Source: a virus | Virus record (IMG/VR): IMGVR_UViG_3300023109_003600 | Coordinates: 57,650-121,649 of that record | Reading direction: 5' to 3' (one strand) | DNA length: 64,000 nt | Part shown: positions 1 to 64,000 of the stretch, one piece after another | Position numbering within the stretch: position 1 is the first letter of the stretch | Layout of the letters: each line of letters begins with the position of its first letter | Notes under the pieces: generated by a model | Seen by the model: the letters and a program-made list of their open reading frames with translations, nothing else | What the model was told of the DNA's origin: nothing | The model's database searches: none | Program-made: the position numbers and the translations under genes

Positions 1-2
1 AA

Positions 3-1355
3 GAAGGAGATCCAAATAAATCTAGAAGATTAAGGGATGCATCACGATCAGTGCAAGACATCCTACAAACAGGATTAGATAGTTTAGGTTCGGGAAAAAT
101 TAATTTACCGAAAGATTATCAATATGATAATGCGAAACCAAATGAGCAACTATCAGGCAAAACTATTTTTGGATTAGATGTAGAGATTAAAACTAAAGCT
201 CCAGAATCAGGCACTAGAGAAATCTACGCCAACTGGTTAGCTTCAGAATCTAACCCTAGATTTACAGCGGTAATAGTTAATAGACTATGGAAGGAAGTTT
301 TTGGGTTGGCATTAATTGAGCCGCTAGATAATATGTTTGATGACACGATACCTACAGATATAAAACTACAGCTACACCTCGAAAAAGTTATGATTGCCTT
401 AAATTATGATTTAAAAGAATTTTTAAGAATATTATATAATACAAAAACTTTTCAGAGAGCTTCTGTTATTAGAGATGTTATACCGCGAGATGAAAAAGAT
501 ACAGTCATGCCTATAGAAGTAAAGTGGATTATAGCGGGGCCAAATACTGAAAAGCAATCTCAAAATGCTGTACCATTCTTCTACCAAGGGCCTTTAGTTG
601 AAAGGATGAGTGGCGAACAAATTTGGGACTCTTTAGTTAATTTAACTTTTAATAATATAGATTCAAGAAAATTACAGCAGAACACAAAAGGATATGAAGA
701 CTTCGATAGATTCTCAAGCATGACTGGAGAAGAGCTTTTTGAAAATATTATGAATAAACTCAACAACAAAGAAAATGCAGGGTCAAAAATAGCGACAAAA
801 TTTACAGAACCTATTAATACAGAATGCCCTATAAAACCAGGCAGGGAAATCGACCCAACCTTATTAGCCTTAAATGAAGATGGTCAGACAGTAGCGTTTT
901 GTTGTGAATCTTGCCTAGACAAATTCAAATCTCAAAAGAAACAAAAAAAAGATGACTACAAACAAAACTACACTAAGGACAGGAATTCAGTCAGGGCGTC
1001 CGAACTAAGCTCTCCAGCACCCATAGGGCACCTCATAAGGGAGTTTGGCGGCTCAGACAGAGAACAGATAGAAAACTCGCACAAACAAGCTTCAGCAACC
1101 CAAGTACTTAATTTATTAAATGGTTTTGTAGAAACAAGGTTATTAAAAAACAAAAATTCAGAGATAGTAAAGCAAATCAAATCACAAAAAAATTTAGAAG
1201 ACAAAATTAAAGTTGCGTTCAAATCAATCCTAAATAGAGAAGCTTCAATATCAGAATTAAAATTATTTAAATCGTCACTTAAACAGGGTAAAGAGGTATA
1301 TAAAGAGATAGTATGGACGCTGGTAAACAGTCACGAATTTATATTTATTAAATAA
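3..1355 (+). CDS. DUF1553-family surface protein with inserted TRASH/YHS-like motif (5' end outside window)
   Basis: The reading frame is open to the left edge, so the N-terminal part (usually DUF1549 and often a cytochrome-like region) lies outside. The visible part matches the DUF1553 (PSD1) family: ANWLASESNPRFTAVIVNRL near the start, then ERMSGEQIWDSL, and in the last third RASELSSPAPIGHLIREFGG and a closing NSHEFIFIK. Between the two DUF1553 halves sits a Cys motif (CPIKPG, then FCCESCLDKF, nt ~821-925) resembling a TRASH/YHS metal-binding domain. The family is abundant in Planctomycetes and Verrucomicrobia, of unsettled function, and usually paired with DUF1501, as here 12 bases downstream. 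Family call is firm; viral ownership is inference. Confidence 0.85.
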   Translation, partial: EGDPNKSRRLRDASRSVQDILQTGLDSLGSGKINLPKDYQYDNAKPNEQLSGKTIFGLDVEIKTKAPESGTREIYANWLASESNPRFTAVIVNRLWKEVFGLALIEPLDNMFDDTIPTDIKLQLHLEKVMIALNYDLKEFLRILYNTKTFQRASVIRDVIPRDEKDTVMPIEVKWIIAGPNTEKQSQNAVPFFYQGPLVERMSGEQIWDSLVNLTFNNIDSRKLQQNTKGYEDFDRFSSMTGEELFENIMNKLNNKENAGSKIATKFTEPINTECPIKPGREIDPTLLALNEDGQTVAFCCESCLDKFKSQKKQKKDDYKQNYTKDRNSVRASELSSPAPIGHLIREFGGSDREQIENSHKQASATQVLNLLNGFVETRLLKNKNSEIVKQIKSQKNLEDKIKVAFKSILNREASISELKLFKSSLKQGKEVYKEIVWTLVNSHEFIFIK

Positions 1356-1367
1356 AAAAAAAGAAAA

Positions 1368-2651
1368 ATGAACATAAACGAATTAGGAAGAAGAGAATTT
1401 ATAGCTCAAGCAGCAAAAAGTTGCTTGGGAGTAGGCTTGATGCCAATGGCAGGAGCTTATATACATAATAGCGTCGAGGCACTACAGCCAGGAGTTAGAC
1501 CAGCAACAGCCCGTCATGTTATATATTTAAATATGGCAGGAGCAATGTCACACCTAGACACCTTTGGTCCAAAACCAGAAGTCCCAGATATTCAAGGTCC
1601 GACAAAATCAATCGCAACTACAGCAGATGGAATTCTATTATCGGAAAACTTACCGAATACTGCGCAGTTTATGCATAAAGCTTCCGTCATTAAAACTATG
1701 GTATCTAGCCAGGGAGCGCACGAACAAGCTAGCTATCTCATGCACACTAGCTATCTCAAGAGAGGTACAATTGTTCATCCTACTTTTGGAAGTTGGGTTT
1801 CAAAGCTGGCAGGCTCAATCAATACTACCGTACCTGCAAATATTAAAATTGGAGGTGGAGGAGGAGGAGCTGGTTTTCTTGAATCAAAATATGGTGCTCT
1901 GCCAATAAATAATCCTCGCTCTGGTTTGGCTAATAGTAAAATGGCTTCTTATTTAGATTTAGAAACCTTTCAAGGCAGAATTTCTTTGGCAGAGAAATTA
2001 AATCAAAACTTTTCTACAGATTTTCAATTAAAACAAGTAAGAGCTTATTCTGATTTATACAGGGATGCAGTTAAGCTAATGAATAGCGATGACTTAAATG
2101 CTTTTGATATAACTAAAGAGTCGCAGCAAACAAGCGAACTTTATGGTGCTACTAATTTTGGGCAAGGTTGCCTTTTAGCAAGAAGGTTAGTTGAAAATGG
2201 CGTTCGTTACGTTGAAGTTACAAGAGGTGGATGGGATACGCATGATAATAACTTTGAAAGAGTTGCGGCAAATTGCGCGGATATTGATCAAGCTTTAAGC
2301 GGTTTGCTTTACGATTTAGATAGACGAGGACTTTTAAGCGAAACGCTTGTAGTGTTGACTTCTGAATTTGGAAGGACTCCAAACATCAACGGTAGAGACG
2401 GAAGAGATCATTGGCCATATTGCTTTACGGCTTTTATGGCGGGAGGAGGAATCAAAGAAGGCTTCTCTTACGGAGAAAGTGACAAGGCAGGTCGAAGCCC
2501 AGTGGAAGGAAAAGGCATTAAGCCAGAAGACTTAAATGCTACTATAGCATACGCCTTAGGGTTGTCAATAAATAGTCAGCAGTACTCCCCCTCAGGAAGA
2601 CCTTTTACGATAGCGAATAAGGGAGAACCTTTACTTGACGTTATTTCTTAA
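1368..2651 (+). CDS. DUF1501 family protein with Tat-type signal
   Basis: The 427-residue product starts with a twin-arginine-like signal (GRREFIAQAAKSCLGVGL, residues ~7-24), which suggests folded export across the inner membrane. The body carries DUF1501 landmarks: AGAMSHLDTFGPKPEV, QGAHEQASYLMHTSY, a glycine run GGGGGGAGF, RGGWDTHDNNFERV and SEFGRTPNINGRDGRDHW. DUF1501 belongs to the alkaline-phosphatase/sulfatase-like superfamily and usually travels with DUF1553, as it does here. The start has no clear Shine-Dalgarno, only an A-rich run. No truncation is visible. The substrate is unknown; a role in handling sulfated or surface glycans would be speculation. Confidence 0.88.
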   Translation: MNINELGRREFIAQAAKSCLGVGLMPMAGAYIHNSVEALQPGVRPATARHVIYLNMAGAMSHLDTFGPKPEVPDIQGPTKSIATTADGILLSENLPNTAQFMHKASVIKTMVSSQGAHEQASYLMHTSYLKRGTIVHPTFGSWVSKLAGSINTTVPANIKIGGGGGGAGFLESKYGALPINNPRSGLANSKMASYLDLETFQGRISLAEKLNQNFSTDFQLKQVRAYSDLYRDAVKLMNSDDLNAFDITKESQQTSELYGATNFGQGCLLARRLVENGVRYVEVTRGGWDTHDNNFERVAANCADIDQALSGLLYDLDRRGLLSETLVVLTSEFGRTPNINGRDGRDHWPYCFTAFMAGGGIKEGFSYGESDKAGRSPVEGKGIKPEDLNATIAYALGLSINSQQYSPSGRPFTIANKGEPLLDVIS

Positions 2652-2662
2652 CTTATAATTAT

Positions 2663-3469
2663 TCATTCTGGGCGCTTACCCAAAGGTTTCCCATCTTGAC
2701 CAATTTGCCCATCTCTAATTTTTGTAGCAGAGACTTCTTGCAATTCTTTACTTAGTTCCAATTGTTCGATATTGTAACCAACACCTCTTCCATAAAATAC
2801 GTCCATAATATTTGGAAGCTCTACGACTTTAATTTTATTTCCAAACTCGATACAAGCAGAATGTATCTCTGCTTTTACCTTTTCAAAATTGTAGGGATTA
2901 CTATCATTAATTCCACCAACATCTCTTAATGCTATGCAACACTGACCTGTTCTTTTTATGGCTTCGGCAACAAGACTCTTGTGTCCAATGTGGAATGGTT
3001 GGTATCTACCTATTAGTAGTGCGGTAGGCGCCTGATTATCCCACACTTCGCTTTCGTTTAATTTTTCAATAACTTTATCGACCCACTCTTCTGGAGTTCC
3101 ATCAGTAAGTCTTACATCATAATTCATAGGACTTTCAAACAATTTGTTCGTATCTTCGTATCTACCCTCCAAGATTCTATCTACCCAAATTACAAAATCT
3201 GCATTAAAAGATTCTCTTGTTTTTTGAGTTGGGCAGATAAAGTCTGCGATAACATAACACCCTCCCATTTTCGCCCAATCACAAAGTTTGCCCATTCTCT
3301 TGGCATGAGACAATCTATCTTCAGGAGAAAAACCAAGTTCAGAATATATATCTTGCCTAACAGCATCAGCATTAAACCATGCAGCTTGCAATTTTGGAAC
3401 GAGCTTTTCAGCTAAAGTTGTCTTGCCAGAACCTGGCAGACCCATAATTAATATTTTTCTTTTCGTCAT
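2663..3469 (-). CDS. APS kinase-like / NMN adenylyltransferase-like fusion
   Basis: A two-domain protein of 268 residues. The N-terminal half is an adenylylsulfate-kinase-like P-loop domain with Walker A GLPGSGKTT, then NADAVRQDI and IADFICPTQKTRESF. The C-terminal half is a HxGH nucleotidyltransferase (GRYQPFHIGHKSLV) ending with the NMNAT-type signature EVSATKIR. The start is placed at MTKRK, not the upstream GTG-like extension, because a perfect TATAAT ends six bases before this ATG. It is divergent from the next gene. If the kinase acts on APS it would supply PAPS to the sulfotransferases downstream; if the NMNAT half dominates it may serve NAD synthesis. Activity cannot be decided from sequence. 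Confidence 0.8.
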   Translation of the reverse strand: MTKRKILIMGLPGSGKTTLAEKLVPKLQAAWFNADAVRQDIYSELGFSPEDRLSHAKRMGKLCDWAKMGGCYVIADFICPTQKTRESFNADFVIWVDRILEGRYEDTNKLFESPMNYDVRLTDGTPEEWVDKVIEKLNESEVWDNQAPTALLIGRYQPFHIGHKSLVAEAIKRTGQCCIALRDVGGINDSNPYNFEKVKAEIHSACIEFGNKIKVVELPNIMDVFYGRGVGYNIEQLELSKELQEVSATKIRDGQIGQDGKPLGKRPE

Positions 3470-3475
3470 AACCCT

Positions 3476-3481
3476 ATTATA
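3476..3481 (-). promoter_or_regulatory. -10 box (TATAAT) of the kinase/nucleotidyltransferase fusion
   Basis: On the minus strand TATAAT is followed by six bases and then the ATG. No convincing -35 lies 17 bases upstream; the context AAAAGTG before the box recurs before the phoH start. Transcription from it would begin at or next to the start codon. Confidence 0.5.
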
Positions 3482-3501
3482 CACTTTTATTTTTTTTATC
3501 C

Positions 3502-3530
3502 TTGACTTATTTTTTTAAAAATAGTAATAT
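3502..3530 (+). promoter_or_regulatory. Sigma70-like promoter TTGACT-17-TAATAT
   Basis: TTGACT and TAATAT are separated by 17 bases and lie 13 bases before the ATG of the deoxyribosyltransferase-like gene. It is back to back with the minus-strand -10 at 3476-3481, so the two genes probably share control. Confidence 0.65.
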
Positions 3531-3543
3531 ATACTTATATCAA

Positions 3544-4080
3544 ATGAATTTACTAGAAAACACAAAAACATATTTAGTAGGACACATGCAATATCTTAGC
3601 GGAAGAAATTGGCGCGAAGAAATAACAGGGCAATTAAGCTCCTTAAATATAACATGTTTTGATCCATACAAAAAACCATTCATGAAAGATGTTGAAGAAG
3701 ACGAAGCCTCTAGGCTTGAAATGGAAACATGGATGAAGACCAAACAGTATGATCGAGTTACGGATAGAATGAAAACCGTAAGAGCATACGACCTAAACTT
3801 AGTTGATCGTTCAGATTTTATTATTGCCCATCTTGTTCCAGATGTAGCTTCGTGGGGCAGTGCAGAAGAAATAGTTACAGCAGTACGAATGAAAAAACCT
3901 ATTTTTATTAGCATGGAAGGTGGAAAGTCAAAGACACCTTTATGGATGCTAGGAATGCTACCTCATAAATATATTTATAATAGTCTTGACGAAGTAGTAG
4001 AAATGTTGTATGCTATAGACAATGGAAACAAACCGATAGATTCAGATAGGTGGAGATTACTACAGAAACAATTCAGATAA
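3544..4080 (+). CDS. Nucleoside 2-deoxyribosyltransferase-like protein
   Basis: The 178-residue product begins TYLVGHMQYLSGRNWRE, continues with CFDPYKKPF, YDLNLVDRSDFIIAHL and SWGSAEEIVTA, and has EGGKSKTPLW near the C terminus. This layout fits the nucleoside 2-deoxyribosyltransferase-like Rossmann fold seen in many phages: an N-terminal hydrophobic strand, an Asp-containing centre (VDRSDFII) and a Glu in the helix after WGSAEE. A TTG further upstream in frame lies inside the -35 box and cannot be the start. Possible roles are base exchange or hydrolysis of deoxynucleosides or of NAD-like molecules; the substrate is not shown. Confidence 0.65.
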   Translation: MNLLENTKTYLVGHMQYLSGRNWREEITGQLSSLNITCFDPYKKPFMKDVEEDEASRLEMETWMKTKQYDRVTDRMKTVRAYDLNLVDRSDFIIAHLVPDVASWGSAEEIVTAVRMKKPIFISMEGGKSKTPLWMLGMLPHKYIYNSLDEVVEMLYAIDNGNKPIDSDRWRLLQKQFR

Positions 4081-4091
4081 TATAGAAAACA

Positions 4092-4166
4092 ATGACACTA
4101 GATTTAATATTATTCATAATTTTTAGTTACTTATTTTACCAAGTTATAGAAAAAGGAAGATTTTAA
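4092..4166 (+). CDS. Possible membrane microprotein (24 aa)
   Basis: A short frame fills the gap between two genes and ends two bases before the next ATG. It encodes one hydrophobic segment (LDLILFIIFSYLFYQV) followed by a charged tail. Similar one-helix microproteins occur elsewhere in this window. Its size makes the call uncertain. Confidence 0.35.
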   Translation: MTLDLILFIIFSYLFYQVIEKGRF

Positions 4167-4167
4167 T

Positions 4168-4545
4168 ATGAGCGAAGACAAAAACAATAAAAATAAAAAC
4201 CCCCTCGAGGGAGCAACAAGAATGGGAGATTCCTTTACTCCCACTCCAGATCAACTTAACGCCTTATTGGGAGACGCGATGGGAACTCAAAGAGCAGCCC
4301 TACCAACGCAACAATACCTACAGTCAATATTCAATCAGTATGTAGGATTACGAGAGCAAAGTTTGGCAGACTTGTCTATGCTATTGCAACATGGAGTTGG
4401 AGTTGGAGATCATGCTGATGTAGGAGCAACAATCAAACAGAAAATTGAAGAGGCTGAGAAATACGACTCTTTAGTTTCTGCAATGGACAAGTGGTTCGCG
4501 GCAGGACAAGCGGCAGAACAATTCAAACAAGCAAAGCAAGAGTGA
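4168..4545 (+). CDS. Hypothetical protein, 125 aa
   Basis: No family is recognised. The N terminus is lysine/asparagine-rich and probably disordered, followed by TPTPDQLNALLGDAMGT and a helical Gln/Ala-rich body ending QFKQAKQE. It opens a compact plus-strand run of seven genes with overlapping ends. The composition would suit a small virion or scaffold-like component, but nothing proves that. Confidence 0.6.
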   Translation: MSEDKNNKNKNPLEGATRMGDSFTPTPDQLNALLGDAMGTQRAALPTQQYLQSIFNQYVGLREQSLADLSMLLQHGVGVGDHADVGATIKQKIEEAEKYDSLVSAMDKWFAAGQAAEQFKQAKQE

Positions 4546-4712
4546 GGGGTAAGGCATGCAAGAGGTTAAAAACTTTATTTAACCCAAAAGAAGGAGACGA
4601 AACAAGTAAAAAAGCTTATCGACTAGCAAAAAAACAATACAAATCATTTAACGAAGACGAAAAAAAATCATTTATTAAAAATCTAGAAATTATTCACAAT
4701 TCAAAACAATAA
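4542..4712 (+). CDS. Hypothetical basic protein, 56 aa
   Basis: A GTG start overlapping the previous stop (GTGA) is preferred over the longer upstream frame, matching the coupling style of neighbouring genes. The product is lysine-rich with FNPKEGDETSKKAYRLAKKQ and looks helical and possibly nucleic-acid binding. No family recognised. Confidence 0.5.
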   Translation: MRGKACKRLKTLFNPKEGDETSKKAYRLAKKQYKSFNEDEKKSFIKNLEIIHNSKQ

Positions 4713-4717
4713 AAACT

Positions 4718-5032
4718 ATGGAAAACGAAAATAATCAAACAAACGATTGGAAAGAACGCGAAATTGGAGCTCTCTGGAGACGCAGTGGCAAAAGTCAAAA
4801 GTATCTATCTGGATACATTAGAACTGGAGACGAGCTAGACCCGCAAGAAGTCAGGCTAGTAGTATTTAGTAATAAGTACAAGAGCGAAAACGAAAAAGCT
4901 CCAGATTTTGTAGTCTACAGGTCCGAACCTGCGCAAAAACAAGAAACGGTTGAAGCAAAATCTTCAAACAAAGCTCCAGCAAAAGCTGAAGAAGATGATT
5001 TAGAGCAAGAGCTAGAAGAATTATTAAAATAA
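4718..5032 (+). CDS. DUF736-like small phage protein
   Basis: The first two thirds read IGALWRRSGKSQKYLSGYI, then VRLVVFSNKYK and APDFVVYRSE, a strand pattern and spacing resembling DUF736-type phage proteins (GALWK...YLSG...VVFxNxYK...PDFxxY). The last 35 residues are Ala/Lys/Glu-rich and end in an acidic tail, EDDLEQELEELLK, like the acidic tails of single-strand DNA-binding proteins. Function is unknown; the family match is from memory of its motifs. Confidence 0.5.
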   Translation: MENENNQTNDWKEREIGALWRRSGKSQKYLSGYIRTGDELDPQEVRLVVFSNKYKSENEKAPDFVVYRSEPAQKQETVEAKSSNKAPAKAEEDDLEQELEELLK

Positions 5033-5108
5033 TTAAAAGAAATCTAGAAAATCTTTTTTTTCTGTGTAATATTGGTTAACTACATTTTAACATTTAACTT
5101 TATATATT

Positions 5109-5495
5109 ATGGCAGGCAGAGATTTCGACATTCATCCATCAGGCGTTTTTGGCGCAGATTATTCAGTATTAACTGGCAGCACACCTTTTACCCCACCAGC
5201 AGATGGAATATTTTTACCTCTATCAACGCTAGTGGGTCAATCTGGAGCTCCAACCGACCACGAGCTTACTAAAGCAGAAGCGGGAGTAGACCACAGAAAA
5301 GTAGCTTGGGGCATACTCGAAGCATATTATGCTCATATGTCAGAATTAGATGTTGATAGCGCAATAGATAACTTTACTGTTACTAGAGGAGCTTTATCTT
5401 TTACTGGAGAAGCATCAAGTCGTAGAACTTATACCATTAGTTTTCAATATGGTGTGGGATCTATGGATATTGGTGACGAAACTGCAGCTCCTTAA
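5109..5495 (+). CDS. Hypothetical protein, possible virion component
   Basis: The 128-residue product starts MAGRDFDIHPSGVFGADYSV, is rich in Gly/Thr/Ser/Pro, and its second half alternates like beta structure (ALSFTGEASSRRTYTISFQYG). It contains few Lys or Cys residues, unlike its neighbours. Such small beta-rich proteins are often tail or head accessory proteins, but this is inference. An AT-rich leader (TTTATATATT) directly precedes the ATG; no TTGAC box is present. Confidence 0.6.
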   Translation: MAGRDFDIHPSGVFGADYSVLTGSTPFTPPADGIFLPLSTLVGQSGAPTDHELTKAEAGVDHRKVAWGILEAYYAHMSELDVDSAIDNFTVTRGALSFTGEASSRRTYTISFQYGVGSMDIGDETAAP

Positions 5496-5863
5496 TGGAA
5501 GTCGAATACGGGCTAATTACTAGCTCGGCGGTACCAGAACAGCTGAGAGCGTCTAAGTCCTTTATGGAGGTAGACAAAAATCAGTGGTACGATTTAGTGG
5601 ATTATGCAAAAAGTCTCGACCCAACCAAAGAGTCTGAAAAAGTTATGGTTTTAGTTGTTGCGCATGGAACTCCCGAAGAAGAAGCGGCAGAGCAAAAACG
5701 TCTTGAAAAAGAAGCGGCAGAAGTAGCAAGGTTAAAAGCTGAAGAACAGAAAAACATCCAACAAAAACAATCTGAACAAGAAAAACAAGAATCGGAGCAG
5801 AGGGAACAATCTAGGCTCAGAGCTCGATCAAAAGAAATACTCAATGCCTTATACGGAAGATAA
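5495..5863 (+). CDS. Hypothetical coiled-coil protein, 122 aa
   Basis: The start overlaps the preceding stop (TAATG). Residues ~1-55 form a small domain including NQWYDLVDYAKSLDP; residues ~62-112 are an almost unbroken Glu/Lys/Gln heptad-like helix, predicted to be a long coiled coil. The tail ARSKEILNALYGR extends past the start of the next gene. No family recognised. Confidence 0.6.
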   Translation: MEVEYGLITSSAVPEQLRASKSFMEVDKNQWYDLVDYAKSLDPTKESEKVMVLVVAHGTPEEEAAEQKRLEKEAAEVARLKAEEQKNIQQKQSEQEKQESEQREQSRLRARSKEILNALYGR

Positions 5864-6161
5864 GCAGTCGGTAATACACAAAGCTAATTTCATTATTAAA
5901 GCATGTAAGCTTTTAAAAACCGAGTTGCACTGTGATTTTATAGAAGAGCCCATATTTCACTGTGTTATATATAACACAAGAGGTGATATGGCAAGTATAT
6001 CGCAAGATCATAATTTATTTGAATCGGCAAAGTATGCCCCCGAGTGGTCAGAATCAATGACGAATTGGGCAAAAGAAGAAGGCTTCTCTGAATCACAGAT
6101 TAAAACTCAAAACCTTATGCATACAGCAACCTTAAATGAAATCTGCGCGCTTTTAACATGA
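5844..6161 (+). CDS. Hypothetical protein, 105 aa
   Basis: The start lies 20 bases inside the previous gene and the stop overlaps the next start (ATGA), so translation is probably coupled. The sequence is a mixed alpha/beta globular domain with three Cys residues (KACKLL, LHCDF, FHCVIY) but no recognisable motif. Confidence 0.55.
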   Translation: MPYTEDKQSVIHKANFIIKACKLLKTELHCDFIEEPIFHCVIYNTRGDMASISQDHNLFESAKYAPEWSESMTNWAKEEGFSESQIKTQNLMHTATLNEICALLT

Positions 6162-6424
6162 TCGAAAAAGGAAAAAATTTACAGTTTTATTCTTGGGTAA
6201 GAGAAGGTGAGTCAATTACTGTTGTGGGAACAAGGCTTCCAGAAAAACCCTTAACGTTTTCTTTTTTTTTAGGTAAAGAACAATTAAACGATACAGACAG
6301 CTCGATTGTCACAGACTTTGTAACAGAATTAAAAGAATCAATGTCAAAAACTAAAAGTAAAAATGCGAAAAACAACCCTAAAAAAGTCGCAAGAAGACCA
6401 AGAAGGGTGCCAAGAAGACGTTAA
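6158..6424 (+). CDS. Hypothetical protein with Arg/Lys-rich tail
   Basis: Eighty-eight residues: a strand-rich N-terminal part (LQFYSWVREGESITVVGTRL) and a strongly basic C terminus (KKVARRPRRVPRRR) that would bind nucleic acid or an acidic partner. It closes the run of overlapping genes that begins at 4168; a new promoter follows at once. Confidence 0.55.
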   Translation: MIEKGKNLQFYSWVREGESITVVGTRLPEKPLTFSFFLGKEQLNDTDSSIVTDFVTELKESMSKTKSKNAKNNPKKVARRPRRVPRRR

Positions 6425-6427
6425 TTA

Positions 6428-6456
6428 TTGACAACTCTAGCCAGCTATGTTATTAT
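6428..6456 (+). promoter_or_regulatory. Sigma70-like promoter TTGACA-17-TATTAT
   Basis: A consensus -35 TTGACA and TATTAT lie 17 bases apart, with seven bases from the -10 to a GTG start. This decides the start of the dCMP deaminase gene. Confidence 0.65.
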
Positions 6457-6463
6457 ATTTTCT

Positions 6464-6883
6464 GTGGCAGATCAAAAAGATATAGATAAAACATATTTAA
6501 TTATGGCTAAAGCTTGGGCAAACCTATCAAAAGCCCAAAGAAAAAAAGTCGGATGCCTAATTGTTAAAGATGGGTGTATAATTTCAGATGGTTTTAACGG
6601 AACCCCTTCTGGTTTTGATAACTCTTGTGAAAACAGAGAAAATTTATTTTTAGTTACCAAGCCAGAAGTTTTACATGCAGAAAGTAACGCAATAACCAAG
6701 CTAGCTAAGTCAACCCAATCTAGTTTAGGTGCAACAATGTATATTACAATAAACCCATGTGTTGAATGTGCAAAATTAATAATTCAGTCAGGAATAACTA
6801 GGGTCGTTTATAAAGATTTTTATAAGGATTATAAAGGAATAAATCTGCTTCAACAAGCAAAAATTAAAACAGAAAACATATGA
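6464..6883 (+). CDS. Deoxycytidylate (dCMP) deaminase
   Basis: The product deaminates dCMP to dUMP, feeding thymidylate synthesis in the cytoplasm. The zinc-dependent deaminase signature is complete: catalytic HAE at residues ~71-73 and the Cys pair PCVEC at ~98-102, plus FNGTPSG near residue 45. Length (139 residues) is usual for phage enzymes. The GTG start is chosen because the upstream in-frame TTG lies in the -35 box; the -10 ends seven bases before the GTG. The stop overlaps the dUTPase start (ATGA), giving a dUMP-producing pair. Confidence 0.9.
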   Translation: MADQKDIDKTYLIMAKAWANLSKAQRKKVGCLIVKDGCIISDGFNGTPSGFDNSCENRENLFLVTKPEVLHAESNAITKLAKSTQSSLGATMYITINPCVECAKLIIQSGITRVVYKDFYKDYKGINLLQQAKIKTENI

Positions 6884-7311
6884 AAGTAAAGTTTAAAAAA
6901 ATAGAACAATTCACTAAGGGGCCGACCAAAGCACATCAAGACGATGCTGGTTTTGATTTGTATGCATCAAGCAAACAAGAGCCAGTGTTTAATAGCGTGG
7001 GCCTTTATATTGAATACGGCACAGGGATTTGCTTTGAGATTCCAAAGGGTTACGTAGGATTATTATTTCCTCGTTCAAGTATTAGTGATACGAGGCACAA
7101 CTTAAGAAACTCTGTTGGAGTAATTGATTCTGGATATAGGGGAGAAGTAAAGTTTAGATTTTCCGAAGACAATACTTCTTCGGGTTATTCTGTAGGAGAT
7201 AAGATTGGGCAAGTTGTTTTTATAAAGTTGCCCAAAATAGACCTAGAAGAATCATTTAACCTCTCAGATTCAAGTAGGAATGAAGGAGGTTTTGGCTCCT
7301 CAGGAAAATAA
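6880..7311 (+). CDS. dut: dUTPase (dUTP diphosphatase)
   Basis: The enzyme hydrolyses dUTP to dUMP, keeping uracil out of DNA. All five trimeric dUTPase motifs are visible in the 143 residues: DAGFDLYA (~22), PRSSIS (~64-69), GVIDSGYRGEVKF (~80-92), GDKIGQVVF (~106) and the P-loop-like RNEGGFGSSGK at the C terminus. It is translationally coupled to dCMP deaminase, the usual pairing for dUMP supply. Confidence 0.95.
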   Translation: MKVKFKKIEQFTKGPTKAHQDDAGFDLYASSKQEPVFNSVGLYIEYGTGICFEIPKGYVGLLFPRSSISDTRHNLRNSVGVIDSGYRGEVKFRFSEDNTSSGYSVGDKIGQVVFIKLPKIDLEESFNLSDSSRNEGGFGSSGK

Positions 7312-7314
7312 GGC

Positions 7315-7343
7315 TTGACTTTTTCACACATAAACAGTATATT
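7315..7343 (+). promoter_or_regulatory. Sigma70-like promoter TTGACT-17-TATATT
   Basis: TTGACT and TATATT are spaced 17 bases apart. The -10 ends 12 bases before the ATG of the next gene, predicting a leader of about five bases. Confidence 0.6.
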
Positions 7344-7355
7344 ATATAAATCATC

Positions 7356-7892
7356 ATGACATACCAAAACAAATTTGACAAAAGTGGAGAATGCGCCATC
7401 CAAGGAGAAAGCGCGGAAGAACTATTTAGCAAACTTTCTGTAAAAAGAAATTACAAAGTGCGGAAAGCAGATAAAAATCAAAACATATATGACCACATAG
7501 ACTACTATTTAACAGGAGTTAATAAAGAAAGTAATAAAGATCAGACAATTACTGTAGACGTTAAAGCTCAAAAAAAGACAAACAGAAAAGATTCTTCATT
7601 TAACAACTCTTGGGTCTGGGTAGAGATTAAAAATGTACAAGGTAGAGATGGATGGCTTTACGGGAAGTCAAATTTTATAGCGTTCGAGCAGAAAGAATAC
7701 TTTTTGTTAGTACCAAGAAAGACTTTGATAGAGGTAGTTCTCTCAAACGTAAGGTTTGACCTAGACTATGTTCAAAGAGCCGCTCAAGCTAAGTACAGAA
7801 TTTATCAGAGGCCAGGCAGAAGGGACCAAATTACACAAATCAAAGTGCAAGATTTACTTGTGCTTCAAAACTCAACAAAATGGAAAAAATAA
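7356..7892 (+). CDS. Possible PD-(D/E)XK nuclease-like protein
   Basis: The 178-residue product contains IYDHIDYYLTG followed ~20 residues later by ITVDVKAQKK. An acidic residue, a spacer and then a (D/E)xK strand is the core of restriction-endonuclease-like nucleases. It is followed by SWVWVEIKNVQGRDGWLYG and a basic stretch RRDQITQIKV. Similar short phage proteins act as DNA-end or recombination nucleases. The assignment rests on these motifs only. It is expressed from its own promoter. Confidence 0.5.
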   Translation: MTYQNKFDKSGECAIQGESAEELFSKLSVKRNYKVRKADKNQNIYDHIDYYLTGVNKESNKDQTITVDVKAQKKTNRKDSSFNNSWVWVEIKNVQGRDGWLYGKSNFIAFEQKEYFLLVPRKTLIEVVLSNVRFDLDYVQRAAQAKYRIYQRPGRRDQITQIKVQDLLVLQNSTKWKK

Positions 7893-7893
7893 T

Positions 7894-8085
7894 ATGAGCA
7901 TCAATACAGAATACGTTTATGTAGTAACTCGCAATAAAAGACGGGTAGAACCAGTAAGTTATAAAACTATATCAGAAGCTCAAGATAGGGCAACAGGTTT
8001 AGTAGAAACCCTTAAAAAGTGGAAAGATCCAGATTACAACAAGGTCTCAATAACAAAGACTAGGCATCCGCACACCATCACCTAA
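7894..8085 (+). CDS. Hypothetical protein, 63 aa
   Basis: The start MSINTEYVYV two bases after the upstream stop is preferred over a longer frame that would overlap the nuclease-like gene. The product has a strand-rich N terminus and a helix AQDRATGLVETLKKW. No family recognised. Confidence 0.5.
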   Translation: MSINTEYVYVVTRNKRRVEPVSYKTISEAQDRATGLVETLKKWKDPDYNKVSITKTRHPHTIT

Positions 8086-8091
8086 TTAATC

Positions 8092-8280
8092 ATGATAAAT
8101 TATATTTTAAATAAATTTATGCCAATTTTAATTATAACCTTTTTACTCTTCTTAAATTTTGGGTTTTATAAGATCGAACCGTACATAATACTAGGGCTAG
8201 TAGCCTTTATTACTAACTTTAATTACAAGGTTGGTTACTCTATGGGAATTTGCGAAGCAAAAGGAATAAACTTAAAGTAA
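8092..8280 (+). CDS. Small membrane protein, 62 aa
   Basis: Two hydrophobic segments are visible (residues ~9-26 and ~29-45), separated by a short polar turn, with a charged C terminus CEAKGINLK. It is probably a two-helix inner-membrane protein. No family recognised. Confidence 0.5.
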   Translation: MINYILNKFMPILIITFLLFLNFGFYKIEPYIILGLVAFITNFNYKVGYSMGICEAKGINLK

Positions 8281-8296
8281 AAGTGTATATTTATAT

Positions 8297-9007
8297 ATGC
8301 CACCAAACAATAAAAAAAACTTCAAAATACCGCAGCTCGAACAAACAATAAAAGTTAACTGCCTTAAATTAGACGAAAAACAATTATCATTTTTAGAAAA
8401 ATCTCTATCTGAAGATACAAAAGTTATGATAATTGCTGGTCCCGCAGGAACTAGCAAAACCTACATGTCTGTCTACTCAGCGATGAGATTGCTGTCTTCA
8501 GACCCTAAAAAAGATTTAATTTATATTAGAACTGTAATTGAGAGCGCAGACAAGGGAATGGGTGCCCTGCCAGGAGATCTAGATGAAAAATTCAACCCGT
8601 ACATACTCCCATTACTAGATAAACTTGAAGAAATTTTGCCCAAAAACTCTACATTAAAGAGAGATTTACTAGACAAAGGCCGAGTTTCGGCATTACCTGT
8701 AAATTTCCTAAGAGGGGCAAGCTGGAATAATAAAATTATAGTTGCTGATGAAGCGCAAAACTTCTCCTTCAAAGAGTTAACGACACTAATTACTAGAATA
8801 GGCGAGAACTGTACCCTATTTATATGTGGAGACCCAATGCAAAGCGATATCAACGGCAAGAGTGGCTTCGGAGATTTAATTAACATTTTTAACGACGAAG
8901 AAAGCCAGGAAAAAGGCATTCATAGTTTTTTCTTTAACCATGCAGACATAAAGAGAAGCAAAATATTAAAATTCATAATACAAAAAATCCAAAAATATGG
9001 GGGCTAA
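8297..9007 (+). CDS. phoH: PhoH-like ATPase
   Basis: A 236-residue P-loop NTPase with Walker A GPAGTSKT (~48-55), Walker B IIVADEAQ (~147-154) and a later CGDPMQSDI segment, as in PhoH and other phage PhoH-like proteins. PhoH-like genes are common in marine phages; an RNA-metabolism role has been proposed, without a settled function. The P-loop uses Ser before Lys, which is seen in other phage members. The C terminus overlaps the next gene by 11 bases. Confidence 0.9.
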   Translation: MPPNNKKNFKIPQLEQTIKVNCLKLDEKQLSFLEKSLSEDTKVMIIAGPAGTSKTYMSVYSAMRLLSSDPKKDLIYIRTVIESADKGMGALPGDLDEKFNPYILPLLDKLEEILPKNSTLKRDLLDKGRVSALPVNFLRGASWNNKIIVADEAQNFSFKELTTLITRIGENCTLFICGDPMQSDINGKSGFGDLINIFNDEESQEKGIHSFFFNHADIKRSKILKFIIQKIQKYGG

Positions 9008-9515
9008 ATACAGAACTAAATACTCAGAAAACATTTATGACAGAAATTGGGGCAAAAATGGAGCAATGTTTATCAGCAATCTTGTCAGAGCTTCTATTTT
9101 TAACGAGTTTGAATTGGTTAAGCAGGGTTTTTCCCCAAGTGCTACTTTTGATATTACGTTTCCGCATGCTTTAGTTGGTCTTAATGTAAATGGCAAAGAT
9201 TATCTTTCATATAAAGAGGGTAATAAAGATCAACAAATAAAATACAAAGCAAAAGATGGCATGAAAGAGATAGCTACTTTTTTAAAGCGAAAAAAAATAC
9301 TAAATAAATCAAATTACAAAAACTTTCGAACGAAAGTTTTCATTCTTTTCGAACAAAAAACTGGTGGAAATTTCTTAGAAATTATAAATGGGGGAGGTAT
9401 AAATTTCCTTGAAAAAATCGAAGATCAACAGAAAAATTCAAGGTTATTTACTTATGATTATTACGAATCTATTTGCGTCAACAATATAGTGCATTGTTAC
9501 GCCAGTCTACATTGA
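8997..9515 (+). CDS. Hypothetical protein, 172 aa
   Basis: No family is recognised. The sequence is lysine-rich with an alternating strand/helix pattern (ATFDITFPHALVGLNVNG, FRTKVFILFEQKTGGNF). It starts inside the phoH end and is probably co-transcribed. The following gene is in another frame with a TTGA overlap, so it was considered as a frameshifted remainder; nothing shows that they form one protein. Confidence 0.55.
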   Translation: MGAKYRTKYSENIYDRNWGKNGAMFISNLVRASIFNEFELVKQGFSPSATFDITFPHALVGLNVNGKDYLSYKEGNKDQQIKYKAKDGMKEIATFLKRKKILNKSNYKNFRTKVFILFEQKTGGNFLEIINGGGINFLEKIEDQQKNSRLFTYDYYESICVNNIVHCYASLH

Positions 9516-9757
9516 ATACTATCTATCAAGAATCAGGTTGCTGGTTTACATACGACTATGCGCATAAAAAAATATTCTTAAGCGTTGATCAGGTTAAGGC
9601 GCTCTGCCCTGCTGTAGATAAATTTACTGAAGACTCGGTAAAAAGATTCTCAAAAATTAAACTTAGTAACAATTTTCATAATTGCACTTTGATACCAACA
9701 AAAAACATAAAGGATATATATAATAGCTTGTTTAAAATAAAACAAAAAAAGTGTTGA
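9512..9757 (+). CDS. Hypothetical protein, 81 aa
   Basis: A TTG start overlapping the previous stop (TTGA) is proposed, with an alternative TTG 39 bases upstream. The product contains two Cys (SGCWFTYDY, ALCPAVDKF) and a basic helical C terminus. Its stop codon lies inside the -35 box of the RNA-region promoter. No family recognised. Confidence 0.4.
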   Translation: MNTIYQESGCWFTYDYAHKKIFLSVDQVKALCPAVDKFTEDSVKRFSKIKLSNNFHNCTLIPTKNIKDIYNSLFKIKQKKC

Positions 9758-9782
9758 CAAAACCATACTACTGATGTAATAT
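9754..9782 (+). promoter_or_regulatory. Sigma70-like promoter TTGACA-17-TAATAT driving a non-coding region
   Basis: A consensus TTGACA and TAATAT are spaced 17 bases. The predicted start is near 9789. Unlike nearly all other promoters here, no start codon follows; the next gene begins about 350 bases later. Confidence 0.65.
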
Positions 9783-9788
9783 ATATAC

Positions 9789-10130
9789 ATAATCAAAATT
9801 GAGAATCAAACTCAAGCAAATAAAATAATTGATCTTTAACATTTTAATTTGAGGTTTAACCCAATCTTGCAAGAGAAGGGAATCATCGTTTAACTGCCTA
9901 AAGTTAATCCTCAAAAAACTTTGGAAGGGCTTATAATCCTTCCTGTGGGTGACTGAAATAGCCTGTTGTGAGCGGGCTAAGGTATACAATTCTCTGTGGT
10001 AGAGTGCCAATGGACAAATGTCTGAGGCAGGGTTCCCAACCCTAATTGTAGTGCGAGTAGGAAAATTATGAACTGATGTTCACACCAAAAGTTGAGAGTA
10101 TACAGTAATCTCTCCCCACACTTATTTTTT
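9789..10130 (+). ncRNA. Candidate structured non-coding RNA (~340 nt)
   Basis: This gap has its own promoter and a series of paired segments: TTGAG 9799-9803 with CTCAA 9811-9815; TTTGAGG 9848-9854 with CCTCAAA 9909-9915, extended after one mismatch by TTAAC 9856-9860 with GTTAA 9903-9907; GGAAGG 9923-9928 with CCTTCC 9938-9943; AGCCTG 9960-9965 with CGGGCT 9973-9978; AGGGTT 10029-10034 with AACCCT 10038-10043; GAGAG 10094-10098 with CTCTC 10110-10114. TGTGGG 9944-9949 can pair with CCCACA 10115-10120 and close the 3' domain. T6 follows at 10125-10130. Base composition is richer in G than the flanks. I could not match it to tmRNA, RNase P, 6S or group I intron cores. Confidence 0.6.
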
Positions 10131-10137
10131 AAACCCC

Positions 10138-10446
10138 ATGATCTTTATAAAAAAAGACGAACAATCAAGAAACGCACTAAAACTAATTAAGCAGGTTCTA
10201 CAAGCTCATCAAGACATGTTAGAACAAAAAGAGTCTGAACTAGTATGCATTGCCTCAGAAGAAATTAAAAATGAAATTAACAGCATCCTAAAAAACAAGG
10301 CCCCGCAAGAAGAAACGTTTTCTAAAGCAGATCTAATTTCTCAAGAGATAGAAGTTATAGATATAAAGATAGCTGCTATACAATATACGTACGATTACGT
10401 AAAGTTGATGTTAAAACAATGCGAAAAATTGGAAAAGAATACATAA
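10138..10446 (+). CDS. Hypothetical helical protein, 102 aa
   Basis: The sequence is almost entirely helical with heptad-like spacing (ALKLIKQVLQAHQDMLEQKE; IDIKIAAIQYTYDYVKLML). No family recognised. It starts eight bases after the T-run ending the candidate RNA and overlaps the next gene by 28 bases. Confidence 0.5.
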   Translation: MIFIKKDEQSRNALKLIKQVLQAHQDMLEQKESELVCIASEEIKNEINSILKNKAPQEETFSKADLISQEIEVIDIKIAAIQYTYDYVKLMLKQCEKLEKNT

Positions 10447-10646
10447 AGTATCATCTCGAAAATACCTTTCGAGAGCAATCAAAAGAAAGACGGTTACTAA
10501 AAATTGACTGGTACGACGAAAAAGGAATACGGGCAGCGGCTTATATGTCAAAAGTAAATCCCAACCATGAGGATGTAGACAATTTTCTGCAAAACAAAAG
10601 TTTAACAGACTTAATTTTACTTTTTCCACCCCTGGAGGTAGAATAA
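10419..10646 (+). CDS. Hypothetical protein, 75 aa
   Basis: A small protein with a basic N-terminal helix (KYHLENTFREQSKERRLLKI) and an acidic/hydrophobic end LLFPPLEVE. It overlaps the preceding gene. No family recognised. Confidence 0.45.
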   Translation: MRKIGKEYIKYHLENTFREQSKERRLLKIDWYDEKGIRAAAYMSKVNPNHEDVDNFLQNKSLTDLILLFPPLEVE

Positions 10647-10692
10647 ATAAGATTAATTATTTATATACGAAAATCCAAGTGTAATAAAATTC

Positions 10693-10929
10693 ATGGACCC
10701 AACCTTTAAAAATATAATGTTTATCCTTATCTCTGTCTTTATTACATGGGAGTACTATTCAAGAGGAAAAGAGGTTGAGGAGTTAAAAGAAACAATATTC
10801 GTTCAACATCAAGCGATAGATTCTCAGAATTTATTAATTAATTTTTATAAAAATAAATTTCACGAAGAATCCTACAACCCTCCTTTCTATGAAAGCCAAC
10901 AAAAAATAAACAAATATGAAAGTAAGTGA
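10693..10929 (+). CDS. Membrane-anchored small protein, 78 aa
   Basis: Residues ~5-20 (FKNIMFILISVFITWEYY) form one membrane segment; the rest is a charged helix (GKEVEELKETI) and a Tyr/Pro-rich tail. The topology resembles small spanin-like or accessory membrane proteins, without proof. The stop overlaps the next gene. Confidence 0.5.
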   Translation: MDPTFKNIMFILISVFITWEYYSRGKEVEELKETIFVQHQAIDSQNLLINFYKNKFHEESYNPPFYESQQKINKYESK

Positions 10930-11356
10930 ATTAGTAAAAAAATGCAACTATAAAAAAGTTTTTAATATAGTTTACAAGAAATATTTAATAAATAAATCTC
11001 CCGAACATGTAATCAGAGTAGATCTGGAAATTCAAAAAGCTTATAACTTCATAAGTAAAGTGTCATGTTCCCCAGAAGTCGCAAAAGATAGTCACTCGGT
11101 ATACGTACTCTTTACAGAGGGTGAACAAGTAGATATATGTATTCATGATGAAGAATCAGACGAATTATGCTCTTTAGATCTTTATGACTGGACTCAGCTA
11201 GCATGTCTTGAATTTAAAAAGGGTTGCGAGTTATCCAGTTCAGAAATTGCTGCAGAAATACTCTGGGAAATAACCCATTGGGGAAACAATGAAGATATTA
11301 AAAAGTTACTAAAAGACATTGACGACACAATTAACAACTTGACAAAAGACGATTAA
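10916..11356 (+). CDS. Hypothetical protein, DUF6557-like
   Basis: The 146-residue product has a helical N terminus (VFNIVYKKYL), a strand region HSVYVLFTEGEQVDICIHD, and a helical end with AAEILWEITHWGNNEDIKKLL. The LWEITxxG pattern recalls small proteins of the DUF6557 type, but the match is from memory and weak. Its function is unknown. It directly precedes the first glycan island. Confidence 0.45.
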   Translation: MKVSELVKKCNYKKVFNIVYKKYLINKSPEHVIRVDLEIQKAYNFISKVSCSPEVAKDSHSVYVLFTEGEQVDICIHDEESDELCSLDLYDWTQLACLEFKKGCELSSSEIAAEILWEITHWGNNEDIKKLLKDIDDTINNLTKDD

Positions 11357-11376
11357 TAAGTTAACATTGCTAGTCA

Positions 11377-12189
11377 ATGAAACTAGCTATAGTTATACCA
11401 TATAGGTCAAGGAAAGATTATTTAGATATTTTCCTAAAATCTACCGCAAAGTATATTGAATCTAAAAATAGAATCAATAAAAAAGATTACAATTTTATCC
11501 TTGCAGAACAGCTAGATAATAAATTATTTAATCGAGGGCTGGCTATTAACATAGGCGCAGAATACGCAAATAAATATAATCTTGGAGAATATTTCATATT
11601 TCATGACGTAGACACAATTCCACTGAGCGGCATTGATTATAAATACAATCAACTAACAGAATGGTGGTTTTTGTGCGCGGGAGGATTTAAAATACACTCT
11701 CGAGACTTTGAGTCAGTCAATGGGTTTAGCAATAATTATAAAGGGTGGGGTTTTGAAGATACAGATTTTCAAAATAGATTATTTCACTTCAATAAAGACC
11801 CTTTCTTTTGGCCAAAATTAGGCAAAGAAAAAAAATCAACCATGCTTGATCTAGAAATCAAAGATTTAGAATCAAATCAAGAAAGCAAGAGGTATTTTGA
11901 AGAAACAATGCTTCGAAAAGGCCTTGGAAAATACCAAGGCTTCCCAAGATATATGTCATTAAAAGACCTAGGAATTGAACATGAAAGAGCAGACAAATCA
12001 AAATTATGGTACCAAGAGGATTTAATTAAAGAAAACAAAGCTTTATTAGATAAAATTCAAGAACAATTTAGCTCAGAAGAAAAAACAAAACTTTATAATT
12101 CAGATGGTTTTTCGCAATCAAAATTTTACCCAACCCAAGAATGCAAAGACTTTGGGAACTTTCACAGAATAGGATTCTATACGGAATGA
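11377..12189 (+). CDS. GT7-like galactosyltransferase (beta-1,4-galactosyltransferase fold)
   Basis: Probably transfers galactose or an amino sugar from a UDP-sugar to a glycan. Diagnostic motifs are present in order: VIPYRSR (~6-12), NIGAEYA (~58), the DxD-type FHDVDTIPL (~75-83), CAGGFKIHSRDFESVNGFSN (~100-119) and GWGFEDTDFQNR (~123-134), the hallmark of the GT7 C-terminal domain. No signal or membrane segment, so it acts in the cytoplasm. It opens glycan island A. Confidence 0.85.
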   Translation: MKLAIVIPYRSRKDYLDIFLKSTAKYIESKNRINKKDYNFILAEQLDNKLFNRGLAINIGAEYANKYNLGEYFIFHDVDTIPLSGIDYKYNQLTEWWFLCAGGFKIHSRDFESVNGFSNNYKGWGFEDTDFQNRLFHFNKDPFFWPKLGKEKKSTMLDLEIKDLESNQESKRYFEETMLRKGLGKYQGFPRYMSLKDLGIEHERADKSKLWYQEDLIKENKALLDKIQEQFSSEEKTKLYNSDGFSQSKFYPTQECKDFGNFHRIGFYTE

Positions 12190-12191
12190 AC

Positions 12192-12220
12192 TTGACTTTA
12201 ATTAATAAATAATGTATCAT
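12192..12220 (+). promoter_or_regulatory. Sigma70-like promoter TTGACT-17-TATCAT
   Basis: The -10 TATCAT is followed by exactly six bases and ATG, predicting a leaderless transcript. An earlier ATG overlaps the promoter spacer and is excluded as a start. Confidence 0.65.
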
Positions 12221-12226
12221 CATACT

Positions 12227-12475
12227 ATGAAAAATAAAAAAGAAAACACAATTAAAAATCTATATCGCACGTTTTTTTCTTCAAGGTTTTTGCTAGTTTA
12301 TAAAAACAATGCTGGCAAGATTAAAACATACGAAATCTCAAAACCAGAACTAGATCACTCTTTCGGCAATAAGAATGAACATAGAAACAATGCTGGGTTT
12401 AGAGCTTTTTGTTTTGGCAGAAAAGAATTTAGGTCTTTTCGGCATGACAGAATCGTTTCTTTAACGAAATCATAA
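12227..12475 (+). CDS. WYL-domain-like small protein, 82 aa
   Basis: The second half, GFRAFCFGRKEFRSFRHDRI, closely follows the end of WYL domains, where an Arg-rich strand ends in RxFRLDRI; the upstream strand RFLLVYKNNAGKIKTYEIS fits the WYL beta-core start. WYL domains sense ligands or nucleic acid in transcription regulators. Here it stands alone without a helix-turn-helix. The start is fixed by the promoter. Confidence 0.6.
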   Translation: MKNKKENTIKNLYRTFFSSRFLLVYKNNAGKIKTYEISKPELDHSFGNKNEHRNNAGFRAFCFGRKEFRSFRHDRIVSLTKS

Positions 12476-12478
12476 AAT

Positions 12479-12709
12479 ATGGCAGAGTTCTACCAAAAGT
12501 ATAGCTTAAACGCTGAAAGTTGCGAAAAGCTTGTTAAAAAAAATGAATATACCTTCTATAAGGTTGTAGAAACTAAACTTAAAATACCCCTAAAGCAATT
12601 AAATACATTTGTTATCGAGTGCGAAGCAAGCGGATATATTATCAACCAACTACAAAAAGATAATCAAAATAATTCGTGTACAATTTGGTTGCATCATAAA
12701 ATTTTATGA
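12479..12709 (+). CDS. Hypothetical protein, 76 aa
   Basis: No family is recognised. It shows a helix (CEKLVKKNEYTFYKVVETKL) and alternating strands (NTFVIECEASGYII; SCTIWLHHKIL). It begins three bases after the WYL-like gene and ends with an ATGA overlap to the next gene, so it belongs to the same unit. Confidence 0.45.
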   Translation: MAEFYQKYSLNAESCEKLVKKNEYTFYKVVETKLKIPLKQLNTFVIECEASGYIINQLQKDNQNNSCTIWLHHKIL

Positions 12710-12840
12710 ACAGCGCAGGCAATGGCAAAGGAGATTCTCCAAGAAATATTTTTTCTCAGAATTATACAAAAAATTACGAAAGCATAAATTGGAAAAAGCC
12801 GAAGGTCAAAAAAAAAATAAAAACAAAAAACAAAAAATAG
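12706..12840 (+). CDS. Small conserved phage-type protein, 44 aa
   Basis: The start overlaps the previous stop (ATGA). The sequence GKGDSPRNIFSQNYTKNYES followed by INW resembles widespread short phage proteins with a GDxPRxxxSxxYxxNWDxIxW pattern; the C terminus is lysine-rich. A longer frame in another phase covers the same bases but starts with TTG inside the previous gene and is less convincing. Confidence 0.5.
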   Translation: MNSAGNGKGDSPRNIFSQNYTKNYESINWKKPKVKKKIKTKNKK

Positions 12841-12875
12841 TGGACGATATACATTAACATGTGTATATATATTAC

Positions 12876-13286
12876 ATGAAAGTAGTAGCAGTCAGCGGGT
12901 ACTTTGACCCAATACATGTCGGACACCTAGAATATCTAGAGCAAGCAAAAAAATTAGGAGATAAACTTGTTGTAATCGTAAACAATGATTATCAATGTAC
13001 CTTAAAAAAGGATAGACCCTTCATGAAAGAAAATGATAGGTTAAAAATTGTTTCAGCATTAAAAGTTGTAGATGAAGCTTTTTTGTCTATAGATCAAGAT
13101 AAAAGCGTATGCCTTTCTTTAGAGCATATCAAGCCTAATATTTTTGCAAATGGAGGAGATAGGACCTTAGGAGAAATTCCAGAGTCGAAAATTATGAAAA
13201 AATTTAATATAGACATGGTGGACGGATTAGGAGACAAGATTAGAAGCTCTTCAGATCTTACGGGATTGAAGCAAAAAAACGCCTAG
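12876..13286 (+). CDS. HldE/RfaE-type nucleotidyltransferase (sugar-phosphate cytidylyl/adenylyltransferase)
   Basis: A 136-residue cytidylyltransferase-like protein with GYFDPIHVGHLEYLEQAK (HxGH at ~17-20), VNNDYQ, PFMKENDRLKIV and a closing KIRSSSDL (the SSS/STT-type nucleotide-binding segment). The set VNND, NGGDR and E(S)K matches heptose-1-phosphate adenylyltransferase and glycerol-3-phosphate cytidylyltransferase relatives. An ADP- or CDP-sugar product would suit the heptosyltransferase-like gene at 23304. ATG 12876 is preferred over a GTG 15 bases upstream. Confidence 0.8.
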   Translation: MKVVAVSGYFDPIHVGHLEYLEQAKKLGDKLVVIVNNDYQCTLKKDRPFMKENDRLKIVSALKVVDEAFLSIDQDKSVCLSLEHIKPNIFANGGDRTLGEIPESKIMKKFNIDMVDGLGDKIRSSSDLTGLKQKNA

Positions 13287-13320
13287 CCCGATAAAAAAAT
13301 TAAAAAAGATTCAAACCAAA

Positions 13321-13488
13321 GTGGACGATAGACAAAAAAAATACCTTTCCTCAGAAAAAGGAAAAAATGCCGCAATGAAGGCTAAAAAAAAGTACGACGA
13401 GAAAGATAAAGAAAAAAGAAAAGCGCAAAAAAGAGATTACATGAGGAGAAAGAGGTTAGAAAACCCAAACTATTGCAAATGGAAGTAA
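13321..13488 (+). CDS. Small basic phage protein, 55 aa
   Basis: A GTG-start frame with strongly basic, helix-prone content: SSEKGKNAAMKAKKKYDEKD, then RKAQKRDYMRRKRLENP and a terminal YCKWK. The repeated R/K pairs suggest nucleic-acid binding. An in-frame ATG 54 bases downstream is an alternative start. The end overlaps the next gene by ten bases. Confidence 0.5.
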   Translation: MDDRQKKYLSSEKGKNAAMKAKKKYDEKDKEKRKAQKRDYMRRKRLENPNYCKWK

Positions 13489-14189
13489 GGGCATTTCAGA
13501 TATATTATGAAGATAGTCAGGCAGAAAATCTACTTCCAGGATTTATTCCTTATTTCAATACACATACTGATATTTTTTTAGAAAGCTCTGTTATTTCAAG
13601 AATTGAAAAAGAGAATCGACACCTAAATTATAATTGGTTAGGAGTTTTTTCTCACAAAGTTAACAAAAAACTGATTCAAGATTCAATGTATGGAGATTTT
13701 AACTTTAAAAGAATTGAATATATGTGCAACCATAGATCGGCACAAGATTATGATATTCTTGCGCCAAAACCCTCTAGATATCCCTGGAAAAACGTTCGCA
13801 AACACCATCAACCGAGAGAACAGCATGCTGCGAAACACTTATGGCGCGGCTTCGATGTACTTTTACAGAAATTAAAAATACCAAACCTTAACAACGGAAA
13901 CTACCTCGATAAAGAATTAAACATGATTTATACAAACTCTTTTATGGCAAAAAAACAAGTAATGAGAGATTTTATAGAGTCTATGCTTGATCCAGCAATA
14001 AAACTCATTGAGACCGACGAAGAGTTGCACCGACTATGCCGAAATAATGCGAATTATAATCGCCCTGTTCCAGAAAATTTTACAAAATTTACTGGCATGA
14101 CATATTGGCCAGTAGCGCCATTCATCCTAGAAAGAATGATAAACACATATATCTTAACGCACAGCAAAAAAGTTCTTTACTCTTTATGA
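13479..14189 (+). CDS. Glycan-island protein, glycosyltransferase-like
   Basis: The 236-residue product begins VRAFQIYYEDSQAENLLPGF and ends with FLERMINTYI-like features (VAPFILERMINTYI). The layout is a short N-terminal strand, a central aromatic/basic part, and a C-terminal ERM/ERLxxxY element. It resembles phage glycosyltransferase-like proteins related to DUF4422, though no DxD is clear. The start ATG is chosen six bases after a TTG alternative. Its stop overlaps the next start, so it is co-translated with a clear transferase. Confidence 0.45.
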   Translation: MEVRAFQIYYEDSQAENLLPGFIPYFNTHTDIFLESSVISRIEKENRHLNYNWLGVFSHKVNKKLIQDSMYGDFNFKRIEYMCNHRSAQDYDILAPKPSRYPWKNVRKHHQPREQHAAKHLWRGFDVLLQKLKIPNLNNGNYLDKELNMIYTNSFMAKKQVMRDFIESMLDPAIKLIETDEELHRLCRNNANYNRPVPENFTKFTGMTYWPVAPFILERMINTYILTHSKKVLYSL

Positions 14190-14923
14190 AAATTTTAAAT
14201 ATTATTACTCCATGTTCCAGACCAGAGAACTTAAAATCTTTATTTAAAAGTATACAGAAACCAGACGATACGGAGGTTTACTGGTATATAGTATATGACC
14301 TCGGAATTAAGCCTGAGTTAGGACTGCCCAAGCAATATAATGGCATAAATATAATTGAACACTTGGCTGATAAAAAATCTGTATCAGGAAACAATTTAAG
14401 AAACTGGGCTTTAGATCAAATAACAGAAGGCTTTGTTTATTTATTGGACGATGACAATATATTCAATCCAAATTTTTGGTTATTTTTTAATTCTTTTAAA
14501 AAAAATTATTTTCACAGTTTTTTAACTGAATTTATTGCTCCAGATAATATAGTTATACGAAAATTCAGAAACGAATGGCATGTCTTTACGTCAGGAAGAA
14601 TAAGAGGCGCAAGAAATGTGAAAATTACTAGGGGGGCGGGCATGCCAACTTTTGAATTGGCTATGGAACGTTACCCAGAGCTTTTAAAAAAAGTGCCAAA
14701 CTACAGAGTTTATCTTTATCCCTGTATGCCTAAAGTTGACCATATAGATAGCTCTATGTGTTGCGTAGATCGGAGTCTTATTGGAGATTCTCGTTTTCAA
14801 GAAAACGCTTACAACGCAGATAGCATATTTCTTGAAGAAGTATTCTTAAAATCTAGACAAAATTTTTCTTACATAGATGAATATCTTGGATACTACAACT
14901 ATTTAGAACGATCCAAAACCTAG
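14186..14923 (+). CDS. GT-A glycosyltransferase
   Basis: Starts KILNIITPCSRPENLKSL, the usual first strand and nucleotide-binding loop of GT-A enzymes, and carries the metal-binding acidic cluster FVYLLDDDNIFNP (~95-107). R-N-W-A-L before it fits the sugar-nucleotide pocket. The ATG overlapping the preceding stop (ATGA) is chosen over a start 81 bases upstream. No membrane segment. Sugar specificity is unknown. Confidence 0.75.
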   Translation: MKILNIITPCSRPENLKSLFKSIQKPDDTEVYWYIVYDLGIKPELGLPKQYNGINIIEHLADKKSVSGNNLRNWALDQITEGFVYLLDDDNIFNPNFWLFFNSFKKNYFHSFLTEFIAPDNIVIRKFRNEWHVFTSGRIRGARNVKITRGAGMPTFELAMERYPELLKKVPNYRVYLYPCMPKVDHIDSSMCCVDRSLIGDSRFQENAYNADSIFLEEVFLKSRQNFSYIDEYLGYYNYLERSKT

Positions 14924-14924
14924 T

Positions 14925-15503
14925 ATGGCCAGAGTGTTTCAAATAGGTTTTAATAAGTGCGGGACAAGATCGCTTTACAAGCTTTTCGCAGACAACTCAA
15001 TTCCTGCCCTGCACTGGCATACAGACCAAGGAAGAATTGCAAAAAAAATGCTTAAAAATTTTTTAAACGGAGAAAATATTATCCCAAAAGATTACGATAA
15101 GATTATTTTTTTTTCTGACTTAGAAGATGTTTACGGCTCAAATTATTTGCCTATATTTGCTTACAGGTTTTATCGAGAGATATTTTATCAATTTCCAGAT
15201 GCAAAATTTATCCTCAACATAAGACCTTTAAATGAGTGGCTCAACTCAAGGGTAAGCCATGACGACGGCAAATACCTAAATCATTGTTTAAGTATGCTTA
15301 AAATATCAAAAACGGAACTAATAAAACATTGGGAGTCCCATTTTTTAAATCATGCAGCAGAGGTTCAAAATTTTTTCAAAGATAAACAAGAAAAGCTTTT
15401 AACTTTTAATATTTCTACGGACAATGTAAGTAAAGTGATTGACTTTTTTCCAGAATTTAATCTTCAAGCAAAACATTGGCAAAAAATTTCTAAAGGTATA
15501 TAA
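14925..15503 (+). CDS. Sulfotransferase-like protein
   Basis: The first strand and P-loop read FQIGFNKCGTRSLYKLF, the 5'-phosphosulfate-binding pattern of sulfotransferases, and FILNIRPLNEWLNSR (~95-110) supplies the 3'-phosphate site. ALHWHTDQGRIAKKM follows the P-loop as in bacterial and phage sulfotransferase-family members. It would move sulfate from PAPS to a sugar hydroxyl or amine. Length, 192 residues, is short but complete. Confidence 0.8.
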   Translation: MARVFQIGFNKCGTRSLYKLFADNSIPALHWHTDQGRIAKKMLKNFLNGENIIPKDYDKIIFFSDLEDVYGSNYLPIFAYRFYREIFYQFPDAKFILNIRPLNEWLNSRVSHDDGKYLNHCLSMLKISKTELIKHWESHFLNHAAEVQNFFKDKQEKLLTFNISTDNVSKVIDFFPEFNLQAKHWQKISKGI

Positions 15504-15508
15504 TAGGT

Positions 15509-16150
15509 ATGATACAAAAAAACTTCTTTCAAACCTGGAGAGAAGAAGAACTTTCTTCTTATTCAGACGGGAAAATAGGCCTGCAATCAAAGAATTCTAT
15601 ACTTAAATTTTTTAAAGATTACAGATACAGATTATGGACAGACGAGAAAATGCATTCTTATATGAATACGCAGCCTTCTTTGTGGAAAAACACCTTTAAT
15701 TGCTTAGATCACCACATAAAAAAGGTAGATTTTTTTCGCTATGTTTTAATTTATAATTTTGGAGGTTTTTACGCCGACTTAGATTTTATTTTTTTACAGC
15801 CTTTACCAGACAAAGTTAACTCTTGCGATTTTGTTTCTTATAAAGCAAATAGAAACATTGAATTACGAACCGCATGCTTTGAAGAAGACCCTGAAGGCAA
15901 GTGGGTTGTCGGGCAGGCGTTTTTTGGAGCGCCAAAGCAATCCTATTTTTTGAAATGTATTTTAAACGAGATTTCTTCCGCTTTTAATGTTCACGATAGC
16001 CCTCTTCTGGATACTGGGCCAGAAAGACTAAACGAAATTTTCCGAAAAAAAGATTTATTTAAAAGAAATATACATATTTTTAATATGTCTGAGTTTGCAA
16101 ATGGCTCTGGAACTCATGCAAACCATTATACTCACTCGATATGGGCTTAA
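15509..16150 (+). CDS. GT32 glycosyltransferase (DXD sugar-binding)
   Basis: IKKVDFFRYVLIYNFGGFYA followed by DLDFIFLQPL is the GT32 (Och1-like) signature with its DXD. The N terminus KNFFQTWREEEL matches the family's IPKxIxQxW start. After the DXD comes QAFFGAPKQSYFL. GT32 enzymes transfer mannose, galactose or other sugars from nucleotide donors. It overlaps the next gene by ten bases. Confidence 0.85.
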   Translation: MIQKNFFQTWREEELSSYSDGKIGLQSKNSILKFFKDYRYRLWTDEKMHSYMNTQPSLWKNTFNCLDHHIKKVDFFRYVLIYNFGGFYADLDFIFLQPLPDKVNSCDFVSYKANRNIELRTACFEEDPEGKWVVGQAFFGAPKQSYFLKCILNEISSAFNVHDSPLLDTGPERLNEIFRKKDLFKRNIHIFNMSEFANGSGTHANHYTHSIWA

Positions 16151-17115
16151 TGGGCATTAATTATGGCTCAGGCCTTGGAACTCAACTATATGTAGCTTTT
16201 TTTCAAAAGCAGGCAAAGTTACGTGGGGCGACAGTTAAAACAAATCCTTCTTTAAAAGAAGGAGAAGGTCTAGATGTTTGCTTGCATTTAGAATCATTAA
16301 ATATAAATTTATTAAAAAGATCAAAAATTAATGTACTACTACCTTATCCAGAGCATTTTTTTAGTATAGACAATCTTGATAAAATTCATTATATTCTTTG
16401 TGCTTCAGAACTATGCAGGAATTTGTTTTTAGATTTAAAATACGTATATAATTTTACCTACGAAGTTGTATATATTAGTTCAACAAGCTTAGTCCCACCC
16501 AAAATAGATCTTAAAAATTTAAATTATGAAAAATTCTTACATTTATCTGGAGTTTCGCCATTAAAGAATACTCGAATAGTTTTAGAAACCTGGTTATCTG
16601 AACCAAATTTCCCAGAACTTAATTTAGTTTGCTTAGATAGGCCAGAATATAGAAGTTGCTTCAGGGAGTGCGAACATTTAATAGTAAAAGCTCAAAAATC
16701 AAAAAATATAAAAATCTTTTCTAAGAAGTTGAAGGAATCAGATAAATTCAGCCTGCAGTCAAATTGTGGTTTTGCCATTTGCCCCAGCGAAGCAGAATCT
16801 TTTGGGCACTACATAAACGAAGCGAAAGGTTTTGGGTCAATTGTTATATCCACAGATTATCCTCCTATGAATGAGCTAATTCGTTCAGACTTTGGCTTTT
16901 TACTTAACTCGACAAGCAAAACAGAAAGAGGATTTTTTTCTATTCCCCTGCAAACCTTTAAGCATGCAGAGTTAAAACGATCAGTAAATTTTTTAACTAA
17001 TTTGTCGCTAGAAAATAAATTACAAATGTCTCAAATTGCTAGAGATAGTTTTATTAAAAATGATTTATTTTGCAAATACGAGTTTAACAAGTTCCTGAAT
17101 AAGGTTTCCAAATAA
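16141..17115 (+). CDS. GT4-like (GT-B fold) glycosyltransferase
   Basis: The C-terminal Rossmann domain carries the GT4 elements HLSGVSPLKNTRIVLETW (donor-domain start) and ICPSEAESFGHYINEAKGFG (the E-x7-E motif), followed by VISTDYPPMNELI. The N terminus has MGINYGSGLGTQLYVAFF, a glycine loop as in the acceptor domain. At 324 residues it is near the lower end of family lengths. Confidence 0.85.
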   Translation: MGLMGINYGSGLGTQLYVAFFQKQAKLRGATVKTNPSLKEGEGLDVCLHLESLNINLLKRSKINVLLPYPEHFFSIDNLDKIHYILCASELCRNLFLDLKYVYNFTYEVVYISSTSLVPPKIDLKNLNYEKFLHLSGVSPLKNTRIVLETWLSEPNFPELNLVCLDRPEYRSCFRECEHLIVKAQKSKNIKIFSKKLKESDKFSLQSNCGFAICPSEAESFGHYINEAKGFGSIVISTDYPPMNELIRSDFGFLLNSTSKTERGFFSIPLQTFKHAELKRSVNFLTNLSLENKLQMSQIARDSFIKNDLFCKYEFNKFLNKVSK

Positions 17116-17119
17116 TATA

Positions 17120-17980
17120 ATGAATCTTGAACTTCAAAATTATGCCCAATACAAAAATGCATCACTAAAGTTTTTGTCAAAAGATTTGTATTTGAAGACT
17201 AGCTTAATCAACGATTATCAATTTTATAAAGAGAATTGTATTAAAAAGTGTATATCCTTAATAGGGTTATGGGATTGTGAGTTTTTTCATTTTTTATTTA
17301 ATTATTTAATTTATTTTAAAGATTTAGAGCAGTTAGATACGGACGATTACAAGATATTATTAAGACAACATGAAAGAAACTCTTGGCAATCGGGGTGGAT
17401 TAAAAAAATTGCTCCGAAATTACATTCAAATATTCTTTATCTTAATGAGGGCGAAGAAATTTATTTCGAACATCTTATAATGCTTGGGCCAAACCATCAA
17501 TTATTTCACAGAGAGCTCGATAAATATAGAATCTTATGGTTGAAGAACAAAATATTTTCAGACACTAAAAATGATAAAAGAACATTAATTTTGATTAAGC
17601 GATCTTTTAGCAGAGTCTTAAAAAATTGGGATAAAGTATTTGAACTATGCAGAAGTTATTGTCGAAAACACAATTTAACGCTTGATATCTTTGACGATTC
17701 TTCTAACTTAGGCTCTATAGAACATCAAGCCTTAAGGTTTAAAAAAGCAAAATTGATCATCGGTAGCCATGGAGCGGGATTCATCAATCTTATTGCCTGC
17801 GACAGTGATGCAAGCTTAATTGAGTTTTTATATTTTAGAAAACCAAGAAATAGTTATGACGGACAATGCTATAAAAAATTATGCGAAATATTAAAAATTC
17901 GGCATCATTCTATATTAGTAAACAAAGACCTGCAAACAATATCAATCAAAGAACTTTCAAACGAGTTAAAATCATTATGA
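17120..17980 (+). CDS. GT61 family glycosyltransferase
   Basis: The GT61 (DUF563) signature is in the C-terminal half: LILIKRSFSRVL, then SIEHQALRFKKAKLIIGSHG with AGFINLIAC, and LIEFLYFRKP. The N-terminal half is variable, as usual. The family transfers xylose, arabinose or GlcNAc in eukaryotes and various sugars in bacteria. The end overlaps the next start (ATGA). Confidence 0.85.
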   Translation: MNLELQNYAQYKNASLKFLSKDLYLKTSLINDYQFYKENCIKKCISLIGLWDCEFFHFLFNYLIYFKDLEQLDTDDYKILLRQHERNSWQSGWIKKIAPKLHSNILYLNEGEEIYFEHLIMLGPNHQLFHRELDKYRILWLKNKIFSDTKNDKRTLILIKRSFSRVLKNWDKVFELCRSYCRKHNLTLDIFDDSSNLGSIEHQALRFKKAKLIIGSHGAGFINLIACDSDASLIEFLYFRKPRNSYDGQCYKKLCEILKIRHHSILVNKDLQTISIKELSNELKSL

Positions 17981-18639
17981 AAATATACTATTATTACGAC
18001 GAGAAATTCAAATCACTTAAAAATAATTTCGAAAAGTCGCTTAAAGATAATTTCGAGAAACACCCAATTCAAACAAATAATTTTGATGTTAAGTCAGAAA
18101 AATTTTGCAGAGAAGAAATTGGAGGAGGCAGAGATTCTTGGCTAATGAGGTTCGACGTTATACTAAAAGGTATTAGAGAGAGCATGGGAGAGATAATTTT
18201 ATTATCTGATGTAGATATAATTTTCTTCAGGCCAGCCACCGAAGCAATACTTACATGCATGAACCATTCAGACCTCGTATTCCAAAGAGAATCATTTGAT
18301 CATGGTTTAAATGTAGGCTTTATTGCAATCAAATGCAACAAAGAGACTGAAAATTTCTGGCAAACAGCTAGAGATATTTGTTATCAAAAAAAATCCTGGG
18401 ATCAACAAGTAGTAAACGATTTAATCTATAAAGAAAATTATAAAATTAAATGGAGTCGCTTTCCTCAGCAATTCTATAATGGGAGCCAATCAAAAGTTTT
18501 ATCTAAAAACGGACAGCCTTTTTGGGATTTACAAGGTAAAACTCCTAGCGATTCTATATTATATCATGCGAACGCGGGAAAAACTTTAAAAGAGAAATTT
18601 GCTCAATTTGATATTGTATCTAAACTTATTAGAGTTTGA
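17977..18639 (+). CDS. GT77-like nucleotide-diphospho-sugar transferase
   Basis: The central block IILLSDVDIIFFRP (DVD as metal-binding DxD), then LVFQRESFDHGLNVGFIAIK and WDQQVVNDLI, is the layout of the Nucleotid_trans/GT77 family. The C-terminal SILYHANAG supplies the usual His near the active site. The ATG overlapping the previous stop is used rather than an upstream in-frame start. It acts in the cytoplasm; sugar unknown. Confidence 0.8.
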   Translation: MKIYYYYDEKFKSLKNNFEKSLKDNFEKHPIQTNNFDVKSEKFCREEIGGGRDSWLMRFDVILKGIRESMGEIILLSDVDIIFFRPATEAILTCMNHSDLVFQRESFDHGLNVGFIAIKCNKETENFWQTARDICYQKKSWDQQVVNDLIYKENYKIKWSRFPQQFYNGSQSKVLSKNGQPFWDLQGKTPSDSILYHANAGKTLKEKFAQFDIVSKLIRV

Positions 18640-19250
18640 TGATAGATCACAGGACTAAATCTATTTTTATTCATATGCCTTGTACTGGAGGAACAAGCAT
18701 CGAATCAGCTTTACTTAACGATCCGAGTGGCGGGAGATCAGTAGATATTAAAGAAAAGCATATAAACTCCTTGACGGCCAAAATAATTTACAAACAATAC
18801 TGGAATGATTATTTTAAATTCAGTTTTGTAAGAAACCCCTGGGGACGCATGCTTTCTATGATGAAGTTTAGAGATAAAAGCCTATACGGCATAAAAGAAT
18901 TAGACGGGAAAATTAATCTTGATGAATACTTAAAAATTCACCCATTTATTGAAGTAGACCCAAGAGCTAGGAATTATAGTAAAAATTGCTACATTAAAGG
19001 ATCTGTTTATCAAAATTTTTTAAGTGAAGACCTTGATTTTGTCGGCAAATTTGAAAACCTGCAAGATGATTTTAATAAAGTATGCCGAGAGTTAAACATT
19101 GAGTCAAAAGAATTGCCAATTATTAATTCTAGCAACTATAAAACTCCTATCAAAAATTACTTCAACGAAAGATCTAACAATCAAATTCGAAAAATGTTCG
19201 AAAAAGATATATTATATTACAAATACAATGAACCTTGGAAAAATCAGTAA
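18636..19250 (+). CDS. Sulfotransferase family 2-like protein
   Basis: SIFIHMPCTGGTSIESAL is the PAPS 5'-phosphosulfate loop and FKFSFVRNPWGRMLSMM the 3'-phosphate site, both textbook Sulfotransfer_2 motifs. LDFVGKFENLQDDFNKVC matches the conserved FxGrfEnl segment. Two ATG codons are adjacent at the start, the first overlapping the previous stop. It is the second sulfotransferase of island A. Confidence 0.9.
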   Translation: MMIDHRTKSIFIHMPCTGGTSIESALLNDPSGGRSVDIKEKHINSLTAKIIYKQYWNDYFKFSFVRNPWGRMLSMMKFRDKSLYGIKELDGKINLDEYLKIHPFIEVDPRARNYSKNCYIKGSVYQNFLSEDLDFVGKFENLQDDFNKVCRELNIESKELPIINSSNYKTPIKNYFNERSNNQIRKMFEKDILYYKYNEPWKNQ

Positions 19251-19863
19251 ACAGTTAAAACACGGAGCTCAACTTGGTCAAGACCACTGGGTTTTAGAGT
19301 TTTTTAATTATAAAACAAAAGGATATTTTGTAGAGGTTGGAGCTTACGATGGAATAGAGTACTCAAACACCTATTTAATGGAATCGAGCTATGACTGGGA
19401 CGGAATTTGTGTTGAAGCAAACCCTTTGACATATAATTATTTAATAAGCAATAGAAAATGCCGCATAAGCAACGCTTGCATATATAAAGAATCAGGGAAA
19501 ACAGTACCATTTTTTAATACCCCGCTTCTCGGAGGGATTGAAGACCACCTAAACAAAGAACGAATTTCTAAACATAATCTTGAGGGGAACTTGATCAACT
19601 TAAAGACTTTATCCCTAAATGATCTTTTAGAAAAATTCAAAGCTCCAGAATATATAGATTATATAAGCATAGATACTGAAGGTTCTGAATTAGAAATTAT
19701 CAAAAATTTTAATTTTAAAAAATATACAGTAAATTTGTGGACAATAGAGCATAACGACGAATTTCAAAGCAAAAACCAATCGGGGGAAATTATTAGTTTT
19801 TTTCTATCAATGGGATATAACTATAAATTAGTAGAACATGATATATGGCTTTTTAAGGAATGA
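19228..19863 (+). CDS. FkbM-family methyltransferase
   Basis: The SAM-binding motif is FVEVGAYDGIEYSNTYLME (~34-52); the acidic loop GICVEANP follows, and YISIDTEGSELEIIKNF (~149-165) is the FkbM signature. FkbM enzymes O-methylate sugars or polyketides, so a methyl cap on a glycan is plausible here. The ATG at 19228 is preferred over a start far inside the sulfotransferase gene. The stop overlaps the next start. Confidence 0.85.
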   Translation: MNLGKISKQLKHGAQLGQDHWVLEFFNYKTKGYFVEVGAYDGIEYSNTYLMESSYDWDGICVEANPLTYNYLISNRKCRISNACIYKESGKTVPFFNTPLLGGIEDHLNKERISKHNLEGNLINLKTLSLNDLLEKFKAPEYIDYISIDTEGSELEIIKNFNFKKYTVNLWTIEHNDEFQSKNQSGEIISFFLSMGYNYKLVEHDIWLFKE

Positions 19864-20837
19864 AACCTCTATTTAAAAGCGGGCCAAGATGCGAGCACCT
19901 TCAATTTACTCCGTGCGGAAAATTTCTTTTAATCTTGGATTTTAAAAATAATTGCATATATGCTAATGAAGTTAACGGGCGCGAGATAGTTAAATCTTAT
20001 ATCATTTATTCCCATCAACTTAAGGCTCCGCATAGTTTATTTTTTATAAATGAAAAAGATTTTTTTGTAGCAAATCGATGGGGAAATATCGAGCTATTTA
20101 CCTTGCCATCTTTTGTAAGCAATGTTTCTTCATACAAAATGCAAAGCAAATTTACATTAGCAGATGAGCTTATTGATGCGCCGACTTGCATTATTGCCAA
20201 AGAAGAGCCAACATGTTTTATATTATTTATAGGCAATGTTTTTAAGCATTCCATATCAAGATTTAAAATATCTAAACAAAACTATCAAATCATTAGTAAA
20301 AATATTTCAGTTTCGGGCGGTGGAGAGCTAATGTTCCCAGATAGTCTTTTGCTATCTCCTTGCAAAGATTATTTCTTTGTAGCATCTCATGGAACTGGAG
20401 AATGCTTAATGTATTCTGCTGAAAAATTTAATCAGCAAGACTCTTTAGCAAGATTTACAGACATTTTATTCCCGCATGACGTAAGAATTGATAAAGAAGG
20501 AAAATTATTTGTAACAGATGCTGGAAGTCCATATGTTTTTGTTTTTGAAAAGACTTCTGAGCAATGGTTTGGCACTTATAGACCTCATAAATTTTTTAGA
20601 GGGGTTGATGTAGGTAATTTTGTTCAAGAAAACTGTGAAGAAGGAGGAATCAAAGGTATAGATTTCCTTGGAGACTGGATTGCCTTAACATCAGAGCATC
20701 AACCTCTAAAAATTATCCATAAAAACGAAATTGAGCTTTCTGACCCATTAATAATACGAGATCAGTTACTGGGATTATCAAAGGGCTTAAAAGAAAACCC
20801 GAAGTTTTCTCATTCCAAAAAAAATATTTTAATATAA
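19860..20837 (+). CDS. Beta-propeller-like protein (SMP-30/lactonase/NHL type)
   Basis: Repeating units with strand-turn-strand spacing are visible: LQFTPCGKFLLILDF, APHSLFFINEKDFFVANRWG, LLLSPCKDYFFVASHGTGE and PHDVRIDKEGKLFVTDAGSP. This pattern is typical of six-bladed propellers. No signal peptide. In this island it might bind or process a sugar lactone, but a non-enzymatic glycan-binding role is equally possible. Confidence 0.55.
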   Translation: MKPLFKSGPRCEHLQFTPCGKFLLILDFKNNCIYANEVNGREIVKSYIIYSHQLKAPHSLFFINEKDFFVANRWGNIELFTLPSFVSNVSSYKMQSKFTLADELIDAPTCIIAKEEPTCFILFIGNVFKHSISRFKISKQNYQIISKNISVSGGGELMFPDSLLLSPCKDYFFVASHGTGECLMYSAEKFNQQDSLARFTDILFPHDVRIDKEGKLFVTDAGSPYVFVFEKTSEQWFGTYRPHKFFRGVDVGNFVQENCEEGGIKGIDFLGDWIALTSEHQPLKIIHKNEIELSDPLIIRDQLLGLSKGLKENPKFSHSKKNILI

Positions 20838-21916
20838 TGCAAAAAATTGTTTCGAACTTGCCTTTCAGCAATGAAGCGCTGCACTATATTCCTAAATTTA
20901 ATAGAGCGACTACAGATTATACTTTTTTGCCGACAGATTCTCTTTCGCTAAATTCGCACTCCAACCTCAATCCAATACCTCAAAATGGAGATATTTTTAT
21001 TTATTTTCCGTATTCCAAAAATGAGTGTCTTCTATCGAACAGCCTTGAAGAGAAAAGAAGAGTTGGAAACTTTAACAAGATTATAATAAATACTTTTAAC
21101 GAAGGAGGAATAGGGGTCAAAAATGTCTATCATCCTGAATTTTTAAAAGGGTTTGTTCAAGAGGTTTCTCAGAGATTTCAAGCTAAAACAGTTTTATTGA
21201 CTCAAAACCAATTAGCAGAGAACGGCCAAGATATATTATATTCTAATATGGCGTGGGGAGATTATAGGTTTGGCTCAAGTCCGCCAATTAAGGGTCAGTA
21301 TAAATTTTTGTATTTAAATGGTTACGCAAGAGAAGAAAAAGTTAGGATGATAAACGCATTATATTCAAGAGGCTTATTAAACCAATCATTGTGGTCGCTT
21401 TTAGATATTAAAGATCAATCTTGCAATCTTGATATCCGTTTAAGAAACCAAATTCCAAAAAAAATTCCAGGAGATATCATTGCCAGTAGACCAGCAGGCG
21501 AAAATTATCCATTAATTAATTTTATAAATCAAATGCTTTATAAAAGCACCGATTTTTCTTTAGTTCAAGAATCGGAAATGCAATCATTTACTAATCGTTA
21601 TACAGAAAAAACCGTCAAGGCCATTTTACAGAAACACCCATTTATTATAGCAGGTAATTTTAATACTCTTAAGACCCTAAAGCACGACGGGTTTAAAACA
21701 TTCAGCCCATATATTAACGAAGAGTATGACGGCATTATAGATTTAGATAATAGAATAGACGCAATAACTAGAGAAGTAGAAAGACTTTGCACAATGGCAA
21801 AATCATCTTGGTCAGAGCTGAAAGAACGAGTAAAAGAAATATTAGATTATAATTACGATCACTTCTTTAAAAAAAACCAATTACATAAAAAAACTTTTAA
21901 AGATTTGATTATATGA
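20837..21916 (+). CDS. Glycosyltransferase-like protein with GT10-type C-terminal region
   Basis: The 359-residue protein ends with SFTNRYTEKTVKAILQKHPF, IAGNFNTLKTLKHDGFKTF and NEEYDGIIDLDNR. That order (Y/SEK, HPFI, NTL, GFKTF, EYD, R) is shared by phage and giant-virus GT-B proteins related to alpha-1,3-fucosyltransferases (GT10). The N-terminal half has no clear motif. The start overlaps the previous stop by one base. Confidence 0.6.
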   Translation: MQKIVSNLPFSNEALHYIPKFNRATTDYTFLPTDSLSLNSHSNLNPIPQNGDIFIYFPYSKNECLLSNSLEEKRRVGNFNKIIINTFNEGGIGVKNVYHPEFLKGFVQEVSQRFQAKTVLLTQNQLAENGQDILYSNMAWGDYRFGSSPPIKGQYKFLYLNGYAREEKVRMINALYSRGLLNQSLWSLLDIKDQSCNLDIRLRNQIPKKIPGDIIASRPAGENYPLINFINQMLYKSTDFSLVQESEMQSFTNRYTEKTVKAILQKHPFIIAGNFNTLKTLKHDGFKTFSPYINEEYDGIIDLDNRIDAITREVERLCTMAKSSWSELKERVKEILDYNYDHFFKKNQLHKKTFKDLII

Positions 21917-21938
21917 TCTTATATAGCAAGCGTAAAGA

Positions 21939-22571
21939 ATGAAACTAAAAATATTCAATTTTGGTCTACCGAGGACGGGGACAACGAGTTTTCATTTTTT
22001 TATGAAAAAACTAGGCTTTAAATCCTTACATTCGGGCAACGGTGTCATAAACGATATTTTTCCATCAAATTATTTCAATTTTGTTAAAAATCAAAATGAC
22101 CCTAGAAATATTTTAAATAAATTAATATACAGAAATGAAGTATTTTCTGACTTACCTTGGTATTCTAATGCGTTAATGAACGTGTTGATAAAAAAATATG
22201 AAAACGATCCTAACGTAAAATTTGTTGCAACAATTCGAAATAAAGAATCCTGGCTAAATAGTATAAAAAAACTCAATTCCCCCAATTGGATAAATGGTGC
22301 TGGATCTGTAGAATTTCACAAATATGAATACAATGGTATATTTGACAAGTATAGCGAATTTTGCGAGACAGAGCTGAACCAATTATTAGGAGATTACTAT
22401 AACAAACACTACGAACTACTAAAAGAATTATGCGCGGACTATTTGTTATTAAATATAGATAATATAAATGAGCTAAAAAGCAATATTACTATACTGCTCC
22501 CTGAAAAAGAATCTGATATTAATAATATTGAATATCCACACAAGGGCGCACATATTACAAGTTTTTCTTGA
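21939..22571 (+). CDS. Sulfotransferase-like protein
   Basis: KIFNFGLPRTGTTSFHFFMK gives the PAPS-binding loop, followed by LGFKSLHSG as in bacterial sulfotransferase-family proteins; KFVATIRNKESWLNSI (~86-101) is the 3'-phosphate site. At 210 residues it is complete. It ends island A; a strong promoter follows. Confidence 0.85.
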   Translation: MKLKIFNFGLPRTGTTSFHFFMKKLGFKSLHSGNGVINDIFPSNYFNFVKNQNDPRNILNKLIYRNEVFSDLPWYSNALMNVLIKKYENDPNVKFVATIRNKESWLNSIKKLNSPNWINGAGSVEFHKYEYNGIFDKYSEFCETELNQLLGDYYNKHYELLKELCADYLLLNIDNINELKSNITILLPEKESDINNIEYPHKGAHITSFS

Positions 22572-22596
22572 TTTAAGTTATTATCTAATATATAAT
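22568..22596 (+). promoter_or_regulatory. Sigma70-like promoter TTGATT-17-TATAAT
   Basis: A perfect TATAAT lies six bases before the ATG of the next gene, 17 bases after TTGATT. The -35 overlaps the stop of the sulfotransferase gene. Confidence 0.65.
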
Positions 22597-22602
22597 GAAT
22601 AA

Positions 22603-22932
22603 ATGGAAGATGATGATAATTTTTCAGAAGAATACTTAGAAGGCTTCAATGCAGGTTACTCAGAAGCTGAAGAAGACCTTATATCTTCTAATTTTAGCGC
22701 AGAACTTAACGAGGAGGAATTGAATCTTAAATTCGACAAAGGCAAACAAGAAGGTATAAAATTTTGCCAAGGAGCGTTAGGCGAAGTATTGAACAAGTTC
22801 TCAGAAATAGAAAGTTCAGACGAAGGAAAGCAACTTTTAATTAGAAATCAAATTCTAGCAATTAAGTATGCTATCGATTACATTCACTCGCTAAAAACGA
22901 ATAAAAAGTTTACCCAACAGCCATGGCTTTAG
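22603..22932 (+). CDS. Hypothetical acidic protein, 109 aa
   Basis: Two Gly-spaced helical repeats are visible: EYLEGFNAGYSEAEEDL and KFDKGKQEGIKFCQGALG. The GFxxGY and GKxxG spacing is common in small unannotated phage proteins, and similar motifs occur at 31322 and 44628 in this window. Function unknown. The start is fixed by the promoter. Confidence 0.55.
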   Translation: MEDDDNFSEEYLEGFNAGYSEAEEDLISSNFSAELNEEELNLKFDKGKQEGIKFCQGALGEVLNKFSEIESSDEGKQLLIRNQILAIKYAIDYIHSLKTNKKFTQQPWL

Positions 22933-23141
22933 AAGAATACAGAATTCGATATAGGCATGACCATGCGGTAAAAACAAGCTTTCACTACTATATGGCTGAG
23001 AGTGCAGAAGAAGCAAAATCTTTTCATGATTACATGGCAGACAAAAAACACTTAGATTTACAAACGCTTTCAATAGAATACTTTGATAGATATGCAGAAA
23101 AATGGAAGAGCGTAATTATAGAATACAATTATGAAAACTGA
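22923..23141 (+). CDS. Hypothetical protein, 72 aa
   Basis: A small alpha/beta protein with EYRIRYRHDHAVKTSFHYYM and an ESAEEAKSFHDYM helix. It overlaps both neighbours by about ten bases. No family recognised. Confidence 0.5.
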   Translation: MALEEYRIRYRHDHAVKTSFHYYMAESAEEAKSFHDYMADKKHLDLQTLSIEYFDRYAEKWKSVIIEYNYEN

Positions 23142-23307
23142 TTTTATAGTTCTTACAGACCTCTGGCAAGATGGTTTTTTTTCTGAAGTTGGAGATATTA
23201 TTTCTTCGGAGAAGTGGACTCAATCAAGGACAGCAGAGTTCTGCCTATATTTCTCTAAATATTTAGGCCTTAGAGAATTCGAGGTATTATATAAATTTTT
23301 AAAATGA
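23131..23307 (+). CDS. Hypothetical protein, 58 aa
   Basis: The frame starts inside the previous gene and its stop overlaps the next start (ATGA), which supports coupling. It reads TDFIVLTDLWQDGFFSEVGD and ends EFEVLYKFLK. No family recognised. Confidence 0.45.
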   Translation: MKTDFIVLTDLWQDGFFSEVGDIISSEKWTQSRTAEFCLYFSKYLGLREFEVLYKFLK

Positions 23308-24455
23308 ATAAAATCACTATTTCTTATTGTGATGGCGCAAAAATTTCTATCGAAAATAAACACGAGGCCTCTTATGAAGTCAAATTCTTTAATCATGCTA
23401 CTAATAAATTAATCTATCAATCAGTCATACAAAATGGAATGTGGTCTAAAGCTAATATCAAGTATTATACAAAATGGAGGTTGGAGATATGGCAATCTAA
23501 AGAAAAGATCGTTGAAGATATATTAGACTTAACAAATAAAAAAGTCCATATATCTATTTCGAGTAAAGCCATGGGAGATACAATAGCTTGGCTTCCTTAT
23601 ATAGAACAATTCAGACAAAAACATAATTGCGAACTAATATGTTCTACTTACCACAATCATTTATTTGAATCAATATATTCTAATATTAATTTTTTGCCCC
23701 CCAAAAGCCACATAGATAACTTGTATGCATCATACTCCATTGGCTGGCATTACAAAGGCAACGAACACGACAAAGAGTACCATTTAAGTGATTTCAAGCA
23801 TCAACCCCTTCAGAAAACTGCGGCGGATATCTTGGGTTTACAATTTTCAGAAACTGCGCCCAAATTAAAAAAAACTCCTAAAAGCTCGATCAAAGAAAAA
23901 TATGTAACAATTTCAACGCAGTCAACGCTACAAGCGAAATACTGGAATCATGCTGGAGGATGGAAAGAAGTAATAAAATACTTACACAGCAAAGGTTATA
24001 AAGTGGCAGTGGTAGATAAACATAAAACTTTTGGTGTTCCTGGATTCATGAACTCTTCTCCTGAATGTGATTATCATTTTCACGAAAAACCCTTGAGCGA
24101 AGTAATGTCAATTATTAGCGGGGCAGAATTTCATATTGGGCTAGGATCAGGTTTGTCGTGGTTAGCTTGGGCTTTAAATACTTCTGTAGTATTAATATCA
24201 TCATTTTCTAAACCTTGGTGCGAGTTTCAAACTAATTGTTCTAGAATTTACAAAGAAACCTCTACTTCTGGATATTTTAACACGCACAAAATGTCTCGAT
24301 CAGATTGGAACTGGAACCCTTTTCAAAAAATAGAATCAATGCAAGATTGGAATAATATAGAGACCATCAGTCCTAATTTAGTCATTCAAGAGATTGATCG
24401 TGTATTTAATCATAAAGAATACTTAAAACAGCAGACAAATTTCCAAAATGGATAA
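23304..24455 (+). CDS. Protein O-heptosyltransferase-like glycosyltransferase (Aah/TibC type)
   Basis: The layout matches the autotransporter O-heptosyltransferase family: an N-terminal beta domain, then HISISSKAMGDTIAWLPYIE, LICSTYHNHLFES, PLQKTAADILGL, VTISTQSTLQAKYWNHAGGW (donor-binding region) and FHIGLGSGLSWLAWALNTSV. Known members add heptose from ADP-heptose to Ser residues of surface autotransporters. A nucleotidyltransferase able to make a nucleotide-heptose is encoded at 12876. In a phage the acceptor could be a tail-fibre protein. The family match is strong, the donor and acceptor are inferred. Confidence 0.75.
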   Translation: MNKITISYCDGAKISIENKHEASYEVKFFNHATNKLIYQSVIQNGMWSKANIKYYTKWRLEIWQSKEKIVEDILDLTNKKVHISISSKAMGDTIAWLPYIEQFRQKHNCELICSTYHNHLFESIYSNINFLPPKSHIDNLYASYSIGWHYKGNEHDKEYHLSDFKHQPLQKTAADILGLQFSETAPKLKKTPKSSIKEKYVTISTQSTLQAKYWNHAGGWKEVIKYLHSKGYKVAVVDKHKTFGVPGFMNSSPECDYHFHEKPLSEVMSIISGAEFHIGLGSGLSWLAWALNTSVVLISSFSKPWCEFQTNCSRIYKETSTSGYFNTHKMSRSDWNWNPFQKIESMQDWNNIETISPNLVIQEIDRVFNHKEYLKQQTNFQNG

Positions 24456-24837
24456 AAATCAAATTCAAACAATCTGGGATACATTTGACTTCACCATGAA
24501 TAATATCTCAGTGCTTGAAGATCAAGTTGCTTTTTTCGTATCTCAAGTAGACAAGAAAGCCGCGCTGGTAGAAGCAGATGTGATAACAGAAGAAAAATTT
24601 ATTGATTTTTGCGAAGAATCTTTAATCAACCACAAAAACCTTATTTCTTTTTATGAAAAGCAAATACATACAGTGAGAGATATTCTGAGTATAGACCTAA
24701 AACTGCAACCTATTGAGCGAGAAGTTTCAGTCTCTACGCTAAAAGAGTTATTAAACTTAACTGCCACATTAAGGCTGGCAATTGAAGACTCTGCTCTAAA
24801 TTTAGACCAAATGATTCGAGACTTAAAGTCTATATAA
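24448..24837 (+). CDS. Hypothetical helical protein, 129 aa
   Basis: The whole sequence is helix-prone with heptad spacing (ISVLEDQVAFFVSQVDKKA; LLNLTATLRLAIEDSALNL). It could be a coiled-coil bundle. It overlaps the heptosyltransferase gene by eight bases. No family recognised. Confidence 0.5.
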   Translation: MDKNQIQTIWDTFDFTMNNISVLEDQVAFFVSQVDKKAALVEADVITEEKFIDFCEESLINHKNLISFYEKQIHTVRDILSIDLKLQPIEREVSVSTLKELLNLTATLRLAIEDSALNLDQMIRDLKSI

Positions 24838-24841
24838 AAAG

Positions 24842-25057
24842 ATGAACCTAGCAGAGCAGATTAACGAAAAACTCGACGAAATTAATAAGCTCAGAACAGA
24901 ACAAAAACAATTAATAGGTGAGTTAAATTCGGAAGAGTACGAAGAAACCGCAGAATTATTAATTAAATATGCCCACGACGACCTAGAATCTTTAGTCTTT
25001 AATCAGAAAATATCAGGCTTATTTACTAATGAAATTTACATCAACTCGACCACTTAA
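24842..25057 (+). CDS. Hypothetical protein, 71 aa
   Basis: Helical, charged N-terminal half (LAEQINEKLDEINKLRTEQK), then an acidic part. Its end overlaps the end of the opposing gene by four bases. No family recognised. Confidence 0.45.
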   Translation: MNLAEQINEKLDEINKLRTEQKQLIGELNSEEYEETAELLIKYAHDDLESLVFNQKISGLFTNEIYINSTT

Positions 25058-25413
25058 TGGTCAACAAAAACTATATTCAACTTTTCGCATATAGCGCACA
25101 TTTCTAATGGAGACATTTGGTTGTAGTAATGAGAAACATATTCCTTCAACCTCATCTCTCTTTTTTTTGGAGTACCGTTTACCCAATACATAAACATAGA
25201 TTTATCTAAATTTTGGTATAAGTAATCAAGAATAGACTTCTTAATATTATATTTATACATTTCTAAAATATCAAGCTCACTCAACTTTTTGTATATTTTT
25301 ATTGCTGCAAACTTTATTTGGTTGCAGTCAACTTCACAAGGGTTTTCATATTTTTGAATCAAATCTTCATGAATCAACCCGAAAACAATCTTTCGAATTT
25401 CTTTTTTAAGCAT
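25054..25413 (-). CDS. Hypothetical protein on minus strand, 119 aa
   Basis: One of few minus-strand genes. It is helical, with IKFAAIKIYKKLSELDILEM and a C-terminal ALLC-like segment PLEMCAICEKLNIVF. No family recognised. It is divergent from the 2OG oxygenase gene and converges on 24842. Confidence 0.45.
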   Translation of the reverse strand: MLKKEIRKIVFGLIHEDLIQKYENPCEVDCNQIKFAAIKIYKKLSELDILEMYKYNIKKSILDYLYQNLDKSMFMYWVNGTPKKREMRLKEYVSHYYNQMSPLEMCAICEKLNIVFVDH

Positions 25414-25438
25414 ATCTAAAAGAACTTACACTTTTTTC

Positions 25439-25467
25439 TTGCAAAAAAAATAAATTTATAATATAAT
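25439..25467 (+). promoter_or_regulatory. Promoter TTGCAA-17-TATAAT
   Basis: A perfect TATAAT lies seven bases before the ATG of the 2OG oxygenase gene; the -35 is a weaker TTGCAA. Confidence 0.55.
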
Positions 25468-25474
25468 AATTACC

Positions 25475-26167
25475 ATGAACCAAGAAACACAAGAAAAAAT
25501 CGCAGACCTTAAAAGCAAAAATCTATTAAGCGATGAGTTTGCCAGAACAGTCCAATCATGGAAAGCTGAAGAAGGTTCTATGAGGATTACAACAATTAAA
25601 AACTTTATATCAAAACAAGATTGTGAAAAAATAATTGATTTCTTCGGTAAACAAGAATTCCAAAACTTTAATGGAGCTTCGAAGTTTGTTGGAAAAACTT
25701 TTCCGTGGCTTCAATGCAGAAGCCTGCCTCATAATCATGAAGATGAAGATATTGTAAAGATAATGTCTAGTTATCGTTTCAACGCAACCATGCATGCCAG
25801 AAAATTTTTCGAAAAAGAGCTTTATCCAGAGTATACAGATTTAGTAGTTTGGAAAAATGGCGAAGACATGGCGGTTCACGCAGATTCTTGCGAAATGGAT
25901 GGAACACCTAGAGACTCAAGGGGGAGTAGTCACGACTGGAGGTTTGGAGGAGGAGTTCTTTATTTAAACGATGACTATGCAGGTGGAGAAACCTATTTTC
26001 CTAAATACAGTATCCAGGTTAGGCCAGAAGTAGGTAAATTATCTTTGTTTATGGCCGACTGGAATCATATGCACGGAGTTAGAGAAATTAGCCAAGGCAA
26101 AGAACCTATAGCGAGATACACTATGCCTATATGGTTCACAGAAGACTATACAAAATCAGAAATTTAA
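25475..26167 (+). CDS. 2-oxoglutarate/Fe(II) oxygenase (prolyl-4-hydroxylase type)
   Basis: Iron ligands HAD at residues ~135-137 (in NGEDMAVHAD) and the distal His ~200 (WNHMHGV), plus the 2-oxoglutarate Arg in IARYTMPIWF (~214), form the full catalytic set. GGVLYLNDDYAGGETYF is the usual strand between them. Such phage enzymes hydroxylate proteins, sugars or bases. Position between the heptosyltransferase and a GT14-like gene suggests a glycan or glycoprotein substrate. Confidence 0.85.
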   Translation: MNQETQEKIADLKSKNLLSDEFARTVQSWKAEEGSMRITTIKNFISKQDCEKIIDFFGKQEFQNFNGASKFVGKTFPWLQCRSLPHNHEDEDIVKIMSSYRFNATMHARKFFEKELYPEYTDLVVWKNGEDMAVHADSCEMDGTPRDSRGSSHDWRFGGGVLYLNDDYAGGETYFPKYSIQVRPEVGKLSLFMADWNHMHGVREISQGKEPIARYTMPIWFTEDYTKSEI

Positions 26168-26170
26168 ATC

Positions 26171-26956
26171 ATGAAGATAGGCTTCGCGTTCCTGACTTAT
26201 CGGAATATTCATAACCAACAAGTTTATAAAAAACTTTTTGAAGAACTCTCTGCGGATGGGCACGAAGTTATCTCAGCGATACATTCGAAGAAGCGCTTTG
26301 AGTCAACCATTTTGCCAGATCTTGATTTTATAAACACTGTACAAACGAGGTGGGCAACACCCTCCTTGATAGAGGCTCAGATATTATTATTTTCTCATTT
26401 ATTCTCGCAGGAATCAGACATTGTTTATTTTCTTAGCGGAGATACTTTGCCGCTAAGAAGGTCAAAAGGCTTTATTTCCTTAAATCAAGAGACTACATTT
26501 TGCTTACAAAGCAAGGAGGCACTAGGAGGGAACAATGAAGACTACCAATACGATCAAAGCAAAGTATTTTCAGGAATAAACCAGAACAAGTGGAACTGTG
26601 AGATATTTAGGGTCAATGGTTTAGATATTGACTTCCAAAATTTCGAAAAGCAACAAATGTTTTTCTGCATAAACAAGAGGGACTTCAATACATTTTTTCA
26701 AAAAACGTTAGAAAACAATTATTTCAATAAATTGCAAAGGCTATCGCCGATGGATGAATATTTTTGGGTAAACATATTTAATTTATTAGATATTTCCTAT
26801 AGAGGAATGGACTCCTACATATACAGCAACAGAAGAAATAACGTTAATACTCAAGCGGAAGACTTTAGGTTGTGTGTAATTAATAAAGACATTAAAGATA
26901 AATATATTTTCCTTCGAAAACTTAGACAAGAAAACGCAGAAATTAATTTTATTTAA
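26171..26956 (+). CDS. GT14-like (core-2/I-branching type) glycosyltransferase
   Basis: The block RWATPSLIEAQILLFSHLF followed by IVYFLSGDTLPLRR is characteristic of GT14/branching N-acetylglucosaminyltransferases, where SGxDxPL precedes the active site. QQMFFCINKRDF and SPMDEYFWVNIF continue the fold. No membrane anchor, unlike eukaryotic members. The likely donor is UDP-GlcNAc or UDP-xylose. Confidence 0.7.
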   Translation: MKIGFAFLTYRNIHNQQVYKKLFEELSADGHEVISAIHSKKRFESTILPDLDFINTVQTRWATPSLIEAQILLFSHLFSQESDIVYFLSGDTLPLRRSKGFISLNQETTFCLQSKEALGGNNEDYQYDQSKVFSGINQNKWNCEIFRVNGLDIDFQNFEKQQMFFCINKRDFNTFFQKTLENNYFNKLQRLSPMDEYFWVNIFNLLDISYRGMDSYIYSNRRNNVNTQAEDFRLCVINKDIKDKYIFLRKLRQENAEINFI

Positions 26957-26963
26957 TAAAAGC

Positions 26964-26992
26964 TTGACTTAACAATACTTAAATAGTAACAT
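26964..26992 (+). promoter_or_regulatory. Sigma70-like promoter TTGACT-17-TAACAT
   Basis: The -10 TAACAT ends six bases before the ATG, so the message should be leaderless. It starts a run leading through the GHKL ATPase. Confidence 0.65.
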
Positions 26993-26998
26993 AAACCT

Positions 26999-27256
26999 AT
27001 GCCATATATACCACAATTAGAAAAAAACCAAGTAGATTCCCATAACCTAATTTCCACAGCAGGGCAGTTTAATTATGCACTTAATCAGTTGATTGCAAAT
27101 TTTATCGACCAGAATGATTTTAATTATCAAACAGCTAATGATATTGTAGGAGCAATGGAATGCGCAAAAATGGAGCTCTATCGAAGGTTAATATCGCCAT
27201 ATGAAGATAAAAAAATCTCGGAAAACGGAGATGTCAAACCATATAATTCTTTTTAA
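26999..27256 (+). CDS. DUF6899-family small phage protein
   Basis: The pattern MPYIPQ at the start, a central AGQFNYALNQLI, NDIVGAMECAKMELYRRLIS and the end PYEDKKISENGDV matches small proteins of the DUF6899 type found in many marine phages. Function is unknown. The stop overlaps the next ATG. Confidence 0.75.
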   Translation: MPYIPQLEKNQVDSHNLISTAGQFNYALNQLIANFIDQNDFNYQTANDIVGAMECAKMELYRRLISPYEDKKISENGDVKPYNSF

Positions 27257-27798
27257 TGAAAAACTTATTTTTATTTTTATTTTTGCTAACCCCTTTATAT
27301 TCGCAAGAATTTAGAGTATTCTACTCTTCCGACTACGAAACAAGGACAGAAGCGAAATACATAAAATACTGCCCAGACTCATTATTCCTTTTATTGCAAA
27401 ACAGAGATGACTCAATGTTTGAAGAAAAACTTACAACATTTTCTATAGAAGATAGAATTTACGTAACAAAAGAACATAAAAAATGGGCAGCAAAGAAACA
27501 TAAAGCTCAGTCATACTTCGGAAGCTATAGGGGTTCTAGACGCAATCCAAAAAAAGTTTACCAAGCGAGACCAACAAGCTTTAAAGAAGGTTATCTAGGG
27601 GCTTTGTTTGAAGACCATTGGACAAACCCGAACGCCAAATTCAAAAAAGATCATTGGGTCATTATAAACCATTTAAATTTACAAAAAAGAAACTATAACT
27701 CCCCTATAGAGATGAGGCCAGACGAAATTACTGGACAAAGAATAATTATAGACTTTAAAACAAAAAAGAGGTTATGTCCTCCCAGTGGCTGCAAATGA
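27256..27798 (+). CDS. Secreted protein with signal peptide, 180 aa
   Basis: The N terminus MKNLFLFLFLLTPLYSQE is a classical Sec signal with likely cleavage near residues 16-17. The mature part is basic and aromatic, with HKAQSYFGSYRGSRRNPKK and a terminal pair of Cys (RLCPPSGC). It is translationally coupled to the GHKL ATPase, an unusual partner for an exported protein. No family recognised. Confidence 0.6.
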   Translation: MKNLFLFLFLLTPLYSQEFRVFYSSDYETRTEAKYIKYCPDSLFLLLQNRDDSMFEEKLTTFSIEDRIYVTKEHKKWAAKKHKAQSYFGSYRGSRRNPKKVYQARPTSFKEGYLGALFEDHWTNPNAKFKKDHWVIINHLNLQKRNYNSPIEMRPDEITGQRIIIDFKTKKRLCPPSGCK

Positions 27799-29495
27799 AT
27801 ATAAAAGTTAGAACAGGTACAAATATTAAAACAGTACTAAAGTCTACTGTAAACATTCCTCAGGCATTTACCGAATTAGTAAAAAATTCCGTACAGAACG
27901 AAGCGAGTGAATGCGAAATTTTACTCAACGAAAGCGAAGCAGTAATAGTAGATAATGGTATTGGTTTATCGATCGATGCAGAACCAGGAGAATTAAATTC
28001 TTTTGAGAAATATTTTACTTACGGAAATTCTTACGAACAAACAGGTGGAACGAATTTGAATTTGGGACAAATGGGAATAGGGGGGAAAGTTGCAAATGAC
28101 CGCCTTTCGGACCCACAAAATACTCATTGGCAGATAGAATCCAAAGACCTATCAGGCAAGTGCTACTTATTAAATTACCAACCGACAGAAACCAACTTTT
28201 TAGACGAATACTCTCCAACTATTGAAGAAATTCCTCCAGAATCATGCTCAATAAAACATAATTCAGGAGTAAAAATCATAATAAAAAGCCTAACAAAAGA
28301 AGTTGAAGAAGGTTGGGATTTGCAAGCAATAAAGCTAGAGCTACAGACTTTTTTCGGCGTTTTAGTTAAAGAATTAAAAGAAGAGGGAGTATCCTTTGAT
28401 TTATCATTTCAAAAAGAAAAAATAAATTTCGATTATAAACTCCCAGGAATAGAGATAAAATTCCAAGAGGTGTTTAACTATAATCTATTAAATATTAACT
28501 CTCAAACAGAGACAATGCTGTCAGAAGTCAAATTTAATCTTGCTTACATAAAAGATCCTATGGAGTTAAATAATTTTCACCAAAAAACGATAGATATTAT
28601 CTCAGGAGTCAAGGTTTGTTCTTTGATCTTTTCTGATCTACCTTGTCGAGAAGAATGTATTAAGATAGCAAAAACATTAGGTCACAAAAACTTTGATTAT
28701 AGCATTATAAATAGATACTTTCATTCAATAATTGGATTCATTTCCTGCAAAAATATATCTAAAGATATTGACAGCACAGGAAATAACGCAAAGGATATTT
28801 CCCATCATGGCTTAAGAACAGACCATGCGCTTACTGAACCTTTTTATAAATTGTTAGGAAATTCTATAGTTACTTGGATTATTGCGTTTGATTTATCCAA
28901 CGAATCAACATCGTCCTCTGTAGTAGAGCAATTGGTTCTACATGCAAGCGCTATGGTCATGGAATCTCTTAATATAGAAGATTTGGCGGAGTTAATATCA
29001 GACTTAGGAATTGAATATGAAACATATGACTACGTTACAATAGACAAGTTAGCTGAATTGGGTTCAGCTCCAGTAGAATCAGCGCTAAAAACTCAAAAAT
29101 CTTTATTCTCTGATGACGAATCGGGGCCACCGAAAGAATATAATCCATTTTCAAACGATTCGGTTGCCTGGCAAGATACAGTTCTGCAATTAGCAAAAAT
29201 CAAAAAAACAATACCTTTTGAAATTGTAGATTTTAGCGAAGGGCAAGAGTACATAATGTCAAAGCTAGATCCTTTTTTCAAGTTCAAGGTGTTAATCAAC
29301 AGCTCGAATCCAAAATATAAATCATTCATGAAAGAAACAACTCCTACGTTAATGACGCTCTTCTTGTCAGAATTACTCATTAGAGAAATTATTTTCTTTA
29401 CAGAGTCGACCAACGTTCGAGAGGCTTTAGATGAAAAAATCAGCAAATTTTACGAAGAGTCCTACGAAAACATTAAATTAATCTCTCAAGCGTAA
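27795..29495 (+). CDS. GHKL (HSP90-like) ATPase of unknown role
   Basis: The N-box AFTELVKNSVQNEASE (~24-39), the G1 box IVDNGIGLS (~51-59) and the G2-like GQMGIGGKVAND give the ATP-binding fold of GyrB/HSP90/MutL/MORC proteins. The remaining ~450 residues hold no motif I recognise. The start ATG overlapping the previous stop (ATGA) is chosen over one 21 bases upstream. It is distinct from the rIIA-like GHKL protein at 57629. A MORC-like or anti-defence role is possible but unproven. Confidence 0.75.
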   Translation: MNIKVRTGTNIKTVLKSTVNIPQAFTELVKNSVQNEASECEILLNESEAVIVDNGIGLSIDAEPGELNSFEKYFTYGNSYEQTGGTNLNLGQMGIGGKVANDRLSDPQNTHWQIESKDLSGKCYLLNYQPTETNFLDEYSPTIEEIPPESCSIKHNSGVKIIIKSLTKEVEEGWDLQAIKLELQTFFGVLVKELKEEGVSFDLSFQKEKINFDYKLPGIEIKFQEVFNYNLLNINSQTETMLSEVKFNLAYIKDPMELNNFHQKTIDIISGVKVCSLIFSDLPCREECIKIAKTLGHKNFDYSIINRYFHSIIGFISCKNISKDIDSTGNNAKDISHHGLRTDHALTEPFYKLLGNSIVTWIIAFDLSNESTSSSVVEQLVLHASAMVMESLNIEDLAELISDLGIEYETYDYVTIDKLAELGSAPVESALKTQKSLFSDDESGPPKEYNPFSNDSVAWQDTVLQLAKIKKTIPFEIVDFSEGQEYIMSKLDPFFKFKVLINSSNPKYKSFMKETTPTLMTLFLSELLIREIIFFTESTNVREALDEKISKFYEESYENIKLISQA

Positions 29496-29734
29496 TGAAA
29501 AATAGAGACATACCTACAGAAATGGCAGAAGATCTACTTAATTTGTTTTACGAAAAAACATACCAAATCAAAAAAGGAATAAATTTTGGAGGTTGCCATT
29601 TAGATGAAGCGTCGGACATAATAAGCAGGTCTTTATTTTTAGCGGGCCACGAATCTATTACATTAAAGATTTCAAAAGCTAAAGACAAACATCACATCAA
29701 CATCAAGATAGAAGAAGTTAAAGAAATACAATGA
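29495..29734 (+). CDS. Hypothetical protein, 79 aa
   Basis: Begins at the last base of the ATPase stop. Contains INFGGCHLDEASDIISRSLF and a strand-rich C terminus HHINIKIEEVKEI. It is likely co-translated with the ATPase. No family recognised. Confidence 0.5.
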   Translation: MKNRDIPTEMAEDLLNLFYEKTYQIKKGINFGGCHLDEASDIISRSLFLAGHESITLKISKAKDKHHINIKIEEVKEIQ

Positions 29735-29919
29735 TACTCATAGAAGACGCAAATAATGAAAATTATTATATCAACTCAAAAAACGTTGTTTATATAAAAG
29801 AACGTCAGGACGCATTCAAGAAAGAGCGTTGGTGGAAAATAACCTTCGTTAATGGAGAACAACTTCATACAAAAAATGAAGCAGGAGTAAAGTCGATTAT
29901 ATCGAGGTTAAACACATGA
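29731..29919 (+). CDS. Hypothetical protein, 62 aa
   Basis: A compact beta-rich protein (MILIEDANNENYYINSKNVV; WWKITFVNGEQLHTK) like the small strand-turn-strand phage proteins. ATGA overlaps join it to both neighbours. No family recognised. Confidence 0.5.
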   Translation: MILIEDANNENYYINSKNVVYIKERQDAFKKERWWKITFVNGEQLHTKNEAGVKSIISRLNT

Positions 29920-30548
29920 GTAACGCTTATATTCTCTCATTAGATGATTCTGCAGAAAGAGCAGTAAACGCAAAACAAATTCTAGATAGGCTTTCATTTA
30001 AAGTATTTCATTGTGAGGTCATACCTCACGAAGAAAAAAGTTTCTCAAATAGATTGAGCATGTTAAATATCATGAAACTTATTACCTCTAAAAGAAATAA
30101 GTGGTCATACGTATTTGAAGATGACATTCAATTTTGGGAATATATTGGCCCAAAAAAACTAAAACATTTCGAGAAAGCTTCTAAAAATTTCTTTTACCTA
30201 GGAGCTTGTTCAGAAACTCCTCCCACAAAAACAAAAGAAAAAATATTGGACATATCAGCTTATAGATTCCAAACTAATAAAGTAGGATGCAGTCACGCTT
30301 TTGCAATCTCAAGAGAAGGAGCAAAGCTTGTTTTAGAAAAAGCAAAAGATTTTGACGAAAGTGTTAATTTTGATGAAATACTATCTACGCTCTTTGCTTC
30401 CGAGAAACCTTTGGTCGTAATGAATGAAGAATCTGGAAATGTTTCGTATCAGAACAAAGATCACTACGGGCTTGTTTTTCAAGATAAGTTTGCATTTTCA
30501 TCTAACCCTCCCAAGGATATCCCTAACGTAAGCATTCATATTAATTAA
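29916..30548 (+). CDS. GT25-like (LPS-type) glycosyltransferase
   Basis: The N terminus NAYILSLDDSAERAVNAKQI and the EDD motif in KWSYVFEDDIQFWE, then FFYLGACSE and GCSHAFAISREGAKLVLE, are in the order found in GT25 (LPS glycosyltransferase/collagen galactosyltransferase) proteins. It is coupled to the preceding small genes and converges with the next gene. Confidence 0.8.
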   Translation: MSNAYILSLDDSAERAVNAKQILDRLSFKVFHCEVIPHEEKSFSNRLSMLNIMKLITSKRNKWSYVFEDDIQFWEYIGPKKLKHFEKASKNFFYLGACSETPPTKTKEKILDISAYRFQTNKVGCSHAFAISREGAKLVLEKAKDFDESVNFDEILSTLFASEKPLVVMNEESGNVSYQNKDHYGLVFQDKFAFSSNPPKDIPNVSIHIN

Positions 30549-31302
30549 TTAAAGATCGCAAATTATATTGTTGATTAAGGTTTTTTAATGGGTGATATAA
30601 ATTATTTTTGTCAATAAAAGCTCCATCAAAACAATTCTTTGGAAGCTGGTGGTTAAAAAACATAATATATTTCAATTCTTCAATATATTTGGCGCGCAAA
30701 TTATTTTTCAGAGCAATATTAGCAAATAAAATTTCATCCATCTCTAAATATTTTTTATTATTTGCAGAGATCTTCAACGCTTTAAAGAAATCCTTCGAGC
30801 ATCTTATAGCGCACGACATGCTAGTATATACCTCTTGATCAGGAAGCTCCTCTAAAGCGTTTTTATACCAATGCCAACCAGGTTCTAAGGGTTTTATTTT
30901 AGGACACAGAAGGTCTTCGGATGGGTATTTAGCATCTATTTTTAATAAAGTCTCTGAGCTAGGTATAAAAACATCCTCTTCCACCATCCAGACATTTTCA
31001 TACTCGGTCATCTCTTCAGAAAAAAAATATAAACATCTATCTCTTGTAGAAAAATCTATAATGCCTGATTTGCCATATGTCGAACCATTGTAGCCCAAGG
31101 ATTCACATTTTTTTTCGCAAGGACTTATTATTGACATCATTCGAACAAGTTTAGAATTAACTTTCGAAATAAGGTTTTTGTCCTGCACTAACACATACAA
31201 ATCATAATTATTACGCATAGAACAAATAAATCTCAATTGATTAAAATCGAGATTCAAACTCAACAAACACAAAGCATTTTTATGTTGACTTTTGTAAATC
31301 AT
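30541..31302 (-). CDS. GT-A glycosyltransferase-like protein
   Basis: The N-terminal segment NALCLLSLNLDFNQLRFICS, an acidic motif in ENVWMVEEDVFIPSS (EED acting as DxD-like metal site) and the later VYTSMSCAIRCSKDF are typical of GT-A enzymes related to DUF3405/DUF5672. No family is certain. It is the only glycan gene on the minus strand, convergent with the GT25-like gene. Confidence 0.6.
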   Translation of the reverse strand: MIYKSQHKNALCLLSLNLDFNQLRFICSMRNNYDLYVLVQDKNLISKVNSKLVRMMSIISPCEKKCESLGYNGSTYGKSGIIDFSTRDRCLYFFSEEMTEYENVWMVEEDVFIPSSETLLKIDAKYPSEDLLCPKIKPLEPGWHWYKNALEELPDQEVYTSMSCAIRCSKDFFKALKISANNKKYLEMDEILFANIALKNNLRAKYIEELKYIMFFNHQLPKNCFDGAFIDKNNLYHPLKNLNQQYNLRSLIN

Positions 31303-31313
31303 TTACATATAAT
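31285..31313 (+). promoter_or_regulatory. Sigma70-like promoter TTGACT-17-TATAAT
   Basis: Consensus -10 and near-consensus -35 lie upstream of the gene at 31322, with eight bases to the ATG. The element overlaps the start of the divergent minus-strand gene. Confidence 0.65.
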
Positions 31314-31314
31314 A
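31309..31314 (-). promoter_or_regulatory. Minus-strand -10 (TATTAT) overlapping the plus-strand -10
   Basis: TATTAT on the minus strand is six bases from the ATG of the gene ending at 30541 and shares five bases with the plus-strand TATAAT. No good -35 is seen, so this is tentative. Confidence 0.4.
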
Positions 31315-31321
31315 ACCAATA

Positions 31322-31639
31322 ATGATCGAAAGTATAGCAGAAAATATTTTTTTTGAAAAAGGTTACGATAAAGGGTACGCAGATTGTCAAGAAAACATGG
31401 CCAAAGAATATGATAAACTGTCTAAGTGGAACTGCATCTTAAATAAAGTGCCAAGCATGGATGATTTTTTATTTCTATATGTACAAGGAGATAATTGGCA
31501 GGGAACAGGTTTTTATTTTGGCAAGGACAAAGAGCTAAAAGAAGAAAACAATCATATTTTTGGTGGTTGTGCTGGCATGATTACGGGAGAGATTAGTCAT
31601 TGGATGATTGCGCCTAAACCGCCGAAAAAACAATCATGA
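31322..31639 (+). CDS. Hypothetical protein, 105 aa
   Basis: The N terminus FFEKGYDKGYADCQENMAKE has the Gly/Tyr repeats seen in other small proteins of this window; the C-terminal half GAGMI-like segment (FGGCAGMITGEISHWMIAP) ends in a proline-rich tail. It resembles phage DUF551-type proteins (HWMxxPxPP) in its last 15 residues. Function unknown. Confidence 0.55.
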   Translation: MIESIAENIFFEKGYDKGYADCQENMAKEYDKLSKWNCILNKVPSMDDFLFLYVQGDNWQGTGFYFGKDKELKEENNHIFGGCAGMITGEISHWMIAPKPPKKQS

Positions 31640-31800
31640 AATCAATCTTAAGTTTCATTGCTTACATCATTGGAAACTTAATTAGTAAATTACTATATTT
31701 TAATTGCTGCTCTTTTCTTTATAAACCATACAGTAAAATAATGCTAATCAGCAGTAAATTAGACATCCGTCAAAAATTATGGAAACGGCCCAAAAATTAA
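31636..31800 (+). CDS. Small conserved phage-type protein, 54 aa
   Basis: The start overlaps the previous stop (ATGA). A hydrophobic N-terminal helix (SILSFIAYIIGNLISKLLYF) is followed by YKPYSKIMLISSKLDIRQKL and LWKRP. The YxxYxxxMxxSxxLDxxxxLWK pattern recalls short phage proteins often found near such genes. It overlaps the next gene by 22 bases. Confidence 0.5.
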   Translation: MKSILSFIAYIIGNLISKLLYFNCCSFLYKPYSKIMLISSKLDIRQKLWKRPKN

Positions 31801-32510
31801 AATTATACAAATCAAAAACAGTAAAATTTGACGTAGATCGCCACTACTACTCTTTTTATTTTTGCGGACATAGCCCTCAATTACATAAAAAAGGTCTACA
31901 AAGAGACGGTAAAAATCCACTACAATTCTTCATGAGAGACATGACTCGTCAAAAATATGAATCTTTACCTAATGGCAGATATTACGAGTACAACTTAAAC
32001 TCATTAAGCGCGTTCAAGAATCAACCTTGCAAAAAGTACTATATTTTGGACGCGAATAAATCAAAAGTTTTCGTAGGATTCGAATTATACGAAGATATTC
32101 CTAGTAGCACAATAAATACCGACCAATTATATTTTGACGTAAAGGGTGGTAAATTAAATTATCTCAAAAAACCCAAAAAAAAAAGTGCAGAAGCTCATAA
32201 ACAGAATATAAATAAGGCAATCGATTCAGCGCCAACTGCTCATCGTGATGCGTTTGCCGAGAATTACATTAAATTCATTTTAGGTCATAAAAAAATGGGT
32301 CATATAAGTCACGAAGTTTATTGTCATGCTATGCTTATTCTTCGCAAATGTGCGGGTCTAAATCTCATTATACCACACAAGTTTAAAGAATTACTATATA
32401 ATATATATGGTCAAGATTCAAAGGTAAATAAATCAACTGCTGAATCAGAATTTATATTGTATGCTTTAAAAGCATTTAAAAGAACAGGAAAAGAAAGTAT
32501 TTATAAATAA
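31779..32510 (+). CDS. Hypothetical protein, 243 aa
   Basis: Basic protein without a recognised domain. The N-terminal half is strand-rich (VKFDVDRHYYSFYFCGHSPQ); after a lysine-rich linker (KKPKKKSAEAHKQ) comes a helical C-terminal part (YIKFILGHKKMGHISHEVY). It immediately precedes a cytidylyltransferase gene, so an acceptor or regulator role in the island is possible. Confidence 0.5.
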   Translation: METAQKLKLYKSKTVKFDVDRHYYSFYFCGHSPQLHKKGLQRDGKNPLQFFMRDMTRQKYESLPNGRYYEYNLNSLSAFKNQPCKKYYILDANKSKVFVGFELYEDIPSSTINTDQLYFDVKGGKLNYLKKPKKKSAEAHKQNINKAIDSAPTAHRDAFAENYIKFILGHKKMGHISHEVYCHAMLILRKCAGLNLIIPHKFKELLYNIYGQDSKVNKSTAESEFILYALKAFKRTGKESIYK

Positions 32511-32945
32511 ATGAATAAAATAAAAACAGGAATTACATTTAGCACATTTGATTTACTTCACACAGGACATATTGCTATGTTAGCTGAAGCAAAATCTGTT
32601 TGTAATTATTTAATATGTGGACTTCATGTTGATCCACAAGTTGAGCGACCAAATAAAAATAAACCTATACAAAGTGTTGTTGAGCGTTATATTCAATTAT
32701 CTTCGGTGCAATATGTTGATGAAGTGATTCCATATAATCTTGAAAAAGATTTGCATGATATTTTATTGACTTACCCTATTAACGTAAGAATTATTGGTGC
32801 AGACTATAAAGGTGTTGAATTTTCGGGCAAAGATATTTGCTTGACAAAAGGCATAGAGATTTATTACAATAAACGCTCTCACAATTTCTCCAGTACAGAG
32901 TTAAGAAAAAGAATACAACAAGCAGAAGATGAAAAACAAACTTAA
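32511..32945 (+). CDS. Cytidylyltransferase-like protein (TagD/GCT type)
   Basis: TFSTFDLLHTGHIAMLAEAK carries an intact HxGH (~16-19) and the C-terminal RSHNFSSTELRKRI the second nucleotide-binding motif (SSTxLR). ERYIQLSSVQYVDEVIPY and IIGADYKG complete the glycerol-3-phosphate cytidylyltransferase layout. It would form a CDP- or ADP-activated alcohol or sugar. Downstream lies an epimerase-like gene. Confidence 0.85.
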   Translation: MNKIKTGITFSTFDLLHTGHIAMLAEAKSVCNYLICGLHVDPQVERPNKNKPIQSVVERYIQLSSVQYVDEVIPYNLEKDLHDILLTYPINVRIIGADYKGVEFSGKDICLTKGIEIYYNKRSHNFSSTELRKRIQQAEDEKQT

Positions 32946-33033
32946 ACAAATTAAAGAATTATTCTTGGGCGTTGGAACGCTTTTTATCTTGATATTCTTG
33001 CAAATATGGTATATAATTACAGGCAATGAGTAA
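32929..33033 (+). CDS. Possible membrane microprotein (34 aa)
   Basis: A basic N terminus (KNKLKQIKE) followed by one hydrophobic segment (LFLGVGTLFILIFLQIWYII). It overlaps the ends of both neighbours and contains the promoter for the epimerase gene, so it may be a chance frame. Confidence 0.3.
   Translation: MKNKLKQIKELFLGVGTLFILIFLQIWYIITGNE
32989..33017 (+). promoter_or_regulatory. Sigma70-like promoter TTGATA-17-TATAAT
   Basis: A perfect TATAAT lies eight bases before the ATG of the epimerase-like gene, 17 bases after TTGATA. Confidence 0.6.
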
Positions 33034-33859
33034 AATATTAGTAACAGGTCACAAAGGTTACATAGGTTCACACCTATATTCTGAAATAAAAAAAGATTCT
33101 TCTCACGATGTCTACGGAATAGACTTAAAAGATGGAGATGATGCCCTATACTGCTTGCCAGACGAGCAATTTGATACCGTATTTCATTTCTGCGCATACC
33201 CAAGGGTAGAATATTCCGTCCTCAATCCAAGTTATACATTACAACAAAATGTACTGGTTACATCTAAACTTTTAGAATGGAGTAAAAACCACGGAGTTAA
33301 AAAATTTATATTCTCGTCTTCGTCTGCAATTATGGGAGATGGAGATGGAGCCCCAAAATCTCCTTATGGCTTGCATAAACTCATGTCGGAAATGGAATGT
33401 AAATTATACAAAGAACTGTATGGGGTACATTGTGTTTGCCTCCGTTATTTTAACGCTTACTCAGAAGATCAGCCTTACGGGGGCGCATATACCACAGCAA
33501 TTTCTGCATGGATGGAAATGATTCGTCAAAATAAACCTTTGCGATTAGATGGAGATGGGGAGCAAACTAGAGATTTTGTTCATGTTGAGGATATCGTATC
33601 AGCAAATATACTAGCGATGAATAACAGCGAAATGGATGATGACTACTATAACGTTGGCTACGGTTTTTCATTTTCCTTAAATTATATAAAAGATTTTATC
33701 GACAGGCATCAAAAAGTAGAATGGGACTTTGCCTCTCCAAGAAAAGGAGATGCGAGAAATACCCTTGCAAATAATCAGTCCCTGATTGATTGTGGTTGGA
33801 AGCCAAAAGTTCATTTTAATGAAGGACTAGAGAGGTGCTTCGGGAAGGCTTTAGTATAA
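33026..33859 (+). CDS. NAD-dependent epimerase/dehydratase (UDP-glucose 4-epimerase-like)
   Basis: Extended SDR with the NAD-binding loop GHKGYIGSHL (~8-17), FSSSSAIMGDG and the catalytic YGLHK (YxxxK, ~117-121). FNAYSEDQPYGGAY and RDFVHVEDIVSANI match the substrate side of GalE and related enzymes. At 277 residues it is slightly short. It probably interconverts a nucleotide sugar used by the island's transferases; the exact epimer is unknown. Confidence 0.85.
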   Translation: MSKILVTGHKGYIGSHLYSEIKKDSSHDVYGIDLKDGDDALYCLPDEQFDTVFHFCAYPRVEYSVLNPSYTLQQNVLVTSKLLEWSKNHGVKKFIFSSSSAIMGDGDGAPKSPYGLHKLMSEMECKLYKELYGVHCVCLRYFNAYSEDQPYGGAYTTAISAWMEMIRQNKPLRLDGDGEQTRDFVHVEDIVSANILAMNNSEMDDDYYNVGYGFSFSLNYIKDFIDRHQKVEWDFASPRKGDARNTLANNQSLIDCGWKPKVHFNEGLERCFGKALV

Positions 33860-33861
33860 AA

Positions 33862-33927
33862 ATGGAAATGATGATTGTATTTATAATCTTAATGATATTC
33901 ATTATTACTGCAGACTGGTTATTGTAA
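33862..33927 (+). CDS. Possible membrane microprotein (21 aa)
   Basis: A single hydrophobic helix (MIVFIILMIFIITADWLL) in the gap between two genes, spaced two and one bases from them. Placement fits a real gene, size does not allow certainty. Confidence 0.3.
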   Translation: MEMMIVFIILMIFIITADWLL

Positions 33928-33928
33928 T

Positions 33929-34243
33929 ATGGCTATATCAAATTTTCAGCATCCTTATTTCGAAGAGTTAAAAGCCCTCAGGGCAGAAGTTCCGCAAAAT
34001 ATTGAGTTTTGCGAGTCAAAGGAGATTGAAAAATACCCTCAAGAAACCAAAATCATACTAAAATCTTTAGATCTCATAGAAGAAGGTTGGGGCCTAAGCA
34101 TGCTAACAGACGAAAGCAGGATTTCAGATTTTAATTTAACAGAAAAAGAGTTAAATTTTCTTTCGAGTACATTAGGTTTTAAAGTTAAAGATGACCAATT
34201 AATTTTACTCATATCTAAACAGATTCATGATAACAAGAAATAG
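33929..34243 (+). CDS. Hypothetical protein, 104 aa
   Basis: Helical and acidic, with NFQHPYFEELKALRAEVPQN near the start. No family recognised. The stop overlaps the next start by 17 bases. Confidence 0.5.
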   Translation: MAISNFQHPYFEELKALRAEVPQNIEFCESKEIEKYPQETKIILKSLDLIEEGWGLSMLTDESRISDFNLTEKELNFLSSTLGFKVKDDQLILLISKQIHDNKK

Positions 34244-34661
34244 CTGGATTCAAGATGATATCAAAAATATAACAATCTACCTAAAAAAAGATCAAATCTT
34301 AATAGATGAAGGAGTAGATAAACTTAATAATAAGTTAAATTCGCATAAAGGCCTTAATAAAAATTTTGCCTTTATAGATACCTCAGATTACACATTTGAA
34401 GATCAAGATTATTTTTTAGATTTCTTTTATTTGTTGTCGCACAAAGCCAACAAAGGCTTAGCAGTAATAACAAATCATCAAAATTTAACCCAGCAAAAAA
34501 CTTTAAATTTGCAGTTTATTTATTTCAATGGGGTCGAGAGTCAAGAAAGTTTTGAGTCTAAGAAAAAATTTAGACACGCAAGTCTTAGACTTCAAGAAAC
34601 TCTGGAAATGGTTATGCCAATGCCAGCCGATGAGTACTTATTCAACCCATTTAGTGTATAG
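34227..34661 (+). CDS. Hypothetical protein, 144 aa
   Basis: Alpha/beta protein with strands NITIYLKKDQILIDEG and KNFAFIDTSDYTFEDQDYFL and an ending PMPADEYLFNPF. No family recognised. It directly precedes two sulfotransferases. Confidence 0.5.
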   Translation: MITRNSWIQDDIKNITIYLKKDQILIDEGVDKLNNKLNSHKGLNKNFAFIDTSDYTFEDQDYFLDFFYLLSHKANKGLAVITNHQNLTQQKTLNLQFIYFNGVESQESFESKKKFRHASLRLQETLEMVMPMPADEYLFNPFSV

Positions 34662-34667
34662 ATTAGT

Positions 34668-35528
34668 ATGATTGACCCTCAACAACATAGAAATATCCCC
34701 TGCTTTTATCATGTACCTAAAAATGCTGGAACATATACAATTAGTTTAATGATATTATTTTTTAGATTATTAAGGCGGGATCGCACAACCTGGCAGTCTC
34801 GAGTATCAGGGCCTAGTGCAAGAAATATTGTAATACATCTTAATAATCTAGAAATTGCTCGTCTAATTGCGGGAGACCCTAATGATATATGCAACCAAGC
34901 CCCAATTTTCAAACGCGGATCAGAAGACAAAACACATTATACAATCAATTTAAGCGATTGCTCTGCAGAGACATTTAGTTGTTTGAATATTTTTTCAATA
35001 GTTATTGAGTCGGATGGATTCATATACCACGATCAAATTAAAAAGTCTTTTGAAAAATATAATTTAATTGACTTTATGATATTGCGAGAACCCATCAAGA
35101 GAGTAATATCTTTCTTTGACTACATCAATTCAGACAAAGCAAAACACGAACCAACTTATGGAATTATTCCTAATAAATTTGCAGAATATGCAAAAAGTCA
35201 ATACACAGAAGATAGCTGGTTAATTCGTCAATTTGCAAATGTAGATAACTCCAAGGGAATTACTCTAGAAAACTATAATACAGCCCTCAATATTTTAAAA
35301 AAGTTTAAATCATGCGACATCAAAGATACAGATTCCTTTGTAAGAAATATATTTAAAGAATCTTTAAATTTAAAACTAACGCAACAGGACATGCAAGCCA
35401 AGGGTTGGAGTACAATTCGCAACTCAAAATCAGAAAATCCCACAATCATCGACGAAGAATCACGTAAAATATTACAACAAAGAATGAAATACGACATTGA
35501 TTTATACAACAAATTACTATCATGCTAA
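34668..35528 (+). CDS. Sulfotransferase-like protein, 286 aa
   Basis: PCFYHVPKNAGTYTISLM is the PAPS 5'-binding loop; IDFMILREPIKRVISFFDYI gives the 3'-phosphate Arg/Ser pair. Length and spacing match Sulfotransfer_2 proteins such as heparan-sulfate-type enzymes. The stop overlaps the next sulfotransferase gene by seven bases, so two are made in tandem. Confidence 0.85.
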   Translation: MIDPQQHRNIPCFYHVPKNAGTYTISLMILFFRLLRRDRTTWQSRVSGPSARNIVIHLNNLEIARLIAGDPNDICNQAPIFKRGSEDKTHYTINLSDCSAETFSCLNIFSIVIESDGFIYHDQIKKSFEKYNLIDFMILREPIKRVISFFDYINSDKAKHEPTYGIIPNKFAEYAKSQYTEDSWLIRQFANVDNSKGITLENYNTALNILKKFKSCDIKDTDSFVRNIFKESLNLKLTQQDMQAKGWSTIRNSKSENPTIIDEESRKILQQRMKYDIDLYNKLLSC

Positions 35529-36172
35529 TATCACACTCGCATAAATTCATAACAATTGATATTCCAAAAACTGGCTCAAGATCCTTGCGAGAAACTTTTG
35601 TACCCCAAAATGTAATTGATATAATTGGCCTACCACAGCCAGACTCAGAGTATTATCAACACGGAACTGCTCAACAATGCTCTAATTCTCTATACAACTT
35701 AATGAAAGACTTTGCAGACTATTTTTCATTTACCATTGTTCGAAATCCTTGGGATCGTTATTATAGTTTCTTTAAATATTTTAAAGAATATGCCGAGAAA
35801 TATAAAAACAAAGACTCAAGCATCACATGGAATGCTCCTGAAATTAACCAAGGAAAAATGTGCGAACAATTATTTGCAAATAAAACAGATGAAACTGTAT
35901 TTCGAAATATTATCATAAATAATGTATGCCAAAGTGATTATTATACGAATAAAAATGGCGAAATTATGGTCTCCCATATAGCAAAATTTGAAAACATCAA
36001 CCAAGAATTTGAATCGCTCTGCAACAAAGTGAATGTAAAATATTCGCCATTATTTCACGGAAATAAAAGTGCATCAAAAACTAGATATACAGATGCTTAT
36101 ACCCAGCTGACCATTGATTTAGTCGCAGAAAAAGAAAAAAGTGTAATAAAATTAAAAGGATATGAATATTAA
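35522..36172 (+). CDS. Sulfotransferase-like protein, 216 aa
   Basis: FITIDIPKTGSRSLRETF is the P-loop equivalent and YFSFTIVRNPWDRYYSFFKY the 3'-phosphate site; SHIAKFENINQEFESLC matches the conserved central segment. It follows another sulfotransferase gene. It overlaps the hydrolase-like gene by 11 bases. Confidence 0.88.
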   Translation: MLISHSHKFITIDIPKTGSRSLRETFVPQNVIDIIGLPQPDSEYYQHGTAQQCSNSLYNLMKDFADYFSFTIVRNPWDRYYSFFKYFKEYAEKYKNKDSSITWNAPEINQGKMCEQLFANKTDETVFRNIIINNVCQSDYYTNKNGEIMVSHIAKFENINQEFESLCNKVNVKYSPLFHGNKSASKTRYTDAYTQLTIDLVAEKEKSVIKLKGYEY

Positions 36173-36818
36173 CGCTAATACTTCAAAAGACCTTCTTAAT
36201 TACATAAAAGAAATAGAATCAACAAATTCATCTTTTTGCAAAATTGGTGACTCTGCTGAAACTTTAATTGTAAGTTTTGGGCATATTGTCCACGGAGGCT
36301 TTGCGAGTAAAACTAGTTTAGTAAATCAAAAATGTGAAAATAACAATTTTGATATCTTGTATATTCGAGACGTTGAAAAGAATTTTTATCTTGATGCTTT
36401 GCCCAAAATAGGAAACTCGCTTGCAGAGACAATAAACTTTCTAGAATCAGCGACATCAAAATATAAAACTACAATTTATATAGGAAGTAGTATGGGAGGA
36501 TATGCAAGTATTTTATTCGCAAGTATATTAAAAGGTACTACCGCAATTGCCCAGATGCCACAAACTGATCTTGAATATGTTTATAATCATTGCATAGACA
36601 TATTTAAGCCAATCAAAAATAAATATCCAGACGTATGGAATTCGTATAAAAACTTAAATTCTGTCATCAATGATTCCACACAATATATCGTTGGTGGATT
36701 TGATCCAAATGCAAATGTTTTGCACGATTTACATCACTATAAAAATATCAAATCTCACGCAAATGTAAAAATGCCAAACAACTTTGATTTTGTAAACGAG
36801 GTGAAAACGCACATGTAG
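36162..36818 (+). CDS. Alpha/beta-hydrolase-like protein
   Basis: The nucleophile elbow TTIYIGSSMGGYASILFASI (GSSMGG) is clear, with a preceding strand ETLIVSFGHIVHGGF near the oxyanion region. A later D (GGFDPNAN) and H (LHHYKN) could complete the triad. It may remove or transfer an acyl group on a glycan. The position between sulfotransferase and transferase genes supports a glycan role. Confidence 0.65.
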   Translation: MNINANTSKDLLNYIKEIESTNSSFCKIGDSAETLIVSFGHIVHGGFASKTSLVNQKCENNNFDILYIRDVEKNFYLDALPKIGNSLAETINFLESATSKYKTTIYIGSSMGGYASILFASILKGTTAIAQMPQTDLEYVYNHCIDIFKPIKNKYPDVWNSYKNLNSVINDSTQYIVGGFDPNANVLHDLHHYKNIKSHANVKMPNNFDFVNEVKTHM

Positions 36819-36828
36819 TAAATCTAAA

Positions 36829-37587
36829 ATGAAAATATACACCTACTATCAGAATATAAATCACAATAACCAATCCGAACTAATTGACTTATGGAAAATT
36901 AGTTGGTCACGACAAGGTTACGAACCAATCGTGCTAAATTTACAAGACGCAAAAAGACATTCGTATTTCGATACACTAAACACAGAAATGCGTAGAATTT
37001 TCAAAGAAATTACAAACAAAGAAATTTCTGATTACGGAATGAGTTGTTGGTTTCGTTGGTTGGCATATGCAACGCAAGCAGATGAAAAATTTTATGTGAG
37101 TGATTATGATGCAATCAATGTTAATTTTCCGATCACAGAGCCAAACGATAAACTTCATTTAATGGATGGTGGTTGCCCTTTTTTAGCAAGTGGAACACCA
37201 AAACAATTTGAAAATTTATGCAAAGCATTCGTGGAAGCTAGCAATCAAAGAATTGATATTTTAAAACAACAAACAGATCATTATCATGATCAAGAATTTT
37301 TTCAATATAACTTCATGCCACAACAAAATGATTCTGCTGAAGATCTAAGAAAGCAACACGACATTTTAATGACGAGAAATAGGCATGAAATTGGTGGATA
37401 TATAGATCCTGTGGAAAACAAAATACTTGCAGGTCCAAACATTGGATACATTGAAAACGAAAACTGTAAAGTGGTTCATGTGTCACATCACAGTATCGGA
37501 ACTTTACAAGAAAAATATGCTCAATATAAAAACCTTAATGCTAGTCAATTGAGAATCGACTTAGTTAAACAATTTCTTGGGATTTAA
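36829..37587 (+). CDS. GT-A glycosyltransferase-like protein
   Basis: KIYTYYQNINHNNQSELIDL with WKISWSRQGYEPIVLNLQDA, then SCWFRWLAYATQADEKFYVS and DYDAINVNF (DxD-like), is a layout shared with phage and giant-virus transferases of the GT-A fold. The family is not named with certainty. Arg codons are mostly CGN, unlike island A. Confidence 0.6.
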   Translation: MKIYTYYQNINHNNQSELIDLWKISWSRQGYEPIVLNLQDAKRHSYFDTLNTEMRRIFKEITNKEISDYGMSCWFRWLAYATQADEKFYVSDYDAINVNFPITEPNDKLHLMDGGCPFLASGTPKQFENLCKAFVEASNQRIDILKQQTDHYHDQEFFQYNFMPQQNDSAEDLRKQHDILMTRNRHEIGGYIDPVENKILAGPNIGYIENENCKVVHVSHHSIGTLQEKYAQYKNLNASQLRIDLVKQFLGI

Positions 37588-37588
37588 G

Positions 37589-37678
37589 ATGAAAAAACCA
37601 TTATTCATACATGTTCCAAAGGCAGGAGGAAGTTCCATTAAAAGCATCATCAACAAGAACAATAAAGACAATGACTGA
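37589..37678 (+). pseudogene. Sulfotransferase N-terminal relic (29 aa)
   Basis: This short frame encodes KKPLFIHVPKAGGSSIKSII, a near-perfect sulfotransferase P-loop start (compare FIHVPKCGG at 45160), then runs into a stop after ten polar residues. The rest of the family is missing and the next gene begins eight bases before this stop. It is best read as the left-over 5' end of a deleted or replaced sulfotransferase gene. Confidence 0.75.
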
Positions 37679-38429
37679 TACAAAAGAATATAATAATATA
37701 ATATATTATCACTATTTTTGCACAGAACGTTCGGCTAAAATATTCGATAACATTTTCAACAAAATAGTTGAATCTGAATTATACCACCATATTAACGCAC
37801 TGTTTGTTAATGTAATTGGTGTTGATTGCGGTCAACACTTACATGATCTGGAAATAAAATACAAAGTCAACAAAAAAATAGTATTTACATCGCATAGAAG
37901 TGATAAGCTTAAAAAAATTCAAGATTCATACACACATGACCAAATATCTAAAAACCCGAAATTATCCATTGGCAGAAATGGCATGGAGGGGGATACATTA
38001 GAATTGTTGCACACTAACACAATCAATTCTACCATGAACACCAATATTTTGTATATACACTCTAAAGGCGCAACTAATGAGGGTGAATTTTGTAATTGGA
38101 AATCACGTGAAGAGTGGCGTAATAACTTAGTAGATGGTACAATTAACGACTGGAGGGAGTGTTTAAATAATCTCACGGATAATCCCCACATTGGACCTAA
38201 TTATCATAAAAATTACCAAGCAAATAGTATACCGCATTATTCTGGAAACTACTGGTGGGCCACATCTAAGCATATAAAAAAACTAGTACCATTCGATGTA
38301 TTCTGTGGTGATGGTTTTCTTGTAAATAAGATACTAAACAAAATTAATCAACACCAAGGACATAAAGACTATTTGAGATTCCTGTCTTCCCCTTTTTATT
38401 TAGCGGAATACTGGATAACACATGGATAA
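37671..38429 (+). CDS. Glycosyltransferase-like protein (HSKG / SGNYWWA type)
   Basis: The motifs TNILYIHSKGATNEGEFCNW, WRECLNNLTDNPHIGPN and HYSGNYWWATSKHIKKL followed by YLAEYWI are found in a family of glycosyltransferase-like proteins of phages and large DNA viruses. The start MTDTKEYNN is chosen because the upstream extension belongs to the sulfotransferase relic in another frame. No DxD is obvious. Confidence 0.6.
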   Translation: MTDTKEYNNIIYYHYFCTERSAKIFDNIFNKIVESELYHHINALFVNVIGVDCGQHLHDLEIKYKVNKKIVFTSHRSDKLKKIQDSYTHDQISKNPKLSIGRNGMEGDTLELLHTNTINSTMNTNILYIHSKGATNEGEFCNWKSREEWRNNLVDGTINDWRECLNNLTDNPHIGPNYHKNYQANSIPHYSGNYWWATSKHIKKLVPFDVFCGDGFLVNKILNKINQHQGHKDYLRFLSSPFYLAEYWITHG

Positions 38430-38437
38430 GTAATTAA

Positions 38438-39220
38438 ATGAGTGAAATAAAAGAAAATAAAACAATTTTTCAAATTTGTATAAATTTAAATGATGATATT
38501 GAGGAATTAAAAAAATCAAGAAAAAGATTTTTAGATTTAAATCCATCCTGGAATTATTTGTGTATTGAAAGCCAAGATCATTTGGATCAAATAATGATTG
38601 ATAATTTTCAAAAATCAAACGATGAATTTGAAAATAATATATACAAACTATATTCCGAAATCCCAAATCTTAATAATGGAGGCAGTAAGGCACGTAGGAT
38701 CGCCGACGCAAGCGAGAAAGAACGAATTCGTTTAATTTGTGTGTTGGTTTCACGCACAGATATATTTCGTCTTGGGATGATTTATAAGTTCGGCGGTCTT
38801 TACCTTGATTTAAGTTCAAAACTTGAAATTAACATAGATTCTGAACTTGCTCGTTATGATTGTGCCTTTGTTCGTTCTCCTGCGGAAATTCGTAGTAGTT
38901 TTATTTACGCAAAAAAAGGGCATTTTGTTATAAAGCAAATACTCGATGTTGCAATTCAAAGAGGGCTTGTTGAAAAGTGTAGCAGTCAGATGCAATTGGC
39001 AGGTCCAGGTTGCATTACAGACATAGTTACAAAAATTGCAAATCTCTCGCTCGAAAGCCTAGATGAATTAGTTGAATATAAAACTAAAATTTTTAGAGGG
39101 GGTGATTTGAGTAGAAAAGTAGGTTGGACCATGAATGCAATCTGGAAACGTGATCTTCATAAACAACCAGATAATAATCCTAATAAAAAAATTAACAATC
39201 ATTGGCATTTTGATTACTAA
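38438..39220 (+). CDS. GT32 glycosyltransferase (DXD sugar-binding)
   Basis: VSRTDIFRLGMIYKFGGLYL followed by DLSSKLEINI is the GT32 signature with DLS as the DXD position. The N terminus TIFQICINLNDDIEELKKSR and NPSWNYLCIES fit the family start. Compared with the other GT32 here (15509) the sequence is quite different, so they are not recent copies. Confidence 0.82.
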   Translation: MSEIKENKTIFQICINLNDDIEELKKSRKRFLDLNPSWNYLCIESQDHLDQIMIDNFQKSNDEFENNIYKLYSEIPNLNNGGSKARRIADASEKERIRLICVLVSRTDIFRLGMIYKFGGLYLDLSSKLEINIDSELARYDCAFVRSPAEIRSSFIYAKKGHFVIKQILDVAIQRGLVEKCSSQMQLAGPGCITDIVTKIANLSLESLDELVEYKTKIFRGGDLSRKVGWTMNAIWKRDLHKQPDNNPNKKINNHWHFDY

Positions 39221-39221
39221 A

Positions 39222-40154
39222 ATGAAAAATATATTAATAACAGGCGGACTTGGTTTTATTGGAAGCAATTTCATAAAACACATATTCAATAAATACAACT
39301 ACAACATATTTAATGTTGACCTAAAAACATATGCAGCAAGCTACGATAACATCAGCGACGAGATTAACAATTCGGGTCGATACAGTTTATCCATTTGTGA
39401 TATTAATGACACAGATCGTATTCGCAATTTAATACAAAAGAATGATATAAATTATATTGTTAATTTTGCCGCAGAAAGTCATGTAGATAATAGCATAAAT
39501 GACTCGACTCCTTTTGTTCAGACTAACATAAATGGGACGCATTCCCTGTTAAGTTTGCTTCGAGATTGCTCAACCATCGAGAGGTATCTTCAAGTGTCCA
39601 CAGACGAGGTTTATGGGGCTTTAAGCGAAGAAGATGATGCTTTTACTGAAAATACTTCAATACAAGCAAATAGCCCTTATTCTGCGAGCAAGGCTAGCGC
39701 AGATTTACTTTGTCGAAGTTTTTATGAGACTTTCGATTATCCTATTTTAATTACTCGCTGTTCAAACAATTATGGACCAAATCAACATGAAGAGAAACTG
39801 ATCCCTCTAATGATTAAAAAGGTCAAGGCTGGTGAGAAATTACCTGTATATGGTGATGGCAGAAACATTCGGGATTGGATACATGTAGCTGATCATTGCT
39901 CTGGTATCGATGCAGTTCTACACGGTGGTAAAATTGGCGAAGTTTACAATATCGGCGGCAAAAATGAAGTTCGCAACATTAACATCGTTAAAACTATTCT
40001 AAAGCTACTAGACAAAGATGAAGATCAAATAGAATATGTAAAAGATCGCTTAGGCCACGATTGGCGTTATGCAATTGACAATAGCAAAATTCAAGAGGAG
40101 TTAAATTGGTTTCCTAGTGTAAAATTTAAAGACGGACTAAAAGAATTATTATGA
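39222..40154 (+). CDS. rfbB: dTDP-glucose 4,6-dehydratase
   Basis: Converts dTDP-glucose to dTDP-4-keto-6-deoxyglucose, the branch point to rhamnose and amino-deoxy sugars. Landmarks of the 310-residue enzyme: ITGGLGFIGSNFIKHIF (NAD loop), NFAAESHVDNSI, VSTDEVYGALS (catalytic T-D-E), SPYSASKASADLL (YxxxK) and TRCSNNYGPNQHEEKLIPLM. The start MKNILITGG is chosen over an upstream frame inside the GT32 gene. No dTDP-glucose synthase is visible in the window, so the donor probably comes from the host or elsewhere. Confidence 0.92.
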   Translation: MKNILITGGLGFIGSNFIKHIFNKYNYNIFNVDLKTYAASYDNISDEINNSGRYSLSICDINDTDRIRNLIQKNDINYIVNFAAESHVDNSINDSTPFVQTNINGTHSLLSLLRDCSTIERYLQVSTDEVYGALSEEDDAFTENTSIQANSPYSASKASADLLCRSFYETFDYPILITRCSNNYGPNQHEEKLIPLMIKKVKAGEKLPVYGDGRNIRDWIHVADHCSGIDAVLHGGKIGEVYNIGGKNEVRNINIVKTILKLLDKDEDQIEYVKDRLGHDWRYAIDNSKIQEELNWFPSVKFKDGLKELL

Positions 40155-40594
40155 ACAAAGAAATAACAGGATTTACAGCAGGTAACTTTGACTTACTGCA
40201 CCCAGGCTATATTTATACTTTTGAAGAAGCTAAGCGGCATTGTGATCGTTTTTTAGTTTTTCTTCAAAAAGATCCGAGTGCAACACGTTTCACTAAATAT
40301 AAACCCGTAATACCATATTACGAACGCTACAAAGCTCTAATGGCTATAAAATATATAGACGAAGTATATATGTACCAAACAGAAGAAGAGCTTGTTGACT
40401 TAATTAAATTTTGGAAACCAGATATTCGTATACTTGGTGAAGATTATATTGGAAAGAGTTTTACGGGTGATGACCTTCCTCCTCGTGTAATATATACTAC
40501 TCGTTCACATGAGTGGTCAACTACTCGATTAAAAGATTTAATTACAAAACAAACAATAAAACAAAACCGAGACATATTAAAAAATGAGAAATAA
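40151..40594 (+). CDS. Cytidylyltransferase-like protein with altered HxGH motif
   Basis: The fold landmarks TAGNFDLLHPGYIYTFEEAK, ERYKALMAIKYIDEVYMY, RILGEDYIGK and RSHEWSTTRLKDLI are those of TagD-like enzymes, but the catalytic HxGH reads HPGY: the second His is Tyr. This may change or abolish activity. It is coupled to rfbB and to the acetyltransferase. Confidence 0.75.
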   Translation: MNKEITGFTAGNFDLLHPGYIYTFEEAKRHCDRFLVFLQKDPSATRFTKYKPVIPYYERYKALMAIKYIDEVYMYQTEEELVDLIKFWKPDIRILGEDYIGKSFTGDDLPPRVIYTTRSHEWSTTRLKDLITKQTIKQNRDILKNEK

Positions 40595-40982
40595 ACTGCG
40601 ACTGGCAGAATGCGAAGAACAATATTGGGAATTTGTTCGCTCATTACGCTTAGATGAAAGAGTGCTTGATGGTTTCATAGAGAAAATGGAAATTACTCCC
40701 GAGCAACAAACGGCTTATATGACCAAACACTCCGAATGCTTCAGAATTGCATTGTTGGGTAATGAACCAGTCGGATACTTCGGTGTTATAGAGGATGACA
40801 TCAGAGTCTGCGTCCACCCCGACCATCAGAAAAAGGGTATTGGCAAGTTTCTTGTAAATAGTTGCTTTGAGATTTGGCCAACTGCACTTGCTAAAATCAA
40901 GGCAACAAACGAATCAAGTCAGAAATTATTTGAGTCATGTGGCTACAAGTTAGAATACTATTTGTATAGGAAGCGCCTTTAA
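40584..40982 (+). CDS. GNAT-family N-acetyltransferase
   Basis: Motif A of the acetyl-CoA fold is VCVHPDHQKKGIGKFLVNSC, preceded by EPVGYFGVIEDDIRV and followed by IKATNESSQKLFESCGYKL, the classic GNAT order. In this context the likely acceptor is an amino-sugar nucleotide formed by the DegT-like aminotransferase. Start and stop overlap neighbours. Confidence 0.82.
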   Translation: MRNKLRLAECEEQYWEFVRSLRLDERVLDGFIEKMEITPEQQTAYMTKHSECFRIALLGNEPVGYFGVIEDDIRVCVHPDHQKKGIGKFLVNSCFEIWPTALAKIKATNESSQKLFESCGYKLEYYLYRKRL

Positions 40983-41677
40983 TGAAAAAATGTAATTTTA
41001 ACGAAGTAAAAATATTAAAAGAAAATAGATTTTATCGTATAAGTGATTTATTTAATGCTACATTTCCAGTGCAAAAATCTATGTGGATGGATAGTCGTGA
41101 GGAAATATTAAATAACAAAGAGTTTTCAAATACAATACTATACGATTACTTAAAAAATAAAAAACACGAAGAGGATGTTGTTACATTAAAAAAAATAGTA
41201 TCAGAGCATACATTAAAAAATAAATATGATATTCCCCACAAAGATGAACTCGTATTTCATATTCGTCTTGGGGATGCTTTGCGAATTGATTATAATAATG
41301 GTGAATTTTTAAGAAGACTGAAAAAAACATATTGTAATGAATTATATCAAAAAATTGATATTGATTATAAAAAAATAAAAAAAATAACATTCGTAACTGC
41401 ACTTCATTACGGAGGATACACGTGCACCTTTCGTGGTAGGCATTTTGATTTTACAATCAATGAACAAAGTGTGAAAAATTCTTTTGAGACACTTGAAGAA
41501 ATAGAAAAGCAAACAAATATATTAGGTTTTGAATTAAATATAAAGTCAAGTGAAACTGTTGATGACGATTTTTGCTATATGTCAAACGCAAAATATTTCG
41601 TAGAAAGTGAGTCGAGGTTTTCTCGACTAATTTCAAATATATTACATGAAGATGCAATTAAATTAAAAATAAAATGA
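40982..41677 (+). CDS. Fucosyltransferase-fold (GT11/GT65-like) glycosyltransferase
   Basis: KDELVFHIRLGDALR holds the HxRxxD peptide motif I of alpha-1,2- and O-fucosyltransferases, and DDDFCYMSNAKYFVESESRF is the C-terminal YxxNAxxFVxSxS motif. The N-terminal part is variable. With dTDP/GDP-deoxysugar genes nearby, a deoxyhexose donor is plausible. The stop overlaps the next start (ATGA). Confidence 0.65.
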   Translation: MKKCNFNEVKILKENRFYRISDLFNATFPVQKSMWMDSREEILNNKEFSNTILYDYLKNKKHEEDVVTLKKIVSEHTLKNKYDIPHKDELVFHIRLGDALRIDYNNGEFLRRLKKTYCNELYQKIDIDYKKIKKITFVTALHYGGYTCTFRGRHFDFTINEQSVKNSFETLEEIEKQTNILGFELNIKSSETVDDDFCYMSNAKYFVESESRFSRLISNILHEDAIKLKIK

Positions 41678-42240
41678 TAAACCAAGATCATAAATTCATA
41701 TTCATACATATCCCACGAACAGGTGGGACAAGTATTGAGAAAAACTTTTCTTATATTGGAGATGAAATAAAACATTGGAATTTGCGTGATTACAAAAATT
41801 ATTTAAACGAGAGAGAATTTAATGAGTATTTTAAATTTACTTTTGTTAGAAACCCGTGGGATATTGTAGTATCTAAGTATGTTACTATTTGGTATAATAG
41901 TTCAAGTAGAGGTCATGGTGGAAAAATAGGATATCTATGTGGGAAAAGTTTAAAATATTTTTTAACCTACTATCAGCCAGCTAAACATGAACACGGAGAT
42001 AGTTTTTTTGATTATTTTGATCCAGAGGAAATGGATTTTATTGGTCGTTTTGAGAACCGAAAAAACGACCTCGATTTCATTTCTTCCAAGGTCGGAGCAA
42101 CTATTGATCAACAAATAATGGAAAATCCACACCCACACAAAAAACACTATACCGAATACTACGATGACGAAGCAAGAGAAATCGTTGCGGAAAAATACGC
42201 AAAGGACATTGAGTATTTCGGTTATAAATTTGGAGAATAA
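41674..42240 (+). CDS. Sulfotransferase-like protein, 188 aa
   Basis: FIFIHIPRTGGTSIEKNF and FKFTFVRNPWDIVVSKYV are the two PAPS-binding motifs; MDFIGRFENRKNDLDFI follows. The last ~30 residues (KHYTEYYDDEAREIVAEKYA) are nearly the same as in the sulfotransferase at 45160, pointing to a shared origin. Confidence 0.9.
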   Translation: MINQDHKFIFIHIPRTGGTSIEKNFSYIGDEIKHWNLRDYKNYLNEREFNEYFKFTFVRNPWDIVVSKYVTIWYNSSSRGHGGKIGYLCGKSLKYFLTYYQPAKHEHGDSFFDYFDPEEMDFIGRFENRKNDLDFISSKVGATIDQQIMENPHPHKKHYTEYYDDEAREIVAEKYAKDIEYFGYKFGE

Positions 42241-42242
42241 AA

Positions 42243-42869
42243 ATGAAACATAATCCATTTAAAATAGTAAGAATGTTTGAAGAGGAAATTGCAGAATACG
42301 CAGGTTCCAAATACGCAGTATCAGTTGATAGTTGCACCAACGCATTGTTTTTGTGTTGCAAGTATTTGAATGTGAAGGAAGTCACGATTCCTTGCAGGAC
42401 ATATTTGTCAGTTCCTATGAGTATTATTCATTCAGGTGCGGAAGTTGTTTTTGATAAAACGCCAACTACAAACCACTGGAACGGAGTCTATCAACTCAAA
42501 CCATATCCTATATACGATTCTGCAAAAAGACTCACATCTAATATGTACATCAAAGATAGTTTCATGTGCTTGTCTTTCCACATTAAAAAACAACTTCCGA
42601 TTGGAAAAGGAGGAATGATTTTAACAGACGATGCAGATGCGGTAGATTGGTTTAAAAGAGCAAGGTATGAGGGTCGCAGCGAAGTTTATTACAAAGAAGA
42701 TAATGTTAAAACTCTCGGTTGGAATATGTATATGACTCCGCAAGAAGCTGCAACTGGTCTAGCTTTGTTTCAAAACTACCCAGATCACAGCATTGACCTA
42801 GAAGAAAAAAATGGATATCGAGACTTAACAGAGTTTGATGTATTTAAAGAATGTAAGATTATTAAATGA
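42243..42869 (+). CDS. DegT/DnrJ/EryC1 aminotransferase-like protein (short form)
   Basis: EEEIAEYAGSKYAVSVDSCT and the PLP-lysine region LSFHIKKQLPIGKGGMILTD are clear DegT features; YDSAKRLTSNMY lies between. At ~208 residues it lacks about 150 residues of typical family members, including the C-terminal small domain, ending soon after NMYMTPQEAATGLALF. It may transfer an amino group to the keto sugar made by rfbB, or be a reduced phage variant of the family. Confidence 0.75.
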   Translation: MKHNPFKIVRMFEEEIAEYAGSKYAVSVDSCTNALFLCCKYLNVKEVTIPCRTYLSVPMSIIHSGAEVVFDKTPTTNHWNGVYQLKPYPIYDSAKRLTSNMYIKDSFMCLSFHIKKQLPIGKGGMILTDDADAVDWFKRARYEGRSEVYYKEDNVKTLGWNMYMTPQEAATGLALFQNYPDHSIDLEEKNGYRDLTEFDVFKECKIIK

Positions 42870-43714
42870 AAAAATTTATATATGTGATACATTGGGGTCA
42901 ATGTGGTATCAAACCTATAGATTCAGGAGGTCTAATTGTTTTATATTCATTGTGTCATTTTCTGAATAGCATAGGAGAAAAGTCTTATATGAGTGCTGGC
43001 GTCGGCAAGGTTCCCAATACGCTTAACTTAAATTGTCCGATAAAACCTGAAGAATTAAATCTTGAAAGTGAAGATGTTGTTGTTATTTATCCAGAAGTTA
43101 CTAATGGAAACCCTTTAAACGCTAAAAATGTTGCGAGGTGGATGCTTTACCCAATTGGAATTAATGGGGGAAATATTGAAACCCATAACAAAAAGGACTT
43201 GATCATCGGTTGGGGCAAGGAATGTTCTGGTGGGGGTTATATAATCAATGAAGACAATTGCGTTATTGTTAAACATATCATGTCGGACATTTACAAAGAT
43301 TCAAACTCTGTGTCTAGAAGCAAAACTTGCTATATGAAGAGAAAAGGGAAAAAGTGGGGTCAATCTTTCGATCAGCACCCACAAGACTCGATTTGCGTAG
43401 ATGGCAAAAATCATAAAGAATTATCTGAAATATTTAATTTATGTCATACATTTTATTGCTATGACCCACATACATATTATTCTACCTATGCATCAATGTG
43501 CGGTTGCGACAGTATAGTTTTGCCGCCTAAAACTCTAACCAAGGAAGATTGGAAAAATTCAATAAAAGATACATACGGAATTGCTTATGGTAAAGATGAC
43601 TTAGGGAGGGCTAGAAAAACTCGCTCATTAATGCTTGATTATATTAAAAATCAAGACAACTTAAATGTTGAAAACACTTGCAAATTCGTTAAATTATGTG
43701 AATCTCATTTTTAA
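42866..43714 (+). CDS. GT-B-like glycosyltransferase
   Basis: The N terminus KFIYVIHWGQCGIKPIDSGG with a Gly-rich loop, DVVVIYPEVTNGNPLNAKNV and the C-terminal FYCYDPHTYYSTYASMCGC with CDSIVLPPK resemble single-Rossmann-paired GT-B enzymes in phage and bacterial polysaccharide loci. No family is named with certainty. Confidence 0.6.
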   Translation: MKKFIYVIHWGQCGIKPIDSGGLIVLYSLCHFLNSIGEKSYMSAGVGKVPNTLNLNCPIKPEELNLESEDVVVIYPEVTNGNPLNAKNVARWMLYPIGINGGNIETHNKKDLIIGWGKECSGGGYIINEDNCVIVKHIMSDIYKDSNSVSRSKTCYMKRKGKKWGQSFDQHPQDSICVDGKNHKELSEIFNLCHTFYCYDPHTYYSTYASMCGCDSIVLPPKTLTKEDWKNSIKDTYGIAYGKDDLGRARKTRSLMLDYIKNQDNLNVENTCKFVKLCESHF

Positions 43715-43716
43715 TT

Positions 43717-44583
43717 ATGTACATTATATTAGGAAAAAACGGCTATATAGCAGAAGCTATAATAAAAGAATTAACGTCACGCGATTTACCTCATATCGCT
43801 CTTAGTCGCACAGACATAGACTATACGAATATGAGTCTGTTAGATTTATGGATTTCGCAGAATTATTATAGCAAAATCGTCAAAAATCATAATGTTTCAA
43901 TTATAAACGCTGCGGGATACATTGGAAAGCCAAACGTAGACGCTTGCGAATTAGCCAAAGCAGATTGTACAGAGGGGAACGTTGTATTTCCAGCTTTACT
44001 AGCTGAGCTCTGCGCAAGAAAAAATTATCAATATATACATATATCTTCTGGTTGTATATATGGCGGTTATGAGAAGGATTTTACAGAAGAAGATCCTTCT
44101 AATTTTGATTTTCAAAACGGAAGTTTTTATAGTGGCACAAAAGCCTTAGCAGAAACAATTGTTCTTAAAAATAATCCTAAAAGTTATATTTTTAGACTCA
44201 GAATTCCCTTTGACGAATATTCTTCTCCGAGAAATTATATTACAAAAATGTTAAATTATTCAAATTTGCTTGATGTAAGAAACTCATTCTCCCACAGGTC
44301 AGATTTTGCCAAGTATTCATTAGATTTGCTTGAAAAAGCACCTTCGGGAATTTACAATGTTACTAATAAAGGAAGTATGACAACAAAAGAAGTAATCAAT
44401 ATGGTGCAAGATTATAAAATCAGCAATAAAGAATTTTCTTTTTTTACCAATTTAGATAAATTTATGCAAGAAATAAGTGCTCCTCGCTCGAACTGCGTTT
44501 TAGATACTAAAAAAATAGAGCAATATATTAAAATAAGAACAGTATCAGAAGCTATGGAAGATGCTATTTCAAAATACAAATAA
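43717..44583 (+). CDS. RmlD-like NAD(P)-dependent sugar reductase
   Basis: Short N-terminal nucleotide loop ILGKNGYIAEAI, NAAGYIGKPNVDAC, catalytic IHISSGCIYGGYEKDF and SFYSGTKALAETIV (YxxxK) follow the order of dTDP-4-dehydrorhamnose reductases and plant-type 3,5-epimerase/4-reductases. Paired with the rfbB at 39222 it could yield a dTDP-6-deoxyhexose, although no separate RmlC epimerase is visible. It ends island C's nucleotide-sugar block. Confidence 0.78.
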   Translation: MYIILGKNGYIAEAIIKELTSRDLPHIALSRTDIDYTNMSLLDLWISQNYYSKIVKNHNVSIINAAGYIGKPNVDACELAKADCTEGNVVFPALLAELCARKNYQYIHISSGCIYGGYEKDFTEEDPSNFDFQNGSFYSGTKALAETIVLKNNPKSYIFRLRIPFDEYSSPRNYITKMLNYSNLLDVRNSFSHRSDFAKYSLDLLEKAPSGIYNVTNKGSMTTKEVINMVQDYKISNKEFSFFTNLDKFMQEISAPRSNCVLDTKKIEQYIKIRTVSEAMEDAISKYK

Positions 44584-44627
44584 TTTTATACTATAAAAAA
44601 AAACAATAATTAATAATATACATTATA

Positions 44628-44888
44628 ATGTACGACGACGGAATAAATAATGATTTCGAGGCAGCCCACCAAAAAGGATTAAGGCGGGGTTTTGATTTAG
44701 GTTGGAGCTACAAAGGTAGATTTGATAGAATATTAATTGAAGACGAGATCGCTAAATTGCAAAAAGAATTAAAAACAAATAAAGCAAAACAAACATTGCG
44801 AATCAAAATTAGGACATTGCAAGAAATATTAATTTTGTTAAAAAACCACAAAAGCAACAAAGAAAACGTCACAATCGGAAGTTGGTAA
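44628..44888 (+). CDS. Hypothetical protein, 86 aa
   Basis: The N terminus NDFEAAHQKGLRRGFDLGWS has a Gly-spaced helix as in other small genes here; the rest is a lysine-rich helix. The stop overlaps the next start (TAATG). No family recognised. Confidence 0.5.
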   Translation: MYDDGINNDFEAAHQKGLRRGFDLGWSYKGRFDRILIEDEIAKLQKELKTNKAKQTLRIKIRTLQEILILLKNHKSNKENVTIGSW

Positions 44889-45160
44889 TGTGGAATTACA
44901 GAATAATTAAATCGCCAGATAATAGCTATGGACTTTATGAAGTTTTTTATAATGATGCTGGGGAGATATCAGCTCATGCCGAGAACGAGGAAATAATAGG
45001 AGAGTCTCCAGAAGATATTGTAAAATGTTTAAAGTTAATGCTATCGGACGCAAATAAGCATATTTCTCAAGAAAAAAAGATCTTAAACCTCAATGAGATT
45101 AAATTTGCTCCGCTTTGCGATGAAAAGCAAATGTCATTCCCCTTTGATTGCGAAGATTAA
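44888..45160 (+). CDS. Small phage protein of WNYRI/V type, 90 aa
   Basis: MWNYRIIKSPDNSYGLYEVF followed by YNDAGEISAHAENEE and a helical ESPEDIVKCLKLML is a pattern found in many short phage and bacterial proteins of unknown function. Coupled by TAATG overlaps to both neighbours. A TTG six bases upstream is not needed. Confidence 0.55.
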   Translation: MWNYRIIKSPDNSYGLYEVFYNDAGEISAHAENEEIIGESPEDIVKCLKLMLSDANKHISQEKKILNLNEIKFAPLCDEKQMSFPFDCED

Positions 45161-45804
45161 TGCCAGTAGAAAAATACTATTTTAAGCGTCAAGAACCTTG
45201 GAGAATCATTAAAGGAGCTAAGGCAAGTCAAAAAAAAGCCATCTTCATTCATGTTCCAAAATGCGGAGGTCTGTCCATGGAACATGTGTGCAACAATAAT
45301 AATATAAATATTGACCCAATCAACATGACTCCTGAATGGCTAAAAGCAAACCAAAATTATAAAAATATTGAAAGCGAAGACTTTGAGTATTCGTTTTCCT
45401 TCGTAAGGAATCCTTTTGACAGAATCGTTTCTGCTTGGAAAACTTGGTGGGTTTCACAACATGAGTTTGATGAATTCCCTAAATTCGTGAAAGATTTTTG
45501 TATAAACCCGTCAAATTACGACTTTTTTAGGTGGAGTCATGTAATGTCCACCTTCGATCCTAGAATGAAACTATTTAATGATCAAGGTGATCAATTAATA
45601 AATTTTATAGGAAAAATGGAATCGTATCAGTCAGACTTTAATACAGTTTGCGAAAAAATTGGAATTCAAAAACGACAACTTCCACATGAAAACAAAAGTG
45701 AACACAAACATTATACTGAATACTATGATGACGAAATCCGTCAAATCGTTGCTGAGAAGTACGCAAAGGACATCGAGTATTTTGGATATGAATTTGGAGA
45801 TTAA
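45160..45804 (+). CDS. Sulfotransferase-like protein, 214 aa
   Basis: KAIFIHVPKCGGLSMEHVCN and SFSFVRNPFDRIVSAWKTWW are the PAPS-binding motifs; NFIGKMESYQSDFNTVC is the central segment. The C-terminal KHYTEYYDDEIRQIVAEKYA repeats that of 41674. ATG overlapping the previous stop is the start. Confidence 0.9.
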   Translation: MPVEKYYFKRQEPWRIIKGAKASQKKAIFIHVPKCGGLSMEHVCNNNNINIDPINMTPEWLKANQNYKNIESEDFEYSFSFVRNPFDRIVSAWKTWWVSQHEFDEFPKFVKDFCINPSNYDFFRWSHVMSTFDPRMKLFNDQGDQLINFIGKMESYQSDFNTVCEKIGIQKRQLPHENKSEHKHYTEYYDDEIRQIVAEKYAKDIEYFGYEFGD

Positions 45805-45857
45805 TTTAACCAAATGAATGTATCAAGATTGCAAATAATAAAAGAAAATAATAGAAC

Positions 45858-46589
45858 ATGATACACATAATCACAGTTCATTTTGAAACCGAGAAGTGGA
45901 TTGACCTACAATTGATGCAAATTGATAAGTACATTTCCGACTACAAAGTGTGGGCATACTGTGATGGTTTTGACCACCTTCCTCATAAAGACAAATTTTA
46001 CTTCTGTAAACAGCATACATCAAAGTGCAACGAGGGATACTTAAACCATATGGAAAAATTGAATAGTTTGACGAACGTTGTACTGAATGATAAAAAAACC
46101 AAAGATACCGATATACTTGTTTGGTTAGACAGTGATGCATTTCCAATTCGGGATGTAAATGATTATATAAATGAAAAACTATTAAAGCATCCTTTAATTG
46201 CAGTTAATCGTCCCGAAAATGCTGGTGATGTAATACCACATCCAAGTTTTACCTGCGCATTTGTTTCTTTTTGGAAAAAACATAAATTAAACTGGGATGG
46301 TGTTCCGAGCGACAACGGACCTCTGAATAAGCAAGGTTTGCATGATCCTGGCGGAAAAATATATAAATCCCTCTTAGAAAAAAATATCGAGTGGTATAAA
46401 CTATTGAGAACGCACTCATTGACAAAACATAAAGTATTTTTTACAATTTATGATGATGTAATATATCATCATGGAGCAGGATCACGAGAGTCGAAAGATT
46501 GTAGAGGTGGCAATTTTGGCGTTTCATATTTGGAGCTCTCGAGAATGTCTCAAAATCTTTTAGAAAAATCTTTCAAAAATATTGCTTAA
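45858..46589 (+). CDS. GT-A glycosyltransferase-like protein
   Basis: MIHIITVHFETEKWIDLQLM is a GT-A-like first strand and helix, and DILVWLDSDAFPIRDV gives the DxD metal site. HPSFTCAFVSFWKKH and DVIYHHGAGSRESK (late His) complete the fold. No family is named with certainty. A 128-base gap with no gene follows before the next promoter. Confidence 0.65.
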   Translation: MIHIITVHFETEKWIDLQLMQIDKYISDYKVWAYCDGFDHLPHKDKFYFCKQHTSKCNEGYLNHMEKLNSLTNVVLNDKKTKDTDILVWLDSDAFPIRDVNDYINEKLLKHPLIAVNRPENAGDVIPHPSFTCAFVSFWKKHKLNWDGVPSDNGPLNKQGLHDPGGKIYKSLLEKNIEWYKLLRTHSLTKHKVFFTIYDDVIYHHGAGSRESKDCRGGNFGVSYLELSRMSQNLLEKSFKNIA

Positions 46590-46682
46590 TAATAAACATA
46601 AACCAATGCAATAAAGATTGATGAATAAATTAACACATCCCAAATTTCAAAAACATTCATTACAAATAATACACAAAAACAC

Positions 46683-46711
46683 TTGACACAAATAAGATTA
46701 TATAGTAATGT
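46683..46711 (+). promoter_or_regulatory. Sigma70-like promoter TTGACA-17-TAATGT
   Basis: Consensus TTGACA; the -10 ends six bases before the ATG of the UV endonuclease gene. Confidence 0.65.
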
Positions 46712-46717
46712 TTAGTC

Positions 46718-47713
46718 ATGACACAAATATTAGGATTAACCTGCATCAGCGAAGAACTCAAAGAAAAAGATAAAAAAAGATATTCATTTCGGACAATGAC
46801 GCGCAAAAGATTCAACGATTTGTGTAATACAGAAGGTAGAGATGAAGCGGTTAAACAATTGTCTGAAAGAATTTTGCACAATGTTATTGTTACTCAATAT
46901 ATTCTCAATCATTGTAATTCCTCAAATATTAGGCATTACCGCCTTAGTTCTGCTCTTTTTCCTCTACTTACCGATTCAACTCTGCAAATTTCTCTGCAAG
47001 AACTTAATGATTACAAGCGAATCGAAGAAGAATTACGATTAGCAGGTTTAATAGCCTTAACATTCAATATTTCTATTGGCTCGCACCCCGACCAATTTAA
47101 TGTACTTGCATCAAATAATAAAGATGCAGTAAAACGAACTATAAACGAACTGAATTTTCAAGCTAGTATTCTTGACAAGTTGGGTCTAGCTCAAGACCAT
47201 ACTGCTCCAATGAATATTCATATTAATTACACTCCACAAGAAGATGAAACCTTAGAGTTTGTAGCGACAAGATTTTTTCGCAACCTTTCTCTATGCAGTA
47301 AAGGAGTTTATAAGCGTCTCACTATAGAGAACGAAGACAAAGGTTTTTTTAATGTAGATAATTGCCTTAAATTTAGCGATCATTTATATGATACATTTGC
47401 AGTGCAAATACCTGTTTGTTATGACAATCTTCATGATTTCTGCAATCCCTCAAAAACAAAAAATGTAGCTTTTCAAGCAGAGCGTTGTGCTTATACATGG
47501 ATTGATAATCGACGCGATTCAATCGTAGATTTCTTTGCTCCTGTATTTCATTGGTCAGAAGGTAGACCCGACAAACCAAGAGCTCATGCAGATTACTTTG
47601 CGCTAGGTCATGTACCCCCTTATATTGCCATAGATCGACATAAACCCGCAAAGTGGGAGTGCGAAGTTAAAGCTAAAGATAAAGCTATTAAACTCTTAAA
47701 GACCTACTTGTGA
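46718..47713 (+). CDS. uvsE: UV DNA damage endonuclease
   Basis: UvdE/UvsE enzymes nick DNA 5' of UV photoproducts. The TIM-barrel family markers are in order: GLTCISEEL at the N terminus, RTMTRKRF, YRLSSALFPLLTD, GSHPDQFNVLAS, PMNIHINY, LTIENEDKG and VCYDNLHDFCNP, supplying the metal-binding His, Glu and Asp residues. The 331-residue length is usual. It begins a leaderless unit and would repair phage DNA in sunlit water. Confidence 0.93.
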   Translation: MTQILGLTCISEELKEKDKKRYSFRTMTRKRFNDLCNTEGRDEAVKQLSERILHNVIVTQYILNHCNSSNIRHYRLSSALFPLLTDSTLQISLQELNDYKRIEEELRLAGLIALTFNISIGSHPDQFNVLASNNKDAVKRTINELNFQASILDKLGLAQDHTAPMNIHINYTPQEDETLEFVATRFFRNLSLCSKGVYKRLTIENEDKGFFNVDNCLKFSDHLYDTFAVQIPVCYDNLHDFCNPSKTKNVAFQAERCAYTWIDNRRDSIVDFFAPVFHWSEGRPDKPRAHADYFALGHVPPYIAIDRHKPAKWECEVKAKDKAIKLLKTYL

Positions 47714-47733
47714 AAAATAAAAGGTATTAAATA

Positions 47734-47988
47734 ATGATAAAACTAGGTATAAGAGGTAATTCAGATTCAATTAATCACATTTTAATTAAAGTAGATGATT
47801 TAACTTTAATGACTACCGAAAATTTATTTCTTGGAGGACAGGAATATAGCACTAAAACAGGGAAAAATTTAGCCCAACTATTAGATTCTCTATCAAAAGA
47901 TCATGAAATATCTGTTAGTGAAAATGTTGCCAAAGAAATCGAAAGAGAATTAAACTTAAATGGAGAAATAATCAAATATGTCGATTAG
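47734..47988 (+). CDS. Hypothetical protein, 84 aa
   Basis: Beta-rich N terminus (IKLGIRGNSDSINHILIKVD) and a helical end. No family recognised. It sits between UvsE and a glycosyltransferase. Confidence 0.45.
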   Translation: MIKLGIRGNSDSINHILIKVDDLTLMTTENLFLGGQEYSTKTGKNLAQLLDSLSKDHEISVSENVAKEIERELNLNGEIIKYVD

Positions 47989-48007
47989 ATTTTTTTAGAA
48001 ATAATAA

Positions 48008-48769
48008 ATGAAGACATTAGTAACCTTTGTACACTTTAAGCAACAGCCTCACGCAGAAACAAATCTAAAATTTTTCTTAAGCCAAGGCTTGTTAAAAAAC
48101 GAAGACATTAAATATAATTTTGTCATTAATGGACAGGGTTGTTCAGCAAAAATACCAAAATATAAAAATGTTAAAATAATAAAAGGTCACAATCGAGGCT
48201 ATGATTGGGGAGGTTACAAACAGTCCCTTGACTCCGAAAAACTTTCGGATTTCGACTATTTTATTTTTATTAATGATACCTGTCGAGGTCCATTTTTACC
48301 CAAATATATCCCAAAAAGCATTAATTGGGTAGATCTTTTTTTAGGCGGTCTGTCAGATAAAGTAAAAATGGTTGGGGCAACCTCTTTTACTGCAGATTAT
48401 GCAGAATGGTTGCAAGAACATTTATTTATTGAAGCTGGAAAAAATAAACACATTCAAAGTTATTGCTTCGGAGTAGACAAAACAGCATTAAATATTTTAT
48501 TAACTCATCAAAAATTCAGTTGTATTGGGAAGCCAAAAAATGACATAATTAAAGAACACGAAATAGGTGCTAGTCAACTTTTGCTTGATAAAGGGTTCGA
48601 CATTTCAAGCATGCAATTATCCGAGCTATCGGGCGAAAAAACCAAAGATGTTAATTATGAAAAAGCGTATTTTGAAACGACAATTAACCCATTAGAAGTT
48701 ATGTTTGTTAAAACTAACAGAATAAATAATCGTGTAGTAAAAAACTACACGAAATGGATTCTATCTTAA
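48008..48769 (+). CDS. RgpF-like (rhamnan synthesis F type) glycosyltransferase
   Basis: VKIIKGHNRGYDWGGYKQSL followed by FDYFIFINDTCRGPFLPKYI is the signature of RgpF-type and related polysaccharide transferases (NxGxDxG...NDS/T). KHIQSYCFGVDKTALNIL continues the donor site. A dTDP-6-deoxysugar donor would link it to rfbB. It ends the glycan region. Confidence 0.72.
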   Translation: MKTLVTFVHFKQQPHAETNLKFFLSQGLLKNEDIKYNFVINGQGCSAKIPKYKNVKIIKGHNRGYDWGGYKQSLDSEKLSDFDYFIFINDTCRGPFLPKYIPKSINWVDLFLGGLSDKVKMVGATSFTADYAEWLQEHLFIEAGKNKHIQSYCFGVDKTALNILLTHQKFSCIGKPKNDIIKEHEIGASQLLLDKGFDISSMQLSELSGEKTKDVNYEKAYFETTINPLEVMFVKTNRINNRVVKNYTKWILS

Positions 48770-49102
48770 TCAATCCCAATTTCCTTGAGCAACATTACGA
48801 CCATCTAAATTAGACCAATCTATGGCAAATGGGTCTTCTTTTTGGTTTTGCTCGATATTTTCTTGATCAACTCGTTCCTTTTGATCATCGTATAATTTAT
48901 CATGCATTCTTTGCCCCATCCATAAAGCCTCTAATAGTAAAGCTTGAACAGCCTGAAGGTTGTAACTCTCTTCTTTGCTACAGCGATAACCCTGCTTCAA
49001 TACATTGCATAGGGTTCTCTTGGAGTCAAGCGGTGCATTAATATCCTCCCGCATTTTATCATGAATTTCTTTCGTAAATGGTTTTGGTTTATATTCGCTC
49101 AT
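48770..49102 (-). CDS. Hypothetical protein on minus strand, 110 aa
   Basis: Helical and acidic with NVLKQGYRCSKEESYNLQAV and a C-terminal DPFAIDWSNLDGRNVAQGNW. It is convergent with the RgpF-like gene and divergent from the macro-domain gene. No family recognised. Confidence 0.5.
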   Translation of the reverse strand: MSEYKPKPFTKEIHDKMREDINAPLDSKRTLCNVLKQGYRCSKEESYNLQAVQALLLEALWMGQRMHDKLYDDQKERVDQENIEQNQKEDPFAIDWSNLDGRNVAQGNWD

Positions 49103-49126
49103 ATAAATATATACACGAAATTTTTC

Positions 49127-49155
49127 TTGACAAATAAATCTTACTTAACTATAAT
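49127..49155 (+). promoter_or_regulatory. Sigma70-like promoter TTGACA-17-TATAAT
   Basis: The strongest consensus in the window. Its -10 abuts an ATG at 49156, so the real start must be the next in-frame ATG 12 bases on. Confidence 0.7.
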
Positions 49156-49167
49156 ATGCTTCATACT

Positions 49168-49653
49168 ATGAGTGATATAGAAATACTTAACGCAAACTTG
49201 CTTAATTTTCCTAGCGATATTGACTTTATCGCACATTCTTGCAATACGCATAATGTTATGGGTGCAGGTATCGCATTAAGTATCAAGCATACTTACCCCG
49301 AAGCATACGCGGCTGATTGTCATGCGATGATGAAAAATGACAATCAATTAGGTTGGTATAGCTTTGCGTGGACTGACGCGACTCAAAGCAAGGGAATATA
49401 TAATATGTATACTCAAAGCTCTATTGGTGAGGGCAGACAAGTCAACTATGAAGGATTCTATTCTGCGTTAAGTGATGTGGCAGAACACATTGAATGGCAA
49501 GATAAACACGATGACAAAAATTCTACTTTCGGTTTGCCTTATGGAATTTCTTGTGGTCTTGCGGGAGGCAGTTGGGAAATTATTTATTCAATGATAAATG
49601 AGATTTTAGTTGACAAAAAATTCAAAACCTATATAGTTAAATACGATGAATAA
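49168..49653 (+). CDS. Macro-domain protein (ADP-ribose binding/processing)
   Basis: Macro domains bind or hydrolyse ADP-ribose derivatives. Landmarks: IDFIAHSCNTHNVMGAGIAL with SIKHTYPEAY (the Asn and Gly-rich ligand loop) and FGLPYGISCGLAGGSWEII as the second loop. It resembles the Poa1p/ADP-ribose-1''-phosphatase branch. It may reverse ADP-ribosylation by host defence or recycle products of tRNA repair. Start chosen from the promoter. Confidence 0.85.
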   Translation: MSDIEILNANLLNFPSDIDFIAHSCNTHNVMGAGIALSIKHTYPEAYAADCHAMMKNDNQLGWYSFAWTDATQSKGIYNMYTQSSIGEGRQVNYEGFYSALSDVAEHIEWQDKHDDKNSTFGLPYGISCGLAGGSWEIIYSMINEILVDKKFKTYIVKYDE

Positions 49654-49903
49654 ATTAGAAGATGCAATGAGTAACATGAGTAACATTCAAGATAGCCTTG
49701 ATACACTTATCTATGCGGTTGGAGACGCTCCTCGCAAATATACTGAGGATGAATTACTTAATATGCTAATGGGCACGAGTCAATTGCATCAAACTTGCTA
49801 TGATAATCTATGGATGGAATACGAAAACTTCAAGCGAGAGCACCAAACTTTTGATGAAGACGATATTTTTAACCAAAATTCAAAAACCTTAAAGAACAAA
49901 TAA
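49646..49903 (+). CDS. Hypothetical protein, 85 aa
   Basis: Acidic helical protein with DSLDTLIYAVGDAPRKYTED and a C-terminal polar tail. Overlaps the macro-domain gene by eight bases. No family recognised. Confidence 0.5.
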   Translation: MNKLEDAMSNMSNIQDSLDTLIYAVGDAPRKYTEDELLNMLMGTSQLHQTCYDNLWMEYENFKREHQTFDEDDIFNQNSKTLKNK

Positions 49904-49908
49904 CAACA

Positions 49909-49986
49909 ATGAAGAACTTTACTATTAATGTATTATTTTTTGCATTAATTTTATTAGTTAGTTGCTTCTTAGTATACCAACTATGA
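49909..49986 (+). CDS. Possible membrane microprotein (25 aa)
   Basis: One hydrophobic stretch with a Cys (INVLFFALILLVSCFLVYQL); the stop overlaps the next start (ATGA), which supports reality. A lipoprotein-like LVSC motif is present but too close to the end for a normal lipoprotein. Confidence 0.4.
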   Translation: MKNFTINVLFFALILLVSCFLVYQL

Positions 49987-50171
49987 AAAACAATTACATT
50001 TCATTGAAATCCGAAATATACAAATTGCAAATAATAAATAAAGCAAATAAGCAAGTAAAAAAATTTTCTAGTAGAGTTTTGCAAGACTTACTAGACATTA
50101 AAAGTGAATACGATAGAAGCAAATATACCACAATAATAGAAGGGTCAGAAATTTATTTATATGAATCATAA
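49983..50171 (+). CDS. Hypothetical protein, 62 aa
   Basis: Start overlapping the previous stop. Basic helix (LKSEIYKLQIINKANKQVKK) and an ending EGSEIYLYES. No family recognised. Confidence 0.45.
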   Translation: MKNNYISLKSEIYKLQIINKANKQVKKFSSRVLQDLLDIKSEYDRSKYTTIIEGSEIYLYES

Positions 50172-50376
50172 AACATGGGAAGTAGAAGAACGCAAAAACG
50201 GAGCAGAAATTTATGTCTCCTCTGAATGGAAATCAATTTTTATCGGAGAAGGATATTCCAACCAAGAACAAGGAGAATCTCTATGTTTGGCAAATGTTAT
50301 TTCAGATGCATTAAATCAACACGAAGAAGAATATCAATGCCATGATAGAGGAAGGAATACGCACTTTAATACTTAA
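50161..50376 (+). CDS. Hypothetical protein, 71 aa
   Basis: Compact alpha/beta protein with EVEERKNGAEIYVSSEWKSI and an ALNQHEEEYQCH end. Overlaps the previous gene by 11 bases. No family recognised. Confidence 0.45.
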   Translation: MNHKTWEVEERKNGAEIYVSSEWKSIFIGEGYSNQEQGESLCLANVISDALNQHEEEYQCHDRGRNTHFNT

Positions 50377-50427
50377 AATAGATTTACAGATAATAATTTA
50401 ACAAATAATAAATAAATAAATAAATAA

Positions 50428-50604
50428 ATGAGCAATACTGAAGAGCAAACCTTAAATCATTTTAGAGAACTGCAACAACAAATAAAAGAGCTTGAGATGG
50501 AGCTAGAATGGGCAGAAAACCAAGAACCCGAAGACTATAAATTTATCACAAAACTAGATAAACAAATAGAGTCTTTGTATAGAGAATTAGATGAAATCGA
50601 TTAA
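50428..50604 (+). CDS. Hypothetical coiled-coil protein, 58 aa
   Basis: Almost wholly heptad-like (LNHFRELQQQIKELEMELEW; KLDKQIESLYRELDEID). The leader contains a short AATA tandem run. It overlaps the next gene by 14 bases. Confidence 0.45.
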   Translation: MSNTEEQTLNHFRELQQQIKELEMELEWAENQEPEDYKFITKLDKQIESLYRELDEID

Positions 50605-50860
50605 GTTAAAATTATACGGACATTTAGAGGAAGTTAATCTAAAATACTCGCCAAAACAAATAAAGAAAAGGCAATCTTATAATTTTTGGAAACCAATCAT
50701 TCAAGAAACAAAAAATTTGCCGATCAAATATAGAGAAAAAATAAGCACTCAAATATGGCAACAAATGAATGACGCACACAAGTTTGGAACTGAGAAGCAA
50801 TCAGAATACGAGCTTGAAAGTTTAGCTTTTTGTCTGCTCGAAATAGAAGGAAAAATATAA
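50591..50860 (+). CDS. Hypothetical protein, 89 aa
   Basis: Basic N terminus with KSIKLKLYGHLEEVNLKYSP, then QSYNFWKPIIQETKNLPI and a helical C terminus. No family recognised. TAATG links it to the next gene. Confidence 0.45.
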   Translation: MKSIKLKLYGHLEEVNLKYSPKQIKKRQSYNFWKPIIQETKNLPIKYREKISTQIWQQMNDAHKFGTEKQSEYELESLAFCLLEIEGKI

Positions 50861-51180
50861 TGGACAATTATTCAATAATTGAAGGTATGATTCGGCAAAG
50901 CACAAATAATCCAATCGAGAGGGATACGACAGATGATAGTCTTGTTCCAACTCCTCAATCCGAAACTCAAAAAGGAGAACCTCGCAACGCTTTTTTATTT
51001 GCAGAAGGAGAAGATTTAAGGAAGGAGATGATGAAAAGAATATACGAAGGGGCAGGATACCATAATGAAGACCAAGAGTTTTTTAAGAAGTTAATTGATC
51101 TCATGCACTATGTTAATTTTCTTGAACATAGATTAGAAAAAATAAAGCAAGAAGCAAATGACGCTTGCAAACATTTATGA
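50860..51180 (+). CDS. Hypothetical protein, 106 aa
   Basis: Starts MDNYSIIEGMIRQS at the previous stop. The middle is polar; the C-terminal part DQEFFKKLIDLMHYVNFLEH is helical. No family recognised. Confidence 0.45.
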   Translation: MDNYSIIEGMIRQSTNNPIERDTTDDSLVPTPQSETQKGEPRNAFLFAEGEDLRKEMMKRIYEGAGYHNEDQEFFKKLIDLMHYVNFLEHRLEKIKQEANDACKHL

Positions 51181-51275
51181 GTGAGCTTTCTATATTCACA
51201 AATATAATGATAACAATGGGAGTCTTTGCTTTTATTATGTATTTATTTATTATTCTTTTCAGCCAAGACAAATAA
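51177..51275 (+). CDS. Possible membrane microprotein (32 aa)
   Basis: ATGA overlap with the previous stop and TAATG overlap with the next start. One hydrophobic helix (IMITMGVFAFIMYLFIILF) with a polar tail SQDK. Confidence 0.42.
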   Translation: MSELSIFTNIMITMGVFAFIMYLFIILFSQDK

Positions 51276-51457
51276 TGAATTCCCTAAACTTAAATGAAAA
51301 AGTTTTTTCGTACATTAGGATAGATTACTCAAAACCTCCTCCCCACCCTCTTCTTTCCTGTAATCCTGTAAAAATGACAGAATTTGAGGCTCATTCCAGA
51401 AATCAAAGCTTTTCACTTAATGGTCTGACCGAGCGATATATAAAATGCGAGGGATAA
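51275..51457 (+). CDS. Hypothetical protein, 60 aa
   Basis: Contains a Pro-rich turn (YSKPPPHPLLSC) and ends RYIKCEG. Coupled to the previous microprotein. No family recognised. Confidence 0.4.
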   Translation: MNSLNLNEKVFSYIRIDYSKPPPHPLLSCNPVKMTEFEAHSRNQSFSLNGLTERYIKCEG

Positions 51458-51471
51458 ATAATAAATAAGGC

Positions 51472-51500
51472 TTGACAGAAATACTCTTTTATACTAAATT
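51472..51500 (+). promoter_or_regulatory. Sigma70-like promoter TTGACA-17-TAAATT
   Basis: The -10 ends exactly six bases before the ATG of the gene at 51507. Confidence 0.65.
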
Positions 51501-51506
51501 CTAGTT

Positions 51507-51752
51507 ATGGCAAATAAAAGAGGACGCAAGAAAGGCTATACTCCTTATGTAGATATTACATACGAAGACCTAGGAGAATACTTAGGTCGCAAAGGTATAG
51601 TTAAAGTTAGCAAAGCATGGTTAGAATCTTTAGGTTATCTTATTGAAGGAGATAATGAAATCATTATTCCAAATATAACCTTAAAAGAAATACAATCAAA
51701 CCAAATAGAAAGCGAGGCAGAAATTGAATACAAACTTACACACTTTGAATAG
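51507..51752 (+). CDS. Small basic/acidic protein upstream of RuvB-like ATPase, 81 aa
   Basis: N terminus ANKRGRKKGYTPYVDITYED is basic and then EYLGRKGIVKVSKAWLESLG could be a small DNA-binding helix pair. It overlaps the RuvB-like gene by 8 or 29 bases depending on the start used there. No family recognised. Confidence 0.5.
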   Translation: MANKRGRKKGYTPYVDITYEDLGEYLGRKGIVKVSKAWLESLGYLIEGDNEIIIPNITLKEIQSNQIESEAEIEYKLTHFE

Positions 51753-52704
51753 ACATAAACGATACTTTCCCGAATTGATAGGTCAGACGGCTGTCAAAAA
51801 GAAGCTATCTTTTTATCTTGACGCTTTTGAAGCGACAAGGTTATCTCCATTCTTATGTTTAGTTGGTGCAAAAGGTCTAGGAAAAACAGAATTTGCTAAA
51901 GCTTACGCAAGCAATTTGCATAACAACGATGGCAAAGGTAGAGCTTTTCTTGAGTTAAATTGTTCTACCATTAAGAACAACGAACAATTTTTTGAGCAAA
52001 TATTTATGCCAATTATACATGATAACGAAGTTACTATTTTGTTTGACGAGGCTCATGCTTTGCCAAAAGATTTGACTATGGCTTTCTTGACTATTTTCAA
52101 TACAGAAAAGAATGACAAAAAAACATTTGCTTGGGACGGAATGGACTTTGAGTTTGACTTCAAGCGTCAGACATTTATATTTGCAACAACAGAAAGTGAC
52201 AAGATTTTTCCTCCACTTAAAGATCGCTTAACAACCATTGACTTTGAACCATATACTCGAAATGAATTAGCAGAAATAATGAAGGTTGTTTTGCCCGATA
52301 TTTCTTTTGACGATGAAGCTCTTGAGAATGTCTCAAAATCTGTTAGAAGTAACCCTCGTAGTGCAGTTATGCGTTCTAAAGAGATTGGTTTGTATTGTGC
52401 AAGCAAAATGAAGTCAAAGTTCACGCAAGAAGATTTTGTTGAGTTATCAGATGCAGTAGGAATTTTACCTCATGGAATTTCATATACTGAGAGGCAAATA
52501 CTAAGTATCCTTAAAGAGCATGGAAGTTGCACATTAACTGCTTTATGTGCAAAGTTAGGTTTAAGTAAAACATCCGTTCAAAAAGATCACGAAATGTATC
52601 TGTTAAACAAAAATTTTATTGAAATTGACGGAAAGCGTAAGATTACTGCTGACGGCATAAGAATATGCGATCTAGCCAACGCAACCACAAAAGAAAAAGT
52701 ATGA
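51724..52704 (+). CDS. RuvB-like AAA+ ATPase with winged-helix end
   Basis: Walker A GAKGLGKTEFA (~48-58), Walker B VTILFDEAHALP (~103-114), a sensor region FIFATTESDKIFPPLKDRL and a C-terminal winged-helix segment YTERQILSILKEHGSCTLTA. This matches RuvB-type branch-migration helicases. Only TTG starts are available; the second TTG at 51745 gives a shorter overlap. A role in recombination or replication restart is expected; no RuvA is visible. Confidence 0.78.
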   Translation: MNTNLHTLNRHKRYFPELIGQTAVKKKLSFYLDAFEATRLSPFLCLVGAKGLGKTEFAKAYASNLHNNDGKGRAFLELNCSTIKNNEQFFEQIFMPIIHDNEVTILFDEAHALPKDLTMAFLTIFNTEKNDKKTFAWDGMDFEFDFKRQTFIFATTESDKIFPPLKDRLTTIDFEPYTRNELAEIMKVVLPDISFDDEALENVSKSVRSNPRSAVMRSKEIGLYCASKMKSKFTQEDFVELSDAVGILPHGISYTERQILSILKEHGSCTLTALCAKLGLSKTSVQKDHEMYLLNKNFIEIDGKRKITADGIRICDLANATTKEKV

Positions 52705-52898
52705 GAGATAACGATCCGAGAGAAGATATAGTTTGGAGATTAAGAGATTTACTAAAAGCCAAAGAAATAGATAGAGAAAAAGCATATCAAATATTGATTT
52801 TGTTTGACAAAGGGGTTGAGAAAGGTCAGAATAAAGAAGAATTATATAAAGTGGCAGACGAAGAAATAAAATCATTAACAACAAAAGGAGAAAAGTAA
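52701..52898 (+). CDS. Hypothetical protein, 65 aa
   Basis: ATGA overlap with the RuvB-like gene. Helical, charged (DIVWRLRDLLKAKEIDREKA, YQILILFDKGVEKG). A similar layout occurs in the protein at 53368 (LRELVKREQIPKHHAQDVLE), so the two may be related. Function unknown. Confidence 0.5.
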   Translation: MRDNDPREDIVWRLRDLLKAKEIDREKAYQILILFDKGVEKGQNKEELYKVADEEIKSLTTKGEK

Positions 52899-53068
52899 TG
52901 CAAGAAATAATAGAAAAAATATATGAGCGTATGCAATTCTGTGCGGACGCACAAGCAACAAGCCAACAAGATGAACATAATTACATTCTTGAGCTAACTT
53001 GCCTGAATGAAGTTTTGGATCAAATAGAAACATTTCCTTGGGGGCATTTTGAAAATGAGTGTGAGTAA
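52898..53068 (+). CDS. Hypothetical protein, 56 aa
   Basis: TAATG overlap with the previous stop. Contains ERMQFCADAQATSQQDEHNY and a C-terminal FPWGHFENECE. Helical. No family recognised. Confidence 0.42.
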   Translation: MQEIIEKIYERMQFCADAQATSQQDEHNYILELTCLNEVLDQIETFPWGHFENECE

Positions 53069-53207
53069 TTCTTATAGTATATCAATACCATTTTCAGCAG
53101 AAGAGTTGGAAGAAATTTTGCATGAAGATAAGTCATTTGAGTGGGTTTTTCCTACAAATGAAAACGAGAACATCAATATAACAATACATATACATAAGGA
53201 AGAATAA
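53055..53207 (+). CDS. Hypothetical protein, 50 aa
   Basis: Overlaps the previous end. Alternating strand pattern (NSYSISIPFSAEELEEIL; NINITIHIHKEE) suggests a small beta/alpha domain. No family recognised. Confidence 0.4.
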   Translation: MSVSNSYSISIPFSAEELEEILHEDKSFEWVFPTNENENINITIHIHKEE

Positions 53208-53210
53208 ATT

Positions 53211-53387
53211 ATGATAGAATATACAGATGATAATATAGAGTTAGTTGCACAAAAAATTGTAGACGATATGGACTTAGATGATCTTATGTCTTATGTCTAT
53301 GATGACCTTTGTGCAATTATGAATAAAGATGAAGAATTATTTCATACAAATATAGAAAATTTCGGCTATGAGAGCATATCTAATTGA
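53211..53387 (+). CDS. Hypothetical protein, 58 aa
   Basis: Very acidic (DDNIELVAQKIVDDMDLDDL) and helical. Overlaps the next gene by 20 bases. The acidity would suit a DNA-mimic or inhibitor, which is only a guess. Confidence 0.4.
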   Translation: MIEYTDDNIELVAQKIVDDMDLDDLMSYVYDDLCAIMNKDEELFHTNIENFGYESISN

Positions 53388-53550
53388 ACATTTAAGAGAG
53401 TTAGTTAAGCGAGAGCAAATACCTAAACATCATGCACAAGATGTACTTGAACTTTATGATGATGAATGTGATGACACAAGCGAATATACTGCTTATGATA
53501 AAGCAATGCAAGATGTAGACAACATTATAGCAGGAGAGTGGGATTTATAA
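53368..53550 (+). CDS. Hypothetical protein, 60 aa
   Basis: LIEHLRELVKREQIPKHHAQ followed by an acidic stretch ELYDDECDDTSEY. It resembles the product of 52701 in its first 30 residues. No family recognised. Confidence 0.42.
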   Translation: MRAYLIEHLRELVKREQIPKHHAQDVLELYDDECDDTSEYTAYDKAMQDVDNIIAGEWDL

Positions 53551-53565
53551 AAGGTAATAAAAGGC

Positions 53566-53593
53566 TTGACGCATCGCAACAATCTGTCATCAT
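53566..53593 (+). promoter_or_regulatory. Sigma70-like promoter TTGACG-16-CATCAT
   Basis: TTGACG and CATCAT, with six bases to the ATG. It shares the string AATCTGTCAT, at the same distance from TTGAC, with the promoter at 56808. Confidence 0.5.
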
Positions 53594-53599
53594 AGAAGC

Positions 53600-53812
53600 A
53601 TGAAGATAAAAAATAAATGGGACGAAGAGTTTGAAGTGAGCGTTGGAGACTATGTAGGATTCAAATGTGACATTGAACAAATTGGGAGAGTAAAAGAGAT
53701 TCAAAGAAGAGGAGCAATGATAGTTGAAAACAAAAATGGATTCGATGGAGACTATATTGGTGGAGATACTGAAGCGTTGGTTGGTTTCGATGAAATATGG
53801 CATGAAGGTTAA
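53600..53812 (+). CDS. Small SH3-like/KOW-type protein, 70 aa
   Basis: EFEVSVGDYVGFKCDIEQIG followed by RVKEIQRRGAMIVENKNG is the strand-turn pattern of small SH3-like barrels. Probably a small binding domain. It overlaps the next gene by 11 bases. No family is certain. Confidence 0.5.
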   Translation: MKIKNKWDEEFEVSVGDYVGFKCDIEQIGRVKEIQRRGAMIVENKNGFDGDYIGGDTEALVGFDEIWHEG

Positions 53813-53975
53813 AGAATATATTATTAGTATCCCTCTCGATGCCGATCAATTTTGGACTCTGCATTCGGGAGAGTCTTTAACCTTAAAATATAAAACAAAA
53901 GAAGATGAAGATGTGTCAGTAATAGCAAACATATCTTTTGAAGATGAGGATTGGAAGGATTTTGAAAATGAATAA
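53802..53975 (+). CDS. Hypothetical protein, 57 aa
   Basis: Start MKVKEYIISIPLDADQFWTL; longer in-frame starts lie inside the previous gene. Strand-rich and then acidic (TKEDEDVSVIANISFEDEDW). No family recognised. Confidence 0.42.
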   Translation: MKVKEYIISIPLDADQFWTLHSGESLTLKYKTKEDEDVSVIANISFEDEDWKDFENE

Positions 53976-54267
53976 TTACTTGAAAGAATTAGAAATAAAA
54001 GAAAATGATAATGGAGATTTATACTTCACTCTGCCTGACGATGTACTCAATCGTTTGGATTGGAAAGAGGGTGATGATCTAAAATTTATAGAGCAAGACG
54101 AAGGCTTTATGATAAAAAAAGTTAGATACGAGAATATAGAATTAGAATTAGATGATGAAGATTTATTCCAACTTATGCAAGACGCACATAAAAACAATGT
54201 AAGCTTTAATGATTATGTTGAACAAATCCTTCAAGAATTCATAAACGAAAATAAAAATGACGCATAA
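53968..54267 (+). CDS. AbrB/MazE-like protein, 99 aa
   Basis: NDNGDLYFTLPDDVLNRLDW followed by KEGDDLKFIEQDEGFMIKKV is the SpoVT/AbrB swapped-hairpin DNA-binding fold. A C-terminal helical part (LFQLMQDAHKNNVSFNDYVE) is added. It may act as a regulator or antitoxin; no toxin partner is evident next to it. Confidence 0.62.
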   Translation: MNNYLKELEIKENDNGDLYFTLPDDVLNRLDWKEGDDLKFIEQDEGFMIKKVRYENIELELDDEDLFQLMQDAHKNNVSFNDYVEQILQEFINENKNDA

Positions 54268-54511
54268 AGATGAAATCTTAGTTTCAAAAAAATACATATC
54301 AAATAAAGCAGACCCTCTGTATATTGTTCGCTCTTGGCATTCAGATCATCTCAATCTATTAACAAAGAAAAAATCTTTAGATGGGGTGGATATTCAATCG
54401 CTTAACTCTTTGGGCTTTGCGTTTGCACTAAATGAGCTTGACAAATATGGAAACAAAGTCTACATTAAGCATAACTTCCGAACAAAAATGGAAAATAGAA
54501 AGACTAAATAA
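54257..54511 (+). CDS. Hypothetical protein, 84 aa
   Basis: Mixed alpha/beta with DPLYIVRSWHSDHLNLLTKK and a basic C terminus RTKMENRKTK. Overlaps the AbrB-like gene by 11 bases. No family recognised. Confidence 0.45.
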   Translation: MTHKDEILVSKKYISNKADPLYIVRSWHSDHLNLLTKKKSLDGVDIQSLNSLGFAFALNELDKYGNKVYIKHNFRTKMENRKTK

Positions 54512-54517
54512 CACATT

Positions 54518-54880
54518 ATGAAAATATCAGTAACGCATTATGAAAAAACACATACCTTTGAGGCGACTCAAGATGATTTACCAATAGGCGAAGTTCTTGA
54601 AGCAATGAAAGGCTTATTGGTTAGCATGGGGTTTCATCCTCATAATGTAGACGAGCATTTCAATACAGAATTTCAATGGTTTACGGAAGCAGAACAAAAC
54701 TTGTGTCAAGCGTGGAAAGATATGCAAATTGATGAATCGCTTGCCTCTGAATCAAGAGCGTATGAGTCTCATGTTCAAGCAGAGAGAGATAAGTTGGTTG
54801 AGGAGTATCAAAATAATTTATACAAAGAAGATATAGATATAGAAGCGTTAAATAAAAATAAATTCGAGGGAAATAAATAA
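54518..54880 (+). CDS. Hypothetical protein, 120 aa
   Basis: KISVTHYEKTHTFEATQDDL starts a small strand pair, then GEVLEAMKGLLVSMGFHPHN is a pattern common in short proteins encoded by phages (EALxGLLxSxGF). A helical charged tail follows. Function unknown. The stop overlaps the next ATG. Confidence 0.5.
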   Translation: MKISVTHYEKTHTFEATQDDLPIGEVLEAMKGLLVSMGFHPHNVDEHFNTEFQWFTEAEQNLCQAWKDMQIDESLASESRAYESHVQAERDKLVEEYQNNLYKEDIDIEALNKNKFEGNK

Positions 54881-55077
54881 TGAAACTAACAGAAGATCAA
54901 AAAACGCTATTGGCAAAACACGATTGGAACTTGGTTGAGAACGATGAGGGGAATTGTTCTTGGGTAAGTATTTCCTCTGAAGATGGTTCAATTTATGGCG
55001 AAGTTTGCGATAATTTCGGCTTGACAGGAGACACAGGAGAACTTAAACTATTAGTTATAGGAACAATAGAAGAATGA
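54880..55077 (+). CDS. Hypothetical protein, 65 aa
   Basis: Short acidic protein with EDQKTLLAKHDWNLVENDEG and a strand LKLLVIGTIEE. ATGA overlap with the next gene. No family recognised. Confidence 0.42.
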   Translation: MKLTEDQKTLLAKHDWNLVENDEGNCSWVSISSEDGSIYGEVCDNFGLTGDTGELKLLVIGTIEE

Positions 55078-55310
55078 AACTAAACTTAAATCAAATAATT
55101 TCAATACAAAATATACTAGATTGCATGGAACATTATATGTTAATTGACCACATAAAAGATGAGTACGGAGAAAACGAATGGAGTCAGTTAGGACAAAATG
55201 TACGAGAGTTGCAAAAATTACTAGACAATAACACAACAAAATCAATACCAAATGTTCTTAATAGACCATTTGAAAGAATTGGTTTTTCACACCCTTCTTG
55301 GGAAAAATAA
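55074..55310 (+). CDS. Hypothetical protein, 78 aa
   Basis: Helical, with ISIQNILDCMEHYMLIDHIK and a WSQLGQNVRELQKLLDNN segment. No family recognised. Confidence 0.42.
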   Translation: MKLNLNQIISIQNILDCMEHYMLIDHIKDEYGENEWSQLGQNVRELQKLLDNNTTKSIPNVLNRPFERIGFSHPSWEK

Positions 55311-55311
55311 T

Positions 55312-55512
55312 ATGAGAACTACGAAACAACAACAGAGAGATGAAGAACCCGATATTGATGATATGCGTTACGATCTCGCAGAAAGAGAAGCAATGAATAT
55401 GGGAGTTTCGCAAATAATAGATATTCTAATATACGGATGCGAAGCGTTAGAAGATATGCCTGATATAGAAATAAAAGATGAGTGGAACAACATTTTCAAA
55501 AATGAATCTTGA
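55312..55512 (+). CDS. Hypothetical protein, 66 aa
   Basis: Start MRTTKQQQRDEEPDIDDMRY after the previous stop is preferred over a frame starting inside that gene. Acidic, helical (MGVSQIIDILIYGCEALEDM). No family recognised. Confidence 0.42.
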   Translation: MRTTKQQQRDEEPDIDDMRYDLAEREAMNMGVSQIIDILIYGCEALEDMPDIEIKDEWNNIFKNES

Positions 55513-55708
55513 CAGAGCAATAAGTTTAGTCTTAAATGAAGCAGAAATCTCCTCTTTAGGGAATAAAGATGATAGCCAATCAGAAGTGGTAGAAGCAGTA
55601 GAGCTAGTCAAACAATTTTATGATGAATATGGATTAGTATTTTCAGATTACACGAAAAATTATAACAATAAACAACACAAGGAGATAACGATAAATAAAT
55701 ATGAATAA
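55502..55708 (+). CDS. Hypothetical protein, 68 aa
   Basis: MNLDRAISLVLNEAEISSLG then VEAVELVKQFYDEYGLVFSD; helical. Overlaps both neighbours slightly. No family recognised. Confidence 0.42.
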   Translation: MNLDRAISLVLNEAEISSLGNKDDSQSEVVEAVELVKQFYDEYGLVFSDYTKNYNNKQHKEITINKYE

Positions 55709-55835
55709 CATTAACTTTGAATTATTAAGAAAGCAACGAGAACAACTATTGTCTTCAATTTTTGAAGATGAAAATAATGTGCTTTGGACATTGGTAGACG
55801 AGCTTGACAAGGTAATCGAGCTAGAAAACGGATAA
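55701..55835 (+). CDS. Hypothetical protein, 44 aa
   Basis: A single amphipathic helix pair (LLRKQREQLLSSIFEDENNV; LVDELDKVIELENG). Overlaps the previous end by eight bases. Confidence 0.38.
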   Translation: MNNINFELLRKQREQLLSSIFEDENNVLWTLVDELDKVIELENG

Positions 55836-55841
55836 AATAAA

Positions 55842-56405
55842 ATGAGTGGAGAGGGTATATGTGTAAGTTTCAAAAGATCAAAAAATACTATTGATTCAAA
55901 TAGTAACCTTCTGAAAAAATTCCAAAGAATTATTTACAATAGCTCTGTAACCAAATATATGAAATGGTACGGAGAGGAGCATAGCGTAGAACTTTTGGAG
56001 TATGGAGATACAGATCAACCAAGGTGGAGGCAAGAATATGTGGCGATAAAAGATACTTTTCAATTTTATATTAGCGTATATGAATCTTGGTCTGAAGATG
56101 CTGATCTTTACGAGTCGCACGAAAGAGAAGATAGTTTTGTTTCTCTCGCTATGAAATTCGCACAAGATAATAATTTGATGTATTTTCCCGAAGGTTTTCC
56201 TAGCGAGTGGATCGAGCAAGAGATTATTGACGGAGAAAAGCATTGGAATCATTTTGTAGTTAAACCCAACGATAAAAATATAGACAAAATATGCGATTTA
56301 TGGAGAGAATATGGTATGTTTAGAGTAACAATTCCAAGGTCAGATGATTCTTTTGTTTGGTCTGAAACAAAAGGTAAAATCAAACTACTTATGGAAAAAA
56401 CTTGA
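55842..56405 (+). CDS. Hypothetical protein, 187 aa
   Basis: Aromatic-rich protein with RWRQEYVAIKDTFQFYISVY, ESWSEDADLYES and FPEGFPSEWIEQEIIDGEKH. The fold looks alpha/beta. No family recognised. Its stop is inside the -35 of the next promoter. Confidence 0.5.
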   Translation: MSGEGICVSFKRSKNTIDSNSNLLKKFQRIIYNSSVTKYMKWYGEEHSVELLEYGDTDQPRWRQEYVAIKDTFQFYISVYESWSEDADLYESHEREDSFVSLAMKFAQDNNLMYFPEGFPSEWIEQEIIDGEKHWNHFVVKPNDKNIDKICDLWREYGMFRVTIPRSDDSFVWSETKGKIKLLMEKT

Positions 56406-56429
56406 CAACATTTTCTTTTTCTGCATTAT
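56402..56429 (+). promoter_or_regulatory. Sigma70-like promoter TTGACA-16-CATTAT
   Basis: TTGACA overlaps the end of the previous gene; CATTAT, with an upstream TG, ends seven bases before an ATG at 56437. Confidence 0.55.
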
Positions 56430-56436
56430 GGTTGAT

Positions 56437-56652
56437 ATGAACGAAATAAATAAAGAAAGTCATAGAGTTGCTGATCTTGGTTTCGATGCAGAGCTTTTGG
56501 TAGCAGATCAAGGAATGCAAATAAACTCTACTCTTAAAAAATTAACAGAACAAACATCAATAAATAATGGCTATACAGACGATGTGAGAATTGAGTTGGG
56601 TAAAATCAATGAAACATTGATTCTTATAGCTCAAATATTAAGGAATAAATAA
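56437..56652 (+). CDS. Hypothetical protein, 71 aa
   Basis: Start chosen from the promoter; an in-frame ATG lies nine bases upstream. NEINKESHRVADLGFDAELL and a C-terminal helix GKINETLILIAQIL. No family recognised. TAATG overlap with the next gene. Confidence 0.45.
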   Translation: MNEINKESHRVADLGFDAELLVADQGMQINSTLKKLTEQTSINNGYTDDVRIELGKINETLILIAQILRNK

Positions 56653-56801
56653 TGGTACTAACAATTATAATGTTAATGGGGATAATTGCACCAAGTTTTA
56701 CATTAGGTTATTATTGGAATTTCTTAATGAGAACGGAAAAGCCACTACCTAAAATAAAAAAGAAAACTGCGTCTACTGAATTAACTCCACCACCTTATTG
56801 A
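56652..56801 (+). CDS. Small membrane protein, 49 aa
   Basis: One hydrophobic segment (VLTIIMLMGIIAPSFTLGYY) followed by a basic and Pro-rich tail (KPLPKIKKK ... PPPY). TAATG overlap with the previous stop supports it. Confidence 0.45.
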   Translation: MVLTIIMLMGIIAPSFTLGYYWNFLMRTEKPLPKIKKKTASTELTPPPY

Positions 56802-56807
56802 AAAAAC

Positions 56808-56835
56808 TTGACATAAGATAAAAATCTGTCATGCT
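56808..56835 (+). promoter_or_regulatory. Sigma70-like promoter TTGACA-16-CATGCT
   Basis: TTGACA followed by AATCTGTCAT in the same position as in the promoter at 53566. The putative -10 abuts the first ATG, so the true start of the next gene may be the later ATG at 56869. Confidence 0.45.
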
Positions 56836-57045
56836 ATGAATTATAAACAGAATAACCCAAACTATAAAATGAAAAATAATACAATCTCAGTTGATGCAGT
56901 TCATGCAAGCGTTGAAGAAGAATTCTACTATATTGATACAGACCTTCCTGTTACACAAGGAGATCATATTGGTTATGATGTAGAATTTGAAAATAGCGTT
57001 GAACTTGTCTTAAATCAAGATGTCTATTGGAGTCCAATAGAATAA
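56836..57045 (+). CDS. Hypothetical protein, 69 aa (start uncertain)
   Basis: Beta-rich protein with TISVDAVHASVEEEFYYIDT and HIGYDVEFENSVELVL. The promoter places transcription start inside or just at the first codons, so ATG 56869 (58 residues) is a good alternative. No family recognised. Confidence 0.42.
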   Translation: MNYKQNNPNYKMKNNTISVDAVHASVEEEFYYIDTDLPVTQGDHIGYDVEFENSVELVLNQDVYWSPIE

Positions 57046-57092
57046 GATAAATATAATAAAAATTGAATAAAATAAAAAAAAAGGATAATACC

Positions 57093-57584
57093 ATGTACTT
57101 TGATAAAGAACCAATTTGTTGGAACAACTTCGACCCAAGCGTTATATACTTCAAGAAAGGCTTAGTAACTAAGGGTCTTGATAGCGAGTTAAACTTAATT
57201 TCTTGGAAAACTAAAACTGAATTTTATAAAAACTACGAAAAAGGTGTTTTTGTGCAGTTTGTCAATACTAAAGACGATTATCCCACTGCTCATATAAATT
57301 TTCACAAAAAAGAAAGTGATAGAAGTATAGACAACTTAGTTTATCTTTACTCTCACCATCAAGCATATCACTTTCAACCCAATGCCCAAGGCAGTTGGGT
57401 GAGCATACCCAAAGGAAGTGCAAAACCAACAGACGAAGGTTATGGTATAGAAATGTTTTCAATGACATCTCGTACCCCGATTGAGTTTCAAGAACAAGTT
57501 CAAATCGTTTTATCAGTTCGCAAGTGCTTGGTAGATATGATTTTACCACACAACCAAAAAAAGATGTTGACAAGGGTAGCCTAA
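57093..57584 (+). CDS. Hypothetical protein, 163 aa
   Basis: Start MYFDKEPICWNNFDP is preceded by AAGGA at a normal spacing, one of the few visible Shine-Dalgarno sites. Aromatic and strand-rich with NLISWKTKTEFYKNYEKGVF and a C-terminal helix. No family recognised. It precedes rIIA. Confidence 0.5.
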   Translation: MYFDKEPICWNNFDPSVIYFKKGLVTKGLDSELNLISWKTKTEFYKNYEKGVFVQFVNTKDDYPTAHINFHKKESDRSIDNLVYLYSHHQAYHFQPNAQGSWVSIPKGSAKPTDEGYGIEMFSMTSRTPIEFQEQVQIVLSVRKCLVDMILPHNQKKMLTRVA

Positions 57585-57628
57585 TAACTTACTATGATTG
57601 AATAACAAAAATTCAAACCTTAAAAAAA

Positions 57629-59908
57629 ATGATTATTGCAAAAGAAAAAAGTAAACGAGTTGTACAAAGCCATGACTTCGAGTCAGTCAACTGCACTATT
57701 GATGCAGAAGATATGCGTTATGTTGCATCATTATTGAGAAACAATTATTCAAATCCACCTCTTGCAGTTGTAAGAGAGATTACTGCAAATGGTCTTGATG
57801 CCAACCTAGAAGCAGAATCAAGCAGACCTATTGAGGTGTCTATTCCAACCAAGTTTAGTCCAAGCTTTCGAGTGCGTGATTTTGGTGGTGGGCTATCGCA
57901 AGAAGATGTTTTTGGATTATATTCTAAGTATGGGAAATCCACCAAAAGAGATTCCAATAATTATATTGGTGCTTTTGGCATTGGTAAATTTGCCCCATTA
58001 TCTTATGGAGATAGCTTTACTTGCGTTTCGTATCATGGTGGGAATAAATCCTCTTACAATGTTTTCGTAGATGATAATGATGACACACAAATTGTAAAGT
58101 TGCACGAAGAACCAACCAATGAACCAACAGGTTTGTCGGTCGAGGTTGCTATTGCAGATTCAGATGTAAACAAATTTCGTGAGATTTGCCAAGCATTTTT
58201 TCGCTTTTTCTCTAAAAATGAAATGCCAAAATTTTTAGGTGTTGCAGATGATGAAGAATTTTTGAAAGAATTCAAGATTGCCCTCAAAGATAAGAAAGAT
58301 TCTTGGTTCATGGTTGACGATGAGCAAGATTACTATTCTCGCTCTCATGGGCAAGCTCATGCTTTTATGGGTAGAGTACATTACCCAATCAATGCCTCTT
58401 CAATCAATTTTGATGCGTACCTTGACGAAAAAGATGTCAATGCAATCAGAGAGATATGTCAACAAAGCAATCTTTATATTAGGTTTGATATTGGAGAGTT
58501 GAAATTACATCATAGTAGGGAATCTCTAGAATATAATAAGCCTACGCAAAAGGCAATTATACAAAAAATTGTATCAATTTATAAAGACATTCAAGAATTA
58601 GCTAAAGAAAAATTAGCAAATGCAGAGTGCTTGTGGGATGCGAAATCTAAGTACGCACAGGTCGTTAATGCCCTACCACACTCCTTAAAAGATGTTTTCA
58701 AAAATTGTTTTTCTTGGAATGGTAATTCTATTACCTCATCAGCTTTTTCAAGACCTTATGGTATGCACGAAAACCTTATCATTACTGAATATTCAAAAAG
58801 TAAAGACTCTAATGTTTCGGATGGTTACAAGGTCACTTCTCAAAAGTCAAGCAGAATATTAGCTTATGATTCTAGTGTGCTTGTTTATCAAGATCTGAAA
58901 AGTTCACATGGAAATGCTTTGAGAGCTAGAACATTATTCAATCAAGATGCCGATTTAAGCTCAGTTTTTATAGTTCATGCAACAGATGGAGAGGGAGAAG
59001 ATTATCTCTTCAAGCAAACAGATGGTTTTCGCCTTGACTTAATCTCAAAAGAAAACTTGTTGAATACTTCTGATGTTGAAAAAGCAAAACTGCAAGTAGG
59101 TACTAGAGCTTCGGGAGAGAGTCGTCAAAGCGTTCCAACATTTGTATTTACGGATCATGGTTATAATAATGCAGATAAATGGGCAAACGGAGAGGAGCGT
59201 TCCAATCTTGAGAAAAACCTTAAAAAGGGTGAAAAGTTAGTATATATCGCCATATCAAATTATAAGCCTTCAGATTCAGAATATAGTCTCGATGGGCTAT
59301 CTCGCCAACACAGACATCTTGAAAAATTAGTAAAAGACCTTAAAAAAGATTCTATATCAGTTCTTTATGGTGTTCGTAAAGCAGATGTTTCTAAGCTAGA
59401 CGAAGCAAAATGGATTCATTGGGATCAATACAGAACAGACTTAGCTAAACAACTTTTATTAAGCAATAAAAAAGTTTTGGCTCAATCAGAGATAGAAATG
59501 GCTTTCCTTGAGCATAGGTCAGACATGGAGCATTTTCATCAGATAGATTCTTTGATGACAAATCAATATATCTCAACCTTATTGAGTGAGCTAGATAGCG
59601 ACCATAATGTTCGCTTTGTGCATAACATTGCAAAGAAACAAGGCAAGACAGGTGAATCTAACACTCAAATGCTTTACCAACTAAAAACAATGGTAAATCA
59701 GACTGATAAGCAATGGGTGAAAGATAATTTAGGAAAACCTTATAATTGGAAATCTTTTGACAAATCTTGCAAGCAAATTACTGAAGATTATCCCTTACTA
59801 GAAGTCTTATCTCGCCACCTTTATGGTTGGCACAACATCAAGCAAAGTGGAGAAGGTGAAAAGATAATCGCTTACATTTTACAATGCGACAAACTAAAAA
59901 ACTCTTAA
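57629..59908 (+). CDS. rIIA: rIIA-like protein (GHKL ATPase domain)
   Basis: A 759-residue protein starting with a GHKL fold: N-box VREITANGLDANLE (~48-61), G1 VRDFGGGLSQEDVF (~76-89) and G2 IGAFGIGKFAPLSYG (~107-121). This is the order in rIIA of T4-like and other phages, which also has a long C-terminal part of unknown fold. It is followed by an rIIB-like gene, strengthening the call. In T4 the rII pair blocks exclusion by lambda rex; in other phages its role is unclear. Confidence 0.85.
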   Translation: MIIAKEKSKRVVQSHDFESVNCTIDAEDMRYVASLLRNNYSNPPLAVVREITANGLDANLEAESSRPIEVSIPTKFSPSFRVRDFGGGLSQEDVFGLYSKYGKSTKRDSNNYIGAFGIGKFAPLSYGDSFTCVSYHGGNKSSYNVFVDDNDDTQIVKLHEEPTNEPTGLSVEVAIADSDVNKFREICQAFFRFFSKNEMPKFLGVADDEEFLKEFKIALKDKKDSWFMVDDEQDYYSRSHGQAHAFMGRVHYPINASSINFDAYLDEKDVNAIREICQQSNLYIRFDIGELKLHHSRESLEYNKPTQKAIIQKIVSIYKDIQELAKEKLANAECLWDAKSKYAQVVNALPHSLKDVFKNCFSWNGNSITSSAFSRPYGMHENLIITEYSKSKDSNVSDGYKVTSQKSSRILAYDSSVLVYQDLKSSHGNALRARTLFNQDADLSSVFIVHATDGEGEDYLFKQTDGFRLDLISKENLLNTSDVEKAKLQVGTRASGESRQSVPTFVFTDHGYNNADKWANGEERSNLEKNLKKGEKLVYIAISNYKPSDSEYSLDGLSRQHRHLEKLVKDLKKDSISVLYGVRKADVSKLDEAKWIHWDQYRTDLAKQLLLSNKKVLAQSEIEMAFLEHRSDMEHFHQIDSLMTNQYISTLLSELDSDHNVRFVHNIAKKQGKTGESNTQMLYQLKTMVNQTDKQWVKDNLGKPYNWKSFDKSCKQITEDYPLLEVLSRHLYGWHNIKQSGEGEKIIAYILQCDKLKNS

Positions 59909-59918
59909 AAAAAAAGAG

Positions 59919-59947
59919 TTGACTTATAATAACTAATATAATACTAT
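59919..59947 (+). promoter_or_regulatory. Sigma70-like promoter TTGACT-17-TACTAT with overlapping inverted repeat
   Basis: The -10 ends six bases before the rIIB-like ATG. An inverted repeat AACTCTT 59900-59906 / AAGAGTT 59914-59920 separated by A7 overlaps the -35 and could be an operator. Confidence 0.6.
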
Positions 59948-59953
59948 ATATAA

Positions 59954-61039
59954 ATGATTGAGAAAAATAATATGAAATTACCATACAACATAAGCGAGGA
60001 TTCCATTACTATCTTTTACGATGGACAACCTCATACAATAAGAAAAGACAATGCAAACTTTCCTCATGCAAGAAAAGCTTTGATAGAAGCAAGATATGAT
60101 GATGTAGTTGGCTTGCTAGATGTGAAGAGTGCAGTAGAGAACTTTGTTCAAGGCGATATTGAAGTCAAGGACGAGGTAGTTTATTACAAAGGAAATCGTT
60201 TGCATGGAGTAGTGGTAGACAAACTGCTCTCAATGCTTCAGCAAGGAATGAAAGATTCTACTCCTCTTGTTAGTTTTATTACAAGATTGCAAGCCAATCC
60301 TTCGGCTAATTCTGTAAATGAGCTTTATTCCTTTATGGATTACAAAGAGCTTCCAAGCACTCCCGAAGGTAAAGTCTTGGGGTACAAAGGAGTTCAGCAT
60401 GACTTTTGGAGTAGCACAGGTAATGCAGATACGATTGTCGTTCAAGGCGAAACCAATGATAGGCATCAGATTCTTAATGAGGTCGGAGAAACTATCGAGG
60501 TTGCTCGCAGATGCGTAGACGACAACAAAGATCACCATTGCTCTTTTGGTCTTCATGTCGGTTCATACGATTACGCTAATCAATGGGCGGGAGAAGATGG
60601 TCGTTTATTAGTTGTAGAGTTTGATCCCTCAGACGCAGTTTCAGTACCAACTGATTGTAATTTTCAAAAATTAAGGGTCTGCAAGTACAAGGTAGTGTCT
60701 GACATTACTGATACTCGCAAAGAGCTAACCAAGCCTGTCTACGAGGCTAATAAGCCCATCTACGGATCAAACGAGATAGATTTGCATGATGACTACGATT
60801 ATGATGAAGATTTCTACGAGCAAGAAGATTGGGAATCAGATTCTCTTAACCTCTCAATTAGGAATTATATCGAGAATAAGTTAGAAGAAGGTGTCTTACC
60901 AAGTCTCAAACAAGTTCAGAGTAGGTTGAAAGGTGAAAAAATATCTTGCAGAGAAATCGCACAAGTGGCAGAAAAATTAGGTTACTTCGTTAATACAGAT
61001 GAAGATATTGCTTTTTCTCAGTCAAAAATTTCTGAATAA
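59954..61039 (+). CDS. rIIB: rIIB-like protein
   Basis: The 361-residue product has the rIIB features I know: an N-terminal strand domain (DSITIFYDGQPHTIRKDNAN), the central FITRLQANPSANSVNELYSF with MDYKELPSTPEGKVLGYKGV, and CSFGLHVGSYDYANQW followed by a strand domain. The C-terminal ~70 residues form a small helical domain (SLKQVQSRLKGEKISCREIA) typical of rIIB ends. Partner of rIIA. A second in-frame ATG follows 18 bases in. Confidence 0.82.
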   Translation: MIEKNNMKLPYNISEDSITIFYDGQPHTIRKDNANFPHARKALIEARYDDVVGLLDVKSAVENFVQGDIEVKDEVVYYKGNRLHGVVVDKLLSMLQQGMKDSTPLVSFITRLQANPSANSVNELYSFMDYKELPSTPEGKVLGYKGVQHDFWSSTGNADTIVVQGETNDRHQILNEVGETIEVARRCVDDNKDHHCSFGLHVGSYDYANQWAGEDGRLLVVEFDPSDAVSVPTDCNFQKLRVCKYKVVSDITDTRKELTKPVYEANKPIYGSNEIDLHDDYDYDEDFYEQEDWESDSLNLSIRNYIENKLEEGVLPSLKQVQSRLKGEKISCREIAQVAEKLGYFVNTDEDIAFSQSKISE

Positions 61040-61062
61040 ATAAAACTTACAAATATAAAATT

Positions 61063-61329
61063 ATGGAAACAACAACACAAACAAGCGAAGCATTACAAAA
61101 TGCAGTTCAACAAGCAAACGATGCACAATTAGATGCAACATGGGCAATTCTTAAATATAGAGAAATTGGAATTTATCGAAAGGTTGCTTCAATCAGCGAG
61201 GTACTTAACTTAGATTTTGATGAAATTGTGGCAAGTTTACCTTCTGATGAAGATGGTCGCATTCTTGACCATAAAACTAGGCATTTGATCCACGATGCGT
61301 TAATGACGCAAGTAGATCATAGGGAATAA
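61063..61329 (+). CDS. Hypothetical protein, 88 aa
   Basis: Ala/Gln-rich helical N terminus (SEALQNAVQQANDAQLDATW) and a charged C terminus with DHKTRHLIHDALMTQ. It is the last gene before the terminator. No family recognised. Confidence 0.5.
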   Translation: METTTQTSEALQNAVQQANDAQLDATWAILKYREIGIYRKVASISEVLNLDFDEIVASLPSDEDGRILDHKTRHLIHDALMTQVDHRE

Positions 61330-61392
61330 AGAAAGAGCCGATTGTAAGATTGGGGTTTTTTTAGGATTGGACTCTCTTATTCGTCATAACTG

Positions 61393-61430
61393 CTCCTCAC
61401 CATGTTATATGTGGTGGGGAGTTTTTTTTT
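61393..61430 (+). terminator. Strong intrinsic terminator
   Basis: CTCCTCACCA 61393-61402 pairs with TGGTGGGGAG 61412-61421 (ten pairs, one G-U) around a nine-base loop, followed by nine T residues. It ends the rIIA-rIIB transcript. Confidence 0.9.
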
Positions 61431-61877
61431 ATTTGAACTAAAGTAAAATTGACTTTCTAATCGTTAGCACTCATAGAAAATCATTACTTACTTATATACA
61501 AAATTATATACAAAAAGAAATAATTCAAAATATAATTCAAAATAAATTTGTTTTTTATTATAAACCATTAGTTTTGTACTTGTTTGCTATAATTTGAAAT
61601 ACTTTCCACTTATTCATTTATAACTAATCATATACAAACTTAATACAAAGAACATATAAGGATAGAATATATAAGATTTATATAGGGAATAATACAAATA
61701 CAAGATAAGATAATAATAATGAATATGTGTTTACAACCTCCACGAATTTTCTCTTTCAATTAAGTGTGTCGCAGATTTCATTCAAAATTATATAAAATAA
61801 TATATTGAAATTTTTTCCTTTTATTTGTTCTTGACTTACTAATCATATAATGTATTATATAAAACAATATAACTGAA
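61431..61877 (+). other. AT-rich non-coding gap
   Basis: About 450 bases without a convincing gene. It is very A/T-rich and repeats short strings such as ATACAAA (several copies between 61490 and 61700) and TTCAAAATTATA-like segments. Near the right end a TTGACT promoter is seen. There are no tRNAs and no clean iterons or large inverted repeats. A replication origin is possible but not shown. Confidence 0.4.
61831..61858 (+). promoter_or_regulatory. Sigma70-like promoter TTGACT-16-TATTAT
   Basis: Lies 19 bases upstream of the small Cys-rich gene; it probably also serves the 2OG oxygenase gene. Confidence 0.5.
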
Positions 61878-62042
61878 ATGATAAAAACAATAATTAACTT
61901 AATTCAAAATAAAATAAAATTCATGCGAAATAAATGCAATGGATGTGAATGTGGTGGATGTGAAAAAGAAAAGAAGCAAATAAGAAATAAATATGGATTT
62001 CCAACATATCAATCAAAATCAAGCCAACTTAATAATAAATAA
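61878..62042 (+). CDS. Small Cys-rich protein (CxxCxCxxC), 54 aa
   Basis: A hydrophobic/basic N terminus (MIKTIINLIQNKIKFMRNK) leads to CNGCECGGCEKEKKQ, a tight C-x2-C-x-C-x2-C cluster able to bind zinc or an iron-sulfur centre. The tail is polar. It ends two bases before the oxygenase ATG. No family recognised. Confidence 0.5.
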   Translation: MIKTIINLIQNKIKFMRNKCNGCECGGCEKEKKQIRNKYGFPTYQSKSSQLNNK

Positions 62043-62044
62043 AA

Positions 62045-62668
62045 ATGAGTACAATAGTAAAAAATAAAAGTGCAGATCCATTTAGTGAGCAGTTTACGAC
62101 TCTAGCAAATAATAGAGATACATGGCGAGTTTTTCCTAGTGCCTTAACTGAATACGAATTAGAAGCTATTCAAGCTCATGCAGATCAACTAAATATAAAT
62201 AGAGGGGAAGTATTTAGTGATAAAGATTCAAATCTTAAAAAATCACAAGGAAGAATTAGTGATGTTGGTTGGTTGACAAGCAATAATGAAGTAGAAAATA
62301 TTATTTGGAAATATGTAAGTGAAGCAAATAAGACATTTCAAGTGAATGTTGTAAAATTGATGGAAATTCAATATACATTATATCATGGTCACCAAAAAGG
62401 TCATTATGATACTCACTCTGATGTGAATTGGGTTTCGGCAAATCCACTTGACAGAAAATTGAGCGTGACTATCCAACTTTCTGATGGAACAGATTACGAA
62501 GGTGGCAAATTTGACATGATAGACGGCAAGGACATCCCCGAAAGCATTAGTAAAGGGTTGGGTTCAGTCGTTATCTTTCCATCGTATCTTAGGCATCGTG
62601 TTCAGCCTGTAACTAAGGGTACAAGGAAGACAATCGTCGCTTGGGTGCATGGTCAGAGATGGCGTTAA
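62045..62668 (+). CDS. 2-oxoglutarate/Fe(II) oxygenase (PKHD/PiuC-like)
   Basis: HYDTHSDVNW supplies the HxD iron ligands (~120-126), SVVIFPSYLRHRVQPV the distal His (~184) and TKGTRKTIVAWVHG the Arg for 2-oxoglutarate (~194). KLSVTIQLSDGTDYEGGKF is the usual core strand. This layout is the PKHD-type hydroxylase family common in marine phages. It differs clearly from the oxygenase at 25475. The substrate is unknown. Confidence 0.88.
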   Translation: MSTIVKNKSADPFSEQFTTLANNRDTWRVFPSALTEYELEAIQAHADQLNINRGEVFSDKDSNLKKSQGRISDVGWLTSNNEVENIIWKYVSEANKTFQVNVVKLMEIQYTLYHGHQKGHYDTHSDVNWVSANPLDRKLSVTIQLSDGTDYEGGKFDMIDGKDIPESISKGLGSVVIFPSYLRHRVQPVTKGTRKTIVAWVHGQRWR

Positions 62669-62713
62669 TTTCATCATTTTTCGCATCAAATAATAATCAT
62701 TGAATCTTTTTGA

Positions 62714-62742
62714 TTGACTTTCGTAAATAATCAGCGTAGTAT
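62714..62742 (+). promoter_or_regulatory. Sigma70-like promoter TTGACT-17-TAGTAT
   Basis: The -10 ends seven bases before ATG 62750. A TTG inside the -35 is in frame with that gene but cannot be its start. Confidence 0.6.
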
Positions 62743-62749
62743 AATATAC

Positions 62750-62959
62750 ATGAAAACAGAAGAATTATTGAAACAACAAATTGTAGAATCTCGAATGGAG
62801 CTTGCATTGCTTATGAATCAAGCTTCCAAGAAAATGAATCACAACGCTTTCAGCGAATTAGAATCTAGGGTAAGGCAAATACACTTGTATGATCTTAATA
62901 AAGATTTTGAAATGTCTTTATCTGAAACGCAAAAATTAGTAAACGAGTTGAATCAATAA
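62750..62959 (+). CDS. Hypothetical helical protein, 69 aa
   Basis: KTEELLKQQIVESRMELALL and SELESRVRQIHLYDLNKDFE are charged helices. Start fixed by the promoter. TAATG overlap with the next gene. No family recognised. Confidence 0.48.
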   Translation: MKTEELLKQQIVESRMELALLMNQASKKMNHNAFSELESRVRQIHLYDLNKDFEMSLSETQKLVNELNQ

Positions 62960-63228
62960 TGAATATAAATAAATTTGTAAATAATCTTGAATCATTTGCT
63001 AACACTATGGAGAATTTAGAGAATGAACATAAAGAATGGTTTAGTATAGAAGAGAGTAAAGAATTAGAAAATAAGAAAACAGATTTCGCAAATAATGTTA
63101 TATTTTGGATTGATGCAAAATGTAATGAAAAAGAAAAAGTCGAAAGAATAAAATGGGAATATAGTAATATGTTTGATTATTTAGTTCAAACTATAAATAA
63201 CAATGTCGACAATCACGAAGAGTCCTAA
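62959..63228 (+). CDS. Hypothetical helical protein, 89 aa
   Basis: Coiled-coil-like, acidic (NNLESFANTMENLENEHKEW), ending NNNVDNHEES. Overlaps the next gene by 26 bases. No family recognised. Confidence 0.48.
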   Translation: MNINKFVNNLESFANTMENLENEHKEWFSIEESKELENKKTDFANNVIFWIDAKCNEKEKVERIKWEYSNMFDYLVQTINNNVDNHEES

Positions 63229-63601
63229 GCTAAATAAGCGAATACTAGCCCTTTCAGAATCGGCAGTATTCAAAAATATACTAGAAAATTTAGGGGATCA
63301 TGAGATATTAACTATTGGTGTAGAAGGAAAATACAAAGAAGAAGATGTCAAATATCTACAAAGTCGAGGTCATAAAGCATCAATAGTTAAAGATGATAAT
63401 AAACAAAAATTTGATTTGTTAATCTGTTATCCACAAATAAATAAAAATACTAGCGTTTGGGAGAAAGATGATTTGATGTACGAGATCGGACAAATAAGTA
63501 ATTTCTGGTCATTCGTATGCGTACCGAAGGATCATAAACTTTTTGATGGTTTAGAGCCTGAAGAACCAAGGGGTGACAACTTTGATTGGTATTTGATATA
63601 A
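63203..63601 (+). CDS. Hypothetical Rossmann-like protein, 132 aa
   Basis: HEILTIGVEGKYKEEDVKYL and ASIVKDDNKQKFDLLICYPQ look like strand-helix-strand units of a small Rossmann-like domain. Similar short phage proteins exist, but no family is named. Start lies inside the previous gene. Confidence 0.48.
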   Translation: MSTITKSPKLNKRILALSESAVFKNILENLGDHEILTIGVEGKYKEEDVKYLQSRGHKASIVKDDNKQKFDLLICYPQINKNTSVWEKDDLMYEIGQISNFWSFVCVPKDHKLFDGLEPEEPRGDNFDWYLI

Positions 63602-63632
63602 AAAAATTTATAATTAGGTCGATAAATATATA

Positions 63633-63660
63633 TTGACTTTTATCTTAATTCAGTCATACT
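63633..63660 (+). promoter_or_regulatory. Sigma70-like promoter TTGACT-16-CATACT
   Basis: TTGACT with CATACT (or TACTAA at 18) ahead of ATG 63668; about seven bases between -10 and start. Confidence 0.5.
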
Positions 63661-63667
63661 AATCATT

Positions 63668-63907
63668 ATGAACTATTGCAAAGAAGAACAAGAATATGCC
63701 GAATATCAAAGTCAAGTTAGTAGAGAACGCCAAATGAATCCGTGCGATGTAAGTGACGGAGTTTATATGTTGGTTGACGACGCTTCTCCAAGCGAGGGTG
63801 GTCTTTATTTTCGGTCTTTAAGAGGTGCGTACACATGGGCACAAAACACTAACGACTTCTCTCATGGAGAATGGTCTGTATATGAAATAGGAGGAAAAGT
63901 ATTATGA
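63668..63907 (+). CDS. Hypothetical protein, 79 aa
   Basis: Contains DVSDGVYMLVDDASPSEGGL and YFRSLRGAYTWAQ. Strand-rich. ATGA overlap with the next gene. No family recognised. Confidence 0.48.
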   Translation: MNYCKEEQEYAEYQSQVSRERQMNPCDVSDGVYMLVDDASPSEGGLYFRSLRGAYTWAQNTNDFSHGEWSVYEIGGKVL

Positions 63908-64000
63908 GCGATGATCTAACTGAAGTAATGTTATATTTAAGAGATAGATTAGATAAAGTTGAATCTTTATTGAATGAAATTTTAAGTAAAGTTGACGCAG
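63904..64000 (+). CDS. Hypothetical protein, 3' end outside window
   Basis: A frame starting at the previous stop (ATGA) is open to the window edge. The visible 32 residues are helical (TEVMLYLRDRLDKVESLLNE). Confidence 0.4.
   Translation, partial: MSDDLTEVMLYLRDRLDKVESLLNEILSKVDA

What the first reader, a model, noticed from the sequence alone, without database searches (positions are those of the whole stretch)
9754..10130. Candidate new structured RNA with its own promoter
A consensus promoter is followed by about 340 bases without a gene. Six local hairpins of five to seven pairs, a 12-pair stem with one mismatch (9848-9860 / 9903-9915) and a possible long-range closing helix (TGTGGG 9944-9949 / CCCACA 10115-10120) fit into it, and a T6 run ends it. 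Base composition shifts toward G. I found no match to tmRNA, RNase P, 6S, group I intron cores or T-box/riboswitch signatures.
Basis: seen in the sequence. Interest (0 to 1): 0.76.

Follow-up and report, generated by a model that had tools for sequence, protein, structure and literature searches.

The report
Phage manA RNA with rRNA-style leader
The segment encodes a real structured RNA of an already named but unexplained class (manA), and about 60 relatives in uncultured viruses show that in this phage group it is usually a free-standing RNA gene with its own promoter, a leader like that of ribosomal RNA genes, and a terminator, rather than the gene-control switch it is catalogued as.

Summary
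The structure is real: in 43 non-redundant relatives, 20 of 41 pairs show compensatory changes.

New, as far as I could find, is the gene architecture. In 58 of 62 loci of this type, a sigma70-like promoter is followed by a boxA-like element (window GATCTTTAACA; some relatives GTTCTTTAATA, a perfect match to the published gamma-proteobacterial consensus), usually behind a small hairpin, the boxB-boxA order of rRNA leaders. An intrinsic terminator follows in 33 of 43 loci (random windows 1.9%), and downstream genes are unrelated.

So in this lineage manA looks like a stand-alone non-coding RNA gene with an rRNA-type leader, although Rfam lists it as cis-regulatory. The window's own copy has lost the terminator, so co-transcription with the next small gene is possible. 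Transcription, Nus binding and function are untested.

The parts
9754..9782 (+). sigma70-like promoter TTGACA-17-TAATAT; predicted start about 9788-9792
   Evidence: conserved in 58 of 62 relatives
9799..9815 (+). 5' hairpin TTGAG-AATCAAA-CTCAA (boxB-like position)
   Evidence: 40 distinct leaders; variants TTAAG/CTTAA, TCGAG/CTCGA, CTGAG/CTCAG keep pairing; absent in L023, L161-L163, L187, L198, L208
9831..9841 (+). boxA-like element GATCTTTAACA (10 of 11 match to GYTCTTTAANA)
   Evidence: consensus from PMC5725501
9848..9915 (+). interchangeable hairpin module; 12-pair stem 9848-9860/9903-9915
   Evidence: same module with compensatory stem changes in L161, L194, L200; absent in L023, L075 and others
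9923..9943 (+). manA P1 hairpin
   Evidence: covarying helix 1 of A2
9923..10124 (+). manA RNA core (RF01745)
9944..10120 (+). closing helix TGTGGG 9944-9949 / CCCACA 10115-10120
   Evidence: cyanophage members have GGGAG/CTCCC, P-HM1 GGGTG/CACCC
9960..9978 (+). helix 4, AGCCT/GGGCT
   Evidence: 16 and 11 both-sided changes at two of its pairs
10094..10114 (+). 3' hairpin GAGAG-TATACAGTAAT-CTCTC, highly conserved loop of the family
   Evidence: helix 9; CM alignment
10125..10130 (+). T6 run; remnant of the terminator region of relatives
   Evidence: L208 and L161 have an ACCC..GGGT hairpin + T7 here
10138..10446 (+). downstream ORF, 102 aa, unknown family; in L161, L162, L208 its homologue follows a terminator

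Best explanation
9754-10130 is a phage RNA gene. Shown by sequence: a sigma70-like promoter, a leader with a small hairpin and a boxA-like element, one swappable hairpin module, and the manA core (RF01745) closed by a long-range helix; most relatives end in an intrinsic terminator. Inferred mechanism: host RNA polymerase starts the transcript; NusB-S10 binds boxA in the nascent leader and, as in rRNA operons, shields the untranslated transcript from Rho and helps it fold; the terminator releases a free structured RNA (roughly 330 nt here), and the manA core acts in trans during infection as a structural RNA or RNA-protein particle. The target is unknown. In the window's own copy the terminator has decayed, so transcription probably also continues into the small gene at 10138.
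For: Rfam match; 50 of 50 relatives' records hold exactly one manA match, 46 above cut-off. Covariation. A model built only from window-type RNAs finds all 21 cyanophage manA RNAs tested at E of at most 2.1e-8, with no hit in 15 decoy loci. Promoter plus boxA in 58 of 62 loci; the hairpin lies upstream of boxA, the rrn order (PMC10250234). Terminator in 33 of 43 non-redundant loci against 15 of 800 random windows. Several unrelated downstream gene families; in isolated cyanophages manA also sits at unrelated places. boxA raises expression of untranslated CRISPR arrays (PMC7862264). manA was reported among the RNAs found in the transcriptome analysis of a Bifidobacterium megaplasmid that also makes tRNAs and tmRNA (PMC10832533).
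Against: No RNA data. boxA is a short motif, the window copy has one mismatch (A at position 2), and the host and its own boxA are unknown; among the rrn leaders sampled one planctomycete has GATCTTTGAAA but none has GATCTTTAACA. The loci share ancestry and are not independent trials. The window and L023 have no terminator before the next ORF. None of 30 cyanophage manA loci has a strong hairpin terminator by the same test, and where an ORF was detected it starts 32-98 nt after the core, as behind a leader.
Confidence: 0.66

Rival explanations
1. Cis-acting leader (riboswitch-like, as Rfam labels manA): the folded core with its closing helix and the T-run controls read-through or translation of the next gene, here the 102 aa ORF at 10138.
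For: Rfam type Cis-reg; Weinberg 2010 lists manA as a probable riboswitch (PMC2864571). In the window and L023 the ORF starts 16-18 nt after the closing helix without a terminator. Cyanophage-type manA: T-run in 23 of 24, then gp32 or another gene 32-98 nt on. A missing Shine-Dalgarno is normal in this phage (3 of 46 genes have one).
Against: Terminator between manA and the next gene in 33 of 43 relatives, including two with the window's own downstream family (L162, L208) and a weaker one in L161; the next gene often has its own promoter; unrelated downstream genes.
Confidence: 0.2
2. Nus-factor decoy: an abundant boxA RNA titrates NusB/S10 and weakens host rRNA synthesis during infection.
For: boxA-like element in nearly all window-type loci.
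Against: It gives no role to the conserved manA core, and cyanophage manA has no boxA leader.
Confidence: 0.06
3. Processive antitermination element in cis, like HK022 put or lambda nut sites: the RNA stays with RNA polymerase and helps it read downstream genes.
For: boxA and hairpins right after a promoter; diverse downstream genes.
Against: Most copies are followed within about 75 nt by a terminator and often a new promoter.
Confidence: 0.05

Closest known systems
manA RNA, RF01745 (Weinberg et al. 2010, PMC2864571)
   Same: Core 9923-10124: P1 hairpin, closing helix, GACUGAA segment, 3' hairpin with GUAUACAGUAAUC; 77.1 bits.
   Different: Window-type members have a 5' leader with boxA and hairpin modules outside the Rfam model, and most have their own terminator; not simply a 5' UTR.
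rRNA operon leader (boxB-boxA, NusB/S10/SuhB antitermination; PMC10250234, PMC5725501)
   Same: Promoter, hairpin, then boxA ahead of an untranslated structured RNA.
   Different: Phage-borne, short RNA, no rRNA; protein binding untested; window boxA is 10 of 11 to the gamma-proteobacterial consensus.
boxA leaders of CRISPR arrays (reported by Stringer et al., as cited in PMC7862264)
   Same: boxA used to express an untranslated RNA outside rRNA operons.
   Different: No repeat array and no cas genes seen; a structured core instead.
wcaG RNA, RF01761
   Same: Marine and cyanophage RNA described together with manA.
   Different: A different family; no match here.

Membership tests
manA RNA (RF01745) | Covariance-model score above the curated cut-off | tested here: met
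   77.1 bits against 55.2, full-length match 1-192
manA RNA (RF01745) | Closing helix, P1, 3' hairpin with conserved loop | tested here: met
   All present; reciprocal model R1 recovers cyanophage members
manA RNA (RF01745) | Position in a 5' UTR (Rfam type Cis-reg) | tested here: inconclusive
   ORF follows directly in the window and L023; in 33 of 43 relatives a terminator separates them
manA RNA (RF01745) | Binds a ligand (riboswitch proposal) | not testable with these tools
   No ligand known
rrn-type boxA antitermination leader | boxA matching GYTCTTTAANA shortly after the promoter | tested here: inconclusive
   Window 10 of 11; GTTCTTTAATA (11 of 11) in 8 relatives; boxA-like in 58 of 62 (consensus). 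The consensus is gamma-proteobacterial; the host is unknown
rrn-type boxA antitermination leader | Hairpin (boxB) upstream of boxA | tested here: met
   9799-9815; 40 distinct leaders, three compensated stem variants; missing in some relatives
rrn-type boxA antitermination leader | Binding of NusB-S10 and protection from Rho | not testable with these tools
   Needs biochemistry
rrn-type boxA antitermination leader | Same boxA as the host's rRNA operons | tested here: inconclusive
   Host unknown; GATCTTTGAAA in one planctomycete leader, GTTCTTTGA in Bacteroidota
tmRNA, RNase P, 6S, introns, other known riboswitches | Rfam or ARAGORN match | tested here: not met
   manA is the only Rfam match in 64 kb; ARAGORN none

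The most novel reading that the evidence does not exclude
manA is not a riboswitch family but a mobile, stand-alone phage RNA gene that in one viral lineage is expressed like ribosomal RNA, through a boxB-boxA leader, with interchangeable hairpin cassettes plugged in between leader and core.
Probability: 0.55. Interest if true: 0.78.

Novelty: new variant of a known kind. Interest (0 to 1): 0.6.

Why it matters
manA has been listed since 2010 as a probable riboswitch with no ligand. If it is a free-standing phage RNA, the ligand hunt is aimed at the wrong thing, and the question becomes what RNA a phage needs enough to express it the way cells express ribosomal RNA. Cyanophages such as P-SSM2, P-HM1 and P-SSM4 carry manA and can be grown, so this can be tested directly. 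The swappable hairpin modules are a further oddity with no counterpart that I could find.

Tried and rejected
Blastn of the window segment or of two relatives against isolated phages: no manA match; only a cyanophage-type query hit isolates. Plasmids: none; the pMP7017 record is not held. Rfam matches below cut-off (sn2991, SAM-II) dropped as chance. The genome contigs pattern scan gave 58 loci, no more than chance would give; those I could read showed no manA. A search for the boxA stretch in 274 gamma-proteobacterial genomes found nothing near 16S, so the host stays unknown. A pseudoknot between the 5' hairpin loop and the linker is well supported in 14 relatives but not in the window, where it would have to use boxA bases. 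A first terminator finder limited to short loops missed clear sites and was replaced. A link to gp32 autoregulation was dropped, since gp32 follows only some cyanophage manA and none of the window type examined.

Full report
What is there. The window is part of a 121,649-base IMG/VR viral record. Rfam finds one RNA family in its 64 kb: manA, RF01745, at 9923-10124 on the + strand, 77.1 bits with a cut-off of 55.2, full model length. The 12-pair stem at 9848-9915 lies upstream of the Rfam model and belongs to a leader that the model does not cover.

Relatives. Pattern scans of IMG/VR gave two sets: 46 cyanophage-type manA loci (24 distinct cores), and 62 loci of the window's type counting the window itself (64 stretches found, less three chance hits, plus the window). 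The model search over 50 records of the second set found exactly one manA each, 46 above the cut-off. No isolated phage among 50,697 records matches the window type by blastn, whereas 41 cyanophage records match the cyanophage type. The second set was collected with a pattern that fixes TTGGA and TCCTGTGGGTGAC, so invariance of those bases is by construction.

Structure. In 43 non-redundant cores (alignment A2) the consensus has 41 pairs; 98.6% of cells pair, 20 pairs have both-sided changes, and 185 cells show such changes against 47 in shuffles and 13-29 when the partners are slid. The closing helix does not vary in A2, partly because of the search pattern, but between subfamilies it changes on both sides: GTGGG/CCCAC here, GGGAG/CTCCC in most cyanophages, GGGTG/CACCC in P-HM1. 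A covariance model made only from window-type RNAs recovers all 21 cyanophage manA loci tested (28-51 bits) and none of 15 decoy loci. All cores have stops in all three + frames.

Leader. 58 of 62 loci have a TTGAC..TATAAT-like promoter followed by G[AT]TCTTT[AT]: GATCTTTAACA 26, GATCTTTTACA 12, GTTCTTTAATA 8, GATCTTTAAAA 6, others 6. Of the other four, L155 and L186 have GTTCTTT with a poor promoter or a contig that starts too late, L189 is cut by the contig end, and L196 lacks it. The published gamma-proteobacterial boxA consensus is GYTCTTTAANA (PMC5725501): GTTCTTTAATA fits it fully, the window's GATCTTTAACA misses one position. The order hairpin then boxA is that of rRNA leaders (PMC10250234). 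The hairpin keeps pairing in three changed versions; in 14 leaders its loop can pair with the linker, and the matched pairs beat all 50,000 permutations. The exact 11-mer occurs once in the 64 kb window.

Modules. Of 60 loci, 31 have nothing between boxA and P1; 29 carry inserts that fold into one or two self-closed hairpins of quite different sequence. The window's module recurs only in L161, L194 and L200, with compensatory stem changes (TTGAGG.TTAAC/GTTAA.CCTCAA against TTGAG.CTAGC/GCTAG.CTCAA), and is missing from its closest syntenic relative L023.

3' end and neighbours. An intrinsic terminator lies within 170 nt after manA in 33 of 43 loci, against 15 of 800 random windows of the same contigs and 0.1% of shuffles. 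L162 and L208, and with a weaker hairpin L161, carry the window's own downstream gene family behind the terminator; the window and L023 keep only TTTTTTAAACC. First downstream ORFs, picked crudely, fall into four recurrent families and several single ones. In isolated cyanophages manA sits after regA, pstS, gp23 or ferredoxin, or before transaldolase, each time close behind a TTGACA/TATAAT-like promoter (by eye). Cyanophage-type copies have no strong hairpin terminator (0 of 30) but a T-run in 23 of 24, so they may still act as leaders of gp32 and other genes.

Reading. For the window's lineage the best reading is a stand-alone RNA gene expressed with an rRNA-style boxA leader. Shown: family membership, covarying structure, conserved promoter, boxA-like motif, modules, terminators. 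Inferred: transcription, Nus binding, action in trans. Not known: the target. A transcriptome study of a Bifidobacterium megaplasmid reports manA among its non-coding RNAs, on a plasmid with a tRNA array and a tmRNA (PMC10832533), which fits an RNA gene. The open-access papers I could search do not describe boxA or hairpin modules with manA; supplements and subscription papers were not searched, so novelty is provisional.

Noticed in passing
window 51-2651; L023 9630-10913: PSD1 (DUF1553) and DUF1501 genes, typical of planctomycetes and verrucomicrobia (general knowledge), inside a phage contig; L023 shares DUF1501. A hint to the host, or an auxiliary gene.
   Followed up: partly
window, 46 gene starts: Only 3 of 46 genes have a Shine-Dalgarno-like motif, so the host probably initiates translation without it.
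   Followed up: partly
window 11377-48769: Long run of apparent glycosyltransferase, sulfotransferase-like and sugar-nucleotide genes, unusually many for a phage; judged by eye from the translations only.
   Followed up: no
window 57629-61039: rIIA and rIIB homologues side by side.
   Followed up: no
L265 1543-1716, L267 1508-1714, L266 1453-1629: GenBank 'hypothetical proteins' (T4-GC 428, 524) are annotated on top of manA RNA in cyanophages P-SSM4, S-SSM5 and P-HM1; probably not real proteins.
   Followed up: partly
L177 and L183, after manA: Shared extra segment (ATTTGGACTGAAACG...GTATTGTAGCGGATTTCGTAGTCTGG) after the closing helix: possibly a 3' module.
   Followed up: no
L140 4570-4821 and 13 other loci: Small protein family (MKTLKDILSNYGYIN...) with its own promoter right after manA; no Pfam, PHROG or isolated-phage match.
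   Followed up: partly
modules of L170/L171 and L172/L198: Two hairpin modules with different stems share the segment CTGAGTATCGG, as if the loop rather than the stem is what matters.
   Followed up: no
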